A DNA stretch of 64,000 nucleotides, taken from a bacterium (GTDB lineage Bacteria > Desulfobacterota > Deferrisomatia > Deferrisomatales > Deferrisomataceae). The stretch is taken from assembly GCA_027021615.1 (NCBI GenBank), contig JALUTY010000004.1:1-64000 (forward strand), given 5' to 3'. The position numbers and the translations under genes were made by a program. Below, in pieces: positions 1 to 64,000 of the stretch (position 1 is the first letter of the stretch; every line of letters begins with the position of its first letter). The notes below the pieces were generated by a model that did not search any database, was not told where the DNA came from, and worked only from the letters and a program-made list of their open reading frames with translations.

Positions 1-242
1 TAGGAGATCGTGTCACCGTTGGGGTCGGAGCTGGCAGAGCCGTCGAGGGTGACCACGGCCCCGGTCTCGACGCTCTGGTCGGGGCCGGCGTCGGCAGAAG
101 GGGCGGCGTTGGCGGTGGAGGGGGAGCCACCCCCTCTCCCCCCTCTGCCGCCGCCTCCTCCTCCCCCGCAGCCCCACGTCAGGACGAGCAGAGCCCACAC
201 AAGGCCAACGTTGACTGCCGTTAGCCGTCTTTGCTTCCTCAT
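1..242 (-). CDS. secreted PKD-domain protein, partial
   Basis: The gene reads leftwards out of the window; only the first 80 codons are present. The ATG at 242 follows a GGAGG about 8 bases upstream. The protein starts with basic residues (MRKQRR) and a hydrophobic stretch ending in LTWGC, so it is exported; the Cys could be lipidated, but Trp at -2 is a poor lipobox. A Gly-rich linker follows, then residues typical of a PKD or Ig-like repeat onset (AGPDQSV, then LDGSASSDPNGD). Such domains usually build adhesins or surface proteins. Function beyond surface location is unknown. Confidence 0.75.
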   Translation of the reverse strand, partial: MRKQRRLTAVNVGLVWALLVLTWGCGGGGGGGRGGRGGGSPSTANAAPSADAGPDQSVETGAVVTLDGSASSDPNGDTIS

Positions 243-318
243 AACGCTCACCTCCTCGGCTCTCCCGCTCCCATCCTGGATCGGGCCGAGATCTACGATG
301 CCGGGCCGTCGAAGCAAC

Positions 319-351
319 AAAGGGATAGCGGGTGCAACCCGTTATCCCTTT
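319..351 (-). terminator. terminator hairpin after the PEP-CTERM gene
   Basis: A 15-base stem (319-333 with 337-351, one G-U pair) encloses a GCA loop. It lies 37 bases beyond the stop of the PEP-CTERM gene in its direction of transcription. The following bases on that strand are only moderately T-rich, so it may work in both directions. Confidence 0.7.
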
Positions 352-388
352 CGGCCCTAGCCCCGTAAAATTGAAGTTGGGTTCTACC

Positions 389-1078
389 TCACGCCTTTCC
401 CTTCTTGCGCAGCACCCCGGCCAGCCCGGCCAGCCCGGTGCCGAGCAGGAACATGGACGCCGGCTCCGGTACCACGGTCACACTCGGTCTCTGGCGGAGC
501 ACGAAAGCCTCGGTCCCATCCGGCACATCCACGGAAAAGGTAAACAACGCGACGGCGCCGGGTGCCACGCCCCCTCCGTCCCAAAGGATCTCGTTCCCGC
601 CGTGGGTCAGATCAAGGAATGCGTCGGAGGTCGGGACAGGGTCCGGCGCCTGCCCCGAGCCGGTGTTGAAGTCCAGGAAGTCGAAGTCCGAGGAGGGAAC
701 GAGATTCCCTTGGGGGTCGTACACCCACAGCTCGATATGATAGTCCGTCCATGTCGAGCCGGTTTGGTTCTCCACCGCCTCAGAGAAAAAGTACTCTGTG
801 ACGCCATCTGAGTCTTGTACCGCGAACTCCATGTCCAGGTAGCCGATGGACGAAAACGTCTTCCCAATGGTCACGGAGTTCGGGTTGTCCGCCCCCGTAA
901 AGTCGTCGTTGTTGGGAGCCCCGGTCGTGATCGAAACCCCGGTCACCGACCCGTTAGACGGATCGAGCTCCAGCCAGCCGTTGTCCCGGATGGTGCCGCC
1001 CCATGCCGTGCCCGCCGTCAGCAGCGCGGCCCACGCGGCGGCGGCCATCCAACCCATACCCGTCCTGAAACGTCCCAT
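389..1078 (-). CDS. PEP-CTERM sorting domain protein
   Basis: This 229-residue protein has an N-terminal signal peptide (about residues 1-27) and a C-terminal sorting signal: VPEPASMF, a hydrophobic helix, then RKKGKA. By family knowledge such proteins are processed by exosortase and released or anchored in a polysaccharide matrix. The middle has no motif I recognise; it is rich in Asp, Asn and Thr, like secreted beta-sandwich proteins. It is a single gene with its own sigma-54-like promoter upstream and a hairpin downstream. No exosortase gene is in the window. Confidence 0.9.
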   Translation of the reverse strand: MGRFRTGMGWMAAAAWAALLTAGTAWGGTIRDNGWLELDPSNGSVTGVSITTGAPNNDDFTGADNPNSVTIGKTFSSIGYLDMEFAVQDSDGVTEYFFSEAVENQTGSTWTDYHIELWVYDPQGNLVPSSDFDFLDFNTGSGQAPDPVPTSDAFLDLTHGGNEILWDGGGVAPGAVALFTFSVDVPDGTEAFVLRQRPSVTVVPEPASMFLLGTGLAGLAGVLRKKGKA

Positions 1079-1179
1079 GATCCTCTCTCCTCCACCACGC
1101 GTTGGGTGCGCGGCGGGTTTGCGGCGGGTCGCTGCCCGCCCACCTTCTCCACGACAAAAGGTTTGGTGTCGTTACCCAT

Positions 1180-1195
1180 AGCAAATTTGGGGCCA
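1180..1195 (-). promoter_or_regulatory. sigma-54-type promoter for the PEP-CTERM gene
   Basis: On the minus strand the sequence is TGGCCCCAAATTTGCT. The GG and GC elements have exactly the -24/-12 spacing, and only one core base differs from the TGGCAC...TTGC consensus. Transcription would start near 1169 and leave a leader of about 90 bases before the ATG at 1078. In Zoogloea, PEP-CTERM genes are known to be controlled by RpoN with the PrsK-PrsR pair, which fits. Confidence 0.6.
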
Positions 1196-1287
1196 CCCCT
1201 TTGACGGTCCGGGAAAAAAGTGCCCTCGCAGGGTAGGAGAACGGCCCGAAGCGGGGAGGAAGGGGGGGGATGGGTATCTTTGGGACA

Positions 1288-1300
1288 AATGTGTTACATT
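1288..1300. promoter_or_regulatory. dyad AATGT-GTT-ACATT, candidate enhancer site
   Basis: A perfect 5-bp dyad with a 3-bp centre lies about 120 bp upstream of the predicted sigma-54 start. That is the usual distance for an NtrC-type activator. Its link to a PrsR-like regulator is inference. Confidence 0.4.
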
Positions 1301-1478
1301 CTTTTCCTCTTTTTGCTGCTTCAGAAACATACGGCCTTCATGTGGGAATATTATTTCCTGGTAGGGGGGATGGGGTGGGTTGGGAAGGGGACTGTCCTGC
1401 TGTTCGTACCTTTGTTACTTATTTTTCCTTTTTTGGGCAAGGCATCGTCTTCTCGCCGGGGGCGGCGGGGGCCTCGGT

Positions 1479-2204
1479 TCAATCGCGGGGAGGAGGGCCG
1501 GCTGAGGTGGGCGGAGCACCCTTTGCCTCGGCGGACGACGGCGGCGGAGGAAGCACGCCAGCGGTGAAGGTATCGGGCTTCTCCCACTGGCGCCACCGGT
1601 TGGGGAGACGAAGGGTGTCCACGGTGAGGCGGGCCTCGCGCACAGCGAGGACAGCGTGGATGCCGGGTTTGAGCTGGACCACGGTTTGGCCCCGCACCGA
1701 AACGTTGCGGGCTTCGGCCTCGCCTTCCAGACCCTCTACGGCCTCGGTGTCGTCCCGGCGGGCCACCAGCACGGTCACCGGGCGGGGCAGCTCGATCTCG
1801 AGGGCGTCGGTTCGCACCTGGAATGGCGCCTCTGTCCACCGGCGTACAAGCACCTCTCCCTCTTCGACCCTCAGCTCCCGGCACACCGGCGTGCGGCCCT
1901 CGAAGGCGAACGGCACCCTCACCTCGGTGGTGCCGAAGAGCCGAATCCCGCCCTCGGGGAGGAGGATCTCCACCTTGCCCCGCGAGCCGGTGAAGATGGT
2001 GTCGCCGGGCTCTAGCAGGATCGGGCCGGTCAAGGGGCGGGCCTCCCGGGCGTGGCGGGGCCGGATCCAAGCCTCCCCGTGGACCTGGCCCACCTGGGGG
2101 TGGAGCACCCGGGGCGGGGCCCGCCGGGGCCAGGGGATCGTGGCGCAGGCCGACAGAGCCAACGTCAGGCCGGCAGCGACAAGGGCGGTCAGTCCTGGCC
2201 GCAT
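1479..2204 (-). CDS. FecR-domain lipoprotein
   Basis: The product is 241 residues, starting MRPGLTALV, with a lipoprotein signal ending LSAC (Cys20). A FecR-like beta domain follows (around residues 50-130: EPGDTIFTGSRGKVEILLPEGG), a fold seen in periplasmic signalling and surface proteins. The remainder is low-complexity and proline-rich. The ATG lies inside the last codons of the mogA-like gene (16-base overlap), so it ends the operon that starts at birA. A longer frame upstream exists, but its sequence looks non-coding. The specific role is unknown. Confidence 0.8.
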   Translation of the reverse strand: MRPGLTALVAAGLTLALSACATIPWPRRAPPRVLHPQVGQVHGEAWIRPRHAREARPLTGPILLEPGDTIFTGSRGKVEILLPEGGIRLFGTTEVRVPFAFEGRTPVCRELRVEEGEVLVRRWTEAPFQVRTDALEIELPRPVTVLVARRDDTEAVEGLEGEAEARNVSVRGQTVVQLKPGIHAVLAVREARLTVDTLRLPNRWRQWEKPDTFTAGVLPPPPSSAEAKGAPPTSAGPPPRD

Positions 2205-2689
2205 TCCGAGGGGTCCCCCTGGATCTTCTCGATGGCGTGGGGCAGGGCCGGCAAGAGCACCTCCAGGTTCTCCCGGGCGGCCTTGGGGCTCCCCGGCAGG
2301 TTCACGATGAGCACCTTGCCCCGGACGCCCACCACGGCCCGGGAGATCATGGCGTGGGGGGTCTTCTGGAGGCTGGCCCACCGCATGGCCTCGGCCATGC
2401 CCGGCACCTCCCGGTCGATCACGTCCCGGGTAGCCTCCGGAGCCACGTCCCGCGGGGCCACGCCGGTGCCTCCGGTGGTGAGGATGAGATCGATCTCCCC
2501 GCTATCGGCCCAGGCGATCAGGGTCGAGGCAATCCGACCCCGGTCGTCTGGGATCACGTCGTGGCGCTTGACCCGGTAGGGGCCGGGTACCAGCGCCTCC
2601 CGCACCGCCGGGCCGGAAAGGTCCTCCCTCTCACCCCGGGCGCCCCGGTCGGAGAGGGTCAGCACCCCGACCCTCCAGGTCCGGCTCAC
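2189..2689 (-). CDS. MogA/MoaB-family molybdopterin biosynthesis protein
   Basis: The 166-residue product matches the MoaB/Mog family in length. It has the early VLTLSDRG strand, the molybdopterin-binding TTGGTG loop, and a late LPGSPKA motif. Members adenylylate molybdopterin before metal insertion. A GTG start overlaps the upstream MOSC stop as GTGA, which fixes the start. A MOSC protein directly upstream is a common partnership in molybdenum cofactor clusters. MogA and MoaB cannot be separated from this sequence alone. Confidence 0.88.
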   Translation of the reverse strand: MSRTWRVGVLTLSDRGARGEREDLSGPAVREALVPGPYRVKRHDVIPDDRGRIASTLIAWADSGEIDLILTTGGTGVAPRDVAPEATRDVIDREVPGMAEAMRWASLQKTPHAMISRAVVGVRGKVLIVNLPGSPKAARENLEVLLPALPHAIEKIQGDPSECGQD

Positions 2690-3132
2690 GGTTCGGCCTC
2701 CCCGCTCAGCACCTCGACCGGATCGCCCACCCGGACCGTTCCCGGCCGAACCACCTTGGCGAACACCCCTTCGCGGGGCATGACGCAGTCGCCGGCCTGG
2801 TAGTAGATGGCGCAGCGCGTGTGACACTCCTTGCCGTGCTGGGTGAGTTCCAGCACCACCTCGGCGCCCACCCGGATCCGGGTGCCCAGGGGCAGGGCCA
2901 AAAGATCCAGCCCCCGGGTGGTCAGGTTCTCGGCGAAGTCCCCCGGGTTCACGTCGAGGCCGGCCGCGCGCATCTTGTCCACGCTCTCCAGGGCGAGAAG
3001 GCTGACCATACGATGCCAGTCGCCGGCGTGGGCATCGCCCACCAGGCCCTCGGGCCCGATCCTAGCGTCGTCCACCGGGGTCTTTCGAACCCCCTTCGTC
3101 TTGCTCACGTTGATCGAAACGATCTCAGCCAT
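2686..3132 (-). CDS. MOSC domain-containing protein
   Basis: This stand-alone MOSC domain of 148 residues carries the conserved Cys-rich stretch HGKECHTRCAIYYQAGDC followed by MPREGVFAKV. MOSC domains are sulphur-carrier modules linked to molybdenum cofactor sulphuration. It is translationally coupled to the mogA-like gene by a 4-base overlap, and a 66-base gap separates it from the helical-repeat gene. Its exact substrate is unknown. Confidence 0.9.
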   Translation of the reverse strand: MAEIVSINVSKTKGVRKTPVDDARIGPEGLVGDAHAGDWHRMVSLLALESVDKMRAAGLDVNPGDFAENLTTRGLDLLALPLGTRIRVGAEVVLELTQHGKECHTRCAIYYQAGDCVMPREGVFAKVVRPGTVRVGDPVEVLSGEAEP

Positions 3133-3198
3133 CGTCTGCTCCGTTCGGGAGGCGCTGCGGCAAGCCTCTGGGCTTCGGCGCTCCCTCTTGGGACCTTC

Positions 3199-4209
3199 TC
3201 AGATCCTTCCCCGCCGAGCCAACACTCGAGAGGCCCCGCTCGACACCGGGCTCGGCACGTTGCGGCTTTTTGCGATCTGCCGCAGATCCCGGTCCTGAAG
3301 GGTCTCCAGGAGCCGAAGGGCCTTGGGCAGCGGGGTCTTGGGGTTCTGGCACAGGGCCAGCCGGATGGGGTAGCTTTTCATCCAGTCCCGGCGCTGGAGG
3401 ATGAGCCGGACCACCTCCTCCGCCACGGTCCGGTCCTGGGCGATGGCCTGGACCTCGTCCTCCCGGATCTTGGGGCTCTGCACCACCGCCCGCACCACGG
3501 CCTTGTTCGTGTCGCGAACCAGGAGCCGACGGGCGGCCTTGGACCCCAGCATGGCAAGCCGGATCTTCTGGGCCACTGTGAGGCCTCGCACCATCTGGTA
3601 TAGGTTCTCCCGCTCGGGCTCGGCCTCGGGCGGGGCTGCCTGGTCGTCCACGAGCACCGGCGGCAGGGCCGGGGGCAGCTCGGCCTCGTTCGGGTCCCCC
3701 GCCCCGGCGGCCTCCCTCCCGGGCTTCCCGTCCGGCTCCTCGACCGCCAGCCTCACGAGGCGGCTCCGTTCCTCGGGGGGCAAGATGGGGTTCCGGAGCA
3801 CCTGGCGCGCCAGGTCCGGGGCCTGGACGAGAAGCCGGTGGTTCCGAGCCAGTTGGGCCGCGATCTCCGGATCGGGCGACGACGCGAACCGCGAGGCCGC
3901 CTCCGGGGTCAACCCCGGGTGTTGCAGGATCCGGAGAACCAGGGGGCGGGGGAGGTCGCTACGTCCGGCCAGCCGTTCCAGGACGTCGCCGGGAAGCTCC
4001 TGGCTCTCCAGGGCCGCCCCGATCACGTTCGCGGGCAGCTCGGCCCACGCCCCCTGCGCCGTCTCCCTCACCCGGGGGGAGGGGTCGGCCAGCAGCCGGG
4101 CGACCACCGTGACCAGCGCGTGGGGGGGCAGGGGAACGATCCCCTTGGCCGCCGCCAGCCGTGCCGGTTCGGGGACCTCGGGCGAGGTCCAGCGCTCCAC
4201 CTCGGTCAC
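3199..4209 (-). CDS. HEAT-like helical repeat protein, function unknown
   Basis: This 336-residue soluble protein consists of short helical repeats (for example RLLADPSPRVRETA, ILQHPGLTPEAASRF, RQVLRNPILPPEERSRLV), with a Pro/Glu-rich linker near residues 165-200 and more repeats after it. The pattern resembles HEAT or DUF2336 proteins. No catalytic motif is visible. The GTG start overlaps the SPOR-gene stop as GTGA, so it is translated with that gene. I recognise no characterised homologue. Confidence 0.75.
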   Translation of the reverse strand: MTEVERWTSPEVPEPARLAAAKGIVPLPPHALVTVVARLLADPSPRVRETAQGAWAELPANVIGAALESQELPGDVLERLAGRSDLPRPLVLRILQHPGLTPEAASRFASSPDPEIAAQLARNHRLLVQAPDLARQVLRNPILPPEERSRLVRLAVEEPDGKPGREAAGAGDPNEAELPPALPPVLVDDQAAPPEAEPERENLYQMVRGLTVAQKIRLAMLGSKAARRLLVRDTNKAVVRAVVQSPKIREDEVQAIAQDRTVAEEVVRLILQRRDWMKSYPIRLALCQNPKTPLPKALRLLETLQDRDLRQIAKSRNVPSPVSSGASRVLARRGRI

Positions 4210-5198
4210 GGACGCTCCCGCAGATACGTGGTCATACCTTCCCGGGCCAGCCGCTCCCGGGCCGCCTCGGCCTCGGCCCGGGTGAACGGCCCAGCGTACA
4301 CGGTCCACACGGGAAACAGGCCCTCGTAGGGCTCCACCTGGGCCTGGATGCCGTTCTCCTTCAGCAGCCGGGCCGCGCGGAGGGCCTCGGCCTTCAAGAA
4401 GAAGTGTGCAAGGACCTGCCCCTGGGGCTCGACCCGGTACCCTTGCTGGGTCAAGGCCTGGCGGGCCTTGGGGCCGTCCCCCGATCCGAGCACGAGCCGG
4501 AACCCCTTAGAGACCCGCTGGGTCCGGCGCAGAAACGTGGAGAACCCCAGCTTGCGGAGCCGCTGCTCCGTCTCCATGCGGTAGCGCTGGCTCCGGAACA
4601 TGCCCGCCTGCAGGGCGAACGACCGCTCGGGTTGAGGTGGACGGGCCGGAGCCGTCGGCTCCCGGGCGGGCTGCCTCGCCGGCGCGGCCGGCGGAGCCGG
4701 CGGCCTGGCAGGCTCCTCGGCCGGCGAGGGCGGCAGCGTTGCGGCGGCCGGGGTCCCACCGGGCTCGGCCTGTGCCTCTGCCGAGGCCTTCGTCGGGCCC
4801 GGCCCCTCCGGCCCGGCCGGCTCTTCGTCGGCAGGGGGCGCCACGTCCACCTCATGGACGTCCGGCCCGAACCGCGACCTGTCGTCGGTGCGGACCGTTG
4901 CCTTCCCGGCCGGTAGCGGCCGGGGGTGGGTCGTGAGGATCGTGCGGCCCTCCAGTCGGTCCCGCAGAAGGAGCCCCGCCCCCTGTACCCCCGCAAAGAT
5001 CAGCAGGAGCACGAGGAGCGCCCCCAGCTTCCACGTCCCCGACGGGCCGACCGGGACGTCTCCCTCGGCCTCGGTCTGCCCCGGGGGGGCGCCCTCCGAT
5101 CCCTCTGCTGGGGAAGCTGCGGGCTGCGGGGGCTCCCCCGCCGCCGGGGAGGGGGCCTGGGGCTGCTCGATGTCGGGGGGTTCCGGCGTGTCGGCCAC
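4206..5198 (-). CDS. SPOR-domain inner-membrane protein
   Basis: The 330-residue protein has a Pro/Glu-rich cytoplasmic N-terminus, one membrane helix (about 57-77), a long Pro/Ala-rich periplasmic linker, and a C-terminal part with two SPOR-like repeats (starting near SFALQAGMF and FPVWTVYAGPF). SPOR domains bind denuded peptidoglycan at division sites. It starts 3 bases after the EF-G2 stop and overlaps the next gene, so it sits in the birA operon. A cell-envelope role is likely; the exact one is unknown. Confidence 0.85.
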   Translation of the reverse strand: MADTPEPPDIEQPQAPSPAAGEPPQPAASPAEGSEGAPPGQTEAEGDVPVGPSGTWKLGALLVLLLIFAGVQGAGLLLRDRLEGRTILTTHPRPLPAGKATVRTDDRSRFGPDVHEVDVAPPADEEPAGPEGPGPTKASAEAQAEPGGTPAAATLPPSPAEEPARPPAPPAAPARQPAREPTAPARPPQPERSFALQAGMFRSQRYRMETEQRLRKLGFSTFLRRTQRVSKGFRLVLGSGDGPKARQALTQQGYRVEPQGQVLAHFFLKAEALRAARLLKENGIQAQVEPYEGLFPVWTVYAGPFTRAEAEAARERLAREGMTTYLRERP

Positions 5199-5201
5199 CG
5201 G

Positions 5202-7280
5202 CTATTCCTGCTCCTCGCTTCGGGCCTCGGCCACGATCTTTTCCGCGATGTTCGCCGGAACCTCCTCGTAGTGGTCGAAGCGCATGGTGAAGGTGCCCCG
5301 GCCCGCCGTCATCGACCGCAGATCCGGCGCGTACTCGAGCATCTCGGCCAGGGGCACGTGGGCACGGATCACCTGGACCCCGTCCTCCGGGTCCACCCCC
5401 AGCACCCGGCCTCGCCGCGAGTTCAGGTCGCCGATCACGTCACCCATGTACGCGTCGGGCACCCGGACCGTGACCTCCATGATGGGCTCCAGGAGCACCG
5501 GGCTGCACTCGGCCGCGCCCTTTTTGAACCCCAGGGATGCCGCGATCTTGAAGGCCATCTCCGAGGAGTCCACCTCGTGGTACTTGCCGTCGAACAGGGT
5601 CACCTCCACGTCCACCATGGGGTACCCGGCCAGGATGCCGCCCGCCATGGCCTCTTTGACTCCGTCCTCGCAGGCCGGGATGTACTGCTTGGGGATCGCC
5701 CCGCCCACGATCTTGTCGATGAACCGGAACCCCTCACCCCGGGGCAGGGGCTTGATCGCGAGCCAGGTGTCGCCGAACTGGCCTCGGCCGCCGGTCTGCT
5801 TCTTGTAACGCCCCTGAACCTTGGTGCTCTTCTTGATGGTCTCCCGGTAGGGGATCCTGGGCTTGCGCAGCTCCATATCGGCCCCGAACTTGCGCTTCAT
5901 CCGCTCGCACGCGATGTCCAGGTGGAGCTTCCCCATCCCCGAGACCAGGAGCTCGTGGGTCTGCTCCTCACGCCGGACCTGGATGGTGGGGTCCTCGTCC
6001 TGGATTCGCCGGAGAGCCTGGTTCATCTTCTCCTCGTCGCCCCGGGCCTTGGGGTAGGCCGCGTAGGTCATGAGGGGCTCCGGAGCGCCGATCCAGGGCA
6101 GCACGATGGGGTTGGCTTTGTCGCACAGGGTGTCGCCGGTGCGGGTCTCCTTCAGCTTGGCAACGGCCAGGATGTCGCCGGTGCCGGCCATGGAGACAGG
6201 TTTGGAGTCCTTGCCCACCAGGCCCAGGATCTGCCCAACCCGCTCCTCGGTCTGGCGGTTGGCGTTCCACACGTTGGAGTCGGAGAACAGGGTGCCGCTC
6301 CAGACCCGGAACAAGGTCAGCCGGCCCGCGAAGGGGTCGGAAAGGGTCTTGAACACCAGGGCGCACAGGGGCTCGTCGCCCGAGGGCTGCCGGGTGATCA
6401 GATCGCCTTCGGGCCCCTCGCCCTCCACCCCGCCCCGGTCCGCTGGGCTCGGGAACGCCTCCACGATGAGGTCGAGGAGGGCGGCCGGCCCGACGTTCTT
6501 CGCGGCGCACCCCACCAGCACCGGCACGAACTGCCGGCCGACCACCCCGGCCCTGAGGGCCCGACCCAGCTCGGCGGGCGTGATGTCCTGGCCGTCGAAG
6601 TACTTCTCCATAAGCTCGTCGTCGGTCTCGACCAGGTGCTCGATCAGCTGCTCCCGGGCGGAGGCCACGGCGTCGGCCATGTCGTCGGGAACGGAGCCCC
6701 CCTGGGGTTTGCCCGAGTCGTCCGGGAACGTGAAGGCCTCGCCCGAGAGCAGGTCCACGTAGCCCTGGAAGCCGGCCTCCTTCCCGATGGGCAGGTGGAT
6801 CGGCACGAACGAGGCGTCGAACGCCGAACGCAGAGCCTCCAAGGCGATGTCGAACCGGGCGTTCTCCTTGTCCAACCGGTTCACCACCACGGCCCGGGGC
6901 AGGCCCAGCTCGTCGGCGGTGTGCCAGACCTTCTCGGTCTCGAACTTGATCTCGGACTCCGGCCCCACCACCACCACGGCCGCGTCCACGGCCTGGAGCG
7001 CCGCCTGGGCCTCATACAGGAACACGTCGTAGCCGGGGGTGTCGAGGAGGTTCACCTTGGTCTTGCGATGCTCGAGCCAGGCCAGGGCGGCCGAGATCGA
7101 GAACTTGTGACCCTTCTCTTCCGGCTCGAAGTCGAGCACCGAGGTGCCATCGTCCACCCGACACAACCGCGTGGTCACCCCGGCGAAGTAGAGCATCCCC
7201 TCGCCCAGGCTGGTCTTGCCGCTGCCTCCGTGACCCACCAGGGCCACGTTGCGGATCTTGTCCACGTCGTACCGTTTCAT
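5202..7280 (-). CDS. elongation factor G-like protein (EF-G2 type)
   Basis: A full-length 692-residue translation GTPase of the EF-G family. The P loop is GHGGSGKTS, the DTPG motif is present, and the base-recognition motif reads NRLD rather than NKxD. Domains II to V follow, including the GRGQFGD and RRGRVLG stretches typical of domains IV-V. These changes in the G motifs are usual for the second EF-G paralogue (EF-G2) and not for the main fusA product. It lies in the birA-coaX operon with no ribosomal genes nearby, which supports a specialised or backup role. Confidence 0.9.
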   Translation of the reverse strand: MKRYDVDKIRNVALVGHGGSGKTSLGEGMLYFAGVTTRLCRVDDGTSVLDFEPEEKGHKFSISAALAWLEHRKTKVNLLDTPGYDVFLYEAQAALQAVDAAVVVVGPESEIKFETEKVWHTADELGLPRAVVVNRLDKENARFDIALEALRSAFDASFVPIHLPIGKEAGFQGYVDLLSGEAFTFPDDSGKPQGGSVPDDMADAVASAREQLIEHLVETDDELMEKYFDGQDITPAELGRALRAGVVGRQFVPVLVGCAAKNVGPAALLDLIVEAFPSPADRGGVEGEGPEGDLITRQPSGDEPLCALVFKTLSDPFAGRLTLFRVWSGTLFSDSNVWNANRQTEERVGQILGLVGKDSKPVSMAGTGDILAVAKLKETRTGDTLCDKANPIVLPWIGAPEPLMTYAAYPKARGDEEKMNQALRRIQDEDPTIQVRREEQTHELLVSGMGKLHLDIACERMKRKFGADMELRKPRIPYRETIKKSTKVQGRYKKQTGGRGQFGDTWLAIKPLPRGEGFRFIDKIVGGAIPKQYIPACEDGVKEAMAGGILAGYPMVDVEVTLFDGKYHEVDSSEMAFKIAASLGFKKGAAECSPVLLEPIMEVTVRVPDAYMGDVIGDLNSRRGRVLGVDPEDGVQVIRAHVPLAEMLEYAPDLRSMTAGRGTFTMRFDHYEEVPANIAEKIVAEARSEEQE

Positions 7281-7325
7281 GCCCGCTCCTTTCTCGGTGA
7301 AATCGGGGGGGTCGGCCGGTCGAGA

Positions 7326-8111
7326 TCACCCCGCGTTGCGATCATACAGGATGCGAAGCCCCTCCAGGGTCAGAAACTCCTCGACCTTCTGGATGTGTCG
7401 GCTCTCCTTCGCGATCAGGGGGGCCAGCCCTCCGGTGGCCACCACGAGGGGCGGTTCGCCTACCTCGGCCTGGAGCCGCTCGATCAGCCCGTCCACCAGG
7501 CTGGCATACCCGAACACGATGCCTGACTGCATGGAGTGCACTGTGTTGCGTCCCAGGACCCGCGGCGGTCGCTCGAGCGCCACCTTGGGCAGCTTGCTGG
7601 CCCGGGCGAACAGGGCCTCCATGCTGATCTGGAGCCCCGGCGCGATCATGCCGCCCATGTAGGCCCCGGCTCCGTCCACGTAGTCGAAGGTGGTGGCGGT
7701 GCCGAAGTCCACGATGATCAGTGACCGGTGAAACTTTTCGTACCCGGCCACCGCGTTCACGATCCGGTCGGCCCCCACCTCCCGGGGGTCCTCGTACCGG
7801 ATCGGCATGCCCGTGCGGATGCCGGGGCCCACCACCAACGGGTCCCGGTGCAGGAACTCCCGGGAGGCCTCGGCCACGGTGGGGGTGAACGCCGGGACCA
7901 CCGAAGAGATCGCCACCCCCGTGATCCGGGAGATCTCGATCCCCGACAGGTCGAACATGCTGCGCAGCAGCACCCCGAGCTCCTCGGGGGTCTTCCGGGC
8001 GTCGGTGGCGATGCGCCAGTGGGCGGTAAGCTCCCGGTCCGCGAACACCCCCAACACGGTGTGGGTGTTGCCCACGTCCACCGCCAGGAGCAGCTCAAGG
8101 TGCTGGGTCAT
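7326..8111 (-). CDS. coaX: type III pantothenate kinase
   Basis: The 261-residue protein begins [17 protein letters not shown], the phosphate-binding DVGNT motif of CoaX. It also has [18 protein letters not shown] and GGMIAPGLQ, all standard for the family. It phosphorylates pantothenate in coenzyme A synthesis. The ATG overlaps the birA stop as ATGA; birA-coaX is a widely conserved pair. The next gene, EF-G2, starts 45 bases downstream. Confidence 0.96.
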
Positions 8112-9109
8112 GGAGACCTCGTGGTCACGTAGTGCAGGTCGCCGGCCAAGACACGGTGGGCCGTGCCGTCGGGGGCCTCGAGGAGCAAGGCGCCGCCGTC
8201 GTCGAGCCCCACTGCCGTGCCCTCCACCGGGCCGGACGGGGTGTGGATCCGAACCCACTGGTTTGCGGCCCGGAACCACCGGGTCCACGCGTCCCTCACG
8301 GCCCCGAAGCCTTGGGAAACGAACCGATCATACAGAGGTTCCAGGGCTTGAAGGAAGCCGCAAAGCACCGCCAGGCGGTCGGGGGTCGGGGGGGCGGCCC
8401 AGGTCGCCAGGGTGGTGGCCAGGGCGCGGACCCCCTCGGGCAGGTCGTCCGGGCCTCCTCCCACGTTCACCCCCACGCCCAGAACCACGTGTCGGGCAGC
8501 CTGGGCCTCGGCGCGCATCTCCAGGAGGATGCCCGCCACCTTTCGGCCGCCGAGGAGCACGTCGTTGGGCCATTTGATCTCAACGGACTGGCGGGGCACC
8601 CACGTGGTCAAGGTTTCGGCCAGGGCGGCCGACGCCACGTAGGTGAGAGGAGGCACGGCCGCCGCCGGGAGGGCCGGCCGCAGGACCAGGCTGAACAGGA
8701 GGCTGCGGCCGGGGATGTCGGCCCAGGACCGGCCCCTTCGACCCCGGCCCTGTTCTTGGTGCTCGGCCACCACCAGCGCCCCTTCGGGGGCCCCCTCCTC
8801 GGCCCACAGGTCCGCCTCGGCGTTGGTGGAGCCGGTGCGGGGAAGGTAGCGGGCCGGACGGCCCAGCCGGGCGGTGGCGAGGGATGCGTCGATCTCCGGC
8901 GGCCGCAGGCCCCGCCAGGCCCGGTCCAGCCGGTACCCCTTTCCGGCCCGGCTCTCGACCCCATACCCCGTTCCCCGCAGCTCCTCCACCGCCTTCCACA
9001 CCGCAGACCGGGTCACCCCCAGCCGTCGGGCCAGCTCCTGACCCGACAGGGCGGCGGGCTCGGCCGTGAGGAGCAAACGAAGTACGCGGTCGGAAAGGGG
9101 TTCGGCCAT
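8108..9109 (-). CDS. birA: bifunctional biotin ligase / repressor
   Basis: The 333-residue protein has an N-terminal winged helix (about 1-65: [22 protein letters not shown]), the ligase core with the GRGRRGR biotinyl-AMP loop and KWPNDVLL, and a C-terminal SH3-like cap. It activates biotin and attaches it to acetyl-CoA carboxylase carrier protein. With the HTH present it can also repress biotin genes, as in E. coli, although none is nearby. It is the first gene of the operon running to 1479. Confidence 0.96.
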
Positions 9110-9502
9110 GGTTCCCCCATGATCTCCGAGAACGGGGGCCGGTGGGTCTGATAAGGGAAACGCCTTAGTAGCAGAGCGATTCGGAGGGTGTCAACGCCGC
9201 GGGAGGCGCCCCCCAGGCCCGGCAGCGCCGGGGCAACGGGGGCACTCTCGTTGGCCCGGGGCGTTGTCGCCAGGGGCATGGGGTCCACTGGTCAGGAGCC
9301 GGGGTCCGGAGGACAGAGGAGCAGAGGAAACCGCATAGTCCGACCCCTGGCGGCTGAATTCTGAACTCTGTCCACTGCCACGGCCACGCCCGGCGTTCTA
9401 ACAGGCCCCCCGCCGCCGGGTTGGCGAGAGCCACTTGCCCCGGGGGCCAGGAGACCGAAGGCCGTCGACCGACGACCTGTAGACCGAAGTTACGGGAAGG
9501 GG
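9110..9502. other. about 390-bp intergenic region without a gene
   Basis: This lies between divergent birA and the DUF6502 gene. I see no coding sequence or RNA gene. It contains two phrases that recur in other gaps of the window: GCATGGGGTC (9276-9285, inverse of a phrase at 24591, 44434 and 51884) and a CTGAATTCTGAACTCTGTCC stretch near 9353. These look like worn intergenic repeats. Confidence 0.5.
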
Positions 9503-9531
9503 TTGACTCGGTGTATTTTTGGGAATAAAAT
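9503..9531 (+). promoter_or_regulatory. sigma-70 promoter giving a leaderless DUF6502 mRNA
   Basis: TTGACT (9503-9508), a 17-base spacer, then TAAAAT (9526-9531). A start 7-9 bases after the -10 box falls on or beside the ATG at 9540, so the mRNA should be leaderless; no Shine-Dalgarno sequence is present. A 7-bp dyad, TTTGGGA-ATAAAA-TCCCAAA (9518-9537), is centred on the -10 box and could be an operator. Confidence 0.65.
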
Positions 9532-9539
9532 CCCAAATT

Positions 9540-10388
9540 ATGAGTGAGACCGGATCCTCCTCCAACCGAGCGCTGCTCGCCGCCGTCCTGGCGATTCTTC
9601 GGGCCCTGGTCCGGGTTCTGCTGCGCCACGGCGTTCCGTACCCGGTGTTCTCCGAGCTGGCCCGGTGGGCCTACGTGGACGTGGCCACCCGCGAGTTTCG
9701 GCTGCCGGGTCGCAAGCAGACCCGCTCACGCGTTTCCGTGCTGACAGGGCTTTCCCGCAAGGAGGTCCAGCGGCTCCAGGAAATGCCTCCGCCGGCACGG
9801 GCCGAGGACGTGGAGCGGTTCCACCGGGCCGCGCGGATCGTCTCGGCCTGGACCCGGGAGCCCCGGTACCGCAACGAGCTGGGGGAGCCGCTCGTGTTGG
9901 CGTTCGAGGGGGAGGGACCGAGCTTCTCGGAGCTAGTGGCCCGCTACGGCGCGGACGTGCCGCCCCGGGCCGTGCTGGACGAGCTGGTGCGTACCGCCAC
10001 GGTGGAGCGGCTGCCGGAGGGCTGGGTGCGGCTCCGGACCCGGGCCTACCTGCCCCAGGGGGCCGAGCCCCAGAAGCTGGCGGTGCTGGGCGAGGACGTG
10101 AGCGCGCTGATTCGTACCATCGACCACAACCTGACGACAGAGCCCCCGGACCGGTGGTTCCAGCGGCACGTTGCCTACCGGGGGGTGCCGGCCTCGGCCG
10201 TTCCGGCGGTCCGGGAGCTGGCCGGCCTGGAGGGGCAGCGGGTCCTGGAGGTGCTGGACCGGGTGCTTGCCGAGCGGATCTCGGAATCGGCTCCCGGGCC
10301 CCGGCGCCGGGTCCGCTTGGGGGTGTTCTGGTACGAGGAGCCTGAGGGTGGCGATGAAGACGCGGGAGAAGGCACATGGGGATCGTGA
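9540..10388 (+). CDS. DUF6502 family protein
   Basis: The 282-residue soluble protein matches what I know of DUF6502: an N-terminal ARAL-like helical segment, a helix-turn-helix-like part (SRVSVLTGLSRKEVQRL, about residues 65-85), and a C-terminal half with RYRNELGEPLVLAF. The HTH-like stretch suggests DNA binding, but the function is not established. I chose the ATG at 9540; the in-frame TTG at 9519 would lie within the promoter. It overlaps the DUF5666 gene by 13 bases, a pairing seen in other proteobacteria. Confidence 0.8.
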   Translation: MSETGSSSNRALLAAVLAILRALVRVLLRHGVPYPVFSELARWAYVDVATREFRLPGRKQTRSRVSVLTGLSRKEVQRLQEMPPPARAEDVERFHRAARIVSAWTREPRYRNELGEPLVLAFEGEGPSFSELVARYGADVPPRAVLDELVRTATVERLPEGWVRLRTRAYLPQGAEPQKLAVLGEDVSALIRTIDHNLTTEPPDRWFQRHVAYRGVPASAVPAVRELAGLEGQRVLEVLDRVLAERISESAPGPRRRVRLGVFWYEEPEGGDEDAGEGTWGS

Positions 10389-11356
10389 GGTGGGCCGCCC
10401 TGATCGGGGCGGCGTTGGTTGTGGCCGGCTGCGGGGGCGCGGGTGGGACGGCCGCGCTCGACAGCGGGCCGGGCGGGGGCATCGGCGGCACGGGCAGCGT
10501 GGCCGTGACCGCCCAAGGGCCGATCCAGGGGTTCGGCAGCGTGATCGTCAACGGGGTGGAGTTCGACCTGAGCTCCCAGAGCGTGGTGACCGTGGACGGG
10601 GCTCCGGCCGGAGAGAGCGATCTGCGCGAGGGAATGGTGGTTCGGGTCACCGGCACCTACCGTCCGGGGGAAACGACCCCGACCGGGTACGTCCCGGGTG
10701 AGGCCGAACGGCTGGAGTACTCGAGCGCGGTGCTCGGCGTGGCGGCGACGGATGCCTCTGGAAATCTCCTGATCCTCGGCCGGCCCGTGCGGATCGAGGC
10801 CTCGACCCGGCTCGAAGGGGGTATGGAGCCCGGGGACGGCGACCTGGTGGAGGTGAGCGGGTTCGAGGAGCCCGACGGAGGCCTGCGGGCCACGTTCGTC
10901 CGGGTGGTTAAGGATGCGGCCGAGTTCGATCCGGAGACGGACGAGGTGAAGGTGAAGGGTGTGGTCCAGGGGCTCGACAGCGGGGAGCGGACGTTCTGGG
11001 TGGGCTCTCAGCGGGTCCACGTGCCCGGAGCCATGCGCTTGCCCACGGAGGGGGGGGCCGTCGAGGTCTACGGACACCTGGACGGAGACCTGCTCCGCGC
11101 GGATCGGGTCGAGCCCGAGGAGTACGCTCTGCCCGAGGGGCACGAGGCCGAGGTGGCCGGGGTGGTGAACACGGTGGACGGCACCACGTTCACCCTGGAC
11201 GGAACCACGGTGGACGCCTCAGGGGCCAGGTTCGAGGGGGGGACCGCGGCGGATTTGGCGCCTGGCGTGCGGGTCGAGGTGGAGGGCATGGTGGAGAACG
11301 GAATCCTGGTCGCCCGCACGGTGGAGTTCGGGGGCGAGGGCGAACACGACGACTGA
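10376..11356 (+). CDS. DUF5666 domain lipoprotein
   Basis: The 326-residue lipoprotein has a signal ending VVAGC (Cys19) and a Gly-rich linker. It then has about four repeats of a small beta-barrel-like unit of 60-70 residues (GFGSVIVNGVEFD, GVAATDASGNLLILGRPV, GVVQGLDSGERTFWVGSQ, GVVNTVDGTTFTLDG), the DUF5666 pattern. It is coupled to the upstream DUF6502 gene, and the two probably work together. The repeats resemble OB-like or carrier folds; the ligand is unknown. The repeat phrase TGATAGCGAGCTGC begins at its stop codon. Confidence 0.85.
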   Translation: MGIVRWAALIGAALVVAGCGGAGGTAALDSGPGGGIGGTGSVAVTAQGPIQGFGSVIVNGVEFDLSSQSVVTVDGAPAGESDLREGMVVRVTGTYRPGETTPTGYVPGEAERLEYSSAVLGVAATDASGNLLILGRPVRIEASTRLEGGMEPGDGDLVEVSGFEEPDGGLRATFVRVVKDAAEFDPETDEVKVKGVVQGLDSGERTFWVGSQRVHVPGAMRLPTEGGAVEVYGHLDGDLLRADRVEPEEYALPEGHEAEVAGVVNTVDGTTFTLDGTTVDASGARFEGGTAADLAPGVRVEVEGMVENGILVARTVEFGGEGEHDD

Positions 11357-11398
11357 TAGCGAGCTGCGTTCAAACGGAGAGTTCTCGTGGGGCGGGGG

Positions 11399-11574
11399 AA
11401 GGGACCTGCCTCCGGCCGGGCGCGAAGCCGGACATTGGGATTCGCCACGCAGGCACGAAACTGGAGATCTGGTTTCATGGCAACTCACCGGAATCCGAAC
11501 CATTTCGCGGTCCTAGCGTCAGAGGCGCTGCGCGGCGAGCTAAGGAGCCGCACCCGCTCTCCGGCAGGTCCCTT
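11399..11574. mobile_element. MITE-like inverted-repeat element, copy 1
   Basis: This 176-bp non-coding element is bounded by a perfect 12-bp inverted repeat (AAGGGACCTGCC and its complement). Its interior matches the element at 18866-19050 over most of its length, including CTCCGGCCGGGCGCGAAGCCGG and a stretch near the right end with GAGGCGCTGCGCGGCGAGC. It encodes no protein. No clear target duplication is visible. The leading flank, starting at the DUF5666 stop, matches the flank of the element at 28315. Confidence 0.7.
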
Positions 11575-11628
11575 GTATAAGGGCCCCAATGGTTAACTTT
11601 GTTCTCTCGGTAGGGCGTGGCAGACCGA

Positions 11629-11642
11629 CGTCCCTTGCCCCT
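11629..11642 (-). repeat. solo end of the GGGGCAAGGGAC repeat
   Basis: CGTCCCTTGCCCCT is the exact inverse of AGGGGCAAGGGACG at 36405-36418. It is an isolated end-type sequence about 55 bp right of copy 1. It may be a remnant of a second, deleted element. Confidence 0.5.
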
Positions 11643-11695
11643 CTGCTCGGGGGTCTAATGGGTTTAAATGCAACCTGGCAAGAGCGACAAAAGGC

Positions 11696-11733
11696 GGCCC
11701 CGCCCGGGTTCTTGGCCGGAGCCGGGCGGGGCC
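11696..11733. other. 12-bp GC stem-loop upstream of the dihaem cytochrome gene
   Basis: GGCCCCGCCCGG (11696-11707) pairs perfectly with 11722-11733 around a 14-base loop. It sits 60 bases before the cytochrome start. There is no T run on the plus strand, so it may be a leader structure or a bidirectional terminator. The surrounding gap (11575-11792) has no gene. Confidence 0.55.
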
Positions 11734-11792
11734 AAACGCAACCCGCGGGCCACCATCGGGCCCGCACGCACAACACGCACGAGGAGGGTACC

Positions 11793-13022
11793 ATGAACAG
11801 ACTACGGATCGGAACGGCACTGGGTCTGGCCTTGCTGCTGGCCGCCTGCGGCGGGGGGAGCGGGAGCGGGACGTCGGCCGACACGGCCACGCTCACCGGC
11901 ATCCTGGGCACCGGTGGGGCTGTCCGGGTAGCCGCCCGCACGGTGGCGGCCACGTCAGGGGACTTCTACGTGGAAGCGGTGGACGAGACCGGAACCGTCC
12001 AGGACTCGGCCCAGGGCCTCCAGGCCGGGGACTCGTTCGAGCTGCACGTGCCGGCGGGGCATACCTACGTGGTCGTGGTGGGCGACTCCATGGGCCCTCT
12101 GGGCGGGGCGGTGTACGACCCGGATGCGGGCCGGGCCGACTTCGAGGTGCCGGCAGGGGTGGGCCACCTGGCGCTGGGCACCCTCGACGTGGACCCAAGC
12201 CGCCGGGCGGTCGAGATGGAGGGGGACGGCGATCCTCTGGTGCCTGCCGAGCACATGGAGAAGCCCGAGGACAACGACGGAGACCACATCCCGGACTTTG
12301 CCGACTCGGATGACGACAACGACGGCATCCCCGACGACCGGGATCGGGTGGCCGGGCAGGACACCTCCAAGGACCACGACAACGACGGAGTGGCCGACCG
12401 GGAGGACGAGGACGACGACGGCGACGGTGTGGCGGACACGGAGGACGCGATGAGGTACGACCACGATAACGACGGCGTGGACGACGACCGGAGCATGGGG
12501 CAGTTTGGGGATGCGGCCGTGGGCGCCGGGGTGTTCGTGGACAACGGCTGCGTCGCCTGCCACGGCGACGACGGCTCCGGCGGCACCTCGGGCGAGTCGA
12601 TCCGGGGCGTGTCGGCCCACGAGCTGGCCGAGGTGCTCCTCCGGGGTGAGGACGAGGGCGAGGATCACGAAGACGCCATGGGGGACGACGACAGCCACGA
12701 GTCCGACGGTGGCGGGCAGGAGACGGGGATGCCGATGTTCCCCGATCTGGTCCCGTATGCCGCGGATCTGTCGGCGTTCCTATCGTCCGACACGGACACC
12801 GGCGCGCAGCCCACGACCACAACGAACGGTCAGGCGGTGTACGACAGCATCTGCGTCAGTTGCCACGTGCTGGGCACCTACGACACCATGGGGTTCGCCC
12901 CGAGTCTCTCCGGGAAGGGGTCCCTGATATCCACCATGTTCGGCAGCGGCACGAGCCACATGGGCAACGCCTTGACCGACGCCGAGATCCAGGCGGTGGC
13001 GGACTTCCTGAACGCCAACTGA
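11793..13022 (+). CDS. dihaem c-type cytochrome lipoprotein with thrombospondin type 3-like repeats
   Basis: The 409-residue product has a lipoprotein signal (LLLAAC). Around residues 150-235 lies an Asp-rich block of DxDxDG-type repeats like thrombospondin type 3 calcium-binding repeats. Two cytochrome-like segments each carry one CXXCH (CVACH and CVSCH). The second looks like a cytochrome c domain with a late MGNALTDAEIQAVADFL helix. GAGGAGGG precedes the ATG. It is probably an outer-membrane or periplasmic electron carrier stiffened by calcium; its partner is unknown. The family is not one I can name. Confidence 0.85.
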   Translation: MNRLRIGTALGLALLLAACGGGSGSGTSADTATLTGILGTGGAVRVAARTVAATSGDFYVEAVDETGTVQDSAQGLQAGDSFELHVPAGHTYVVVVGDSMGPLGGAVYDPDAGRADFEVPAGVGHLALGTLDVDPSRRAVEMEGDGDPLVPAEHMEKPEDNDGDHIPDFADSDDDNDGIPDDRDRVAGQDTSKDHDNDGVADREDEDDDGDGVADTEDAMRYDHDNDGVDDDRSMGQFGDAAVGAGVFVDNGCVACHGDDGSGGTSGESIRGVSAHELAEVLLRGEDEGEDHEDAMGDDDSHESDGGGQETGMPMFPDLVPYAADLSAFLSSDTDTGAQPTTTTNGQAVYDSICVSCHVLGTYDTMGFAPSLSGKGSLISTMFGSGTSHMGNALTDAEIQAVADFLNAN

Positions 13023-13041
13023 CCGCGCCATCCCGAACCAA

Positions 13042-13080
13042 CGAGCGCCCCCGTCCCGTTTGCCGGGACGGGGGCGCTCG
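13042..13080. terminator. bidirectional terminator between convergent genes
   Basis: A perfect 16-bp GC-rich stem (13042-13057 with 13065-13080) with a 7-base loop lies between the convergent cytochrome gene and the TPR gene that ends the ccm operon. The T-tract is weak in both directions. Confidence 0.8.
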
Positions 13081-13100
13081 TGCTCGAGGGGGCCGCCGCG

Positions 13101-13676
13101 CTACGGGTTGCCGGCCCCCTTTCCCTCGATCTTGGCGATCTCGCGGCGGGCCATCTCCGCGAGCCGGGGATCGGGCATGCCCTCCAGGACCTTTTTGAAC
13201 ATCTCCAGGGCCTTGGCGTCGTCGCCCTTGCGGTAGCGGTAGATGATGCCCATGTGGAGAACGGCCCCAAGACGGCTCGGGTCCAGCTCCACGACCCGGC
13301 CGAACTTGGTCAGGGCGTCGTCGTACCGGCCGGTCTGCTGGTAGATCGTGCCCAGGTCGCTCAGCACGTGGATGTCGTTTGGGGCGAGCGCCTCGGCCCG
13401 CTCAAACACGCCCAGCGCCTTGCGGCCCTGCCGAAGCTCCAGGTAGGTGTCGCCCAGAGCCACCAGGGTTTCCAGGTCGTTGGGGCTGGCCTGGAGGGCG
13501 GCCTCCAGGCGGGCCGCCTGGTTCCGGAGGGCGGCGGTCTGGTCCTGGACGTGGGCGTCGCGGCCCTTGGGTGCCCCGCCCCCCAGCTGGTACACGGTCA
13601 TCAGGGTCACCGCCACCACCACCAGCCCGAAGAACCCCAGGGTCACGGCCTCCCTGCGGGTGCGCACGGCCTCCAT
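13101..13676 (-). CDS. TPR protein at the end of the ccm operon
   Basis: The 191-residue protein has an N-terminal membrane helix (about 13-31) and then four tetratricopeptide units (for example LVALGDTYLELRQGRKALGVFERAEALAP). It resembles the periplasmic TPR part of CcmI/NrfG, which presents apocytochromes to the haem ligation complex. It starts 2 bases after the ccmD stop, so it belongs to the operon. Together with the small CcmI-like protein at 16001-16309 it may replace a full-length CcmI; that split is inference. Confidence 0.8.
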   Translation of the reverse strand: MEAVRTRREAVTLGFFGLVVVAVTLMTVYQLGGGAPKGRDAHVQDQTAALRNQAARLEAALQASPNDLETLVALGDTYLELRQGRKALGVFERAEALAPNDIHVLSDLGTIYQQTGRYDDALTKFGRVVELDPSRLGAVLHMGIIYRYRKGDDAKALEMFKKVLEGMPDPRLAEMARREIAKIEGKGAGNP

Positions 13677-13678
13677 GG

Positions 13679-13825
13679 TTACTCCTCCCCGCGGCCGAGC
13701 CGCTCCCCGAGGGCCTGGATCTGCCGGGCCAGCCGTGTCTGCCTCCGGGCGAGCCCCACCACGTACAAGGAAAGCCCGCCCCAGATGGCCATGTACGCCA
13801 ACACCACGAACGTCTGCTTGGTCAT
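13679..13825 (-). CDS. ccmD: CcmD family small membrane protein
   Basis: The 48-residue protein begins MTKQTFVVLAYMAIW, has one membrane helix (about 6-26), and then a basic, helical tail (ARRQTRLARQIQALGERL). Size, topology and position after ccmC match CcmD, which helps release holo-CcmE from CcmABC in System I cytochrome c maturation. It lies 2 bases before the TPR gene and 119 bases after ccmC. The gap holds an 8-bp repeat array and a worn GAATTC-type phrase near 13855. Confidence 0.8.
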   Translation of the reverse strand: MTKQTFVVLAYMAIWGGLSLYVVGLARRQTRLARQIQALGERLGRGEE

Positions 13826-13909
13826 TGTTCGCTCTCCGTGTCAGGAGTCAGAATGCAGAATTCAGAGGACGGGGGACAGGGGGCGGCCGTGTCGACGCTG
13901 GCCTCGAGC

Positions 13910-13949
13910 CTCCCAGCCTTCCAACGTCCTAACGTCCCGGCCTCCTAGC
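13910..13949 (+). repeat. degenerate 8-bp tandem array, five units
   Basis: Units: CTCCCAGC, CTTCCAAC, GTCCTAAC, GTCCCGGC, CTCCTAGC. The last unit overlaps the end of ccmC, whose TAG stop (13945-13947 on the minus strand) is read from its CTAG core. Confidence 0.7.
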
Positions 13950-14622
13950 TTTCCCCCAGCCTCCTTTCCAGATCCCCCACCACGGCCTCCTGGAGGTGCA
14001 GGCCGTAGCGCAGCCGCACCAGAGCCGCCCAGAACACCAGCATGGCGGCCATGCACACCACCAGGGTCACGATCATGGCCGGCTCCAGGCCCACCGAGTC
14101 GGAGCGGATCACCGTGGGGTGGATGCTCCGGAACAGCCGGGCCGACAGGAACACGACGGGCACGTCCACGAACCCCGCAATGGCCATGACCGCGGCGTAG
14201 GTGGCCCGGCGGGTCTCGTTCTCCACGGCCGAGCGCAAGATCAGGCAGGCGGTGTAGATGAACCACAGGATCAGCGAGGTGGTGAGCCTTGGGTCCCAGG
14301 TCCACCAGGTGTTCCAGATGGGCCGGCCCCACAGGGAGCCGGTGACCAACACCAGGGTGGTGAACACCACCCCCACCTCCACCCCGGCCGCGCCCCAGGC
14401 GTCCCACCGCCGCTCCCGCCTCACCAGGTACAGCACCCCTGCCACGCATGCCACGAAGAACGAGAGGAACGCGACCGCCGCAAGCGAGAGATGGAAGTAG
14501 AAGATCTTTTGCACCACTCCCATGGTGCGCTCGGTGGGTGCGTAGAAGAACACCATGGCCACGGCCGCCGGCAACAGCAGGCTCGAGAGCAGGGGCAGGA
14601 GGGGAACACGTCGGGAGGTCAC
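13945..14622 (-). CDS. ccmC: haem exporter/handling protein CcmC
   Basis: The 225-residue protein has six predicted membrane helices and the tryptophan-rich WWD signature (WGRPIWNTWWTWDPRLTTS, near residue 100), which binds haem in the periplasm. CcmC loads haem onto CcmE with CcmAB. Conserved His residues flank the signature. The gene ends in the CTAG of an 8-bp repeat array. It starts 4 bases after the ccmB stop. Confidence 0.95.
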   Translation of the reverse strand: MTSRRVPLLPLLSSLLLPAAVAMVFFYAPTERTMGVVQKIFYFHLSLAAVAFLSFFVACVAGVLYLVRRERRWDAWGAAGVEVGVVFTTLVLVTGSLWGRPIWNTWWTWDPRLTTSLILWFIYTACLILRSAVENETRRATYAAVMAIAGFVDVPVVFLSARLFRSIHPTVIRSDSVGLEPAMIVTLVVCMAAMLVFWAALVRLRYGLHLQEAVVGDLERRLGES

Positions 14623-14626
14623 GGTC

Positions 14627-15298
14627 TCACCCCTCTCGCACGACGAACGGAAACAGGAGGTAGCCCGCGGCAGCGTAGATCAGGCCGAACGCGGCCAGCG
14701 GCTCCAGCAAGGGCAGCCGCTCCGCCAAGGCCCGGCCCGCCAGGGCGCTGCCCGTGGCCTTCACGGCCAGGGCCACCAGGGGAAGGATCAGCGGGAACAG
14801 GAGGATCGGCAGGAGCACCTCGTTTCGCCGGGTTCCGGCCGACACGGCCGAGAGCAGGGTGCCGGCGGCCGAGAACCCAGCGTCCACCAGCAGGAGCGAC
14901 GGCACCAGCGCCAGGGGCCCCCCGGTCAGGCCGGTCCCGAACAGCACGAAGAACACCGGCACCAGCACGGCCTGGGAGAGGATCATCAGGGTCAGGTTCA
15001 CGCACGCCTTGGCCGCGAACACCGTGCCTGGCGAGGCTGGGCTCACCAGTAGGGCCGAGATGCACCCGTTCTCCCTCTCCCGGGCGAAGACCCGGCCCAG
15101 GCCCAGCACGGCCGAGAAGATCACCGCCACCCACAGCACGCCGGCCGCCGTCTCGGGGGTGAGCCTCCGCCCCGGCCCCTGGGCCACGTTCAGGATCACC
15201 AGCACCAGGGCCCCGAAAAACGTCATGGACGCCCCGGACTCCTTCTTCCGGAGCTCGATCCGCAGGTCCTTCCGGTACAGGAACCAGGCTCGGCTCAC
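14627..15298 (-). CDS. ccmB: haem exporter subunit CcmB
   Basis: This 223-residue ABC permease has about six membrane helices and family-typical stretches such as WVAVIFSAVLGLGRVFARERENGC and the start of SPASPGTVFAAK. It pairs with the CcmA ATPase and CcmC to drive release of holo-CcmE. The GTG start overlaps the ccmA stop as GTGA. Confidence 0.95.
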   Translation of the reverse strand: MSRAWFLYRKDLRIELRKKESGASMTFFGALVLVILNVAQGPGRRLTPETAAGVLWVAVIFSAVLGLGRVFARERENGCISALLVSPASPGTVFAAKACVNLTLMILSQAVLVPVFFVLFGTGLTGGPLALVPSLLLVDAGFSAAGTLLSAVSAGTRRNEVLLPILLFPLILPLVALAVKATGSALAGRALAERLPLLEPLAAFGLIYAAAGYLLFPFVVREG

Positions 15299-16020
15299 GG
15301 CGCCTCCATGCAGCGGAAGTAGGTGTCCTCGAACCCCTCGGCGTCCACCTCGTCGCGGTGGGATAGGAACACCAGTCGGCCCCGGGACAGGATGCCCAGG
15401 CGGGTGGCCGACTCGATGCCCCGGCGCAGGTTGTGGGTGACCATGACAATGGTACGCCGCCGGTCGTGGAGCGCCCCAAGGCGGTCCCGCAGCAGCGAGG
15501 CGGCGTGCTCGTCCAGGCCGGTGTAGGGCTCGTCCAGGAGCAGCAGGTCCGGGTCGTTCACCAGGGCCCGGGCGATGGTGAGCCGCTGCTGCATGCCCCG
15601 CGAGAACGCCCCCACGGGCGAGTCCCGTCGGTCGTACAGGTCCACCTGCCGAAGCAGCTCCTCGGCCCGGCCGGCCGGATCGGTCACCCCGTACAGGCCG
15701 GCGTAGAACTCCAGGTTCTCCCGGGCCGTCAGGTCGTCGTAGAGGAACGACTGGTGGGACACCAGGCCCAGCCGGGCCCGGAACGCCTCAGGGTCGTCCT
15801 CCAGGTCGAACCCCCGGATCCGTACCGTGCCCAAGGTGGGCCGGAGCAGGGTGGCCAGGATTTTGAGCAAGGTGGACTTTCCCGCGCCGTTGGGCCCGAA
15901 CAGGCACAGGAACTCCCCCTCGTCCAGGGTGAAGCTCACGCCTCGCAGGGCCTCGGTACCCCCGTAGGTCTTTCGCAGGCCCTCCACCGTGAGGAACGGC
16001 TCACCCGCGCCTGCGGCCAC
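15295..16020 (-). CDS. ccmA: haem exporter ATP-binding protein CcmA
   Basis: This 241-residue ABC ATPase has the Walker A motif GPNGAGKST, a Q loop (SHQSF), the signature FSRGMQQRL, the Walker B LLLLDEP, and the H-loop MVTHN. It powers the CcmABCD complex that releases haem-loaded CcmE. The GTG start at 16020 overlaps the CcmI-like gene by 20 bases; the open frame further upstream is not ABC-like. Confidence 0.93.
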   Translation of the reverse strand: MAAGAGEPFLTVEGLRKTYGGTEALRGVSFTLDEGEFLCLFGPNGAGKSTLLKILATLLRPTLGTVRIRGFDLEDDPEAFRARLGLVSHQSFLYDDLTARENLEFYAGLYGVTDPAGRAEELLRQVDLYDRRDSPVGAFSRGMQQRLTIARALVNDPDLLLLDEPYTGLDEHAASLLRDRLGALHDRRRTIVMVTHNLRRGIESATRLGILSRGRLVFLSHRDEVDAEGFEDTYFRCMEAP

Positions 16021-16309
16021 CCCGCGCCTCCTGCTCCAGCCGCTCCAGGGCGTCCATGGCCTCGGCCGCCTTGAGCGCATAGAACTCCCGCAGCTCCTGG
16101 AAGTCCTCCTCGCTGATCTTGCCGGTGGCACGCTCGAACTCCACGTCCTTGATCGCCTTGAGGTAGCCCTTCTTCTCCTGCTCCATGGCCTCGAGCCGCT
16201 GGCGGCGGGCGTCGTCCGCGGCCACCAGGGCCTCGCGGGGCCCGAACAGGGGTGCCGCGGTGAGAACCAGGAGCCCAAGCATCAGAGCACAGAACACCGC
16301 CACGGCCAT
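16001..16309 (-). CDS. CcmI-like small membrane protein
   Basis: The 102-residue protein has one N-terminal membrane helix (about 2-19) and then a charged coiled coil (DDARRQRLEAMEQEKKGYLKAIKD and onwards). This matches the N-terminal region of CcmI, which joins the CcmF-CcmH haem ligase. It lacks the TPR half; a separate TPR gene at the operon end may provide it. It starts 3 bases after the ccmH stop. Confidence 0.8.
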   Translation of the reverse strand: MAVAVFCALMLGLLVLTAAPLFGPREALVAADDARRQRLEAMEQEKKGYLKAIKDVEFERATGKISEEDFQELREFYALKAAEAMDALERLEQEARGGRRRG

Positions 16310-16312
16310 GGG

Positions 16313-16791
16313 TCACGCCTCCTCGTCCAGGTGAGACAGCTCTTCCTCGATGCGGCGTCGGGTCTTCTCGTCGAGCCGGGAAGGGGCCGAGCCCGGGTCC
16401 CGGGGTTCGGACCGACGCCGGCCGGCCGAGCTCCACCGCCGCACCACCACCGCGGCCACGGCCGCCCCGACCAGAAGGCCCACGAACGGCCCCACGTAGG
16501 CCACCAGGTTGAAGCCCCGTTTGGGCGGGTAGGTCAGGATGTCCTCCCCGAACTCTTGGGCAAAGTAGCTCAGGATCTCCTGCTTGGTCTTGCCCTCGGC
16601 GATCATGCGGCGGATGGTGGCCCGCATCTGGTCGCCGCCCCGGCACCGGTCGGCGGTGAGGGGCTCGCCCGGACAGGCGTAGCACAGAAGGCCCTCGGCC
16701 ACCTCGGTCTCGGTCAGCGCCAGGGCCGGCCGGGCCGGAATGATCGTGGCGGCCAGAAGCCATAGCGCGGCGAACCACACGACGTTGCGGG

Positions 16792-16795
<4 letters not shown>
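16313..16795 (-). CDS. ccmH: cytochrome c maturation protein CcmH
   Basis: The 160-residue protein has a cleavable signal (to about residue 27), a short CcmH/CycL thiol domain with CYAC (Cys38, Cys41), and a membrane helix near 97-116. The usual LRCxxC appears as LLCYAC, and a third Cys lies at 51. CcmH reduces or resolves apocytochrome thiols during haem ligation. Its presence matters because this operon's CcmE is of the CxxxY type usually reported from systems without CcmH. It overlaps ccmF by 4 bases (ATGA). Confidence 0.88.
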
Positions 16796-18744
<1,949 letters not shown>

Positions 18745-18865
18745 GGGAGATCTCCTCCTCGTCAGGTGACAATCGACAGGGAACAGCTGGGGTAGGCCGC
18801 GAGGCGGCCTGTTCGCGAAAAAGTATTAACCCGGCGGCAAAATAGACGCGCCGCCTCGGAGGGCA

Positions 18866-19050
18866 GGGCAAGGGACCTGCCTCCGGCCGGGCGCGAAGCC
18901 GGGCATTGAGATTCGCCGCGCAGGCACGGGACAGAAGAGCTGATTTCATGACAACCCGGTGGAATCCAAGCCGTTTCGCGGTCCGAGCGTCAGAGGCGCT
19001 GCGCGGCGAGCTAAGGGGCCGCACCCGGCTCTCCGACAGGTCCCTTGCCC
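18866..19050. mobile_element. MITE-like inverted-repeat element, copy 2
   Basis: A 185-bp non-coding element bounded by GGGCAAGGGACCTGCC and its inverse (15 of 16 bases). Its interior is closely related to 11399-11574. It sits between ccmE and ccmF and so splits the ccm operon. A 6-bp GGCCGC hairpin near 18796 and no gene fill the rest of the gap. Confidence 0.7.
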
Positions 19051-19104
19051 CCGGCCTTTGGCGCAACCCTGCATAACTGCTCGAAGATGAAAAAGGTTTT
19101 CAGC

Positions 19105-19136
19105 CTCCTAGACTTCCAGCCTTTACGCCTTCCAGC
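19105..19136 (+). repeat. degenerate 8-bp tandem array, four units
   Basis: Units: CTCCTAGA, CTTCCAGC, CTTTACGC, CTTCCAGC. It lies 19 bases from the stop of ccmE. Confidence 0.7.
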
Positions 19137-19155
19137 GGGCCGGAGGCCCTAGACC

Positions 19156-19572
19156 TCATTCCCCTTCCGACTGGTACTTGGAGGGGCACTTCACCAGCAG
19201 GTTCTCGGCCCGGAACAGGTTCTGGGCCCGGGCGTAGGTGCCTTCGAGCAGCACCTCGATATCGGGCTTGAAAGCGTCGGGCTTGGGCCCCTCGTACCGG
19301 GCGTTGATCTGCTCGTCCGGGGCCTCGGCGTCGCGCACGGCGAACTCCAGCACCAGCCGCTTCTGGTCGTAGCGCACCGTGCCGTCCACCACCTCGCCCC
19401 CCACCCGCACGGGGTCTTGGTCGGTGAGCTTGAGGCCGGTGGGGGAGCTCCTGAGCTCGGACACGGTCAGGTAGTAGGCGCTGGTGGTGGAGATGCCCCG
19501 GTAGATCAGGATCCCCACGCCCACGGCCACCACGAGGACTCCCACCAGGATTTTGCGGGTGGACCTTTTCAT
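19156..19572 (-). CDS. ccmE: haem chaperone CcmE, CxxxY variant
   Basis: The 138-residue protein has an N-terminal membrane helix (about 8-25) and an OB-fold periplasmic domain. Where most CcmE proteins have HxxxY, this one has Cys129-Pro-Ser-Lys-Tyr133, so haem would be bound through Cys. This variant is known from Desulfovibrio and some archaea. CcmE carries haem from CcmABCD to CcmF. It is the first gene of the operon. Confidence 0.93.
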   Translation of the reverse strand: MKRSTRKILVGVLVVAVGVGILIYRGISTTSAYYLTVSELRSSPTGLKLTDQDPVRVGGEVVDGTVRYDQKRLVLEFAVRDAEAPDEQINARYEGPKPDAFKPDIEVLLEGTYARAQNLFRAENLLVKCPSKYQSEGE

Positions 19573-19779
19573 CCGAGGATCCTCCGGGTGGATAAGGCTG
19601 CAGGGCGAAAAGGCTAGAAATCAGGGAGACCGAGAAGCCGGGAGGCTCACCGGCCAGCTTCGGCTCGGTCGGCCGACTGCACCGAAGGGGAGGAGCTTAG
19701 CAGGAGGCGTGCCAAGGGGGCTGGGCGGCCGGGCAGCTGGGCATCGGGCCAGGGCCGACGGTGCAGGCCGGGAGCTTGG

Positions 19780-19827
19780 CTTTCGGCCTTCCCGCTTTCC
19801 AGCCTCCTAGCTTCCCCGCCTTTCAGT
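19780..19827 (+). repeat. degenerate 8-bp tandem array, six units
   Basis: Units: CTTTCGGC, CTTCCCGC, TTTCCAGC, CTCCTAGC, TTCCCCGC, CTTTCAGT. It lies in the 350-bp gap between ccmE and the NtrC-type regulator. The same gap has a shorter inverse fragment near 19609 (AAAAGGCTAGAAATC) and no gene. Confidence 0.7.
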
Positions 19828-19921
19828 CCCAAAAAGGGACATGTGGGATAAAATGTCGCAGGCTATTGGCCGGGCGGTTCCCCCGCCCTCCCCGACGGAG
19901 CGCGCCTATCTTGTCGCCGGG

Positions 19922-21286
19922 CTAATACTCCCCAGCATCCTCGTCCGCGAGCTTGCGCTGGATGGTTTTGCGGTTGATCCCCAGGATGCGGGCGGCCCGG
20001 ACCTTGTTGCCCCTGCATCGCCGGAGCACGTGCAGGATGTACTCGCGTTCGATCTCGGCCAGGGGCTTGTCCTTGGGCCAGGGAAAGCGCTCCGGCGGCC
20101 GCAGGTCCCGGAGCATCTCCTCCGGCAGGTCCTCCAGCCGAACCCGTCCGCCCTCGCACACGTACACGCACCGTTCCACCGCGCTCTCCAGCTCGCGCAC
20201 GTTGCCCGGCCACGAGTAGTCCAGGAACGCCCGGAGCACCTCGGAGGTGAACGACACCTTCCGGCCGAGGGCCGCGTGGCGGGCCAGGAACGTCTCTACC
20301 AGAAGGGGGATGTCCTCCCGCCGCTCCCGCAGGGGGGGCACGTCGATCCGGAAGGTGGCGATGCGGTAGTAGATGTCCTCCCGGAACCGCCCTTGCTTCA
20401 CTGTGTCCAAAAGATTCCGGTTCGTGGCCGCGACCACCCTCACGTCGAACCGGTAGAACGCGGTACCGCCCACGGGGCGCACCCGCCGCTCCTGCAGGGC
20501 CCGCAGGAGCTTGGCCTGGGTGCCGGGGGGCATCTCCCCGATCTCGTCTAAGAACAGGGTGCCGCCGTCCGCCTCCACGAACAGCCCCCGCTTGGACCGC
20601 ACCGCGCCGGTGAACGCGCCGCGCTCGTGGCCGAACAGCTCGCTCTCCAGCAGGCCCTCGGGGATCGAGGCGCAGTTCACGGCCACGAACGGCCCCTGCC
20701 GCCGGGGAGAGGCCTCGTGCACGGCCCGGGCGACGAGCTCCTTGCCGGTGCCGGTCTCCCCCTGCACGAGCACGCTGCCCTCGGCCGGGGCCACCTTCTC
20801 GATCAAGGCGAACACCCTGCGCATGCCTTCGCTGCGGCCGATGAGCCCTCCTGGGCCTGGGCCGGCCGCGACCCGGGCCTCCAGCTCCTGCACCCGTTGG
20901 CGCATGCGCAGCTCCCGCTCGGCCCGCTTCACCGCAATGAGGATCTGCTCCATACGAAACGGCTTGATGATGTAGTCGTAGGCCCCCCGGTCGATCAGCC
21001 GCACCGTGTCCTCAATGTCGCCGAACGCGGTGATCAGGATTACGAACGGGCTGAACCCCGGTCGGGCCTTGACCGCGTCCAGGAGCGCAACCCCGTCCAT
21101 CTCGGGCATGCGGATGTCCGAGATCACCAGGTGGAACGCCCCGTGCTCCAGGCGCTCCAAGGCCTCCCGTCCCGTGGCCGCCGTCTCCACGGGGTAGCCC
21201 CGTTCGGCCAGGATGTCGTGGAGGTAGTCGCGCATGTCGTCCTGGTCCTCCACCACGAGGATGCAGATGCGCGGATCGCGGCTCAT
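19922..21286 (-). CDS. NtrC-family sigma-54 response regulator
   Basis: The 454-residue protein has a receiver domain (1-120, phospho-acceptor Asp57), an AAA+ domain with Walker A GETGTGKE, the sigma-54 contact loop GAFTGA and GGTLFLDEIGEM, and a C-terminal Fis-type HTH (VRAARILGINRKTIQRKL). It activates sigma-54 promoters. The gene overlaps its kinase gene by ATGA. Its targets are unknown; the PEP-CTERM promoter near the window start is of the right class, but nothing here links them. Confidence 0.93.
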   Translation of the reverse strand: MSRDPRICILVVEDQDDMRDYLHDILAERGYPVETAATGREALERLEHGAFHLVISDIRMPEMDGVALLDAVKARPGFSPFVILITAFGDIEDTVRLIDRGAYDYIIKPFRMEQILIAVKRAERELRMRQRVQELEARVAAGPGPGGLIGRSEGMRRVFALIEKVAPAEGSVLVQGETGTGKELVARAVHEASPRRQGPFVAVNCASIPEGLLESELFGHERGAFTGAVRSKRGLFVEADGGTLFLDEIGEMPPGTQAKLLRALQERRVRPVGGTAFYRFDVRVVAATNRNLLDTVKQGRFREDIYYRIATFRIDVPPLRERREDIPLLVETFLARHAALGRKVSFTSEVLRAFLDYSWPGNVRELESAVERCVYVCEGGRVRLEDLPEEMLRDLRPPERFPWPKDKPLAEIEREYILHVLRRCRGNKVRAARILGINRKTIQRKLADEDAGEY

Positions 21287-22764
21287 GCTGTTGCTCCTTC
21301 GTCCGGGCCGGTGCGGGAGAAGGTGATCACGAACCGGGCCCCACCCCCGGCGGCGTTTTCAACCCGGATGTCTCCCCCGTGCTCGTCCACAATGTTGGCC
21401 ACGATGAACAGCCCCAGGCCGGTGCCCTCACCCACACCCTTGGTGGTGAAGAACGGGTCGAACACCTTCTCTTGGATCTCAGAGGGGATGCCCGGGCCCT
21501 CGTCCTCGTACACGACCCGGAGGCGGTCGGCCGGGCCGTCCGGGTCCTGCCCGATCGTCACCCGGACCGCTCCCCCCCCGGGCATGGCCTGGAGGGAGTT
21601 GAGCATCAGGTTCACGAACATCTGGCGTAGGGCGGCCTCGTCCCCCCGGATGCGTTCGTCCGAGCCGGTGAGCTCCAGGCGCACCTCCGCTCGGTCGCGC
21701 TTGGCGCGCAGCCTCGACAGGGAGAACGCCTCCTCCGCCACGTCCCGCAGCCGGACCTCGCCCAGCGCCCGGCCGGACTTGCGGGAGAACGCCAGGAGCC
21801 GGTCGATGGTCTCGGTGATCCTCCGGACCTGGCGGACCACGGCCTCCAGGGGGCTGCGGTTGGGATCGTCGGGGCCGAGCCGGGCCAGCACCTGCTCGGC
21901 TCGGCCTAGGATCACGTTGAGCGGGGTGCCGATCTCGTGGGCCAGCCCCGAGGTCAGCTGCCCGATCGACGCGAGCCGCTCGGCGTGACGCAGGCCCCGC
22001 TCCAGCCTCAGCTTCTCGCGGTAGAACTCCTCCCTCTGTCGGCTCTGCTCCTCGAGCCTCGCGGCCATGCGGTTGAACTCGTCCACGAGCTCGTCCAGGT
22101 CGGCCACGCCGGTCTTGTCGATGCGCAGGGTCAGGTCGCCCTCGCCGAGCCGTCGCGAGGCCTCCTTGAGCCGTCGGATCGGCAGGGAGATGTTGAGCCG
22201 GTTGATCAGGAAGATCACCGCGCCCAGCAGGGCGGCCACGGCCGAGGTGAACAGGAGGAACCGTCTCGTCACCCCCGACAGGATCACGCCGATGTGGCGG
22301 AGGGGAAGGATCACCTCCACGGCGCCGAGGAACGTGCCGTCCGGACTCCGCACCGGCTGCACCACACTCAGGAACCGGTCGGTTCCCACCTCCCGCACCT
22401 GCTCTTGGCCCTTCGTGCCGACCCGGTCCGGATCGAGGGGCTGGTGGGGCAGGGGTGGGTCGCCGCACTTGGGGCAGGCCAGGCTCAGCAGGTTTCCGTC
22501 CCGGTCGTAGAACCGCAACGAGGGCACGGCAGGCCCCTCGAACGGGCTGATCTCGGCCAGGATCTGCTCCAGGTCCACCGTGGGATCGGTGGGGTGGTAG
22601 TAACGCAGCACCGAGGCCAGGGCCCGGGCCAGGATCCACGCCTTGGACCGGGTTGCCTCGATCAGGTGGTGCTTCTCGTCCTGCACCGAGACGTGGCCGA
22701 GGGCGGCGGCAGCGAGCACGACGAGCGTGAAGATGTAGAGGAACAACCGGGTAGCGATTCGCAC
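21283..22764 (-). CDS. membrane sensor histidine kinase
   Basis: The 493-residue kinase has two membrane helices (about 8-26 and 167-190) that enclose a periplasmic sensor of about 140 residues with a CPKCGD pair of cysteines. HAMP, HisKA (LAHEIGTPLNV) and HATPase (NLMLNSLQAMPGG, DEGPGIP, GTGLGL) follow. The two cysteines could bind metal or sense redox state; that is inference. It is the first gene of the pair and uses GTG as start. Confidence 0.92.
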   Translation of the reverse strand: MRIATRLFLYIFTLVVLAAAALGHVSVQDEKHHLIEATRSKAWILARALASVLRYYHPTDPTVDLEQILAEISPFEGPAVPSLRFYDRDGNLLSLACPKCGDPPLPHQPLDPDRVGTKGQEQVREVGTDRFLSVVQPVRSPDGTFLGAVEVILPLRHIGVILSGVTRRFLLFTSAVAALLGAVIFLINRLNISLPIRRLKEASRRLGEGDLTLRIDKTGVADLDELVDEFNRMAARLEEQSRQREEFYREKLRLERGLRHAERLASIGQLTSGLAHEIGTPLNVILGRAEQVLARLGPDDPNRSPLEAVVRQVRRITETIDRLLAFSRKSGRALGEVRLRDVAEEAFSLSRLRAKRDRAEVRLELTGSDERIRGDEAALRQMFVNLMLNSLQAMPGGGAVRVTIGQDPDGPADRLRVVYEDEGPGIPSEIQEKVFDPFFTTKGVGEGTGLGLFIVANIVDEHGGDIRVENAAGGGARFVITFSRTGPDEGATA

Positions 22765-22984
22765 CGGTCAGGACTCCTTTGGGGCCCGCGGGACCTCCTT
22801 GATCGGCCCATGCTACTCGTTCCTTCGGAAAGATTGCCAGGGCGTGGGGCCTGTTCCCAGGCCGAGGGGCCAGGAGGCAGGAGCCGGCCCGGCCCCCCGA
22901 CGCCGGGGGTGGCGGAGCCGTACTTGACAGGCAAGATTGGGTTCCCTACGGTAGCTGGGTCCCATCACCCTGCGGAGGGCCGAG

Positions 22985-23320
22985 GTGACGAGAGCCGCTG
23001 CGATACAATGGGTCTGGATCGCGTGGCTGGTGGCAGGGGGCCTGCTGCTTCCCGCCTCCACGACCTTGGGGTGCCCGGATCTTCCCGCCGCGGCCCCATC
23101 TGCAACGGTGTGTGCTGGTTCGCCGGCCGCGGACGGCGTGCCGGCCCCCCCCGGAGGGGCTGCCGCCTGCCTGGCCTGCCATTGCTGCACCTCGGTTTTG
23201 CTGCCCAGTCCCGGAGCAGGTACTGCGCTGGCCACGAGGCGGCTCCCTCCCTTCGTCGGACCCGAACCGCTGGACAGCGGAGCCGGGGACGTCCCTTCCC
23301 CGATTCCCATCGTCGTGTGA
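22985..23320 (+). CDS. small secreted Cys-rich protein, hypothetical
   Basis: The GTG start follows GGAGGG. The 111-residue product has a signal-like helix (residues 5-28) and a Cys-rich centre (CLACHCCTSV, which includes one CXXCH). It resembles DUF2946-type metal-linked small proteins in size and Cys placement, but I cannot assign it. It heads the thioredoxin/cytochrome cluster. Codon pattern and ribosome site support a real gene, though not strongly. Confidence 0.5.
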   Translation: MTRAAAIQWVWIAWLVAGGLLLPASTTLGCPDLPAAAPSATVCAGSPAADGVPAPPGGAAACLACHCCTSVLLPSPGAGTALATRRLPPFVGPEPLDSGAGDVPSPIPIVV

Positions 23321-23648
23321 GCTCGCTACGCGGGGGGTATGCACGGGGCGTGCCTGTAAACCTAGGGGCTGGCTGCCGGGTCGCGGCACGCCGGGTGCAT
23401 GGTCATCGGCCGATGCAGACGCTACGTCTTCTTCCCTGGCACTCGGGGCCTTTAGCCGCCCCTATCGGGTCGGGTCCGGGGTTCCCGGGAAAGTTTGGAC
23501 AGGTCTCAGCCGACTCCGTCGGGGATGCAAGGCCCCCGGAGGAGCAGTTTCTCGAAAGGGAGACAGGACCGTGGAAAGGGTGAAACAGGGAGGCACGGCT
23601 GGGGCTCGGGGGGGCCGGGGACACGCCGCCCCGCCCGGGGGTGGGGCG
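23321..23648 (+). other. 328-bp leader region before the thioredoxin-like gene
   Basis: No gene is convincing here. Several GC-rich inverted segments are visible (for example GGCGTGCC and GGCACGCC near 23347-23388), so the transcript may be structured. It matches no riboswitch consensus that I know. A possible alternative GTG start for the next gene lies at 23571. Confidence 0.4.
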
Positions 23649-24191
23649 ATGGCCCGACGGACGCTGTGGTGGGTCGTGTCGGCGTTGGCCGTTGTGCTGT
23701 TTCTCGTCGGGCACTCGTGGGCGTTGTTCGGGGCCTCTACCCGACCGGAGCCCGGTAGCGAGGCTCCCCGGTTCTCGGGGCCGCTCCTGCGGGGGGGGTC
23801 CTTTGACCTGGGTGCCCACCTGGGCAAGAACCCGATCCTGCTCGACTTCTGGTCGATCTACTGCGTGGCGTGTCTCAAAGAGATGCCAAACCTCCTGGAG
23901 ATCTACGAGCGGTACAAGGACCAGGGGCTCGTGGCCGTCAGCGTGAACCTGGACAGCTTCGGGGCCAAACGGGTCTTGCGGTTCGTACGGGGGCTCAAGT
24001 ATGAGATCTCGTTTCCGATCGTGATTGACAAGCGGCGGGAGGCAGGCGGGCGTTACGGGGTGAGTGTGCTGCCCACGACCGTGGTGATCGACCGGGAGGG
24101 CAAGGTCCTGTATTACCATGTGGGGTACTCCCCCGGCGACGAAAAGGAGATCGAGGCCCAGGTCCGCAAGGCCCTGGGGCTGGCCGAGTAA
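23649..24191 (+). CDS. TlpA-like thioredoxin-fold protein
   Basis: The 180-residue protein has an N-terminal membrane anchor or signal (MARRTLWWVVSALAVVLF), a TlpA/ResA-type thioredoxin domain with CVAC as the active site, and the cis-Pro stretch VLPTT. It would reduce or exchange thiols in the periplasm, for instance of apocytochromes. I prefer the ATG at 23649 because it begins the signal; a GTG at 23571 with a better ribosome site would add 26 residues. A small membrane protein follows 25 bases later. Confidence 0.85.
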   Translation: MARRTLWWVVSALAVVLFLVGHSWALFGASTRPEPGSEAPRFSGPLLRGGSFDLGAHLGKNPILLDFWSIYCVACLKEMPNLLEIYERYKDQGLVAVSVNLDSFGAKRVLRFVRGLKYEISFPIVIDKRREAGGRYGVSVLPTTVVIDREGKVLYYHVGYSPGDEKEIEAQVRKALGLAE

Positions 24192-24216
24192 CCGGGGTGG
24201 CTTGGGAGGACAGGCA

Positions 24217-24438
24217 ATGGAGAACTGGCTTGAGTTCTGGGAGCTGGCGGCCACGTGGACCTTTGTGCCCCTGCTCGCGGCCATCGTACTGCTGGTCACG
24301 GTCGGCAGCGGCTGGTGGAAACCCCGGTGGCCCCGGCTGGTCTGGGTGCTGGGGCTCGCCCTGGTGGGGACCAGCCTCTACCTCGGGGTGGCCCGGGGGG
24401 AGTGGGGGGAGACCCTGTTCAACGGCCAGCTCCTTTGA
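24217..24438 (+). CDS. small two-helix membrane protein, hypothetical
   Basis: The 73-residue protein has two predicted membrane helices (about 14-30 and 41-58) and no Cys. It has a good ribosome site (GGGAGGACAGGCA before ATG). Its position behind the TlpA-like gene suggests a membrane partner for it. I recognise no family. Confidence 0.65.
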   Translation: MENWLEFWELAATWTFVPLLAAIVLLVTVGSGWWKPRWPRLVWVLGLALVGTSLYLGVARGEWGETLFNGQLL

Positions 24439-24450
24439 CTGAGCTGCATA

Positions 24451-24600
24451 GGGGTCGGGTGACCCCCGGACAGCTTTCGCAGGCCGCACCGCGGCCTGCA
24501 CGGCGCGCAGGGAGCTCGGCACGGGGTGCCGGGTCGGACCTGCCCGCCGGGCGTGGCGAGCCAAAAGGCGCCGCCCTCGGCGCTCTAGGAGACCCCATGC
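24451..24600. other. run of four short hairpins, possible structured RNA
   Basis: Consecutive inverted repeats: GGGGTC/GACCCC (24451-24466), GCAGGCCGC/GCGGCCTGC (24479-24499), CGGCA/TGCCG (near 24514), and GCGCCG/CGGCGC (near 24569). They start just after a stop codon and end with the recurring phrase GACCCCATGC (24591). One segment (GGACCTGCCCGCCGGGCG) resembles the left end of the 11399 element. The rest of the gap to 24683 has no gene. Confidence 0.5.
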
Positions 24601-24683
24601 CCCCGGGCCCCAGCGCGTAGGCCTGCTTGAAACGCCTGGAAATGAAGAGAGGTTCTTGGGCCTCCTCGCCTTCCATCGTCCTG

Positions 24684-24863
24684 GCCCGCACTATTCATGA
24701 GCGTTCGTCGCGAAACCGTCGAGTGTGCGTCAGATCGGGGCAAGCACAAGCGCACGAGGGGTGCAGGCGTACTGGACGGTACGTCGAGCCCCAAGGCGCG
24801 AGCACGCCCCGAGATGGTGTGCAACCGGCGGTTGCAGTAGAAGGCTTCATGAATAGTCCGGGC
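24684..24863. mobile_element. 180-bp element with ACTATTCATGA inverted ends
   Basis: The ends GCCCGCACTATTCATGA and its inverse match at 16 of 17 bases. The interior has no open frame of note. This is the structure of a MITE or deleted insertion sequence. It lies 114 bp before the DsbC-like gene. I saw no second copy in the window and no clear target duplication. Confidence 0.65.
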
Positions 24864-24977
24864 TAGCGCTTCCCCGGAAGCTACTGAAAGGCCGCGGGGT
24901 TGCCCATTACTTCCGAACCGACACCCGGGGCCGGGTGGTGGTCCTTGCACCCGAAACCGGATGAAGAAGGAGCTGCC

Positions 24978-25802
24978 ATGCGATGGAACACGTTTCTTGC
25001 TCTTGCCGTGCTGGCGGCCGGGGTTCCAGCCCTGGCCTCGGCGTTCGTGCAGGATGGGTGCGGCGCCGGCGACTGCCGGTCGTGCCACAGCCTGTCCAAA
25101 AGCGAGGCCGAGGGCATTCTGAAGGGGCTGGTGCACGAGGTGCTGTCGGTGGAGTTCAGCGATGTGCCCGGGCTGTGGGTGGTGGATGTGGAGGACCAAA
25201 GGGGCCGGCGGGGGCCGGTGTACATCGACTTCTCCAAGCGCTACGTGATCACGGGCAGCGTGGTCGAGGTGGCGACTCGTGAGAACCTGACGCGGAGGAG
25301 GATGATCGAGCTGAACCGGATCGACCCCTCGCAGATTCCCCTGGACGACGCCCTTGTGATCGGGGACCCGGCGGCCGAAAAGAAGATCGTCGTGTTCACC
25401 GACCCGGACTGCCCGTACTGCCGGAAGCTCCATCCCGAGCTCCGGAAGGTGGTCGAGCGACGGCCCGGGGTGGCCTTCTATGTGAAGATGTTCCCGATCA
25501 AGAAGACAAGCCGCGAGAAGGCGAAGACCATCGTGTGTACGCGGTCCCTGGAGCTTTTGGACCGGGCCATGGAGGGTAAGGAGATCCCCCCGCCCGGCTG
25601 CGAGACCGACCAGATCGAGAAGAACCTGCAGCTCGGTCGGAGCATCGGCGTGCGCTCGACCCCGACCCTGGTGTTCCCGGACGGTCGGGTGATCCCCGGG
25701 GCCAAGCCCGCCGACAAGATCTTGTTGCTGTTGGACGAGGGCACAAACCCCTCCCGCCAGGAGTCCCGCCGGGCCGGGCCCGTGCGGCCGGTCTCCCGTT
25801 GA
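24978..25802 (+). CDS. DsbC-like thioredoxin protein with an N-terminal CXXCH
   Basis: The 274-residue protein has a signal peptide (to about 22), then CRSCH (residues 33-37), a DsbC-like N-terminal dimerisation region, and a thioredoxin fold with CPYC (145-148) and the cis-Pro stretch RSTPTLVFPDG. DsbC-type proteins isomerise or reduce disulphides in the periplasm. CRSCH would be a haem c site, making a haem-carrying thiol enzyme; alternatively it is only a redox or metal site. It is followed by a seven-haem cytochrome gene in the same direction. Confidence 0.87.
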   Translation: MRWNTFLALAVLAAGVPALASAFVQDGCGAGDCRSCHSLSKSEAEGILKGLVHEVLSVEFSDVPGLWVVDVEDQRGRRGPVYIDFSKRYVITGSVVEVATRENLTRRRMIELNRIDPSQIPLDDALVIGDPAAEKKIVVFTDPDCPYCRKLHPELRKVVERRPGVAFYVKMFPIKKTSREKAKTIVCTRSLELLDRAMEGKEIPPPGCETDQIEKNLQLGRSIGVRSTPTLVFPDGRVIPGAKPADKILLLLDEGTNPSRQESRRAGPVRPVSR

Positions 25803-25827
25803 GTTCCCCACGCCAGGAGGTGCGGCC

Positions 25828-26931
25828 GTGAAGGGGGTGTTCTTTTCGTTCTGGGTGTTCGTCTGGTTGGGGGGGATGGCCGGCGCCGCGGTCTTGGACC
25901 CGGCCCTGTACGTGGGCAGCGAGCGGTGCCGCGGCTGCCATCCCAAGAAGTACCAGGGGTGGAGCAAGACGTTTCACGCCACCGTGGTGCAGGACGCGAA
26001 GAAGAACCCGGACGCAGTGCTCGGGGACTTCTCCGTGCCGAACCTGGGCTTCACGCTCGAGGACGTGGAGTTCACCATCGGCGGGCACTGGCAACAGCGG
26101 TACATGAAGAAGATCGGCGACGACTACTACGTGTTGCCCAAGCTGTGGAGTGTGCAGTCCCAGAAGTGGCAGGCGTACAACGTGTGGTCGTGGCGAAAGA
26201 TGCCGTACGGAAAGTACTGCAAGGGGTGCCACGTGACCGGGTTCGATCCGGCCCGGGGGGAGGCGGTGGAGCCCCGGATCGGATGCGAGGCGTGCCACGG
26301 CCCCGGCCGGGCCCATGCCGAGGCCGAGGGGGCCGGGCAGATCGTGAACCCGAAGAGGCTGCCCGAGGAGCGGCGCGACATGATCTGTGCTGCCTGCCAC
26401 GTGCGGGGGACCGATCCGTCCAAGACGTACTACTTCCCGGTCGGCTTCATGCCCGGGGACGATCTGGGCGAGCACTACGTGCCCAACGGCAAGGCCCCCG
26501 ACGAGTCCAACGCCGAGGCGATCCGGCGGGCATTCGCCAAATGGAAGAAGAAGCGAGAGGAGGGGGCCAAGCTCAAGTGCGACGTGTGCGGGATCCCCGG
26601 CGTGGCCGAGGAGCGGGACCAGGAGAAGGTGGACTCGATGCTGGAGTTCTGCTTCGGGTGCCACGGGTTCAAGAACAAGTACGCGGAGCACACGCGGCAC
26701 CCGGCGAGCGTCGGGTTGATGTGCTTCGACTGCCACGTGCAGCAGACGAAGGAGATCATGAACCCGGGCACCCAGGACATCCACTCCTACGGCTACTTCC
26801 TCGTGCACAAGGAGAAGTGTTACGACCCGGAGATTTACAAGGCCTGCGTCAAGTGCCACGGGGACAAGGGGCCGGAGTGGGCCCGCCGCACGGTGGAGTC
26901 GTGGGGCAAGCCGGTGGAGCTGGACCACTAG
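25828..26931 (+). CDS. seven-haem c-type cytochrome (c554-like)
   Basis: The 367-residue secreted protein has a short signal peptide and seven CXXCH motifs (CRGCH, CKGCH, CEACH, CAACH, CFGCH, CFDCH, CVKCH). An extra CDVCG lacks His and would not bind haem in the usual way. The layout SERCRGCHPKKYQGWSKTFHA is typical of cytochrome c554-like multihaem proteins in metal-reducing bacteria. GTG start after AGGAGGTG. Its stop shares a CTAG palindrome with the convergent gene. Confidence 0.93.
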   Translation: MKGVFFSFWVFVWLGGMAGAAVLDPALYVGSERCRGCHPKKYQGWSKTFHATVVQDAKKNPDAVLGDFSVPNLGFTLEDVEFTIGGHWQQRYMKKIGDDYYVLPKLWSVQSQKWQAYNVWSWRKMPYGKYCKGCHVTGFDPARGEAVEPRIGCEACHGPGRAHAEAEGAGQIVNPKRLPEERRDMICAACHVRGTDPSKTYYFPVGFMPGDDLGEHYVPNGKAPDESNAEAIRRAFAKWKKKREEGAKLKCDVCGIPGVAEERDQEKVDSMLEFCFGCHGFKNKYAEHTRHPASVGLMCFDCHVQQTKEIMNPGTQDIHSYGYFLVHKEKCYDPEIYKACVKCHGDKGPEWARRTVESWGKPVELDH

Positions 26932-27458
26932 CTTCCCCCCCTCACCACCTCGGCGTTGGCCTCCAGCGCTCGGGCCAGGTACTTCTTCATCCAGGCGGGG
27001 TCGATGTAGTCCGGGAAGCACATGCGGTTCCCTGAGAGGTCCTCGATCACCTCGCCCCGGTAGTCCAGGAAGATCATGAGGCAGTTGTAGTTGTAGTCGA
27101 ACCTCCTGCCCAGGGCGATCTCCTCCTTCGTCATGTTCTCGTTCAGGTTGATGCGCACCAGGAGGAACTGGTTCTTGATGATGTCGGCCACCTCGGGGTC
27201 GGTGTACATCTTGGTGGCCAGGCCCTCGCACCGGCTGCACCCCTCCGGGAAGTAGAAGTCCACGATGATGGGCTTCTTCTGCTCGCGCGCCAGCCGCACG
27301 GCGTCCTCCAGGGTGTACCAGTCGAGGGGGATGTTGCTGGCGACCGAGTCTTCGATGCGCATGTGGGCGTTGCCGGAGCGTCGGTTCTGGCCGCCGGTGG
27401 CGCACGCCCCGAGGGCCAGGGGGATCAGGGCCGCTGCCGCGATGAATCGGCTTCTCAT
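26928..27458 (-). CDS. thioredoxin-fold lipoprotein
   Basis: The 176-residue lipoprotein (signal ending LGAC, Cys19) has a thioredoxin-like domain with CSRC as the active-site pair, preceded by KKPIIVDFYFPEG. This matches the thioredoxin_7/DUF255-like group that supplies thiols in the periplasm. It converges on the seven-haem cytochrome gene; both stop codons are read from one CTAG (26928-26931). It is divergent from the tlpA-like gene. Confidence 0.85.
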   Translation of the reverse strand: MRSRFIAAAALIPLALGACATGGQNRRSGNAHMRIEDSVASNIPLDWYTLEDAVRLAREQKKPIIVDFYFPEGCSRCEGLATKMYTDPEVADIIKNQFLLVRINLNENMTKEEIALGRRFDYNYNCLMIFLDYRGEVIEDLSGNRMCFPDYIDPAWMKKYLARALEANAEVVRGGS

Positions 27459-27665
27459 GGATCGTCTCCTGTTGTGGGGCCGGGACCGGTCGGGGCCCCC
27501 GGGCCCGAAGGGGAATGCAAGGGCCACCCGCGCCCGCGCTGGTGCCTCAACTATACCCGATTTCGTCATCGGAGCAATTCGGTCCCGGCGAGTTCGGTCG
27601 TCGGTCTTCGGTTTTAAGTCCGGAGGCCCGCGAATCACCGGGCTGTCGGGCCTGCCGGGGGGGTG

Positions 27666-27704
27666 CGTGAGGCCCCGGGCCTGGACCCGCGGTGGGGCCT
27701 CACG
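27666..27704. promoter_or_regulatory. 11-bp inverted repeat before the ResA-like gene
   Basis: CGTGAGGCCCC (27666-27676) and its exact inverse (27694-27704) lie 47 bp before the ATG at 27751, just ahead of a -10-like TAGGAT. It may be an operator or a leader hairpin. The rest of the 292-bp divergent gap shows nothing else. Confidence 0.4.
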
Positions 27705-27750
27705 TAGGATACCCGGCCCGGGAATCCAGCAAGCCCTCCGGAGTGTTGCC

Positions 27751-28278
27751 ATGATGCGCGGGTTGCGTCTGCTGGTCTGGGGGGCGGTCGGGCTGCTCCT
27801 GGCAGCGGGGGTGGGGTGTTCCGGAGAGAAGGTCCCTGCCAAGGCCGAGAAGGGGCGGCAGGCCCCCGACTTCGAGCTCGTGGGGCTCGACGGGACGATC
27901 TGGCGGCTGTCGGACCTGAGGGGCAAGGTGGTGTTCGTGAACCTGTGGGCCACCTGGTGCCCTCCGTGCCGGCAGGAGATCCCTTCCATGGTGCGGTTTT
28001 ACCGGCGGTACAAGGACAAGGGGGTGGAGATCCTGGCCGTGTCGGAGGACCGGGACCCGGCCGCGGTCCGGGCCATGGTGATGCGCCAGGCCGTGGCGTT
28101 TCCGGTGCTCATGGACCGGGACAAGCTGGTGTACGGCCTGTACCGGGCCACCGGGGTGCCCGAGACCCACCTGATCGACAAGAAGGGCGTGATCCGGCAC
28201 TCGGTGATCGGGCCGTTCGACTGGGAGGCGCCCGAGGTGGCCCGGGCCGTGGACCGGCTGCTTCAGGAACCCTTGTGA
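27751..28278 (+). CDS. TlpA/ResA-like thiol-disulphide lipoprotein
   Basis: The 175-residue lipoprotein (AAGVGC, Cys23) has a TlpA-type thioredoxin domain with the sequence WATWCPPCRQE and the cis-Pro stretch GVPETHLID. Such proteins keep CXXCH cysteines of apocytochromes reduced for haem attachment, or detoxify oxidants. It is one of four thiol proteins clustered around the cytochrome gene. The phrase TGATACCGAGTTGCGTTC begins at its stop. Confidence 0.92.
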   Translation: MMRGLRLLVWGAVGLLLAAGVGCSGEKVPAKAEKGRQAPDFELVGLDGTIWRLSDLRGKVVFVNLWATWCPPCRQEIPSMVRFYRRYKDKGVEILAVSEDRDPAAVRAMVMRQAVAFPVLMDRDKLVYGLYRATGVPETHLIDKKGVIRHSVIGPFDWEAPEVARAVDRLLQEPL

Positions 28279-28314
28279 TACCGAGTTGCGTTCAAACAGA
28301 GATCCTTCTGGGGG

Positions 28315-28527
28315 CGGCGGGACAGGGGGCCTGGTTCCGGCCGGGCGTGAGTGCAGCATCCGACTCACGCTGCATCCGGCACTCAGCCCGGGTGCCCTAT
28401 GGACGCCGGAAAAGCAAGTGTCGACAATGTATCTCTCGGATCGCCGCGGGACAGGCATCGGCTGAGTGCCGGATGCAGCGACTGGAGGAGCCACGCCTGG
28501 CACTCCACCAGGCCCCCTGTCCCGCCG
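28315..28527. mobile_element. 213-bp element with a perfect 21-bp terminal inverted repeat
   Basis: The first 21 bases (28315-28335) are exactly repeated in inverse at 28507-28527. Nested inside is a second perfect inverted repeat of 20 bases (28369-28388 with 28460-28479) and a short GTGAGT/ACTCAC hairpin. It encodes no protein. The left interior (TCCGGCCGGGCG) and the 40-bp left flank resemble those of the element at 11399. Confidence 0.75.
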
Positions 28528-28564
28528 GTTCAAGGTGCCGAAAACTTGAACGTATGAGGTCAGC

Positions 28565-28729
28565 GTGAAGCCGTCGCCCCAGCGTACCTACACCTGCAGC
28601 GACTACCGCCAGGAGATGCGGCTTCTGGGGCTCAGGCGCCGCCTTGAGGACCCCGGGCTCACGGACGATGAGCGTCGCAGGCTCGAGGCCGAGATCCAGG
28701 CTCTGGAACGGGAGATGGGGATGGGTTGA
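28565..28729 (+). CDS. small conserved charged protein, function unknown
   Basis: This 54-residue protein starts at GTG after a GAGGT ribosome site. It reads KPSPQRTYTCSDYRQEM, then a long Leu/Arg/Glu-rich amphipathic helix. I recall TYTCSDYRxEMxLLGL-type small proteins from Geobacter-like genomes, all without a function. The gene sits between the 213-bp element and an 8-bp array near the end of prfC. Confidence 0.7.
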   Translation: MKPSPQRTYTCSDYRQEMRLLGLRRRLEDPGLTDDERRRLEAEIQALEREMGMG

Positions 28730-28756
28730 CTTCGGTCGCCGGTCGTGGATTTGGGC

Positions 28757-28796
28757 TTTCCGGCTTCCTAGCCTACTAGCCTTCCCGCCTTCCAGT
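28757..28796 (+). repeat. degenerate 8-bp tandem array, five units
   Basis: Units: TTTCCGGC, TTCCTAGC, CTACTAGC, CTTCCCGC, CTTCCAGT. It ends 5 bases from the prfC stop. Confidence 0.7.
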
Positions 28797-28801
28797 CTAT
28801 C

Positions 28802-30388
28802 TCACGCCGTTTCCCGGAAGGCGACCCCTTCGGCCCGTTCGGCCAGCCACTCGAAGGCCCAGGCGCTCTTGAACAGGATCACGGGTCGGCCTTGCCGGTC
28901 CTCGCACCACAGGGTGCTGGGGTCCCGATCGATGACGGCCGGGTCGAGCCCGTCGCCCTCCACCCACCGGGCCACCTGGAACGGCATCGGCTCCAGGGTC
29001 ACGGTGACTCCGTACTCCGCCTCCAACCGGTACCGGAGCACGTCGAACTGGAGCACGCCCACGGCCCCCACGATCGGGTCCTTGTCGCCCCTGGGGTGCC
29101 GGAACACCTGGATCGCCCCCTCCTGGGCGAGCTGCTCCAGCCCCTTGTTGAGCTGCTTGGATTTCAGTGCGTTCTTCACCCGCACCCGGGCGAAGTGCTC
29201 CGGGGAGAAGTGGGGCACCCCCTCGAACCGCAAGCCCGGGATCTCGCTCAGGGTGTCGCCGATGTGCAGGGTGCCCCGGTCGTGGATGCCCACCACGTCA
29301 CCCGGGAACGCCTCGTCGATCACCACCCTCTCCTGGGCCAGGAACTGGAGCGGGAGGGCCAGGGCCACGTCCCGGCCCAGCCGGGGGTGGCGCACCTTCA
29401 TGCCCCGCCGGAACCGGCCCGACACCACCCGCACGAACGCCACTCGGTCCCGGTGCTGGGGGTCCATGTTCGCCTGGATCTTGAAGACGAAGCCGGAGAA
29501 CCTTTCCTCGTCGGGACCCACCGGCCCGGCCGTGGACTCCCGGAGGCCCGGCGGCGGGGCCATCTCCAGGAAGTCCCGCAGGAACGGCTCCACCCCGAAG
29601 TTCGTGACCGCGCTGCCGAAGTACACCGGGGTGAGCCGGCCGGCCCGCACCCGGTCCAGGTCGAGCTCTTCGCCCGCGCCCTCGAGGAGCTCCACCTCCT
29701 CGCGGAACGCGGCCAGGTCGTGGGGGTCCAGCAGGTCGGCGATGGTCGGATCGTCGGCCCCGGTCACCCGGGCCTCGGCCCGGCGTTGGCCGTGGTCGCT
29801 GCCGTCGAACAGCAGAACCCTGCGGGCCCGCAGGTCGTACACGCCCCGGAACCGCTTGCCCATGCCCAGGGGCCAGGTGACCGGGCAGGCCGCGATGCCC
29901 AGCACGTCCTCGATCTCGGTCAGCAGATCCAGGGGCGGCCGGCCCTCCCGGTCCAGCTTGTTCACGAAGGTGAAGATGGGGATGCCGCGCATCCGGCACA
30001 CCTGGAACAGCTTCCGGGTCTGGGTCTCCACCCCCTTGGCGCAGTCGATCAGCATCACGGCCGAGTCGGCAGCTGTGAGGGTGCGGTAGGTGTCCTCGGA
30101 GAAGTCCTGGTGGCCCGGGGTGTCGAGCAGGTTCACCCGATGGCCGGCGTACTCGAACTGGAGCACGCTCGAGGTGACCGAGATGCCCCGCTTCTTCTCC
30201 AGCTCCATCCAGTCCGAGGTGGCGTGCCGGGCCGCCCGCCGGGCCTTGACGGCCCCGGCCAGGTGGATGGCGCCGCCGTAGAGCAGGAACTTCTCGGTGA
30301 GGGTGGTCTTTCCGGCGTCGGGGTGGGAGATGATCGCGAAGGTGCGTCGCCGCGCGGCCTCTCGGGCCACGGCGTGGGGAAGCTCCAT
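28802..30388 (-). CDS. prfC: peptide chain release factor 3
   Basis: This 528-residue translation GTPase has SHPDAGKTTLTEK as P loop, RGISVTSS as switch I, DTPGHQDFSEDTYRTL, and NKLDREGR. These are diagnostic for RF3 rather than EF-G. RF3 recycles RF1 and RF2 after peptide release. It ends close to an 8-bp array. Confidence 0.97.
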   Translation of the reverse strand: MELPHAVAREAARRRTFAIISHPDAGKTTLTEKFLLYGGAIHLAGAVKARRAARHATSDWMELEKKRGISVTSSVLQFEYAGHRVNLLDTPGHQDFSEDTYRTLTAADSAVMLIDCAKGVETQTRKLFQVCRMRGIPIFTFVNKLDREGRPPLDLLTEIEDVLGIAACPVTWPLGMGKRFRGVYDLRARRVLLFDGSDHGQRRAEARVTGADDPTIADLLDPHDLAAFREEVELLEGAGEELDLDRVRAGRLTPVYFGSAVTNFGVEPFLRDFLEMAPPPGLRESTAGPVGPDEERFSGFVFKIQANMDPQHRDRVAFVRVVSGRFRRGMKVRHPRLGRDVALALPLQFLAQERVVIDEAFPGDVVGIHDRGTLHIGDTLSEIPGLRFEGVPHFSPEHFARVRVKNALKSKQLNKGLEQLAQEGAIQVFRHPRGDKDPIVGAVGVLQFDVLRYRLEAEYGVTVTLEPMPFQVARWVEGDGLDPAVIDRDPSTLWCEDRQGRPVILFKSAWAFEWLAERAEGVAFRETA

Positions 30389-30452
30389 GGGGCCTCTCTT
30401 CGGGTGGGATGGGGGACGGCGTAGGGTACGGGAAGGGAGGGGACAAAGTAAA

Positions 30453-30481
30453 GGGGCCGGCCGCTCCGGGCGGCCGGCCCC
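30453..30481. terminator. terminator between the phasin-like gene and prfC
   Basis: A 12-bp perfect stem (30453-30464 with 30470-30481) follows the phasin-like gene by about 25 bases and is followed on that strand by CTTTACTTTG. It separates that gene from prfC. Confidence 0.75.
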
Positions 30482-30505
30482 GACCCCTGCTGTCGCCCGG
30501 GTGCC

Positions 30506-30847
30506 TCACATGGTGGGCACCTCCTCCTCCCGGTCGCGCTCGCGCCGCTCCAGGTCGGCCACCCGGCGCTCCAGGGCCCGGAGCTGCTCCTCCACGAGCT
30601 CCAGGTCCTTGCGGGGCACCAGGTCCATCTTGCGAAACGCCTCCTGGATCAGGTCTCGGATCCGGGCCTCCCACTCCTCCCGGGAGGCCTCGGCCTTGCT
30701 CAGGATCTCCTTGACGATGCTCTCCCCCTCCTCCTGGCTCATCCGGCCCTGCTCCACCAGCTCGTCCACGAGCTTGCGGGCCCTCTCCTCGGTGAGGGTG
30801 AGCATGCCGATCCCGGCCAGGGTGGCTTTCCGAAGCATGTCGAGCAT
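30506..30847 (-). CDS. phasin-like coiled-coil protein
   Basis: The 113-residue soluble protein is almost wholly helical: an N-terminal hydrophobic patch, TLTEERARKLVDELVEQG, then a heptad coiled coil (LELVEEQLRALERRVADLE). This is the pattern of small phasin/PhaF-like regulators common in Desulfuromonadia. No polyhydroxyalkanoate genes are near, so the role is uncertain. A good GAGGAGA ribosome site precedes the ATG. Confidence 0.75.
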   Translation of the reverse strand: MLDMLRKATLAGIGMLTLTEERARKLVDELVEQGRMSQEEGESIVKEILSKAEASREEWEARIRDLIQEAFRKMDLVPRKDLELVEEQLRALERRVADLERRERDREEEVPTM

Positions 30848-30862
30848 GGCGGTCTCCTCTCG

Positions 30863-30902
30863 GCTGGAAGGCGGGGAAGCTAGAAGGCTGGAAGGCCAGG
30901 AG
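30863..30902 (-). repeat. degenerate 8-bp tandem array, five units
   Basis: Plus-strand units: GCTGGAAG, GCGGGGAA, GCTAGAAG, GCTGGAAG, GCCAGGAG, which are the inverse of the usual unit. It lies 15 bases before the phasin-like start, so here the array is upstream of a gene. Confidence 0.7.
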
Positions 30903-30973
30903 GCTTGAAAACTCCGTGATCTCCCAGCATTCCAAGCGCGACCACGCCTCGTTGGCGTCACCTTACGGTCTCG

Positions 30974-30989
30974 GGGCAAGGGACCTGCC
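30974..30989 (+). repeat. solo end of the MITE-like element
   Basis: GGGCAAGGGACCTGCC is identical to the left end of copy 2 at 18866. The interior of the element does not follow, so this is a truncated or solo end. It lies about 110 bp from the alaS stop. Confidence 0.6.
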
Positions 30990-31098
30990 GCCGGCAATGA
31001 GCACGGACCAACGAAAGTTGCCCTTCCGGTTGTACGGCCCCCAAAGGGGCCTGATGGAGCTTCTAAGGTGCCCCCGTCTCCGTAGGTTGTCAACCGGG

Positions 31099-33750
31099 TC
31101 AAGCGCCCAGGAGCCTGGCGGCCTCTTCGTAAGCCGCGTCCAGGGCGTTGTCCAGGCCCGAGGGGTCGGGCCCCCCGGCCTGGGCCAGCTCGGGCTTGCC
31201 GCCGCCCCGGCCGCCGACCCGTTGGGCCAGGGGCTTGATCAGGTCGCCCGCCCGGATGCGCCCGGTCAGGTCCTTGGTCACGGCCACCAGGAGCAGGGCC
31301 CTGCCCCCGGCCTCGGCGCCCAACACCACCACCCCCGACCGGATCCGGTCCCGGAGGCCGTCGGCGAACTCCCGCAGCGCCTTGGGGTCGGCGGCCGGCA
31401 CCCGGGTGGCCAGCACCTTGACGCCGTCCACCTCCCGGGCCTGGCCGATCACGTCCCGGGCCGCGCCCCCCGCCATCTGGCCGCGGAGCGACGAGATCTC
31501 CCGCTCAAGCTCCTTGGTCCGCTCCAGGGTGCGGCGCACCTTGTCCGGCACCTCCTCCGGCTTGGACCGGAGCAGGCCCGCCGCCTCGCGCAGGGCGTCC
31601 TCCACCCCGAAGGCCCACTCCAGGGCCCGGTCGCCCGTGGCCGCCTCGATCCGGCGCACGCCGGCCGCCACGCCGCCCTCGGACAGGATCTTGAAAAGCC
31701 CGATGTCCCCGGTGCGCGATGCGTGGGTGCCCCCGCACAGCTCGGCCGACACCTCGCCCATGCGCACCACCCGCACCACGTCGCCGTACTTCTCCCCGAA
31801 CAGCGCGGTCACCCCCTGGCGCCGGGCCTCGTCGAACGACTCCTCGGCCACGGCAACGGGGTGGTTGGCCTGGACCCACCGGTTCACCCGGCGCTCCACC
31901 TCGCGGATCTCCTCGGCGGTCATCGGCGCGAAGTGGGTGAAGTCGAACCGGAGCCGGTCCGGCGCGACCAGCGACCCGGCCTGCTTCACGTGGTCCCCGA
32001 GCACCTGGCGCAGGGCCGCGTGCAGCAGGTGGGTGGCCGAGTGGTTCTGGGCCGTGGCGAACCGGGCCCCGGCCTCCACCCGGCCGACGGCCCGGTCCCC
32101 CTCCCGTACCACCCCCCGGACCACCGTGCCGTGGAGCACGATCAGGTCGGGAAAGGGTTTCGTGGCGTTCTCCACCCTCACGTGGAACCCCTCGCCCTCC
32201 ACGCTTCCGGCGTCGCCCACCTGGCCGCCGCTCTCTCCGTAGAAGGGGGTCTCCGCGAGCACCAGCTCCACGGCCTCGCCCTCCCGGGCCTCGGCCGCCC
32301 TCTGGCCGTCCCGCACCAGCGCCGACACCACGGTGTAGGCCTCGAGCCGCTCGTACCCCACGAACCGACAGGACACGCCATCCGCCCGTAGCTCCCGGTA
32401 GGCCTCGGCCACGGCCTCCTCGCCCGACCCCTTCCACGCGGCCCGGGCCTTCTCCCGCTGGGCCTCCATCTCGGCCTCGAACCCGGCCTCGTCCAGGGTG
32501 AATCCCCGGTCCCGCACGATGTCCTCGGTGAGGTCCACGGGGAAGCCGTAGGTGTCGTACAGCCGGAACACCACGTCGCCGGGGATCACCTTCTCCCCCC
32601 GCTCCTCGAGCCGGGCCACCTCCTCCTCCAGGATCTGGAGCCCCCGGTCCAGGGTTCGGGAGAACCGCTCCTCCTCGTGGAGGATCACCTTGGCGATGTA
32701 CTCCCGCTTGTCCGAGAGCTCCGGGTAGGCCCCCTCCATCTGGTCGATCACCACGCCGGACACCCGATGGAAGAACGGGTCCTCGAACCCCAGCATCCGG
32801 CCGTGGCGCATGGCCCGGCGCATGATCCGCCGCAGCACGTACCCCCGGCCCTCGTTGGAGGGCAGCACGCCGTCGGCGATCAGGAAGGTGGTGGCCCGGA
32901 TGTGGTCGGCCACCACCCTGAGGCTCACATCGCTCTCCTCGGCCTTGCCGTAGGGCACCCCGGCCAGGTCGGCCGTGAACTCGATGATGGGCCGGAACAG
33001 GTCGGTGTCGTAGTTGGAGTGCACCTTCTGGACCACGGCCGTGACCCGCTCCAGGCCCATGCCGGTGTCGATGGACGGCTTGGGAAGGGAGGTCATGGTG
33101 CCGTCGGCCGCCCGTTCGAACTGCATGAACACCAGGTTCCACAGCTCCAGGAACCGGTCGCAGTCGCACTCGGGTCCGCACCGGTCCGGTCCGGGGCAGG
33201 GGTAGATGCCCGGCCCCTGGTCGTAGTGGATCTCGCTGCACGGTCCGCAAGGGCCGGTGTCGCCCATGGCCCAGAAGTTGTCCTTGGCCCCGCACCGGAC
33301 GATCCGCTCGGCCGGCACCGGGGTCTCGGCCAGCCACAGGTCCCGGGCCTCGTCGTCCTCCTCGTAGATGGTCACCCACAGGCGGTCCGGATCGAGCCCC
33401 ATGTGCTCGGTCAGGAACTCCCAGGCGAACCGGATCGCATCGCGCTTGAAGTAGTCGCCGAACGAGAAGTTCCCCAGCATCTCGAAGAACGTGTGGTGCC
33501 GGGCCGTGCGGCCCACGTTCTCCAGGTCGTTGTGCTTGCCCGAGACCCGCAGACACTTCTGGCAGGTGGTGGCCCGGCGGTACTCCCGCCGCTCCTGGCC
33601 GGTGAACACGTCCTTGAACTGGACCATGCCCGCGTTGGTAAAGAGCAGCGTGGGGTCGTTCTGGGGCACCAGGGGGGAGCTCTCCACCACCCGGTGGCCC
33701 TTGGAGGCGAAGTAGTCGAGGAACGCTTTGCGGATCTCGTTTCCGGTCAT
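31099..33750 (-). CDS. alaS: alanyl-tRNA synthetase
   Basis: A full-length 883-residue AlaRS. The catalytic core starts [15 protein letters not shown] and contains [12 protein letters not shown]; the editing domain has [12 protein letters not shown] and the metal ligands ([15 protein letters not shown]); the C-terminal DHHA1 domain ends with [14 protein letters not shown]. It charges tRNA-Ala and clears mischarged Ser/Gly. The start at 33750 follows an AGGGGTTCTTCG stretch; longer frames upstream lack family sequence. Confidence 0.97.
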
Positions 33751-33790
33751 CGAAGAACCCCTGTTCTCGGATCGTGGGTCATACGAAACG

Positions 33791-33808
33791 GGCCCCGAAC
33801 CCGGGGCC
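33791..33808. terminator. hairpin between pilT and alaS
   Basis: GGCCCCG (33791-33797) pairs with 33802-33808 around AACC. It lies in the 258-bp gap after pilT and may end the recA-pilT transcript. The T-tract is weak. No gene is seen in the gap. Confidence 0.45.
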
Positions 33809-33949
33809 GGACATGCGCAACGGCTGGGAGGCCAAAGAGCTGTACCTCCCACCTCTTGGGGAGATCGCCCTCTCCGACCGGGCGGATGTCCCGCGGGAGG
33901 GCGGCCGGACGGCTCTCGAACCGCCGCCAAACCCTCGGTGGGGCAGGAG

Positions 33950-34012
33950 CTTCCAGCCTTCCAGCCTCCTAGCTTTCCAGCTTTCTCGCCTTCCAGCTTC
34001 CCAGCCTTCTAG
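33950..34012 (+). repeat. degenerate 8-bp tandem array, eight units (clearest example)
   Basis: The units, strictly in 8-bp phase, are: CTTCCAGC, CTTCCAGC, CTCCTAGC, TTTCCAGC, TTTCTCGC, CTTCCAGC, TTCCCAGC, CTTCTAG. The last unit contains the TAG stop codon of pilT (34009-34011, minus strand). Confidence 0.8.
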
Positions 34013-35151
34013 AACCGCTCGATCTTCATCCCCCCGCTCTCCTCACCCTCGTCGGCCCCACTCCACCGCGCGTCGCTGGTGGACTGGATGCCCGACATTT
34101 TCAGGGCGAAGTCGTCCGGGTTCGAGGACTGGCGTAGCGCCTCCTTATACGTGATGAGGTTCTTTTTGAGAAGCCCCATCAGGGACTGGTCGAAGGTCTG
34201 CATCCCGTAGGTGGTGAACCCCTCTGCGATGGCGGTGCGGATCTCCTTGGTCTTCTCCGGCACCTCGATGCACTCGCGCACCCGAGCGGTGGAGACCAGC
34301 ACCTCCACGGCCGGCACCCGGCCCTTTCCGTCGGCCCGGGGCACGAGGCGCTGGCTGATCACCCCCTTGAGGATGCTTGCCAGCTGCAGCCGCACCTGCT
34401 TCTGCTGGTAGGGAGGGAACACCGAGATGATCCGGTGGATCGTCTCGGCCGCGTCCACGGTATGGAGCGTGGAGAGCACCAGGTGCCCGGTCTCTGCTGC
34501 CACCAGGGCCGTCTCGATGGTCTCGAAGTCACGCATCTCACCCACCAGCACCACGTCCGGGTCCTGGCGCAGGGCGCTCTTGAGAGCGCCGGCAAAACTC
34601 AGGGTGTCGAAGCCCACCTCCCTCTGATTGATGATCGACTTCTTGTCCCGATGGAGGAACTCGATGGGGTCCTCAATGGTGATGATGTGGCGGGTCTTCT
34701 TCTGGTTGATGTAGTCGATCATCGAGGCCAGCGTGGTGGACTTCCCCGACCCGGTGGTCCCGGTCACCAGGATCAGCCCCCGGGGTTCCATGGCCAGCTC
34801 CTCCACGGCCTTGGGCAGCAGCAGGTCCCGAATCGAGCGGATCTCGGTGGGGATCACCCGGAACACCATGCCCACGGTGCCCCTTTGTTGGAACACGTTC
34901 ACCCGGAACCGACCCAGGCCGGGGACACCGTACCCCATGTCCACCTCGTGCCGGTGCTCGAAGGTCTCCCGTTGGGCCGGGGTCATGATGTCGAAGGCGA
35001 TGTTCTGGAGCACCTCGGGCACGAGCCGGCCAGCCTCCTTGTAGGGGTAGAGCTGGCTGTCCCGGCGAAAGATGGGGGGAAGGCCGGCCTTCAGGTGGAT
35101 GTCCGAGGCCCGGGCCCGCACGGCCACTTCCAGCACGCGGTTGAGGTCCAT
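34009..35151 (-). CDS. pilT: type IV pilus retraction ATPase, PilT/PilU family
   Basis: This 380-residue ATPase has the PilT N-terminal domain (RASDIHLKAG), Walker A GTTGSGKST, the Asp box (IEDPIEF), Walker B (DVVLVGEMRD), and the His box (HLVLSTLHT). It retracts type IV pili. The C-terminal EGFTTYGMQTFDQSL stretch is nearer to PilU-type paralogues, so the exact subtype is open. It starts 10 bases after recA, so the two are probably co-transcribed. Its stop codon lies in an 8-bp repeat array. Confidence 0.93.
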   Translation of the reverse strand: MDLNRVLEVAVRARASDIHLKAGLPPIFRRDSQLYPYKEAGRLVPEVLQNIAFDIMTPAQRETFEHRHEVDMGYGVPGLGRFRVNVFQQRGTVGMVFRVIPTEIRSIRDLLLPKAVEELAMEPRGLILVTGTTGSGKSTTLASMIDYINQKKTRHIITIEDPIEFLHRDKKSIINQREVGFDTLSFAGALKSALRQDPDVVLVGEMRDFETIETALVAAETGHLVLSTLHTVDAAETIHRIISVFPPYQQKQVRLQLASILKGVISQRLVPRADGKGRVPAVEVLVSTARVRECIEVPEKTKEIRTAIAEGFTTYGMQTFDQSLMGLLKKNLITYKEALRQSSNPDDFALKMSGIQSTSDARWSGADEGEESGGMKIERF

Positions 35152-35161
35152 GGGGTGCCTC

Positions 35162-36181
<1,020 letters not shown>

Positions 36182-36203
36182 CGTCTTCTCCTTATATAAA
36201 TTC

Positions 36204-36221
36204 AGTCGTCGGTCGAAAACC
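36204..36221 (-). promoter_or_regulatory. LexA-type operator upstream of recA
   Basis: The minus strand reads GGTTTTCGACCGACGACT. It matches the Geobacter LexA consensus GGTTN2CN4GN3ACC at every fixed base but the last. It lies 23-40 bases before the ATG, just upstream of a TATATA -10-like box, so a bound repressor would block transcription. Confidence 0.6.
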
Positions 36222-36314
36222 GTGGGCCCCAGGCCTAGGCGGAGGCCTCGGAGCCTACGGGGCCTGCTGAAGCGTCGGACACGGCGACCATGCGGCACGT
36301 GCGGCATGGCGGAA

Positions 36315-36417
36315 GCAGGTTCCTTGCCCCACCCCCGGATGCGTATCCGATGAATGGCAACTTGGTATTCAGCTCTCGTCGCTGTCGCCCTCCCTGGCCC
36401 GGTCAGGGGCAAGGGAC
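36315..36417. repeat. outward pair of GGGGCAAGGGAC-type ends
   Basis: GCAGGTTCCTTGCCCC (36315-36330) and GGGGCAAGGGAC (36406-36417) form an inverted pair oriented opposite to the ends of copies 1 and 2. The right one encodes the last residues (LVPCP) and the stop of thpR. The 220-bp gap back to recA has no gene. Confidence 0.6.
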
Positions 36418-36987
36418 GAGGGGGACCGTGGCCCTGGGCAAGTATTCGGGGCCCTGGGGGTGCAGGCGGCTCTCGAACAGGGTCAGACGGGTCACCCTGA
36501 ACCCCGGTCCCTGGGCCGCACGGATCTCTGACCCGATTCGGTCGAGGCCGGTGATCCCCCCGGGACCCCGTGCTCGCGCCAGGGTGATATGGGGCCGGAA
36601 CGGGCGGGGTTCCCTTGGGAATCCCACGGACTCCAGACGGTCCTCCACTTCCAGGGCGCACCGTCCCAACACGGGGGTGTCGCCCCGGAGCCCCGCCCAA
36701 AGCACGCGGGCCCGACCCCGCGGGGGGAACGTTCCGATCCCGGCTGGCACGAGCTCGGGATGCCCTCCGGCCGTGATCGGACGGGCCAGGGCCGCACGCA
36801 CCGCTTCGAACCGGGAAGCCTGGATCTCCCCCAGAAACCGTAGCGTGATGTGCATCCGGTCGGGGGAGACCCATCGGGCCCGGACTCCCTGCGACCGCAC
36901 CCGCTCGGCGAGGCCCGCAAGGAACGCCCGCACCTCGGCAGGGAGCTCCACCGCCACGAATCCCCGGATCAGGCGCTCGCGGTCCAC
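36403..36987 (-). CDS. thpR: RNA 2',3'-cyclic phosphodiesterase
   Basis: This 194-residue 2H phosphoesterase has two HxTL motifs (HITLRF and HITLAR). It opens 2',3'-cyclic phosphate on RNA ends. The GTG start at 36987 lies in the end of the cinA-type gene (19-base overlap). The C-terminus and stop are encoded by a GGGGCAAGGGAC-type repeat end. The order cinA-thpR-recA is widely conserved. Confidence 0.93.
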
Positions 36988-37490
36988 GATGCCTCGGCCT
37001 CTGCGGCAAGCCGCTCGAGGACCTCGTCGGCGGCGCGTTCCTGGACCTGGACCCTCGCCCCCTGCAGCGCCAACCTCTCGGCCCGGATCCGTCCCGGCCG
37101 GCCCCAGGCCACCCAGACCGTGCCCACCGGCTTCCCCGGGGATCCGCCCGTGGGGCCAGCGATGCCCGTGACCGCAGCCCCGATCCGAGCGGGGGACCGG
37201 GCGAACAACCCCTCGAGCATGGCTCGGGCGCACGCCTCGGAAACGGCCCCTTGGGCCTCCAGCAGGTCCGGGGGCACCCCGAGCAGCTCCGTTTTTGCCC
37301 GGTTCGAGTACACCACGAGCCCGCGGTCGAAGTACGCGGAGCTTCCGGCCACGCGGGTGATGCGATGGGCGATCAGCCCGCCGGTACAGGACTCAGCCAC
37401 CGCCAACGGGCCTCCGCCGGCGGAGAGCGAGCGACCGAGGCGGATCTCTGGAGGGTTGAACGGCACGGCGCGGCTCCCGCAGGTTGGCAA
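36969..37490 (-). CDS. pncC: nicotinamide-nucleotide amidase (CinA C-terminal type)
   Basis: The 173-residue protein holds only the CinA C-terminal domain: [46 protein letters not shown] and [20 protein letters not shown]. It deamidates NMN for NAD recycling. The start is uncertain: TTG at 37490 is the longest, and a GTG eight codons further is possible. Neither has a good ribosome site. Confidence 0.92.
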
Positions 37491-37547
37491 CGACCGTGGG
37501 CCGAAGGGCCGTTTCGAGCGGGCGCGGAAGCCCAGGCGCCCTGGCGG

Positions 37548-38000
37548 TTAGAAAAGGCCCCATTGGCCCAGGGCCTCCAGGACCGCCCGCGTGGCCAGGC
37601 CCGCGGCCACGTCGTCGAGGAGGATGCCCCATCCCCCTCCGATCCGGCGGTCGAGCCACCGGATCGGAGGGGGCTTGAGTATATCAAACGCCCGGAAGCA
37701 CACAAAGCCGGCCGCAAGCACAAGCGGGGACGGAGCAAGCCCCAGCACGGCCACCCAGTACCCCATCACCTCGTCCAGAACCACCCAAGGCGGATCGTGG
37801 GCGCCAGTTCGACGCGCCGCCCGGCCGCACGCGGCCGCGGCCACCGGCAGACACGCCAGGAGCAGACCGACCTGGAGAGGCCAGGGGATCTGGCCCAGGG
37901 CCCACACCAGGGGAACCGCGCCCAAGGTAGCCCAGGTGCCGGGCGCCCGAGGGAGCCGGCCCAGGCCCAGCCCCGATGCGGCCAGGGTCCAGGGGTCCAT
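37548..38000 (-). CDS. pgpA: phosphatidylglycerophosphatase A
   Basis: The 150-residue membrane protein has the PgpA pattern: GLGRLPRAPGTWAT near the start, a central VVLDEVMGYW motif (acidic metal ligands), and FRAFDILKPPPI then GGWGILLDDVAAG. It dephosphorylates phosphatidylglycerophosphate in membrane lipid synthesis. It precedes the cinA-type gene, as in many Desulfuromonadia. Confidence 0.94.
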   Translation of the reverse strand: MDPWTLAASGLGLGRLPRAPGTWATLGAVPLVWALGQIPWPLQVGLLLACLPVAAAACGRAARRTGAHDPPWVVLDEVMGYWVAVLGLAPSPLVLAAGFVCFRAFDILKPPPIRWLDRRIGGGWGILLDDVAAGLATRAVLEALGQWGLF

Positions 38001-38004
38001 GTAC

Positions 38005-39471
38005 TTACGGTTTTCGGCTGGGCTCGGGGTGGGCCGCCAGGAAGGCCCTGACGCACTCGGGATCGAACTGGGTTCCGGCGCACCGGTCCAGCTCGGCCAC
38101 GGCCACGTCGTGGCTAAGCCCCCGGCGGTAGGCCCGGTCGCTGGTCATGGCGTCATAGGTGTCGGCCACGGCCATCACCCGGGAAGCCAGGGGAATCTCC
38201 TCTCCGGCCAGCCCCTGGGGGTAGCCCTCGCCGTCGAACCGCTCGTGATGGTGGTACACGATCGGTACCACCTCCCGGAGGAACGAGATCGGCTCCAGGA
38301 TCCGCCGGCCCATGGCCGGGTGGCTCTTGATGATCTCGTACTCCTCGGGGGTCAACCGGCCGGGCTTGTTCAGGATGGAGCTCGAGATCCCGATCTTCCC
38401 GATGTCGTGCAGCAGGCCGGCCTGCCGCAGGGTTTCGCAGAACTCCCCGTCGAGGCCCATCTGCTGGGCCGTGGCCACGGCCAGCCGGGTCACGTTCTCG
38501 GAGTGGCCGTGGGTGTAGGCGTCCTTGGTCTCCAGGGCTAGAGCCAGACCCTGGATCGTCTCACGGAACGTGGTCTCCAGGTCGGCGTACAGGAGGGCGT
38601 TCTCCAGACTGGCCGTGGCCCGGTCTCCCAGGACCACCAGCGCCTTTTCGTCCCGGGGCCGAAACGGGTCCCGCTTGCGGCGAGAGTACGCGTTGAGCAG
38701 CCCCAGCGTCTGGCCTCCCCGCCGCAGGGGCACCGCCAGCAAGGTGCCGACGCGGCCCCGGGCCTCGGCGGAGAGGAGGCCTTGGAGCTTCTCCCCCTGG
38801 AGTCGAAGATGGGGCAGGCCGTTTACGAGGGCCTCGAGCCGGGCCGGTGTCTCGAGCAGCGCGGGCGTCTCGCCCCTGGGCCCCAGCCCGATCCGGCGGG
38901 TGAACCCGTCGGCCGTCGGCGGCCGGAACCACAGCTCCACGGCGTCGGCTCCCACCTCCCGGCAGGCCGCCTCCACCACGATGCGGAGCACCTCGTCCAG
39001 TGACAGGCTCGAAGAGACCGCCTCGCTCAACTCGAGCAGGGCGATCTGCTCCCGCAGGTGGAGGTTCTCGGCCTCAAGCCGAATCTTCTCCATGGCCCGC
39101 TCCACCACCTGCAGCAGCTCCCCCACCTTGAAGGGTTTTAGGATGTAGTCGTACGCTCCGATCTTCAGGGCCTCGATCGCGGTCTCCACCGTGGCGAACC
39201 CGGTCATCATGATCACGATGGACGGGTGCTCGGCCCTGCGAATCTCCCGCAGCAGCTCCAAACCACCCATCCGGGGCATCTTCAGGTCGGTGATGACCAC
39301 GTCGTAGGGGTCCTCCTGGGCGCGCTTCCAGGCCTCGTCCCCGTCGGACGCCACGTCCACCGCGTAGCCCTGCTCCTCGAGGATGTCAGCCAGCACGCCG
39401 GTGATGTCGTCTTCGTCGTCCACCACCAGGACCCGGGGGGGATCGGGCTGGGTTCGTGTGGATGCTTCCAT
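38005..39471 (-). CDS. response regulator with GAF and HD-GYP domains
   Basis: The 488-residue protein has a receiver domain (DDEDD start, ITDLKMP phosphorylation site), a GAF domain (about 140-300), and an HD-GYP phosphodiesterase (HDIGKIGI, then HHERFDGEGYPQGL). HD-GYP domains hydrolyse cyclic di-GMP. It overlaps or abuts the PAS kinase gene, its likely partner. The ATG at 39471 has an AGGAG site; an ATG at 39504 that overlaps the kinase stop is the alternative. Confidence 0.92.
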   Translation of the reverse strand: MEASTRTQPDPPRVLVVDDEDDITGVLADILEEQGYAVDVASDGDEAWKRAQEDPYDVVITDLKMPRMGGLELLREIRRAEHPSIVIMMTGFATVETAIEALKIGAYDYILKPFKVGELLQVVERAMEKIRLEAENLHLREQIALLELSEAVSSSLSLDEVLRIVVEAACREVGADAVELWFRPPTADGFTRRIGLGPRGETPALLETPARLEALVNGLPHLRLQGEKLQGLLSAEARGRVGTLLAVPLRRGGQTLGLLNAYSRRKRDPFRPRDEKALVVLGDRATASLENALLYADLETTFRETIQGLALALETKDAYTHGHSENVTRLAVATAQQMGLDGEFCETLRQAGLLHDIGKIGISSSILNKPGRLTPEEYEIIKSHPAMGRRILEPISFLREVVPIVYHHHERFDGEGYPQGLAGEEIPLASRVMAVADTYDAMTSDRAYRRGLSHDVAVAELDRCAGTQFDPECVRAFLAAHPEPSRKP

Positions 39472-39500
39472 GTCGGCTGAGCTCCTGGGGCGGTCGCCCC

Positions 39501-41369
39501 TCATGGGGATGCTGGATGTTCGCTCGTTTCGGCCTCGTCGTCCTGGGCGCGGAACACCGGCAGGCGCACCCGGGCGCGGGTGCCGCGGGGCGATCGGGGT
39601 TCCAGGATCAGCAGCCCCCCGTGTCGTCGCACGATGCCCAGGGCAACGAACAGCCCCAGCCCGGTCCCTTTGCCCGGCGGTTTCGTGGTGAAGAACGGCT
39701 CGAAAATCCGGTCCTGGTGCTCGGGTCTAACGCCCGGCCCGTCGTCCTCCACCTCGAACCACACCCCCTCCGCGTGGGCCCCCGTACGGGCCACGATGGT
39801 GCCCTTCCCGGCCACCGCGTCCCGGGCGTTCGTGAGCAGGTTCAGCAGGACCTGCTCCAGCTCCTCGTGGTTCCCCAGCACGCGAGGGAGGTCGGGTGCC
39901 AAGTCCTCGACCAGGCGGACCCCGTCCCGGGTGAGGTCGTACCGGGCGAACGACAGGGCCCCGTGGACCACCTGGTTGAGGTCAAGGGGGTAGAGCCCGT
40001 CGTCGCGCGGGCGCACGAAGCTCATGAGGTTGCGCACGAGCCGGTGGATTCGGTCGATCCCTTGGCGGATCCTGCGGGCTCCCTCCACGTCCCGGGGCGC
40101 CTGGAGTCGCATCTCCAGCAGCTGGGCATAGGAGGAGACCGCGGTCAGGGGGTTGTTGATCTCGTGGGCGATGCCGGCCGCGATCTGACCCAGGGTGATC
40201 AGCTTCTCATGCCGTTCCACGGCCCGGGCCAGCTCCCGTTCTCGCGTGATGTCACGGGCGTACGCCACGGCTGCCGTGATTCGTCCCTCGGGGTCCACCA
40301 GGGGGCAGGCCCGGAACATGAACAGCCGTCCGCCCCGCCGGATCTCCTGTTCCGCCACGGTGACGTCGCCCCGATCGAACACCTCGGGCACGGGGCACTC
40401 GTCGCAGGGCACGGGCTCTCCGTGGAGCACCTCGTGGCAGGGCCTGCCGATCAGCTCCCGGGGATGCACCCCGACCAACCGGGCCAGGGCTCGGTTGGCG
40501 CGGCGGATCCGAAACCTCCGGTCCACGATGGCGATGGTGTCGGGGATGGCGTCGAAGGTCCGCTCCCACTCGTCCTTGCCCACGCTGAGGGCTTGGTACA
40601 GGCGGCTTCGGCGCAGGGCCTCCTGACCCTGGGCCACGAACAGTTCGACCAGGCCCTTCTCGCGGGGCCCAAACGTGCGGCCTTCGGGAGCCCGAACCCA
40701 GAGGTGGCACGAGCCCGGCTCGGGATCCCCCACGGGGAGGCGGGCCTCCACCCAGCCGCTCGGGTCCGGCTCGAAGGAGGGGCCGGCGCCGCCGGGCCGG
40801 AACTCGCTTCGTGCGCCCGGCAGTACCGTGGTGAGGGCCAGGGCCAGGTGGTCCCGGATCTCCTGGGGTACCTGGCTTCGCACGAACACCCGCTGGGCCT
40901 CGACCAGGGCGTGGAGGCATCGGGTGTGCTCCTCGAGCTCGTCGTAGAGCTCCCTGAGGTTCTCTTGGCTGGCCTGGAGCTGGGCCATGTAAGCCGCCAG
41001 CTGGGCTCCGCTCGCCTCCTGTTGCTCCCGCAGCAGCTGGCGCAGCCGCACCCGCTCTGCCAGGCCTCGAAGGCGGGCCCCCCGGAGGAGGGGAGGTGCC
41101 GAGGGGTCCAGCACCTCGTGGGCTCCGGCGGCCAACGCAACCGCGGTGTGGGGAGCGTCCGACCGGGCCACGATCACCACCAGTGCCTCGGGGTAGCGGG
41201 CGCAGGCCTCCCGCACCCGCTCTCGCACCGCCGGCCCCTGCTCGGTCACCAGCACCAGAGAGGGGGCCGAACCTTCCGGGGCGAAGTCTGCCGCAGCCAG
41301 ATCTGCGACGAGGTCCTCACACGGCGGCCCAACCCATTCAAACAGAAGGTTCTCGGGGGTGAGGGGCAT
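39501..41369 (-). CDS. PAS-domain histidine kinase
   Basis: This 622-residue cytoplasmic kinase has an N-terminal receiver-like domain (ending SAPPLLRG), a coiled coil, a PAS domain near 270-380 with the Cys-rich stretch PCDECPVPEVF, then HisKA (GIAHEINNPLTAVSSY) and HATPase (NLLTNARDAVAG, DDGPGV, GTGLGLFVALG). The Cys motif may bind metal or haem; that is inference. It is coupled to the HD-GYP regulator gene and divergent from glnE. Confidence 0.92.
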   Translation of the reverse strand: MPLTPENLLFEWVGPPCEDLVADLAAADFAPEGSAPSLVLVTEQGPAVRERVREACARYPEALVVIVARSDAPHTAVALAAGAHEVLDPSAPPLLRGARLRGLAERVRLRQLLREQQEASGAQLAAYMAQLQASQENLRELYDELEEHTRCLHALVEAQRVFVRSQVPQEIRDHLALALTTVLPGARSEFRPGGAGPSFEPDPSGWVEARLPVGDPEPGSCHLWVRAPEGRTFGPREKGLVELFVAQGQEALRRSRLYQALSVGKDEWERTFDAIPDTIAIVDRRFRIRRANRALARLVGVHPRELIGRPCHEVLHGEPVPCDECPVPEVFDRGDVTVAEQEIRRGGRLFMFRACPLVDPEGRITAAVAYARDITRERELARAVERHEKLITLGQIAAGIAHEINNPLTAVSSYAQLLEMRLQAPRDVEGARRIRQGIDRIHRLVRNLMSFVRPRDDGLYPLDLNQVVHGALSFARYDLTRDGVRLVEDLAPDLPRVLGNHEELEQVLLNLLTNARDAVAGKGTIVARTGAHAEGVWFEVEDDGPGVRPEHQDRIFEPFFTTKPPGKGTGLGLFVALGIVRRHGGLLILEPRSPRGTRARVRLPVFRAQDDEAETSEHPASP

Positions 41370-41388
41370 GGCGATAGGCGTAACTCCG

Positions 41389-41418
41389 TTGACCGGGAGC
41401 AGGGCCCACGGCTAGTCT
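41389..41418 (+). promoter_or_regulatory. probable promoter of glnE
   Basis: TTGACC (41389-41394), an 18-base spacer, TAGTCT (41413-41418). It lies about 60 bases before the glnE ATG. Confidence 0.5.
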
Positions 41419-41480
41419 GGCGGTGGTCGGGGCGCTAAAAAAAACATCATATCCAGAAATCGGCAGGAGATTCCAACAAC

Positions 41481-44384
41481 ATGAGTTTCCCCAATCCCGG
41501 CCCGAGGCAGCCGGTGGTGCCGGCGAACGCCCGGTGGGCCGAGCAGGGCCGGACCGCCCTGGAGCGGGCCGGCCTGCGGGTGGATGCCTGGCCCGCTGCG
41601 GCGCGCACGGCCCTTGATGCGGCGCTGGGGGCGAGCCCCGAGGTGACGCGGTGGGTTGCCTGCACCCCGGCCCTGTCCGAGCGCCTGCTCGAGGCGGATC
41701 TCGACAGAGCCCTAGGCTGGGACGAGTACCGCCGTCGGCTGGGCCGGCGGGTGCGGACGGCCCAGCACCCGGATGTTGAACTCCGGAGGACCCGGGCCGA
41801 GGAGATGCTGCGTATCGTGGCGCGGGAGGCCGCCGGTCTGGCCCCTGTGGAGGAGACGGCCGGCGAGGTCAGTGCGTTCGCCGAGGCCGCGGTGGATGCT
41901 GCCCTGGAGCGAGCGTGGTCCGAGCTGGGGGGGAAGGACGGCCCGCCGTCGTCGGTGGTGGTGCTGGGGATGGGCAAACTGGGGGGGCGGGAGTTGAACC
42001 TCAGCTCCGACGTGGATCTGGTGTTCCTTTACGATGGCCGAGACCCAAGGGGGGGGGAGTCTGCCGAGGGGGTTTTTGCCCGGTTGGTCGGCCGGGTGGT
42101 GGAGCTGTTGGGGCGGGTCACGCCGGAGGGGTGGGTGTTCCGGGTGGATCTGGGTCTGCGGCCGGAAGGGCGCAGCGGGGCCGCGGCCCACTCGGTGGAG
42201 AACGCGATCCTCTACTACCAGTCGTGGGGCCAGACATGGGAGCGGGCGGCGCTGATGCGGGCCCGGCCCGTGGCCGGCAACCGGGGGCTGGGCGAGGCGT
42301 TTCTGCGGGAGGTGGAGCCGTTCGTGTACCGCCGGAGCCTCGATTACACCACCGTGGAGGACCTGAAGGAGATGAAAGCCCGGATCGATCAGAGCGCCGC
42401 CCGGCGCTTCGGGGGCGCGCAGGACCTCAAGCTGGGTCGGGGGGGGATCCGGGAGGTGGAGTTCTTCGTTCAGACCTTCCAGCTGATCCACGGCGGCCGC
42501 ACCCCGGCGGTGCGTACCGCCAACACCCTGGAGGCTCTGGCCCGGTTGGCCGAGGCCGGCGTGGTTTCCTCGGAGACCGCGACCCGGCTGGGGGGATGCT
42601 ACCGGTTCCTTCGGAGCTTGGAGCACGCGGTGCAGGCCCTGCGGTTCCGGCAGACCCACCGGCTGCCGAGCTCCCGAGAGGAGCTCGAGACGGTGGCCCG
42701 TCGGATGGGGTTCGGGGGGGGAGACCCTGTGGCAGCCTTGATGGAGGTGCTCGAGGAGGTCCGGACCGAGGTCCACGGCGAGTACGGCCGACTGATGCAC
42801 GGGGCCGACCGGGAGTGGGGGGGGAGCGACGACGCCGAGGCCCGCAGCCTGCTGGCGGTGACCTCACGGGAGGAGGCCCTCCCCCGGCTTGGAGCGGCCG
42901 GGTTTCGCAGTCCCGCGCGCGCCTGGGAGGGGTTGGAGCGGCTCCGGGGCACGGGTGCGAAGGCCCCTCCCTCTCCCCGCAGCCGGCGCATCCTGGGCAG
43001 GATCGGGCCCCGGCTGCTGGGAGAGGTGCGGCGGTGCCCGGATCCAGACCGGGCCCTGGAGTACCTGGCGGAGTTTCTGTCCGGCTCGGGGGCCCGCTCG
43101 TCGTACCTGGCGCTCCTGGAGGAGAACCCGGCCACGGCCCGCCTGCTGGTGCAGCTTTTCGGCACGAGCCAGTTCCTGTCGCGGTACCTGGTGGCCCACC
43201 CCGAGCTCCTGGACGAACTGGTTCTGGGTCCCGGGGCCGCCACCGAGCTGCCTCTGGAGGAGCTCTCGGCCGAGCTGGCAGAGGCCATCGCCGGGCAGGA
43301 GGACGACGAGGCCGTCCTGGACGTGCTGCGCCGGTTCCGCAACGCCCAGTTTCTGCGGATCGCTCTGCACGATCTCTGGGGGGGGCTGACGCCGGAGCAG
43401 GTGACCCGGCAGATCACCCGGGTGGCCGAGGCTTGCCTGGGGGTGGCCCTGACCCACGCCGAGGCGAGGCTGCGGGAGCGCCACGGGGAGCCCCGGCTCC
43501 CCGACGGCCGACCCGCCCGGTTCGCGGTGCTCGGCATGGGGAAGCTGGGGGGTGAGGAGATCGACTACCATTCGGACCTGGACGTGATCTTTGTGTACGA
43601 GGGGGCGGGCGGGACGACCGGCGGAACGGGGAGGGCGTTGGGCAATGCCGAGTACTTTGCCCGGGTCGCCCAGCGGCTGATCAGCGCCCTGGCCACCCGG
43701 ACTCGGGAGGGAGTGGCTTTCCGGATGGACGCCCGGTTGCGTCCTTCGGGCAATGCCGGCCCCCTGGTGACCCCGCTGGAGGCGTTCGAGGCGTACCACC
43801 GGGATCGGAGCCAGACCTGGGAGCGGCAAGCCCTGATTCGGTTGCGGCCGGTGGCGGGCGATCGCCTCTTGGGACGGTGGGTCCGGAAGGCGGCGGACGA
43901 GGTGCTCTACGGCGGTCGGCCGGACCATGACCCACGTCCCGAGATCGCGGCCATGCGGGAGCGGATCGAGCACGAGGTGGCCCGGGAGGGGCGGGGGCGC
44001 CTGGACCTGAAGGCGGGGCCCGGGGGGTTGGTGGACGTGGAGTTCGGGGTGCAGGCTCTCCAGCTGCTGCACGGGTGGCGCATCGCGGCGGCTCGCAGCC
44101 CCGCCACCCTGACGGCCCTGGGCGCGCTGCGGACCAGCGGGGTGTTGGGGGAGGCTGACGGCTCGACCTGGGAGGAGGGGTACCGGTACCTTCGTCGGGT
44201 GGAGGCGCGGCTCCGGATCCTCTCGGAGCGGCCCACCGACGTGTTGCCGAGCTCGCCGGAACGGATGACGGAGCTGGCCCGGGGGCTCGGGTGCCCGGAT
44301 CCTGAAACCCTGAGGGACGAGGTGGTGGGCTGGCGGACCCGGATCCGGGAGGTGTACGAAAGGGTCATGGGTGCCGAGGGGTAG
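41481..44384 (+). CDS. glnE: glutamine synthetase adenylyltransferase/deadenylase
   Basis: The 967-residue protein has the two nucleotidyltransferase halves of GlnE: VVLGMGKLGGRELNLSSDVDLVF (N half, deadenylylation) and VLGMGKLGGEEIDYHSDLDVIF (C half, adenylylation). Each has the G-[KG]-DxD motif and is followed by a helical region. It adjusts glutamine synthetase activity to nitrogen state with PII. The ATG follows CAGGAGATT. It is the first gene of a plus-strand run. Confidence 0.96.
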   Translation: MSFPNPGPRQPVVPANARWAEQGRTALERAGLRVDAWPAAARTALDAALGASPEVTRWVACTPALSERLLEADLDRALGWDEYRRRLGRRVRTAQHPDVELRRTRAEEMLRIVAREAAGLAPVEETAGEVSAFAEAAVDAALERAWSELGGKDGPPSSVVVLGMGKLGGRELNLSSDVDLVFLYDGRDPRGGESAEGVFARLVGRVVELLGRVTPEGWVFRVDLGLRPEGRSGAAAHSVENAILYYQSWGQTWERAALMRARPVAGNRGLGEAFLREVEPFVYRRSLDYTTVEDLKEMKARIDQSAARRFGGAQDLKLGRGGIREVEFFVQTFQLIHGGRTPAVRTANTLEALARLAEAGVVSSETATRLGGCYRFLRSLEHAVQALRFRQTHRLPSSREELETVARRMGFGGGDPVAALMEVLEEVRTEVHGEYGRLMHGADREWGGSDDAEARSLLAVTSREEALPRLGAAGFRSPARAWEGLERLRGTGAKAPPSPRSRRILGRIGPRLLGEVRRCPDPDRALEYLAEFLSGSGARSSYLALLEENPATARLLVQLFGTSQFLSRYLVAHPELLDELVLGPGAATELPLEELSAELAEAIAGQEDDEAVLDVLRRFRNAQFLRIALHDLWGGLTPEQVTRQITRVAEACLGVALTHAEARLRERHGEPRLPDGRPARFAVLGMGKLGGEEIDYHSDLDVIFVYEGAGGTTGGTGRALGNAEYFARVAQRLISALATRTREGVAFRMDARLRPSGNAGPLVTPLEAFEAYHRDRSQTWERQALIRLRPVAGDRLLGRWVRKAADEVLYGGRPDHDPRPEIAAMRERIEHEVAREGRGRLDLKAGPGGLVDVEFGVQALQLLHGWRIAAARSPATLTALGALRTSGVLGEADGSTWEEGYRYLRRVEARLRILSERPTDVLPSSPERMTELARGLGCPDPETLRDEVVGWRTRIREVYERVMGAEG

Positions 44385-44529
44385 GGTGGAGTCGGTGACT
44401 GGACAAACGCGCCTGCTCCCCGCCACTCCAGCAGACCCCATGCCTCCCGAGTTTTGGCGCGGCTCGAGAGCCGCCTGGCGCCTAGCTGCCTAGCGGGCCG
44501 AAGGCCCGAAGTCACTGGGAAGACGATAC

Positions 44530-46428
44530 ATGCGCAAACGAGTGCTCATCGTGGACGACGATCCGGGCACCCAGGATCTCCTGGTCGAGATGCTGGCCGA
44601 CATCGAGGGGGTCGAGGTGGAGGCGATGACCGCCTCCACGGATGAGGAGGGGTACCACCGGTTTCTGGAGGCCGGGCCGGATCTGATGCTCCTGGACCTC
44701 TTGCTTCCGCGGAAGGGAGGCATGCCTCTCCTCCGGCGCATCCGGGAGCTGCGGGGGGGCCGGGAGGCTGCGGTCATCGTGATGAGCGCGGTGTTCCGGG
44801 AAGGGGACGCCCGCACGGAGGCCGTGGGGAAGCTGGGTGCCCTGGACTTTTTCCGCAAGCCGTTCCATCTGCCCACGGTGAGGGCTCGGCTGCGGCAGGT
44901 CCTGGTTCCCCCGGAGGGTCAGACCCGGGTCGAGCCCCTGTTCGGGGGTGGGAAGGCTCCGGCTCGGGACGGGAGCCTGGCAGCGGTGGATCTGCCGGTG
45001 GTCCTTCGCAACCTCGGCCGGGCGGACGGTACGGTGTGCCTCGATCTGAAGGTGGGCCGCGTCCGGAAGACCTTGTTCCTCCGGGACGGCAAGGTGGTGT
45101 TCGCGTTGTCCAACCGCCTGGCCGACACCCTGAGCCGGTTCCTCCTGGCCGAAGGGGTGATCGACGAGGACACCTACCGGGACGGCCTGATGGCCATGAA
45201 GGAGCAGGGGCGCCGGATGGGGGAGCATCTGGTAGCGGAGGGGGTGCTACATCCTGACGCCCTTCACGGCGCCCTGCGGCAGAACCTGTGGCAGAAGTGC
45301 CTCGATGTGTTTTCGTGGACAGAAGGGGAGTTCCGGATCGGCCCCTTCCGCCCCCCACCCACCGAGATTCCCGGTCCTCCGTTCGAGGTGGACCGGTTGG
45401 TGTGGGAGGGGGTCCTGGCGGTGTATCCCTTCGATCGGATCACGGCCGCCCTGGCCCCTTACGAGACCCTGCCCATGGGGCTGCGGGGGGACCTGTTCGA
45501 TCTGGCCGCCCGGGTCAGCCTGGAGCGGGACCACCTGCAGTTCCTCCACCTGGTCCGCCGCCGCAGCGGCGAGAGCCTGGGACGGATCCTTGCGGACGCC
45601 CAGGGGGAGAACGAGGTCCGGATCCTGTACTACCTGCTCGTGTACGGCTACCTGGGGGTGGCGGACGCCGGAGGAGGGGGGCTGGACCTGACCGAGTTCG
45701 AGAGGGTCCGACGGGCCCGGAAGGAGCTGGATGCCCTGCGGCGCCGAAACTACTTCCAGGTGCTGGGGGTGGGGATCACCGACAGCGACGAGGCGGTCCG
45801 GCGGGCTTACCTCCAAAGGGCCAAGGACTACCACCCCGATGTCCTGTCACCCAGCGAGCCCCCGGCTCTCCGGGGGATCTATGGGGAGATCTTTCGGCTG
45901 GTCCAGACCGCGTACGACGCCGTCAAGACCGAGACCCGACGGGAGGAGTACCTGCGATTCCTGCAGGGGGGAGAGGCCGAGGTAAAGGATGCCTCGGACA
46001 TCCTCGCGGCCGAGGCCAGGTTTCAGGAGGGGCGCCTCCTCCTGCGTCGCAGACAGTGGCACGAAGCGGCTCGGGCCTTTGAGGAAGCCCTGTCCGTGAA
46101 CCCGGACGAGGGAGAGTACGTGCTCCACCTCGGGCTCGCCCGGCTGCGCCAGGCCGTGTCGGGGCGGGAAGGGGCCCTGGCCGAGGCCAAGGACCTGTTC
46201 CGACGTGCCGCCGAGCTGCTGCCCGGGGCGCCGGAGCCGTGGTTCCGGCTGGGTCGTTTGGCGGCCCTGGAGGGGAGGCAGGACGAGGCACGCCGGTGCT
46301 TTCAGGAGGCTCTGCGGCGGGACCCTCGCCACACCGACGCCCTGCGGGAGCTTCGGCGGATGGACCAGACGGTGGAGAAGCGTCGGGGCAAAGGACTTGT
46401 GAACCTGTTTTGGAGGAGCTCGAGATGA
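44530..46428 (+). CDS. response regulator fused to DUF4388-like, J and TPR domains
   Basis: The 632-residue protein joins a receiver domain (1-125; Asp56), a DUF4388-type region (about 145-270: LPVVLRNLGRADGTVCLDL, then MKEQGRRMGEHLVAEGVL), a J domain (about 408-470, with HPD at 435-437), and TPR units (about 490-620). Receiver plus DUF4388 proteins are linked to cell polarity or surface behaviour. A J domain would recruit DnaK. Its stop overlaps the selenoprotein start as ATGA, so the two are translated together. Confidence 0.88.
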   Translation: MRKRVLIVDDDPGTQDLLVEMLADIEGVEVEAMTASTDEEGYHRFLEAGPDLMLLDLLLPRKGGMPLLRRIRELRGGREAAVIVMSAVFREGDARTEAVGKLGALDFFRKPFHLPTVRARLRQVLVPPEGQTRVEPLFGGGKAPARDGSLAAVDLPVVLRNLGRADGTVCLDLKVGRVRKTLFLRDGKVVFALSNRLADTLSRFLLAEGVIDEDTYRDGLMAMKEQGRRMGEHLVAEGVLHPDALHGALRQNLWQKCLDVFSWTEGEFRIGPFRPPPTEIPGPPFEVDRLVWEGVLAVYPFDRITAALAPYETLPMGLRGDLFDLAARVSLERDHLQFLHLVRRRSGESLGRILADAQGENEVRILYYLLVYGYLGVADAGGGGLDLTEFERVRRARKELDALRRRNYFQVLGVGITDSDEAVRRAYLQRAKDYHPDVLSPSEPPALRGIYGEIFRLVQTAYDAVKTETRREEYLRFLQGGEAEVKDASDILAAEARFQEGRLLLRRRQWHEAARAFEEALSVNPDEGEYVLHLGLARLRQAVSGREGALAEAKDLFRRAAELLPGAPEPWFRLGRLAALEGRQDEARRCFQEALRRDPRHTDALRELRRMDQTVEKRRGKGLVNLFWRSSR

Positions 46429-47912
46429 TGCAGCAGGCCCGGACGGCGATGCGGTGGGTGTGGGGGGCTGCGGTGATGTGCCTTCTCGGCGGCGGGCTGG
46501 GGGGGGACATCGCCGCAGCCGAGCCCCGGCTGGGGCTCGCCTACACGGCGGGGGTGCGGGGTGAGATCGAACCCTGCGGGTGAAAGAGCGGCCGGTTCGG
46601 GGGTCTGGCCCGAAGAGCCGCCAAGATCAAGGACCTACGGGAAGCGCTGGATCTCCTGTACCTGGACGGGGGGGACGCCCTGTTCCGGACCTTTCCGGTG
46701 CCCGATGGGGCGGCCGGTCGCCCGATCCGGGAGCGCGCGGCCCTGATCGCGCGGGTGATGGTGTACGCAGGCGTGGCTGCCGCGAACGTCGGCCGCCTTG
46801 ATCTGGCCGCGGGTCTGGGGTTCCTGGAGGCCCTAGCCGCGGGCGAAAGGGTGCCCTGGGTCACGGCGAACCTGGAGACCCGGGACGGCCGTCGGCCGTT
46901 CCCCGGGTGGCGAGCGGTCCGCTGGGGAGGGCTGCAGGTGGGAGTGGTGGGGGTGACCCGGCCCGAGCCCGACCAGGACCGACGGCTCGGGATCCGGGTG
47001 ACCGATCCGGTCGAGACCCTGGCCAGGGTGCTTCCGGAGATCTCGGCCCAGGGCGTAGACGCGGTGGTGCTCCTGTCGAATCTGGGGCTCGAAAGGGAGA
47101 AGGAGCTGGCCCGGCGGTACCCCCAGATTCGGCTCATCGTGGGGGGCGGGACCTATCCCTATCTGCCCGAGCCTCCGGTGGTGGGGGGCACGGTGATCCT
47201 CCACGCCGGCGACCGGGGCCGGTTCCTGGGCGTGCTGGAGACCGATGCCGCCAGCCTGCGGGAGTGGTCCGCCCCGGTGAACCGCGACCAAGAGGGGGTG
47301 TGGACGGCGCGGCTGGCCTCGGCCGAGGCCCGGCTCCGCAAGGCTTCCCCCGACACGGCCCGGGCCGTGCTCAACGCATGGAACCGCCAGGCCGCGGCAG
47401 CCCGGGCCGCCCTGGAGCGCATCCGGACCTCGAAGGTGTGGTTCACCCACCGGATCGTGCCGCTTTCGCCCGACGTGGCCGAGATCCCAGAGGTGGCCTC
47501 CTGGGTGCGTCGGGTGACGGGCCGCCCATCGCCGGGCGCCGGTTCCCCGCAGCGTCCGGGGCAGGCCACGCACACCGGCTCGGCAGGGTGCCGGGGGTGC
47601 CACCCCAAGGTGTACCGATGGTGGGTATCCACCCGTCATGCCCGGGCCTACGGGCCCCTGCGGGGGAAGCGGCCCGACCCCCGGTGCCTGGGGTGCCACG
47701 CCACCCGCGTGGTCCGGGCCACAGGAGCCTCCACCGAGCCCGCCGTGGGGTGTGAGGCGTGCCACGGCCCGGGCGCCAAGCATCGGGGGGCCGGCAACAT
47801 CGTAGGGGTACCGCCACCTGCGACCTGCCGGCGCTGCCACCGCGGGTACCACCCGAACGAGGTCTTCGACGAGGAGGCGGCGAGGACGAAGATCCGCTGC
47901 CCAAAAGGCTAG
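46425..47912 (+). CDS. probable selenoprotein: metallophosphatase-like, four-haem cytochrome
   Basis: The frame runs from ATG 46425 to TAG 47910 and is open apart from one TGA (46581-46583, codon 53). The context reads GEIEPCG-TGA-KSGRFGGLARR. As I recall, homologues in this UshA-like family have PCGC-xxGxxGGLARR, so UGA replaces the second Cys. Reading it as Sec gives 495 residues: signal peptide (to about 32), the PCG-Sec motif, a metallophosphatase-like core (LDGGDAL, TANLETRDG), then a c554-like tail with four CXXCH (CRGCH, CLGCH, CEACH, CRRCH). The selenium genes must lie elsewhere. The alternative is a recent nonsense mutation. Confidence 0.85.
46581..46621 (+). promoter_or_regulatory. 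SECIS-like element downstream of the in-frame UGA
   Basis: After the UGA, GCGGC (46588-46592) pairs with 46617-46621, and the upper stem TTCGGG/CCCGAA (46596-46601 with 46609-46614) carries a 7-base loop, GGTCTGG. Counting U of UGA as 1, U17, G23 and U24 are the same bases that are essential in the E. coli fdhF SECIS. The CGGUU and GGUCUG segments also match it. This would recruit SelB. Confidence 0.8.
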
Positions 47913-47939
47913 AAGGCTGGGAAGCCAGGAAGCCAGGAG
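47908..47939 (-). repeat. degenerate 8-bp tandem array, four units
   Basis: Plus-strand units: GCTAGAAG, GCTGGGAA, GCCAGGAA, GCCAGGAG (inverse of the usual unit). The TAG stop of the selenoprotein (47910-47912) is read from the first unit. Confidence 0.7.
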
Positions 47940-47971
47940 GCCAAAAGGAGAACGAACCTGCTCGGTCGCTG

Positions 47972-47994
47972 GGGGGGTTGACGCTCAACCCCCC
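47972..47994. terminator. hairpin terminator between convergent genes
   Basis: A perfect 10-bp stem (47972-47981 with 47985-47994) around CGC. It lies between the selenoprotein gene and the convergent rfaE2 gene and includes the rfaE2 stop codon. Confidence 0.75.
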
Positions 47995-48503
47995 GGTTTC
48001 GGGGTGAGTGCCGCCAGGATCCGCTCGATGATGCCGGTGGTGGACTTGCCCTGCACAAAGGGGATGGTGACCACGCGGCCACCGCCGGCCTCCACCACGT
48101 CCCGGCCCACGATCCGGTCGGGGGCCCAGTCCCCCCCTTTTACGAGCACGTCCGGTCTCACCGCCTCGATCAGGCGCAGGGGCGTGTTGTCGTCGAACAC
48201 CGTGACGAAGTCCACGCTGGCCAGGGCGGCGATCACGCAGGCCCTCTCCTCCTGGGTGCAGATCGGCCGATGGGGGCCCTTCAGCCGGCGCACGCTCTCG
48301 TCGCTGTTCAGCCCCACCACCAGACAGTCCCCCAGGGCTCGGGCCGCCTCCAGGTACCGGACATGGCCGGGGTGCAGGATGTCGAAGCAGCCGTTGGTGA
48401 ACACCACGGTGTGGCCTGCCCGTCGGTGGCCCGACAGCTCGACCAGCAGTCGGGACAGGGGCACGATCTTGCGGTCGATGGCGGAGGGGGACGGCGCGCT
48501 CAT
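47985..48503 (-). CDS. rfaE2: D-glycero-beta-D-manno-heptose 1-phosphate adenylyltransferase
   Basis: The 172-residue nucleotidyltransferase has [17 protein letters not shown] (HxGH), [13 protein letters not shown], and a late [10 protein letters not shown]. It makes ADP-heptose for lipopolysaccharide core and is the stand-alone C-terminal half of HldE. The ATG overlaps the LysM gene stop as ATGA. No other heptose genes are in the window. Confidence 0.94.
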
Positions 48504-50119
48504 GGCTCGATCACCCAAGGGAGGAGCCCCTGGGTCCGCAGGAGGGCCCAGAGGTCCGGGGACAGCCTGGCCTGGGTCAGGAACAGCTTCTCGCCGGCTG
48601 CTCGGGCGGGGTAGACGCGGCCGGTGAGCCGCGCGTCGTCCAACACGATGCCTGGCACCCGGATCCGCACGGCATCGGCCTTGGGAACCTCGACCGTGGT
48701 CTGCACGTGGGCCACCCCCAGCAGGGCCAGAAGATCCCGAAGCACGGTAAGGGGCGTGGCCCCGGCGGGCCACGGTATCGTGAACTGCCCGGCTCGGCGC
48801 AGCAGGGCCTCGATTCGGTCGGCCCCTGCCGGAGGAACCGAGTACTCGAGCCCTTCCCACCGGAACCACAGCTCGGGTCTCACCCGGTATCGGATCCCTC
48901 CTCCCAGGGAAAGGTCCAGGTCGGGACGCACCCGGTGGGGCACCCCGAGAAGGGAGAGCAGCCGGCCCGCTCCGGCGGCCCGGTCGGCCATGGGGAGCAC
49001 GGCGGGCCGCAGGGATTCGCCGGCCGGAGAGGAGGCGGTCGGAGGCGCGGGGCCGAGCCGGTGGACCTCCATGCCGAGCCGCCGAAGCTCGGCCGCCAAC
49101 GGCGGGGGAACCCGGGCGCCGGCCCGGAAGAACACGTGGATCTTCCCCTCCCACAGGTCCTCGGGCCGAGATACCACGCTCCAGCGGGCCAGAATGAGGA
49201 GCTCGGCCCCGTTGCCGAGGGCCACCGTGCGCGCCCCTTCGCTGAGCTCGTAGAACCCCAGCAGCGGGAGCAGGCGCCCCATCTGGGTCTCCGGATCCGG
49301 GTCGGCCCCCTGAATCACCCGGTACCCCCACGCCGTCTCGACCTCCCGGGCCAAGGCCGGGGCCAGGCGCCTGGCGGGATCCAGGAGCACCCGCCTCCCG
49401 GACGGGCCGATCACCAGCGGGAACTCGGCCGCGGGCAGCCTCAGGGTGCGGCCCCGGCCCAAAGGGAGGAACGTCTCGCCCGTGTCGGTCACCCGGCACC
49501 CCAGGGCCTCAAGGGTACGGAGCAGCGCGGCGTGGAACGCGGGGATCTCAAAGGACGGAGGGGTGGGGGCCCCGGAGGCGCGGACCAGGTCAGGGGGGAT
49601 CCGGAGGCGCTGGCCCACGTACAACCGGTTGAGGTCCCGGATCTTCGGGTTCGCCCGGGCCACGGTCGCCAACGCCTCGGCCATCCTGTCGCGGTTCACA
49701 CCGAACCGGTTCTTCAGGATCTTCCAGAGGCTGTCCCCCGGTTGGACCGTGTACACCGCCGTCGCCGCCTCGTCCTCGACGCTCTGGAAGCGCTCCTCGA
49801 TCTTGAACGGGACCTTCACGGCCTGCCCCGGCCGGAGGCGGTCGGGATCCACACCGGGGTTGAGCTCCCGGAAGGCGGCCACGAAGGCGGACATGGCCTT
49901 CGGGTCCACCCGGTACTCCCTGCGGAGGATCTTCCAGAGGCTTTCCCCGGGCCGGATCCTGCGGGTCTCAGAGAACACCGAGCGGCTGCCCCGGCGTTCC
50001 ACCGACAAGGTGCGTTGGAGCCGGATGGTGGTGCCCGGCGCCGGAGGTGTCTCCTGCGCGGCTGCGGCCGGCACCGCCAGCGCCAGCGCCGTGAGCCAGC
50101 CGGCCCACCGGAGCCTCAC
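48500..50119 (-). CDS. periplasmic LysM-domain protein
   Basis: The 539-residue protein has a signal peptide (ending AAAAQE), two LysM repeats ([17 protein letters not shown] and [18 protein letters not shown]), and a long C-terminal region with no motif that I know. LysM binds peptidoglycan. The GTG start overlaps the beta-propeller stop as GTGA, so the two secreted proteins are co-translated. Its link to rfaE2 suggests an envelope role. Confidence 0.85.
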
Positions 50120-51612
50120 CGGTCCAGTACCCCCAGGAAACAAGGGCCCCCGATCCACAGGTCGTCCTCGAACTTCTCGATGTTCGCCCACGACGCCGAC
50201 ACCTCCAGCGTTCGCTCGACGCCCAGCGCGTCGGTGAACGTGTAGGTGACGGCAACAGGGACGCCGTCGGCCGTGCTCTGAACCGGGAACACCGTGTCCG
50301 ACGTGGACTCGCCCAGGGTGAACCCAAAGGTTAGGGTGAAGCGCCCCGTGTCACCGTCCTCGGTCACCTCGAGCTGCCGCGTGGTACCCCCCACGGCAAC
50401 CCCGACGGTCGTCACCTCCTCCGGAGCCCCGTTGCCTTCGAAGCCTGGCAGGTCCTCGAGGGTCACGACGGCCCGGGCGTCCTCGCCCACGAAACGGGTG
50501 GCCGAGATCGTGAGCAGCCGCACCAGGACGCCCCTCACCCCCTCGTCCGTGCCCATCCAGACATTTCCGGAGGGATCCACCGCGATGCGGTCCACCCGAT
50601 CGAACCGTGACGACTCCTCCTGGGCCCAGCATCCCCGGCCCGGGAGATCCGCCTCCGAGCACTCGATGCCCTGCAACGAGCCGTCCGTCCCCGGGGTCTG
50701 GAAGTACGCCCCCTGGTCCGTAGCCACCCACACCGTGCCGTCGAACGGGTCCACCGCCACGTCCCGGAGGGTCCGGTTCACGGGGAACGAGAAACCGTCC
50801 GGCTGCGAGCTCCCCGGATCGGATCCCTGGAGGGCCTGGGCGGGGTACCGCAGGAGGTCCGCCGTGCCGCTGCTCGGGGCTCCCACGACCCACAGGTCGC
50901 CCGTGAGGCGGGAGAAGGCCATGCCGCCCAGCCCCGAGAGGTTGGGATCCGCCAGACGCGCGGCCGACGAGTCGTCGGTTCGGACCAGGTACAAGCGGGC
51001 ATCCTTGGAGTCGAAGAGCACCAGGGCCGGGTCGGCGGCCCAGGGCGCCAACGCCAAGCGGGTGATCTCGTCGCCTTGGCGGTAGGTCGGGGTGTTCGGC
51101 TGGGGCGCGCCTCCCCCCAGGGCCCAGGATCGGACCCCGGAGGTGGTCGCGGCCCACAGGGTGCTGCCGTCCGAGGCGAGGTCCAGGACGCCCGGCCCCC
51201 CCGTGTCGAGGGAGACGGGGGGCTTCGGGCTCAGCCCCGTCTCGGACAGGACCCGACCGTACTGGATGCCCCGGGTGTCTTCCGAAGCCCCGTTGAACCC
51301 GAGGAAGAAGCTCTCCCCTTCTTCCAGGGCGCCGAACGCCACCCCTCGGGCCGCGTCGTCGAGGAGGCCGTCCGAGTTTTTGTTCAGGGGGAAGAACGGG
51401 GCCAGCCGATCCCCCACGAGCGCCGCCACCCCCGTGTCGGCCGCAAACCAGACCCGGTTCGCCCCGTCCACCCCGATCGCGTAGATCCGGGAGGCCGTGC
51501 CGAGCTTGAGCGTCGAGAAGCTGAGAAAGACCGACCGTTCGCACCGCCCCGTCCGGGGGGCCATGGCGCCGGCCACACAGACGGCCGCAAGCAAGGACAA
51601 GACGCGCTTCAT
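50116..51612 (-). CDS. secreted beta-propeller protein
   Basis: The 498-residue protein has a signal peptide (to about 24) and repeated propeller-like blades (GVDGANRVWFAADTGVAAL, LASDGSTLWAATTSGV, VDPFDGTVWVATDQGAY, VDPSGNVWMGTDEGVRG), as in two-component-system propellers. A beta-sandwich-like C-terminal part follows. No enzyme motif is seen. It is the first gene of the run to rfaE2 and has a clear promoter. Confidence 0.85.
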   Translation of the reverse strand: MKRVLSLLAAVCVAGAMAPRTGRCERSVFLSFSTLKLGTASRIYAIGVDGANRVWFAADTGVAALVGDRLAPFFPLNKNSDGLLDDAARGVAFGALEEGESFFLGFNGASEDTRGIQYGRVLSETGLSPKPPVSLDTGGPGVLDLASDGSTLWAATTSGVRSWALGGGAPQPNTPTYRQGDEITRLALAPWAADPALVLFDSKDARLYLVRTDDSSAARLADPNLSGLGGMAFSRLTGDLWVVGAPSSGTADLLRYPAQALQGSDPGSSQPDGFSFPVNRTLRDVAVDPFDGTVWVATDQGAYFQTPGTDGSLQGIECSEADLPGRGCWAQEESSRFDRVDRIAVDPSGNVWMGTDEGVRGVLVRLLTISATRFVGEDARAVVTLEDLPGFEGNGAPEEVTTVGVAVGGTTRQLEVTEDGDTGRFTLTFGFTLGESTSDTVFPVQSTADGVPVAVTYTFTDALGVERTLEVSASWANIEKFEDDLWIGGPCFLGVLDR

Positions 51613-51637
51613 CCGGGTTCCTCCGTGGGAAAAGAGC

Positions 51638-51667
51638 CTTATAGCACGCCCTTTTCCGGGCCTTCAA
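51638..51667 (-). promoter_or_regulatory. promoter of the beta-propeller operon
   Basis: On the minus strand, TTGAAG (51667-51662), an 18-base spacer, TATAAG (51643-51638). The ATG at 51612 follows GGAGGAACCCGG. Confidence 0.65.
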
Positions 51668-52010
51668 GGAAGCCCCCTTCGGCCGCTGCGCGACCCTACA
51701 ACGGAGAAGGGTAACGTGCGTTGGTCCGGGGCCGTTGCCGGCGGCGGGGCATGGGTTTCAGGAACCGGAGTTCAGCGGACAGGAGACAGGAAGTCCTGAA
51801 AAGCAGTCCGGGTTCCCGGGGGATCCTCTCGGGGCACCGAAGAGCTTTCTCCCTGTCCACCGACTTCTGAATTCTGGCCCCTGGACCCCATGCCCCCCGA
51901 GACCGTGAGGTGGCGCCAAAGAGGTTGGGCCATACTTGGAACACTCGGGAATCAATTAGGTTTTCATGCGTCCTAGCGTCCTGGCGGAAGTTACAAGGAA
52001 AGCCCGGCCG
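51668..52010. other. 340-bp divergent gap with recurring intergenic phrases
   Basis: No gene is visible. It holds a CTGAATTCTGG phrase (near 51867), the GACCCCATGC phrase (51884-51893), and a two-unit 8-bp array at 51970. All three occur in other gaps of the window. Confidence 0.5.
51970..51985 (+). repeat. degenerate 8-bp repeat, two units
   Basis: Units: GTCCTAGC, GTCCTGGC. It lies about 60 bp before prmA, with the same phase and consensus as the longer arrays. Confidence 0.5.
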
Positions 52011-52040
52011 CTGGCATCCGCAGGGGGGCGGCCCTATACT
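52011..52040 (+). promoter_or_regulatory. promoter giving a leaderless prmA mRNA
   Basis: CTGGCA (52011-52016), an 18-base spacer, TATACT (52035-52040). Only six bases separate the -10 box from the ATG at 52047, and no Shine-Dalgarno sequence is present, so transcription should start at or next to the ATG. Confidence 0.55.
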
Positions 52041-52046
52041 GCGGCC

Positions 52047-52871
52047 ATGCTCACGAGGACCCGATGGCGCGTACAGGAGGTGCCGGCCGGCCCGGGGGAG
52101 GCCCGTGCCCGCTGGGAGGCCGCGGCGCGGGCCGGGGCGCTCGGTGCCGTGACCTCGTGGGGGGCGGGGATCCCCGGCGGGACCTTTTTGCGCATCTATT
52201 GGGAGGTGATCCCGGGCGCTCCGGCTCCCCCCGAAGGGGAGGACCTGGAGGAGGAGAACTGGACCCCCTACTGGCGGAGCACGCTGGAGCCGGTGGCGGT
52301 AAGCCCCCGCGTCTGGCTGGTGCCGGCCTGGTCGAGCCCTCCGCCGGGGGCTCGGGGCACCGTGTTGTGGATCGACCCCGGCATGGCCTTTGGCGCCGGA
52401 GATCACCCCACCACCCGGCTTTGTCTGCGGATCGTGGAGGCCCTGGCCGCCGGGGGCGGTGTGCCCGCTCCTGTGCTGGACGTGGGGACCGGCACGGGCG
52501 TGCTGGCCTTGGCTACCGCCGCCCTGGGCGCACGCCGGGTGGACGCCCTGGACATCGACCCGTTCGGCTTTGCGGCCTGCCGCCGGAACGCCCGGAGAAA
52601 TCGACTGGAGGGCCGGGTGCGGCCGCTGCTCCTCTCGCTGGACCTCGTGGAGGCGGCGTACCCCTTGATCCTGGCTAACCTGGTCGCCGGGCAGCTGGAG
52701 GCCCTGGCTGGCGACCTGCGGCGCCTCCTCCGGCCGGGGGGGCGGCTCGTGGTCAGCGGGTTCCAGGTGGACGAGGAGCGACGGGTGCTCGAAGCGTTGG
52801 ACCTTGCCGTGGAGGAGAGGGGGGTGGAAGACGGGTGGCTCGCGCTTACCTTGGCAAAGGAGGCAGGCTGA
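52047..52871 (+). CDS. prmA: ribosomal protein L11 methyltransferase
   Basis: The 274-residue protein has IDPGMAFGAGDHPTTRLCL and the SAM-binding LDVGTGTGVLALATAALGA, followed by NLVAGQLEAL, all typical of PrmA. It trimethylates ribosomal protein L11. The upstream frame lacks family sequence, so I chose the ATG at 52047. Its stop overlaps the next start by one base (TGATG). Confidence 0.92.
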   Translation: MLTRTRWRVQEVPAGPGEARARWEAAARAGALGAVTSWGAGIPGGTFLRIYWEVIPGAPAPPEGEDLEEENWTPYWRSTLEPVAVSPRVWLVPAWSSPPPGARGTVLWIDPGMAFGAGDHPTTRLCLRIVEALAAGGGVPAPVLDVGTGTGVLALATAALGARRVDALDIDPFGFAACRRNARRNRLEGRVRPLLLSLDLVEAAYPLILANLVAGQLEALAGDLRRLLRPGGRLVVSGFQVDEERRVLEALDLAVEERGVEDGWLALTLAKEAG

Positions 52872-53341
52872 TGGCCCAGGTGATCCCGCTTCTGCCCCGG
52901 CGGCGGATCGAGGCCGAGATGCTGCTACGAGTGTACCGGGTGCTTTGCCCCCAGGTCGGCCCCGATCGAGCCCTGGCCGTGGTGTCCACGGCGGTGGAGG
53001 GGGCGGCCGAGGCGGCGGGCCGGGAGTTTGCGCGGCAGGCTCCGGAGGGACCGTCGCTCGAGCACTTCGCCACCGTGCTCGACCGCTGGCGGGAGGGGGA
53101 CGCCCTAGACCTCCGGGACGTACGGCTGGGGGAGGAGGCCCTTTCGTTCACCGTGACCCGGTGCCGGTACGCCGATCTCTACCGGTCGATGGGGCTGTCG
53201 ATCCCGCTGGCCCGCGCCCTGTCGTGCGGCCGGGACGCGGCCTTCGCCCGGGGCTACCATGCGGGGCTCACCCTGGAGCGCCGGGGGACTATCGTGGAGG
53301 GCGCGGCCGCGTGCCGGTTCCGGTTCGTCTGGGAGGGGTGA
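52871..53341 (+). CDS. L-2-amino-thiazoline-4-carboxylic acid hydrolase-like protein
   Basis: The 156-residue protein has the ATC-hydrolase family C-terminal pattern: FTVTRCRYADLYRSMG, then LSCGRDAAFARGY, and a Cys-containing last strand (CRFRF). Members open thiazoline rings or have unknown substrates. It is coupled to prmA (TGATG). The substrate in this organism is unknown. Confidence 0.8.
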   Translation: MAQVIPLLPRRRIEAEMLLRVYRVLCPQVGPDRALAVVSTAVEGAAEAAGREFARQAPEGPSLEHFATVLDRWREGDALDLRDVRLGEEALSFTVTRCRYADLYRSMGLSIPLARALSCGRDAAFARGYHAGLTLERRGTIVEGAAACRFRFVWEG

Positions 53342-53394
53342 TCCCGCCTGCCGCCCCCCCGTTTTTCCGAGGACCCGAGCCTGAGGAGGCAACC

Positions 53395-54171
53395 ATGCAG
53401 TACGAGACCATCCTGTTCGAACGCCGCGACCGGGTCGGGGTGCTGACCCTGAACCGGCCCAAACAGATCAACGCGCTGAGCCTTCGGCTCATGAACGAGG
53501 TGCTCGACCTCCTGGCCCGGCTGGAGCAGGATCGGGACCTGGGCGCGGTCGTGATCCGAGGGGCGGGCAAGCACTTCTGCGCCGGCCACGACCTGTCCGA
53601 GATGACCGGGCGCGACGTGAAGGCCTACCGTGAGATCTTCGACACCTGCACCCGCATGATGAACGCGATCCAGGCCTTGCCCCAGCCGGTGATCGCCCAG
53701 GTCCAGGGCGTGGCCACGGCGGCCGGCTGCCAGTTGGTGGCCACCTGCGACCTGGCCGTGGCCGCCGAGGGGGCCCGGTTCGCCACCCCGGGGGTGAAGA
53801 TCGGCCTTTTCTGCTCAACCCCGATGGTGGCGCTGAGCCGGGCCGTGGGCCGGAAGAAGGCGTTGGAGATGCTCCTGACCGGTGAGTATCTTAACGCCGA
53901 GGATGCCCGGCTGTTCGGTCTGGTGAACCGGGTGGTTCCGGCGGACCGCTTGCCCGAGGAGACCCTGGCCCTGGCCCGAAAGGTGGCCGAGGCCAGCCCC
54001 CTGACCCTGGGCATCGGCAAGCAGGCCTTCTACAACCAGATCGACCTGCCCCAACCCCAGGCTTACGCCTACGCCAAGGAGGTGATGAGCTTGAACGCTT
54101 TGGCCGCCGACGCCCAGGAAGGGATGTGCGCGTTCCTGGAGAAACGGGACCCCCGGTGGACGGGACGGTGA
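53395..54171 (+). CDS. enoyl-CoA hydratase/isomerase family protein (ECHDC3-like)
   Basis: This 258-residue crotonase-fold protein has oxyanion-hole motifs HFCAGHDLSE and GVATAAGCQL. The region FATPGVKIGLFCSTPMVALSR is characteristic of the ECHDC3-like branch, where the usual catalytic Glu positions differ, so hydratase activity is not assured. GAGGAGGCAACC precedes the ATG. It is coupled to a small membrane protein by GTGA. Confidence 0.9.
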   Translation: MQYETILFERRDRVGVLTLNRPKQINALSLRLMNEVLDLLARLEQDRDLGAVVIRGAGKHFCAGHDLSEMTGRDVKAYREIFDTCTRMMNAIQALPQPVIAQVQGVATAAGCQLVATCDLAVAAEGARFATPGVKIGLFCSTPMVALSRAVGRKKALEMLLTGEYLNAEDARLFGLVNRVVPADRLPEETLALARKVAEASPLTLGIGKQAFYNQIDLPQPQAYAYAKEVMSLNALAADAQEGMCAFLEKRDPRWTGR

Positions 54172-54614
54172 GGGCACCGGCCTGGGAGCGGTGGAAGCCC
54201 GCGGCCCCGGCTTGGGTCCACCTCCTGGCGGCGGCGCTGCTGTGGACCGGGGTCGGGGTGGGGCTCGGCACGGCCGGGGCGGTCTGGACCTTCGGCGCCG
54301 CGGGGGGGTGGGGGTGGGTGTTACTGCCGGCGGCATTGATTGCGGGGCTGCTCAAGGCTCGGGTGGCGCTGGAGCCCACCGCCCGCCGGAGCGCTGCGCG
54401 GATCCGGGCGCGGGGGGACGGCCGGTGCCTGGGAGGGTTTCTGTCGTGGCGGACCTGGCTGTTCGTCGCGGCCATGATGGCCCTGGGCGCCGGCCTCCGG
54501 CGCAGCCCGCTACCGCGGGGGATCCTGGGGTTCGTGTACGTGGCCGTGGGGGCCGCCCTTCTCCGGGGGAGCCGGGTGTTCTGGGCCGAGGTGCTCCGAG
54601 GGACCGGCTCGTGA
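54168..54614 (+). CDS. small integral membrane protein, hypothetical
   Basis: The 148-residue protein has four predicted membrane helices (about 16-33, 44-60, 96-112 and 118-135) and basic loops. The GTG start overlaps the hydratase stop as GTGA. No family is recognised. An intrinsic terminator follows directly. Confidence 0.7.
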   Translation: MRAPAWERWKPAAPAWVHLLAAALLWTGVGVGLGTAGAVWTFGAAGGWGWVLLPAALIAGLLKARVALEPTARRSAARIRARGDGRCLGGFLSWRTWLFVAAMMALGAGLRRSPLPRGILGFVYVAVGAALLRGSRVFWAEVLRGTGS

Positions 54615-54615
54615 T

Positions 54616-54638
54616 CCGGGGGACGGCCCGGTTTTTTT
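54616..54638 (+). terminator. intrinsic terminator overlapping the gltA promoter
   Basis: CCGGG (54616-54620) pairs with CCCGG (54627-54631), followed by seven T (54632-54638). The last two T are also the first bases of the TTGACA of the next promoter. Confidence 0.7.
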
Positions 54639-54664
54639 GACAGGCTTCCGGGGACGGGTAGGCT
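54637..54664 (+). promoter_or_regulatory. promoter of gltA-icd
   Basis: A perfect TTGACA (54637-54642), a 16-base spacer, TAGGCT (54659-54664). The ATG of gltA lies 40 bases further. Confidence 0.6.
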
Positions 54665-54704
54665 GGGGATGAGCCGTCCCCTTTGCCGACCCGGAGGAAC
54701 CCCC

Positions 54705-55903
54705 ATGGCGCCGGAACCGGTCTGTTACCCTAAGGTGAAGAACGTGGGGCTGCGGGGCATCACCGTGGCCGACACCAAGGTCAGTTTCATCGACGGAGCC
54801 CAAGGTATCCTGATCTACCGGGGGTACCGGATCGAGGACCTGGCCCGGTACAGCACCTACGAGGAGGTGGCCCACCTTCTGGTCCACGGCCGCCTGCCCA
54901 CGTCGGCCGAGCTGGAGGCCTTCGACCGCCGGCTGCGTGCGGTCCGGGCCGTGCCGAGAGAGGTGCTGGAGAGCCTTCGGCTTCGGCCGTCCACGGCATC
55001 GGCCATGGACGTGCTCCAAGGCGCGGTGGCGTTCCTGGCCGACCACGACCCGGATCTCACGGCCTCCGATCCGCGGGAGGTTCGGGCCCAGGCCGAGCGC
55101 CTCACGGCACGGCTGCCGGGAGTGGTAGCGGCGTGGGCGCGGATCCGTGCGGGCGACCCGGTGCCCGAGCCGCGGAACGACTTGGGGCACGCGGCCCACT
55201 TCCTGTACCAGCTCACCGGCCGGGTGCCCGACCCGGAGGAGGCCCGGCTGTTCGACGTGTGCCTGCTGCTCCACGCGGATCACACCTTCAACGCCAGCAC
55301 CTTCGCCGCCCGCGAGGTGGCCAGCACCCGGGCCCACCTGTACGCCGCGGTGGGGGCGGCGATCGGGGCCCTGTCCGGGGAGCTCCACGGGGGGGCGAAC
55401 ACCCGGGTGATGGCCATGCTTCGGGAGATCGGTACGGTGGATCGGGTGGAGGCCTACGTCACGGCTCGCCTGGAGGCCGGGGAGCGGATCATGGGCATGG
55501 GCCACGCCGTGTACAAGACCCTGGACCCCCGCGCCCGGATCCTGAAGGAGATGGCCGCGGGATTGGCCGAGCGGGCCGGGGACCGGCAATGGCTGGACAT
55601 CGCGGAGAGGGTCTGCCAGGTTACCCAGCGGGAGTTCCGATCCCGCAAGGGGGCCGAGATCTACCCCAACGTGGATTTCTACTCCGCCCCGGTGTACCAC
55701 CAGCTGGGAATCGACCCCGACCTGTTCACCCCTGTGTTCGCCCTGGGGCGGGTGGCGGGGTGGTGCGCCCACGTGGTCGAGGAGAAGTTCGGTGAAGCCC
55801 AAGAGAAGCCGGCCCTGTACCGGCCCAAGGCCGAGTACGTGGGCGAGTACTGCGGTCCCCAGGGGTGCGTTTACGAGCCCATCGAGGCCCGGGAGAGGGG
55901 GAC

Positions 55904-55907
<4 letters not shown>
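54705..55907 (+). CDS. gltA: citrate synthase
   Basis: The 400-residue protein has the citrate synthase catalytic residues in ELHGGANTRV (His), MGMGHAVYKTLDPRA (His) and NVDFYSAPVY (Asp). It condenses oxaloacetate and acetyl-CoA. Length and motifs resemble the shorter type (about 380-430 residues). The ATG has GGAGG upstream. It overlaps icd by ATGA. Confidence 0.95.
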
Positions 55908-57100
<1,193 letters not shown>

Positions 57101-57110
57101 CCGGGTTCGC

Positions 57111-57139
57111 TTGACTTCCGTGATCCCCTGTACTATGGT
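57111..57139 (+). promoter_or_regulatory. promoter of the tol-pal operon
   Basis: TTGACT (57111-57116), a 17-base spacer, TATGGT (57134-57139). It would give a leader of about 50 bases before the tolB GTG. Confidence 0.5.
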
Positions 57140-57198
57140 GCCGGCGCGTAGAATCGTCTGATTTCGCTAGGTTTTTCGTTCCCCTTGAAAAAGGACCG

Positions 57199-58530
57199 GT
57201 GTTCGCGGTGCCGGCGTTTTCCCGACTGCACCAGGGGGCCGTTTGGTGGGTGATGGGCCTGGTCGTGGCCCTGGCCCTGCCGGCGCAGGCCAAGGTGTAC
57301 ATCGACATCAACGCGCCCGCTTTGCGGCCGATCCCGGTGGCGATCCCCGTCTTGCGGAAGGAAGCGGGGGTGTCCGGTGAGCCCCACCGGGTCGCGGCCG
57401 AGGTCCTGCGGTGGGACCTGGGGTTCGCAGGCCTGTTCGACGTGGTGGACCCGCGGGCCTACCTGGAGGACCCCCAGCAGGCCCCGCTTCAGCCCGACGC
57501 GGCCGGGTTTGCCGACTGGATGGCGGTGGGTGCAGAACTCCTCGTGAAGGGACGGGTAGCGTCCGCGGAGACCGGTGTGGCCGTGGACCTGTGGGCCTAC
57601 GACGTGTTGCGCCGCCGGTTCCTCCTGGGACGTCACTACGAGGGGCCGGCCGAGGCCGTGCGGTCCATGGCCCACCGGTTCGCCAACACCCTGCTGGAGG
57701 AGTTCACCGGCACCCCCGGCCCCTTCGGCACCCGGATCGCCTACGTGGCAGGGGCTGGACGGGCCAAGGAGCTTGCCCTGGTGGACATGGACGGGGCAGG
57801 GCCGGTGCGGTTGACCCGAACCGGGTCCTTGAACCTCAGCCCCTCCTGGGCCCGGGACGGCAGGTATCTGTACTATACCTCCTACGTTTTGGGGGAGCCG
57901 GACCTGTACCTGCTGGACCTCTCCCTGGGACGCTCCTGGGTGGTTTCCCGGCGGAAGGGAATTGACTTGGGGGGGAAGGACTCCCCGGACGGCAAGGAGA
58001 TCCTCGTCACCCTCTCGGACAAGGGAAACCCCGAGATCTATCGGATGGACAAGTCCTCCCACCGGCTGGTGCGGCTGACCCGGAGCCGGGCCATCGACGT
58101 GGCGCCGGTGTGGTCTCCCGACGGAAGGCAGATCGCGTTCGTGTCGGACCGGATGGGGAACCCCCATATCTTTGTCATGAACCGGGACGGGGGCGACGTG
58201 CGGCGCCTCACCTTCACGGGCACCCACAACGGCGATCCGGACTGGTCCCCCAGGGGGGATTGGATCGCGTTCACGGGCAAGGACGAGCGGGGGGTGTTCC
58301 AGGTGTTCCTGGTGGATCCCCAGGGCCGGGAGACCCGGCAGTTGACGTTTGGGCCTCGGGACACCTACGATCCCTCCTGGTCCCCCGACGGCCGGTTTCT
58401 GGCGGTGACCTCGAACCGGGAAGGGGAGAAGGCGGTGTACGTGTTCCGGGTGGGCGGCCAGGAGTTTCGCCGGGTCACCCCCCGAGGCGAGGTGGCCGAG
58501 CAGCCGGCTTGGGGGCCGGTGCTGCCGTAG
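57199..58530 (+). CDS. tolB: Tol-Pal system beta-propeller protein TolB
   Basis: The 443-residue protein has a signal peptide (ending LPAQA), the N-terminal TolB domain (AAEVLRWDLGFAGLFDVVDPRAYL), and a six-bladed propeller with repeated SPDGRxIAF-type strands. TolB links Pal and the inner-membrane TolQRA. GTG start after AAAAAGGACCG. Pal follows, as in most Gram-negatives; tolQRA are not in the window. Confidence 0.96.
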   Translation: MFAVPAFSRLHQGAVWWVMGLVVALALPAQAKVYIDINAPALRPIPVAIPVLRKEAGVSGEPHRVAAEVLRWDLGFAGLFDVVDPRAYLEDPQQAPLQPDAAGFADWMAVGAELLVKGRVASAETGVAVDLWAYDVLRRRFLLGRHYEGPAEAVRSMAHRFANTLLEEFTGTPGPFGTRIAYVAGAGRAKELALVDMDGAGPVRLTRTGSLNLSPSWARDGRYLYYTSYVLGEPDLYLLDLSLGRSWVVSRRKGIDLGGKDSPDGKEILVTLSDKGNPEIYRMDKSSHRLVRLTRSRAIDVAPVWSPDGRQIAFVSDRMGNPHIFVMNRDGGDVRRLTFTGTHNGDPDWSPRGDWIAFTGKDERGVFQVFLVDPQGRETRQLTFGPRDTYDPSWSPDGRFLAVTSNREGEKAVYVFRVGGQEFRRVTPRGEVAEQPAWGPVLP

Positions 58531-58624
58531 GCCGCACTGCCGACCGCGTTTCTTTTCGCGCCCGCCCTGGGCCGGCGCGGGAAGCGTTTCGTGTTTCGAT
58601 GGAGACGAAAAGGAGGTTCGTGAC

Positions 58625-59242
58625 ATGAGGCCGAAAACGTTACGCTGGGCTGTGGTGGGGATGATCTTGGCCGCCCTGGCCATGGGAGGGTGCGCCAAGA
58701 AGCAGGTACGCCAGGGGGGGGAGGAGACCCCCAGGGTCACGGTTACCCCCGAGAAACCCTCCACGCCCCCTTCGACCGGCAAGGTGGTCGAGAAGCCCCA
58801 GGAGGCACCGCCGCGGCCCTCGGAGCCCCCCCCGGGAAAGACAGGCGCAGTGGAGCCGGCCCCCGAGGAGCCGGTGAAGGGTGCCGGGCTGGCCCGGGAG
58901 ACCACCGCCGGGCTGGAGCGGATCCACTTCGATTTCGACAAGGCGGTGATCCGACCCGACGCCCAGGAGATTCTCCGGAAGAACGCCGAGTTCCTCCAGG
59001 CGAACCCGGGGGTTCGTATCCGCATTGAGGGGCACTGCGACGAGCGGGGCACCACAGAGTACAATCTGGCCCTGGGGGAGAGGCGGGCCAAGGCCGCGTT
59101 CCAGTATCTGATGGATCTGGGGGTGGATCCCAATCGCATGACCGTGGTGAGCTACGGTGAGGCCGTGCCTCTGGACCCCGGTCACAACGAGGAGGCCTGG
59201 GCCAAGAACCGGCGGGCCGAGTTCGTGGAAGTGGAACGGTAG
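58625..59242 (+). CDS. pal: peptidoglycan-associated lipoprotein
   Basis: The 205-residue lipoprotein (signal ending AMGGC, Cys23) has a Pro-rich linker and an OmpA-like domain: IHFDFDKAVIRPDAQEIL, IEGHCDERGTTEYNLALGERRA, VSYGE. It anchors the outer membrane to peptidoglycan. It is followed directly by cpoB. Confidence 0.96.
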   Translation: MRPKTLRWAVVGMILAALAMGGCAKKQVRQGGEETPRVTVTPEKPSTPPSTGKVVEKPQEAPPRPSEPPPGKTGAVEPAPEEPVKGAGLARETTAGLERIHFDFDKAVIRPDAQEILRKNAEFLQANPGVRIRIEGHCDERGTTEYNLALGERRAKAAFQYLMDLGVDPNRMTVVSYGEAVPLDPGHNEEAWAKNRRAEFVEVER

Positions 59243-60106
59243 ATGCGCGAAGGCTTCTTTTGGCGAATCCGAGCGGGCAGGGCCGCGGTCGCGGCCCTGC
59301 CCGTGTTGATTCTCGCGGGGGGGTGTGCCCAGCTTCCCACCCGGGCCGATCAGGTTCGGCAGGAGCAGCGGATCTCCTCGCTGGAGGAGCGGCTGCTCCG
59401 GCTCGAGCGGGCCGTGGACGAGGCCCGGGCCTCACCGGCCCCGAGCCCCGTTCCCGACCTCGGCCCGCGGCTCGCCCAGCTGGGCCAGCAGGTGGAGGCC
59501 CTGGACGAGCAGGTCCGCCAGCTCCTGGGACGGGTGGACGCGCTGGAGCGCCGGCCGCAGCCCAAGAAGCAGGCTGACTCTCGAGTCACGGCCTTGGAGC
59601 GACGGGTCCGGGAGATCGCCACCCGACTGGCTGCCCTCGAGGCCGGAGCGGCCGCGCAGGCGCCCCCGGCGACGGAGCCCGCCGAGGCTCCTCCGTCCAA
59701 GCCCGCGCCGGCCCCCCCCGCTCCTAAGGTCACGGCCCAGGACCTGTACGACCGCGCCTACGCCCTCTACAAGCAGGGGAAGCATGCCGAGGCCCGGGAG
59801 GCGTTCCAGCGGTTCATCTCGCTTTATCCCAAGACGGATCTGACAGACAACGCCTACTTCTGGATCGGCGAGAGCTACTACGACCAGCGGCAGTTCGAGA
59901 AGGCGATCCTGGCCTACGACAAGGTGGTGCAGGAGTTTCCCCGGGGCGACAAGGTCCCGAGCGCCCTGTTGAAACAGGCGTTCGCCTTCGATGCCATCGG
60001 CGACCCGGTGGACGCCCGGATCCTGCTTAAGAAGCTCCTCCGGGAGCACCCGTCCTCGGAGCAGGCCGCGATCGCCCGACGGAAGCTGGAGATGTTGGGG
60101 GAGTAA
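59243..60106 (+). CDS. cpoB: cell division coordinator CpoB (YbgF)
   Basis: The 287-residue lipoprotein has a signal ending LAGGC, an N-terminal coiled coil (QRISSLEERLLRLERAVDEA), and three TPR repeats near the C-terminus (LYDRAYALYKQGKHAEAREAFQRF, starting near residue 169). CpoB links Tol-Pal with peptidoglycan synthesis at division. It starts one base after the pal stop. Confidence 0.93.
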   Translation: MREGFFWRIRAGRAAVAALPVLILAGGCAQLPTRADQVRQEQRISSLEERLLRLERAVDEARASPAPSPVPDLGPRLAQLGQQVEALDEQVRQLLGRVDALERRPQPKKQADSRVTALERRVREIATRLAALEAGAAAQAPPATEPAEAPPSKPAPAPPAPKVTAQDLYDRAYALYKQGKHAEAREAFQRFISLYPKTDLTDNAYFWIGESYYDQRQFEKAILAYDKVVQEFPRGDKVPSALLKQAFAFDAIGDPVDARILLKKLLREHPSSEQAAIARRKLEMLGE

Positions 60107-60107
60107 G

Positions 60108-60701
60108 GTGACCTCCCGACGGCAGGCCTTGTTGGCGCTGCTTCAAGACGACGATGCTGACGTCCGCCGGACCGCTGCCGAGGCGTTGGACCGGCTGGAC
60201 CTGTTGGAAGGGCTCTCCCAGGCGCTCCGGATGATAGCCTACGCCGTGCCCGGGGAGTGGGTGGGGCTCCTACGGGGGCTGGAGGGGGTTCGGGACGAGG
60301 CAGCCCTTCGGGTTTCCGTGCGGGCCCTGGGCCACGACGACGAGGGGGTCCGGCTGGCGGCCCTGGGGGTGTTGGAGGCCCACCGGGACTGGCGGACCAC
60401 CCCCCGGGTGGTGGAGCGGCTCTCCGATCCCAGCCCGCTGGTCCGGGCCCGGGCGGCCGAGGTGCTGGGATCCCTGGGCGACCGCAGGGGAGGGGGCCCC
60501 CTGGAGAGCCTGCTGGAGGATCCGGATCCCGAGGTGCGGCGGGCGGCGGTTCAGGCGCTGGGGCTCCTGGGCCATCGGCCGGCCGAGCCCAGGGTTGTGG
60601 CCATGACCCGGGATCCGGCCGCGATGGTGCGGGCCGCGGCAGCCGACGCCCTGGGCCGCCTCGGGCTCACGGCCGACGGGACAGGATCTCGTGGGGGTTG
60701 A
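60108..60701 (+). CDS. HEAT-repeat protein
   Basis: The 197-residue protein has five to six HEAT/PBS-lyase-type repeats (for example SPLVRARAAEVLGSLGDRRG, PDPEVRRAAVQALGLLGH). The GTG start follows the cpoB stop by one base. Its last 35 bases overlap the convergent HD-GYP gene. HEAT repeats bind proteins; the partner may be Tol-Pal or HD-GYP proteins, but this is not known. Confidence 0.85.
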   Translation: MTSRRQALLALLQDDDADVRRTAAEALDRLDLLEGLSQALRMIAYAVPGEWVGLLRGLEGVRDEAALRVSVRALGHDDEGVRLAALGVLEAHRDWRTTPRVVERLSDPSPLVRARAAEVLGSLGDRRGGGPLESLLEDPDPEVRRAAVQALGLLGHRPAEPRVVAMTRDPAAMVRAAAADALGRLGLTADGTGSRGG

Positions 60702-61989
60702 TGCCGTGGATCAAGGGATCCACCCACCGGAGCACCTCCTGGCCCGTGACCACCCGTAGGGGCTGGTCTTCCGGCGGCAGCCGCCGTCCCATCGGGTCCA
60801 CGACCACCCGCACCTCCCCGATCTCCCCGTCACCTGCCAAGCGGGTCACCACCCCCACCTCTCCGGAGGCCAGCCGCACCGTCGATCCCACGGGCACGGT
60901 GCCCACGGCCTGCCGGAACACCTCGGCGGCCAGCGGGTCGAACGACTTCCCGGACTGCCACAGGACCTGAGCCACGGCCTCGGGCAGCGGCAGGGGCCGG
61001 CTGTAGGGCCGGTGGGTGGTCATGGCGTCGAAGGCATCCACCACGGTCACCAGCGCGCTAAGCTCGGCCGGTCGGTACCCGGCCGGCCGCTCCGGATACC
61101 CCCCCCCGTCGTAGAGCATGTGGTGCTCGTAGACGAGACGGTCGGCCGTGGTGGGGATCCCGGCCATGGCCTCCAGGATCTCCCGTCCCAGCGTCGGGTG
61201 ACGGCGCATGGCGGCCCACTCTCCCTCGTTGAGACGGCCGGGCTTGCGCACGATCTCTGGCGGGGTGCGGGTCTTGCCGATGTCGTGGAGGAGGGCTCCC
61301 ACCCCAAGGATCTCCAGGGTGGCAGGGGGCAGGGCGAGGTGCTGTCCCAGCGACAGAGCCAGGAGGCACACGTTCACGCTGTGGTGGAACGTGTACCGGT
61401 CGTAGCTCTTGAGCAGGGCGAGGCCCTTGGCGACGTCGGGGTCCTCGTCGAGGATCTCGAGGAATGATCGCACGCACCGGCACGCCCGGTCCGGGTCGGG
61501 AATGCGGCCCTCCTGGGCCTCGCGGTACGCCACCTCCAGGACGTCGAGGGTCTCCCGGTAGGCCCGGGACCCCCGCTGCCAGGCCGTGCCCTGATCGACT
61601 CGCCTCGTGCGGACGTGGGCGCTGCGCCACGACTTCGATCCGGTGGACGTCAGCCACGCCAGGAACCGGCCCACCTCGGCCGCGGTGGCTCCCGGCCCGA
61701 TCTCCACCGCCTCCACCTCCCGGGAGGCGAACCACCGAACCATGTCCACCGCAAGCCCGTCGTCGGGGAGCGTGGGCACCCCCCCCACCAGAAAGTGGGA
61801 GGTCGTCTTGGCCAGCAGCAGGGGGGACCGGCTCTCGAGGGCCGGGCCGAGCGAGCGCTCCAGCGCCTGGAGAGCCCGGGTGACCGCGACGTGGCCCGGG
61901 GGGTACAGTAGCTGGGCCTTGCCGAGGCCCACCAGGGACCTCAGGAGGCTCTCGGCCACGGGCTGGGGAAGGGGGGGGGAGGCGGTCAC
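60667..61989 (-). CDS. HD-GYP domain phosphodiesterase
   Basis: The 440-residue protein has an N-terminal helical domain (about 1-150) and an HD-GYP domain with HHSVN, HDIGKTRTPPEIVRKPGRL and the GYP-type YDGGGYPERPAGY. It is predicted to hydrolyse cyclic di-GMP. The GTG start overlaps the upstream HEAT gene stop as GTGA; a longer open frame through that gene is a shadow. It has no receiver domain, so its control may come from its HEAT partner. Confidence 0.9.
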   Translation of the reverse strand: MTASPPLPQPVAESLLRSLVGLGKAQLLYPPGHVAVTRALQALERSLGPALESRSPLLLAKTTSHFLVGGVPTLPDDGLAVDMVRWFASREVEAVEIGPGATAAEVGRFLAWLTSTGSKSWRSAHVRTRRVDQGTAWQRGSRAYRETLDVLEVAYREAQEGRIPDPDRACRCVRSFLEILDEDPDVAKGLALLKSYDRYTFHHSVNVCLLALSLGQHLALPPATLEILGVGALLHDIGKTRTPPEIVRKPGRLNEGEWAAMRRHPTLGREILEAMAGIPTTADRLVYEHHMLYDGGGYPERPAGYRPAELSALVTVVDAFDAMTTHRPYSRPLPLPEAVAQVLWQSGKSFDPLAAEVFRQAVGTVPVGSTVRLASGEVGVVTRLAGDGEIGEVRVVVDPMGRRLPPEDQPLRVVTGQEVLRWVDPLIHGINPHEILSRRP

Positions 61990-63620
61990 GGCTCGGTCCC
62001 CCCGTCCCGGGCGGCGGCCAAGGCTCGCCGGGCCACGGCCCGCAGTTCGGGTTCCGGCCCCTGGACGAAGGCCGACAGGACCTCGTGAGCCTCCTCGCCG
62101 CCCATGTCGCCGAGGGCCTGCAGGGCGGCGGCCCGAAGGGCGTTTCGACGTCGTCTGCACAGCCACGGCCGCTTTCTGGCGATGCGGACAAGGCGGGGCA
62201 GGGAGTGGTGGTGGCCGATCCGACCCAGCGCCCTGAGCACGGCGGGCTTCAGGTCCCAGTGGGGGGAGCGCAAGGAGATCTCGTCGTAGAGCCGCCACAG
62301 GGCCTCGGCCATGGCCTCGGAGCCCCGGGCCGCGGCGGCCGAGATGGCCATGAGCCGGACCGAGGGATCGGGGTCGTCCAGGAGCGCCCGGATCCGTTCG
62401 TCCGCCTCCGCTAGGTCGGCTCGGCCGAGCATGCGGGCGGCCTCCCGCCGCACCCGTGGATCCGGATCGGAGCTTGCCCGGATCACGCCCCGCAGGGCCT
62501 CGGGCGATCCGATGCCCCCCAGGATCGTTACCATGTTGCGCACCACGTACCACCGTTGATCTTCGAGCATCCGCAGGGCCGTCGGCACGACGGGATCCCC
62601 CACGGCCACGAGGATCTCGATCAGGCGCCGCCGGCCCCGGCGCCGTTTCTCGGTCACCAGGGCGTTGATCAGCGGGATCACGGCCGGCTCCCCGAGGGCC
62701 CGGAGCACGTAGGCTCCGGCCTCGGCATCGGCCTCGGACGTCTCGCCCGTGACCCGCCCGATGAGCCAGGACAGGAGCTCCCCCCGCACCAGCATGCGGA
62801 TCGTCCCCAGCAGGTAGTCCCTCCGGATCTCCTCCCCTAGGGCTTCCAGGCCCTGCGCCTCCCGGAACAGGAACAGGATCACGTCGTAGGCCTCCCGGAA
62901 CCGTTGCACCTCCCCGTAATCGGCCACGAACCGGGCGATCTCCTGGAGGAGCTCCAGGAATCGGGTCACCTCGGTCTCCTGGGACAGCTTCATCAGCAGA
63001 TCCAGGATCCGCCGTTCCCTCGGGCCCCGTTTGCCCAGGGCTCCCCACCGGGCCTCCACCAGGGGGTCGGCCAGGGCCTGGGGAATCCGATCCGCAGGGA
63101 GTGCCTGGCCCCATGTTCGGGGCTTCTGCCGGGGCCCAGGCCGATCGGGGCCGGCCACCGCGTGGGCCGCCACGATCTCCAGGTGGGCCGCGTGAGGGCT
63201 TTGGGACCACAGGCTGGCGAGCCCTCCCTGGGGGCGCAGGGCGTCCGGACTGGCAGCCAGCAGGTCCACGAGGTGCTCGTAGACCTCCCGGGAGCAGGGC
63301 TGGTGCGTGCGAAGGCGCTGGAGGCCGTGACGTCCCCAGAGGCGGGCCAGCCCCAGCACCGCGGGGTTGCGGGCGCCCAGGGGGGTCTCGCCGAACCAGA
63401 AGCCCCCGTTCCGGTACTCCAGGCCGGGGTCCTCCCATCGGTAGTCCTCCTCGGCGTCCCGCCAGGCCCGGTATCCCTGGGTCAGGATTCCGGCCAGCTG
63501 AGGGTGGCCCGCCGGGTAAAACTGGCGCCCCGCCACCGCCCGGTGGAGCCCGGCCAGAGCGGCCTCGATCCGGACCTCCGGGAGGATCAGACGGCTTTCT
63601 GTGGACGCAACGGGTTCCAT
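61986..63620 (-). CDS. large HEAT-repeat protein paired with HD-GYP
   Basis: The 544-residue protein has an N-terminal region of unknown fold (about 1-270) and then HEAT repeats (ALGEPAVIPLINALVTEKRRRG, GDPVVPTALRMLEDQRW, SDPDPRVRREAARMLGRAD, and onwards). The N-terminal FYPAGHPQL resembles LLYPPGHVAV of the HD-GYP protein next to it, hinting at a shared module. It is coupled to that gene. The function is unknown. Confidence 0.82.
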   Translation of the reverse strand: MEPVASTESRLILPEVRIEAALAGLHRAVAGRQFYPAGHPQLAGILTQGYRAWRDAEEDYRWEDPGLEYRNGGFWFGETPLGARNPAVLGLARLWGRHGLQRLRTHQPCSREVYEHLVDLLAASPDALRPQGGLASLWSQSPHAAHLEIVAAHAVAGPDRPGPRQKPRTWGQALPADRIPQALADPLVEARWGALGKRGPRERRILDLLMKLSQETEVTRFLELLQEIARFVADYGEVQRFREAYDVILFLFREAQGLEALGEEIRRDYLLGTIRMLVRGELLSWLIGRVTGETSEADAEAGAYVLRALGEPAVIPLINALVTEKRRRGRRRLIEILVAVGDPVVPTALRMLEDQRWYVVRNMVTILGGIGSPEALRGVIRASSDPDPRVRREAARMLGRADLAEADERIRALLDDPDPSVRLMAISAAAARGSEAMAEALWRLYDEISLRSPHWDLKPAVLRALGRIGHHHSLPRLVRIARKRPWLCRRRRNALRAAALQALGDMGGEEAHEVLSAFVQGPEPELRAVARRALAAARDGGTEP

Positions 63621-63634
63621 GGGAAAGGGCTTTC

Positions 63635-63664
63635 TTGTTCGGGTTTTCGGGCCTGTGCTAGAGT
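63635..63664 (+). promoter_or_regulatory. possible promoter of the PBP1A gene
   Basis: TTGTTC (63635-63640), an 18-base spacer, TAGAGT (63659-63664), about 75 bases before the ATG. Confidence 0.4.
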
Positions 63665-63740
63665 CGATCGGTCTGGGTTTCCCGCTCCCCGGCGGCCCGG
63701 TCGAGGCCCCGGGAGCTTGTGCGTCTTACGGTGCGAAATC

Positions 63741-64000
63741 ATGGGTAGAGCGGCCCGCTGGGGCCTTTTCACCGCATTGTTCGCCGTGGCAGCGGCCGGC
63801 GCCGTCGCGTGGGCCCTCCGGGACGTCCTGGCCGATCTGCCCGATGCCACGACTTTGCGCCGGTACCGGCCGGCCCTGACCACCACCATCTGGAGCCGGG
63901 ACGGGGTGCTCTTGGCCGAGCTATACCAGGAGCGACGCAAGCCGGTCCAGGTGGACACCCTCCCCTCCCACGTGATCCGGGCCTTTCTCGCGGCCGAGGA
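63741..64000 (+). CDS. penicillin-binding protein 1A, partial
   Basis: Only the first 86 codons are present. The product starts with a basic/hydrophobic membrane anchor (WGLFTALFAVAAAGAVAWAL) and reaches the onset of the glycosyltransferase domain (TTIWSRDGVLLAELYQER, then AFLAAED), which is typical of class A PBPs. These make and cross-link peptidoglycan. No strong ribosome site is visible before the ATG at 63741. Confidence 0.9.
   Translation, partial: MGRAARWGLFTALFAVAAAGAVAWALRDVLADLPDATTLRRYRPALTTTIWSRDGVLLAELYQERRKPVQVDTLPSHVIRAFLAAE

Follow-up and report, generated by a model that had tools for sequence, protein, structure and literature searches.

An UshA-like tetrahaem protein with a predicted Cys-Gly-Sec motif and a degenerate phosphatase site in a member of the Deferrisomataceae

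Probable selenoprotein gene and its family

The stretch of DNA analysed here (64,000 nucleotides, hereafter the window) contains, on the plus strand at positions 46425–47912, a gene in which an in-frame UGA very probably encodes selenocysteine (Sec). The gene appears to code for a genuine selenoprotein of an already described family, and belongs to a clade whose members mostly score below the family cut-off and have a degenerate phosphatase site. Sec at residue 53, as proposed in the preliminary description, is strongly supported by the features found: the UGA occupies a column that holds Cys or Sec in nearly all relatives, a predicted SECIS hairpin with pairing and codon bias above the synonymous null lies directly 3' of it, and the host encodes tRNA-Sec, SelA, SelB, and SelD.

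Translation with TGA read as U gave a complete coding sequence of 495 residues plus stop. The only internal TGA is located at 46581–46583 (residue 53; context GEIEPCGUKSGRFGGLARR), which confirms the earlier observation of one frame broken by this codon alone. According to the sequence and the alignments of relatives, the Cys-Gly-Sec motif is encoded by TGC GGG TGA (46575–46583, plus strand). Under translation table 11 the frame falls into two ORFs, 46239–46583 and 46698–47912, so that a standard gene caller would split the gene and lose its N-terminus, as had been foreseen. This N-terminus is signal-peptide-like (residues 1–32, MMQQARTAMRWVWGAAVMCLLGGGLGGDIAAA; 46425–46520, plus strand) and ends near AAAEP; residues 2–23 were modelled as a helix, and a similar stretch occurs in the orthologue from genome G002. 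Candidate start codons are located at 46425, 46428, and 46449. We infer that the protein is secreted (periplasmic).

The best family match was NCBIfam NF041198 (UshA_like_PCGU, 'UshA-like (seleno)protein'; 1.3e-78), which covered residues 31–476. The score of 264.9 bits in hmmscan (255.4 in the genome search) is below the curated equivalog cut-off of 275 bits; the window protein is a close sub-threshold relative, and its Sec would go unnoticed if NF041198 were the sole basis of annotation. Most members of the window-type clade of this order reach ~231–267 bits on the model, with one member passing at 280 (L017), so that annotation relying on it would truncate most of these genes. The broader description of UshA-like CxU selenoproteins fits the window protein, which has PCGU within an UshA-like fold and CXXCH haem motifs after it. 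Both the Sec reading and the assignment to the UshA-like PCGU family can be proposed with high confidence.

The initial impression that a PCG-Sec form had not been described does not hold. Besides being the subject of NF041198, the UshA-like CxU selenoprotein (COG0737) was listed in 2008 in a paper on 76 selenoproteins in ocean samples (PMC2398784) and appears in later reviews (PMC9312934; PMC13188914). The 2008 paper counts UshA-like as one of a small number of major families that lack a conserved redox motif based on Cys (PMC2398784). The family is thus catalogued, yet no known function was found for it.

In a midpoint-rooted FastTree phylogeny, the topology of which was printed without support values, the window gene grouped with relatives from the same order, apart from a second PCGU paralogue of the same genome (C67:31552-32829) and from a third clade with UGA. 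This third clade was observed in the same order in genomes G004, G005, and G007 (L163, L165, and L166) and is marked by ICGUAQNPLGG or a similar motif. The Cys sequences from Electronema and L033 nested among UGA forms. A 16-CXXCH multihaem protein is encoded within ~2 kb of the second paralogue (L039, L074).

Conservation of the UGA column

The window's own genome and relatives in its phylum, 148 genomes in total, were searched with NF041198, and almost all of the best matches read with one TGA. The column is covered in 30 fetched proteins, counting the window protein itself and its paralogue; UGA is found in 28 of them, Cys in L033, and Arg in L013. All 20 further relatives have UGA as well; this second set was taken from the TGA rows of the search and gives no independent estimate of UGA frequency. 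Pooled with that reservation, 48/50 same-phylum relatives have UGA, one has Cys, and the remaining one has neither. In this last relative, L013 of genome G119, the motif reads PSGR (Ser replaces the first Cys and Arg the UGA), and the loop GGT codon described below is also gone.

For the public genome collection, a single protein used as a query gave no match. Search patterns could not be derived from the 25-sequence alignment, which was too divergent; two were taken from a 9-sequence alignment, one containing PCGCK and the other located in the haem domain. Of the 32 profile matches that span the column, 22 have Cys and 10 have UGA; the presence of PCGCK in one of the patterns biases part of this set towards Cys. 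The matches come from Candidatus Electronema, Marinimicrobia, Pyxidicoccus, Planctomycetota, and Acidobacteria, among others, and Cys is found in homologues from cable bacteria, Marinimicrobia, myxobacteria, and planctomycetes. Cys or UGA thus occupies this column in nearly all homologues, as required by the alignment check proposed in the preliminary description.

The same TGA is present in G002, an independent genome from the same genus that consists of a single contig; its orthologue shares 92% protein identity. Together with the occupancy of this column by UGA in dozens of relatives, this shows that the TGA is no sequencing error. Several variants were also observed. Two haem-less members, L035 and L038 (G077 and G041), have SGU in place of CGU, with UGA kept and the partner Cys lost. 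PCGC tetrahaem homologues without UGA occur in Planctomycetota and Phycisphaerae (L134, L151, L129, L100, L102, L111, and others).

Codon constraint, SECIS-like hairpin, and Sec machinery

Codons 54–91 would be untranslated if UGA acted as a stop. Comparison with the G002 orthologue revealed one nonsynonymous change in ~82 sites and three synonymous changes in this segment (dN 0.012, dS 0.10). The dS of 0.10 compares with 0.24 in the rest of the gene, a difference based on small numbers that is in keeping with an RNA constraint on the segment.

A predicted bacterial SECIS apical hairpin (46596–46614, plus strand; TTCGGG-GGTCTGG-CCCGAA) begins 15 nt after the first UGA base. It has a GGUC-type apical loop, similar to the GGUCU loop in the fdhF SECIS of E. 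coli. The stem of the window gene forms 6/6 pairs (p 0.017 against synonymous recoding). The loop Gly codon is GGT in 36/37 UGA genes, compared with 16% GGT among the Gly codons of those genes, and in 20/20 further UGA genes (background ~19%), i.e. in 56/57 overall, counts that are inflated by kinship among the sequences; GGT is found in 3/5 Cys genes examined. Stem pairing averaged 5.36 of 6 in UGA genes versus 3.84 under synonymous redrawing of codons, likewise inflated by kinship and computed with two UGA genes (L162 and L083) counted among the Cys genes, an assignment corrected in the GGT counts. For the 48 nt that follow UGA, MFE z-scores were mostly weak, the codon and stem tests being more informative. 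The hairpin may thus be described as SECIS-like, and it adds support for readthrough with Sec.

A search of the genome for selA, selB, selC, and selD revealed all four. The tRNA-Sec gene is located at C9:17450 (72.6 bits; tRNA-SeC with anticodon tca according to ARAGORN), and selA (4e-175), selB (2e-100), and selD (2e-106; G000:C78:237566-238486, L055) were identified. The selD gene contains one in-frame TGA, and SelD is therefore probably itself a selenoprotein.

UshA-like domain with a degenerate active site

Alignments and the structure model assign approximately residues 34–275 (46524–47249, plus strand) to an UshA/SoxB-like metallophosphatase fold. An AlphaFold model based on the 25-sequence alignment had a mean pLDDT of 82.9, with high values over most of residues 60–360 and low confidence at residues 53–55 and in the haem region. 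Foldseek matches in the PDB were 5'-nucleotidases (UshA), CD73, and SoxB, with E values of about 1e-18 to 1e-16. The metallophosphatase-like core of the preliminary description is thus retained as far as the fold is concerned, but not with respect to the catalytic residues. Aligned to active enzymes, the window protein displays TAGVR for TNDTH, GRLD for GNHE, SNLG for SHLG, and GGGTY for GGHSH, so that the GNH motif and the DxH, SHxG, and GGHxH ligands are missing and the Asp of GD (GGD) is the sole active-site residue kept. With the register set by the spacing of the conserved G, D, and G, the catalytic His of GNH is absent from 25/25 aligned members, and L038 alone retains the Asn. Individual metal ligands are still present in some members, namely Asp at column 43, His at 219, and His at 242.

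The residues that are invariant or nearly so include CGU, the following GGL, GxxD, and further glycines; the GG after the motif is invariant. The CGU loop comes right after strand 36–41 (beta-1), and we take the end of the corresponding strand to bear the DxH ligands in active enzymes. The absence of catalytic residues despite the fold match makes phosphoesterase activity unlikely, and the domain is probably a scaffold without this chemistry, that is, a pseudo-phosphoesterase.

Haem domain

The C-terminal part is a cytochrome c554-like tetrahaem domain (47589–47840, plus strand), which matched PF13435 (cytochrome c554) at 2e-06 and 29.1 bits, above the Pfam gathering cut-off of 20.8. The four CXXCH motifs reported initially were located at residues 389, 421, 443, and 468 (47589–47603, 47685–47699, 47751–47765, and 47826–47840), and all four are invariant in the 9-sequence clade alignment. 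The family profile matched cytochrome c554 (1bvb) at 4.5e-16 and other multihaem structures; weak matches to the multihaem selenoprotein MccSep were also obtained. Another CXXCH-containing region with a weak match to the haem part of NF041198 is located in the window at 25903–26421.

Shorter, haem-less members of ~330 aa were also found (L020, L028, L029, and the Pyxidicoccus forms L096 and L099). Most lineages thus have the haems, but some do not. In the neighbourhoods that were read, several of these members had no CXXCH gene next door, so that the CGU/C core can do without covalently bound haems.

Gene neighbourhood

The first ATG (46425) overlaps the stop codon of the upstream gene (44530–46428, plus strand) in the sequence ATGA, which suggests a single transcript. 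As judged from domains read by eye, the upstream gene codes for a protein with a response-regulator receiver, a J-domain, and TPR-like repeats, and a related gene occurs in the same order (L060, L061, and L063). The two genes are likely co-transcribed, and a functional link between them is putative.

Comparison of the neighbourhoods of relatives across lineages, with gene assignments read by eye, revealed no consistent or universal partner gene. RarA-like ATPase and DHH-phosphatase-like neighbours were seen in Desulfobulbia-type genomes, and aldehyde ferredoxin oxidoreductase-like neighbours in G024, G096, and G061. Genes of molybdopterin, 4Fe-4S, and NrfD-like proteins were located nearby in G090 and G119 only; the respiratory complex that they may encode is a lead only as to function.

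Possible function

In the mechanism that we propose, SelB and Sec-tRNA would read the UGA via the hairpin, and the exported protein would no longer act as a phosphoesterase. Cys51-Gly-Sec53 would lie in a flexible loop right after beta-1, at the place where active relatives anchor the metal centre, and would form a selenenylsulfide/selenolthiol redox couple, with the attached haems carrying electrons between this couple and periplasmic cytochromes. We consider this redox-couple mechanism moderately probable. The protein would most likely be a periplasmic thiol- or chalcogen-type oxidoreductase, with a sulfur species, a selenium species, or a protein disulfide as candidate substrates. A redox enzyme rather than a hydrolase is suggested by the near-invariance of CGU and the invariant GG, combined with the loss of the GNH His from all 25 members. 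The SGU forms L035 and L038, and L013 with neither residue, indicate that the Cys-Sec pair is not absolutely required.

Sec53 could instead be a ligand to a metal or haem in the former metal-centre scaffold. The motif borders the former metal site, individual metal ligands persist in some members, and the SGU members have no partner Cys; we nevertheless regard this role as unlikely, because CxU/CxC is the classic thiol-redox pattern and the metal ligands are poorly conserved compared with the nearly invariant CGU. Still less probable is a dedicated thiol- or haem-handling factor for cytochrome c maturation in place of a respiratory or detoxifying oxidoreductase. Such a factor would agree with a thiol couple that is presumed to be periplasmic, in a genome rich in CXXCH-containing frames, and with the lack of a conserved respiratory partner gene in the neighbourhoods compared, but the protein bears haems itself, and inspection by eye of the neighbourhoods covered revealed no ccm or dsb linkage. 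An active metallophosphoesterase, 5'-nucleotidase, or SoxB-type hydrolase with an auxiliary Sec, as the sequence and fold likeness to UshA, CD73, and SoxB might imply, is very improbable in view of the GNH His missing throughout the alignment and of the DxH, SHxG, and GGHxH residues also missing from the window protein. A nonsense mutation, pseudogene, or sequencing error that turned an ancestral Cys codon (TGC/TGT) into TGA, with the downstream part made from an internal start, would fit the GTG at 46698 that opens a 404-aa ORF and the TGC of some homologues, but is already largely refuted by the same UGA in a second genome of the genus and across dozens of genera, the strong conservation upstream and in codons 54–91, the SECIS-like hairpin with its non-random GGT, and the full Sec machinery.

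The redox-couple mechanism offers a testable structural idea, namely that a Cys-Gly-Sec redox loop took the place of a phosphatase site and that haems serve as its electron outlet. The PCGC versions from Planctomycetota, Myxococcota, and cable bacteria are Sec-free candidates for expression in ordinary hosts. On a wider scale, and only tentatively, a dead phosphoesterase fold may have become a widespread periplasmic selenenylsulfide redox enzyme that has its own tetrahaem relay and extends, in Cys form, to Myxococcota and Planctomycetota; its reaction could be new in respiratory sulfur/selenium chemistry.

Comparison with known systems

The window protein resembles the 5'-nucleotidases UshA and CD73 and SoxB in the fold and sequence of its N-terminal domain. 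It differs from them in the loss of the catalytic His and most metal ligands and in its C-terminal domain, and no CGU was present at the aligned place in the structures displayed. The multihaem cytochrome selenoproteins ExtKL and MccSep likewise join Sec to multihaem c-type cytochromes, but the match is weak and confined to the haem parts, with no UshA-like domain seen in those matches.

UshA-like selenoprotein family 2 (NF049981) is also UshA-like and Sec-containing, and weakly matches residues 37–89 of the window protein (1.5e-10). In contrast to PCGU, its reported motif is CxxU (PMC13188914), and the window protein scores 40.9 against a cut-off of 140. Similar CxxU spacing (CPTU/CPSU) was observed in L031, L032, and L034 (G147, G018, and G055).

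The second paralogue of the same genome shares with the window gene PCGU, the SECIS-like GGT codon, and four CXXCH motifs, but belongs to a separate clade of the tree and, once its pieces are joined, exceeds the NF041198 cut-off with 327 bits. As in the window protein, NF041198 combines PCGU, an UshA-like N-terminal fold, and a C-terminal haem domain in one profile.
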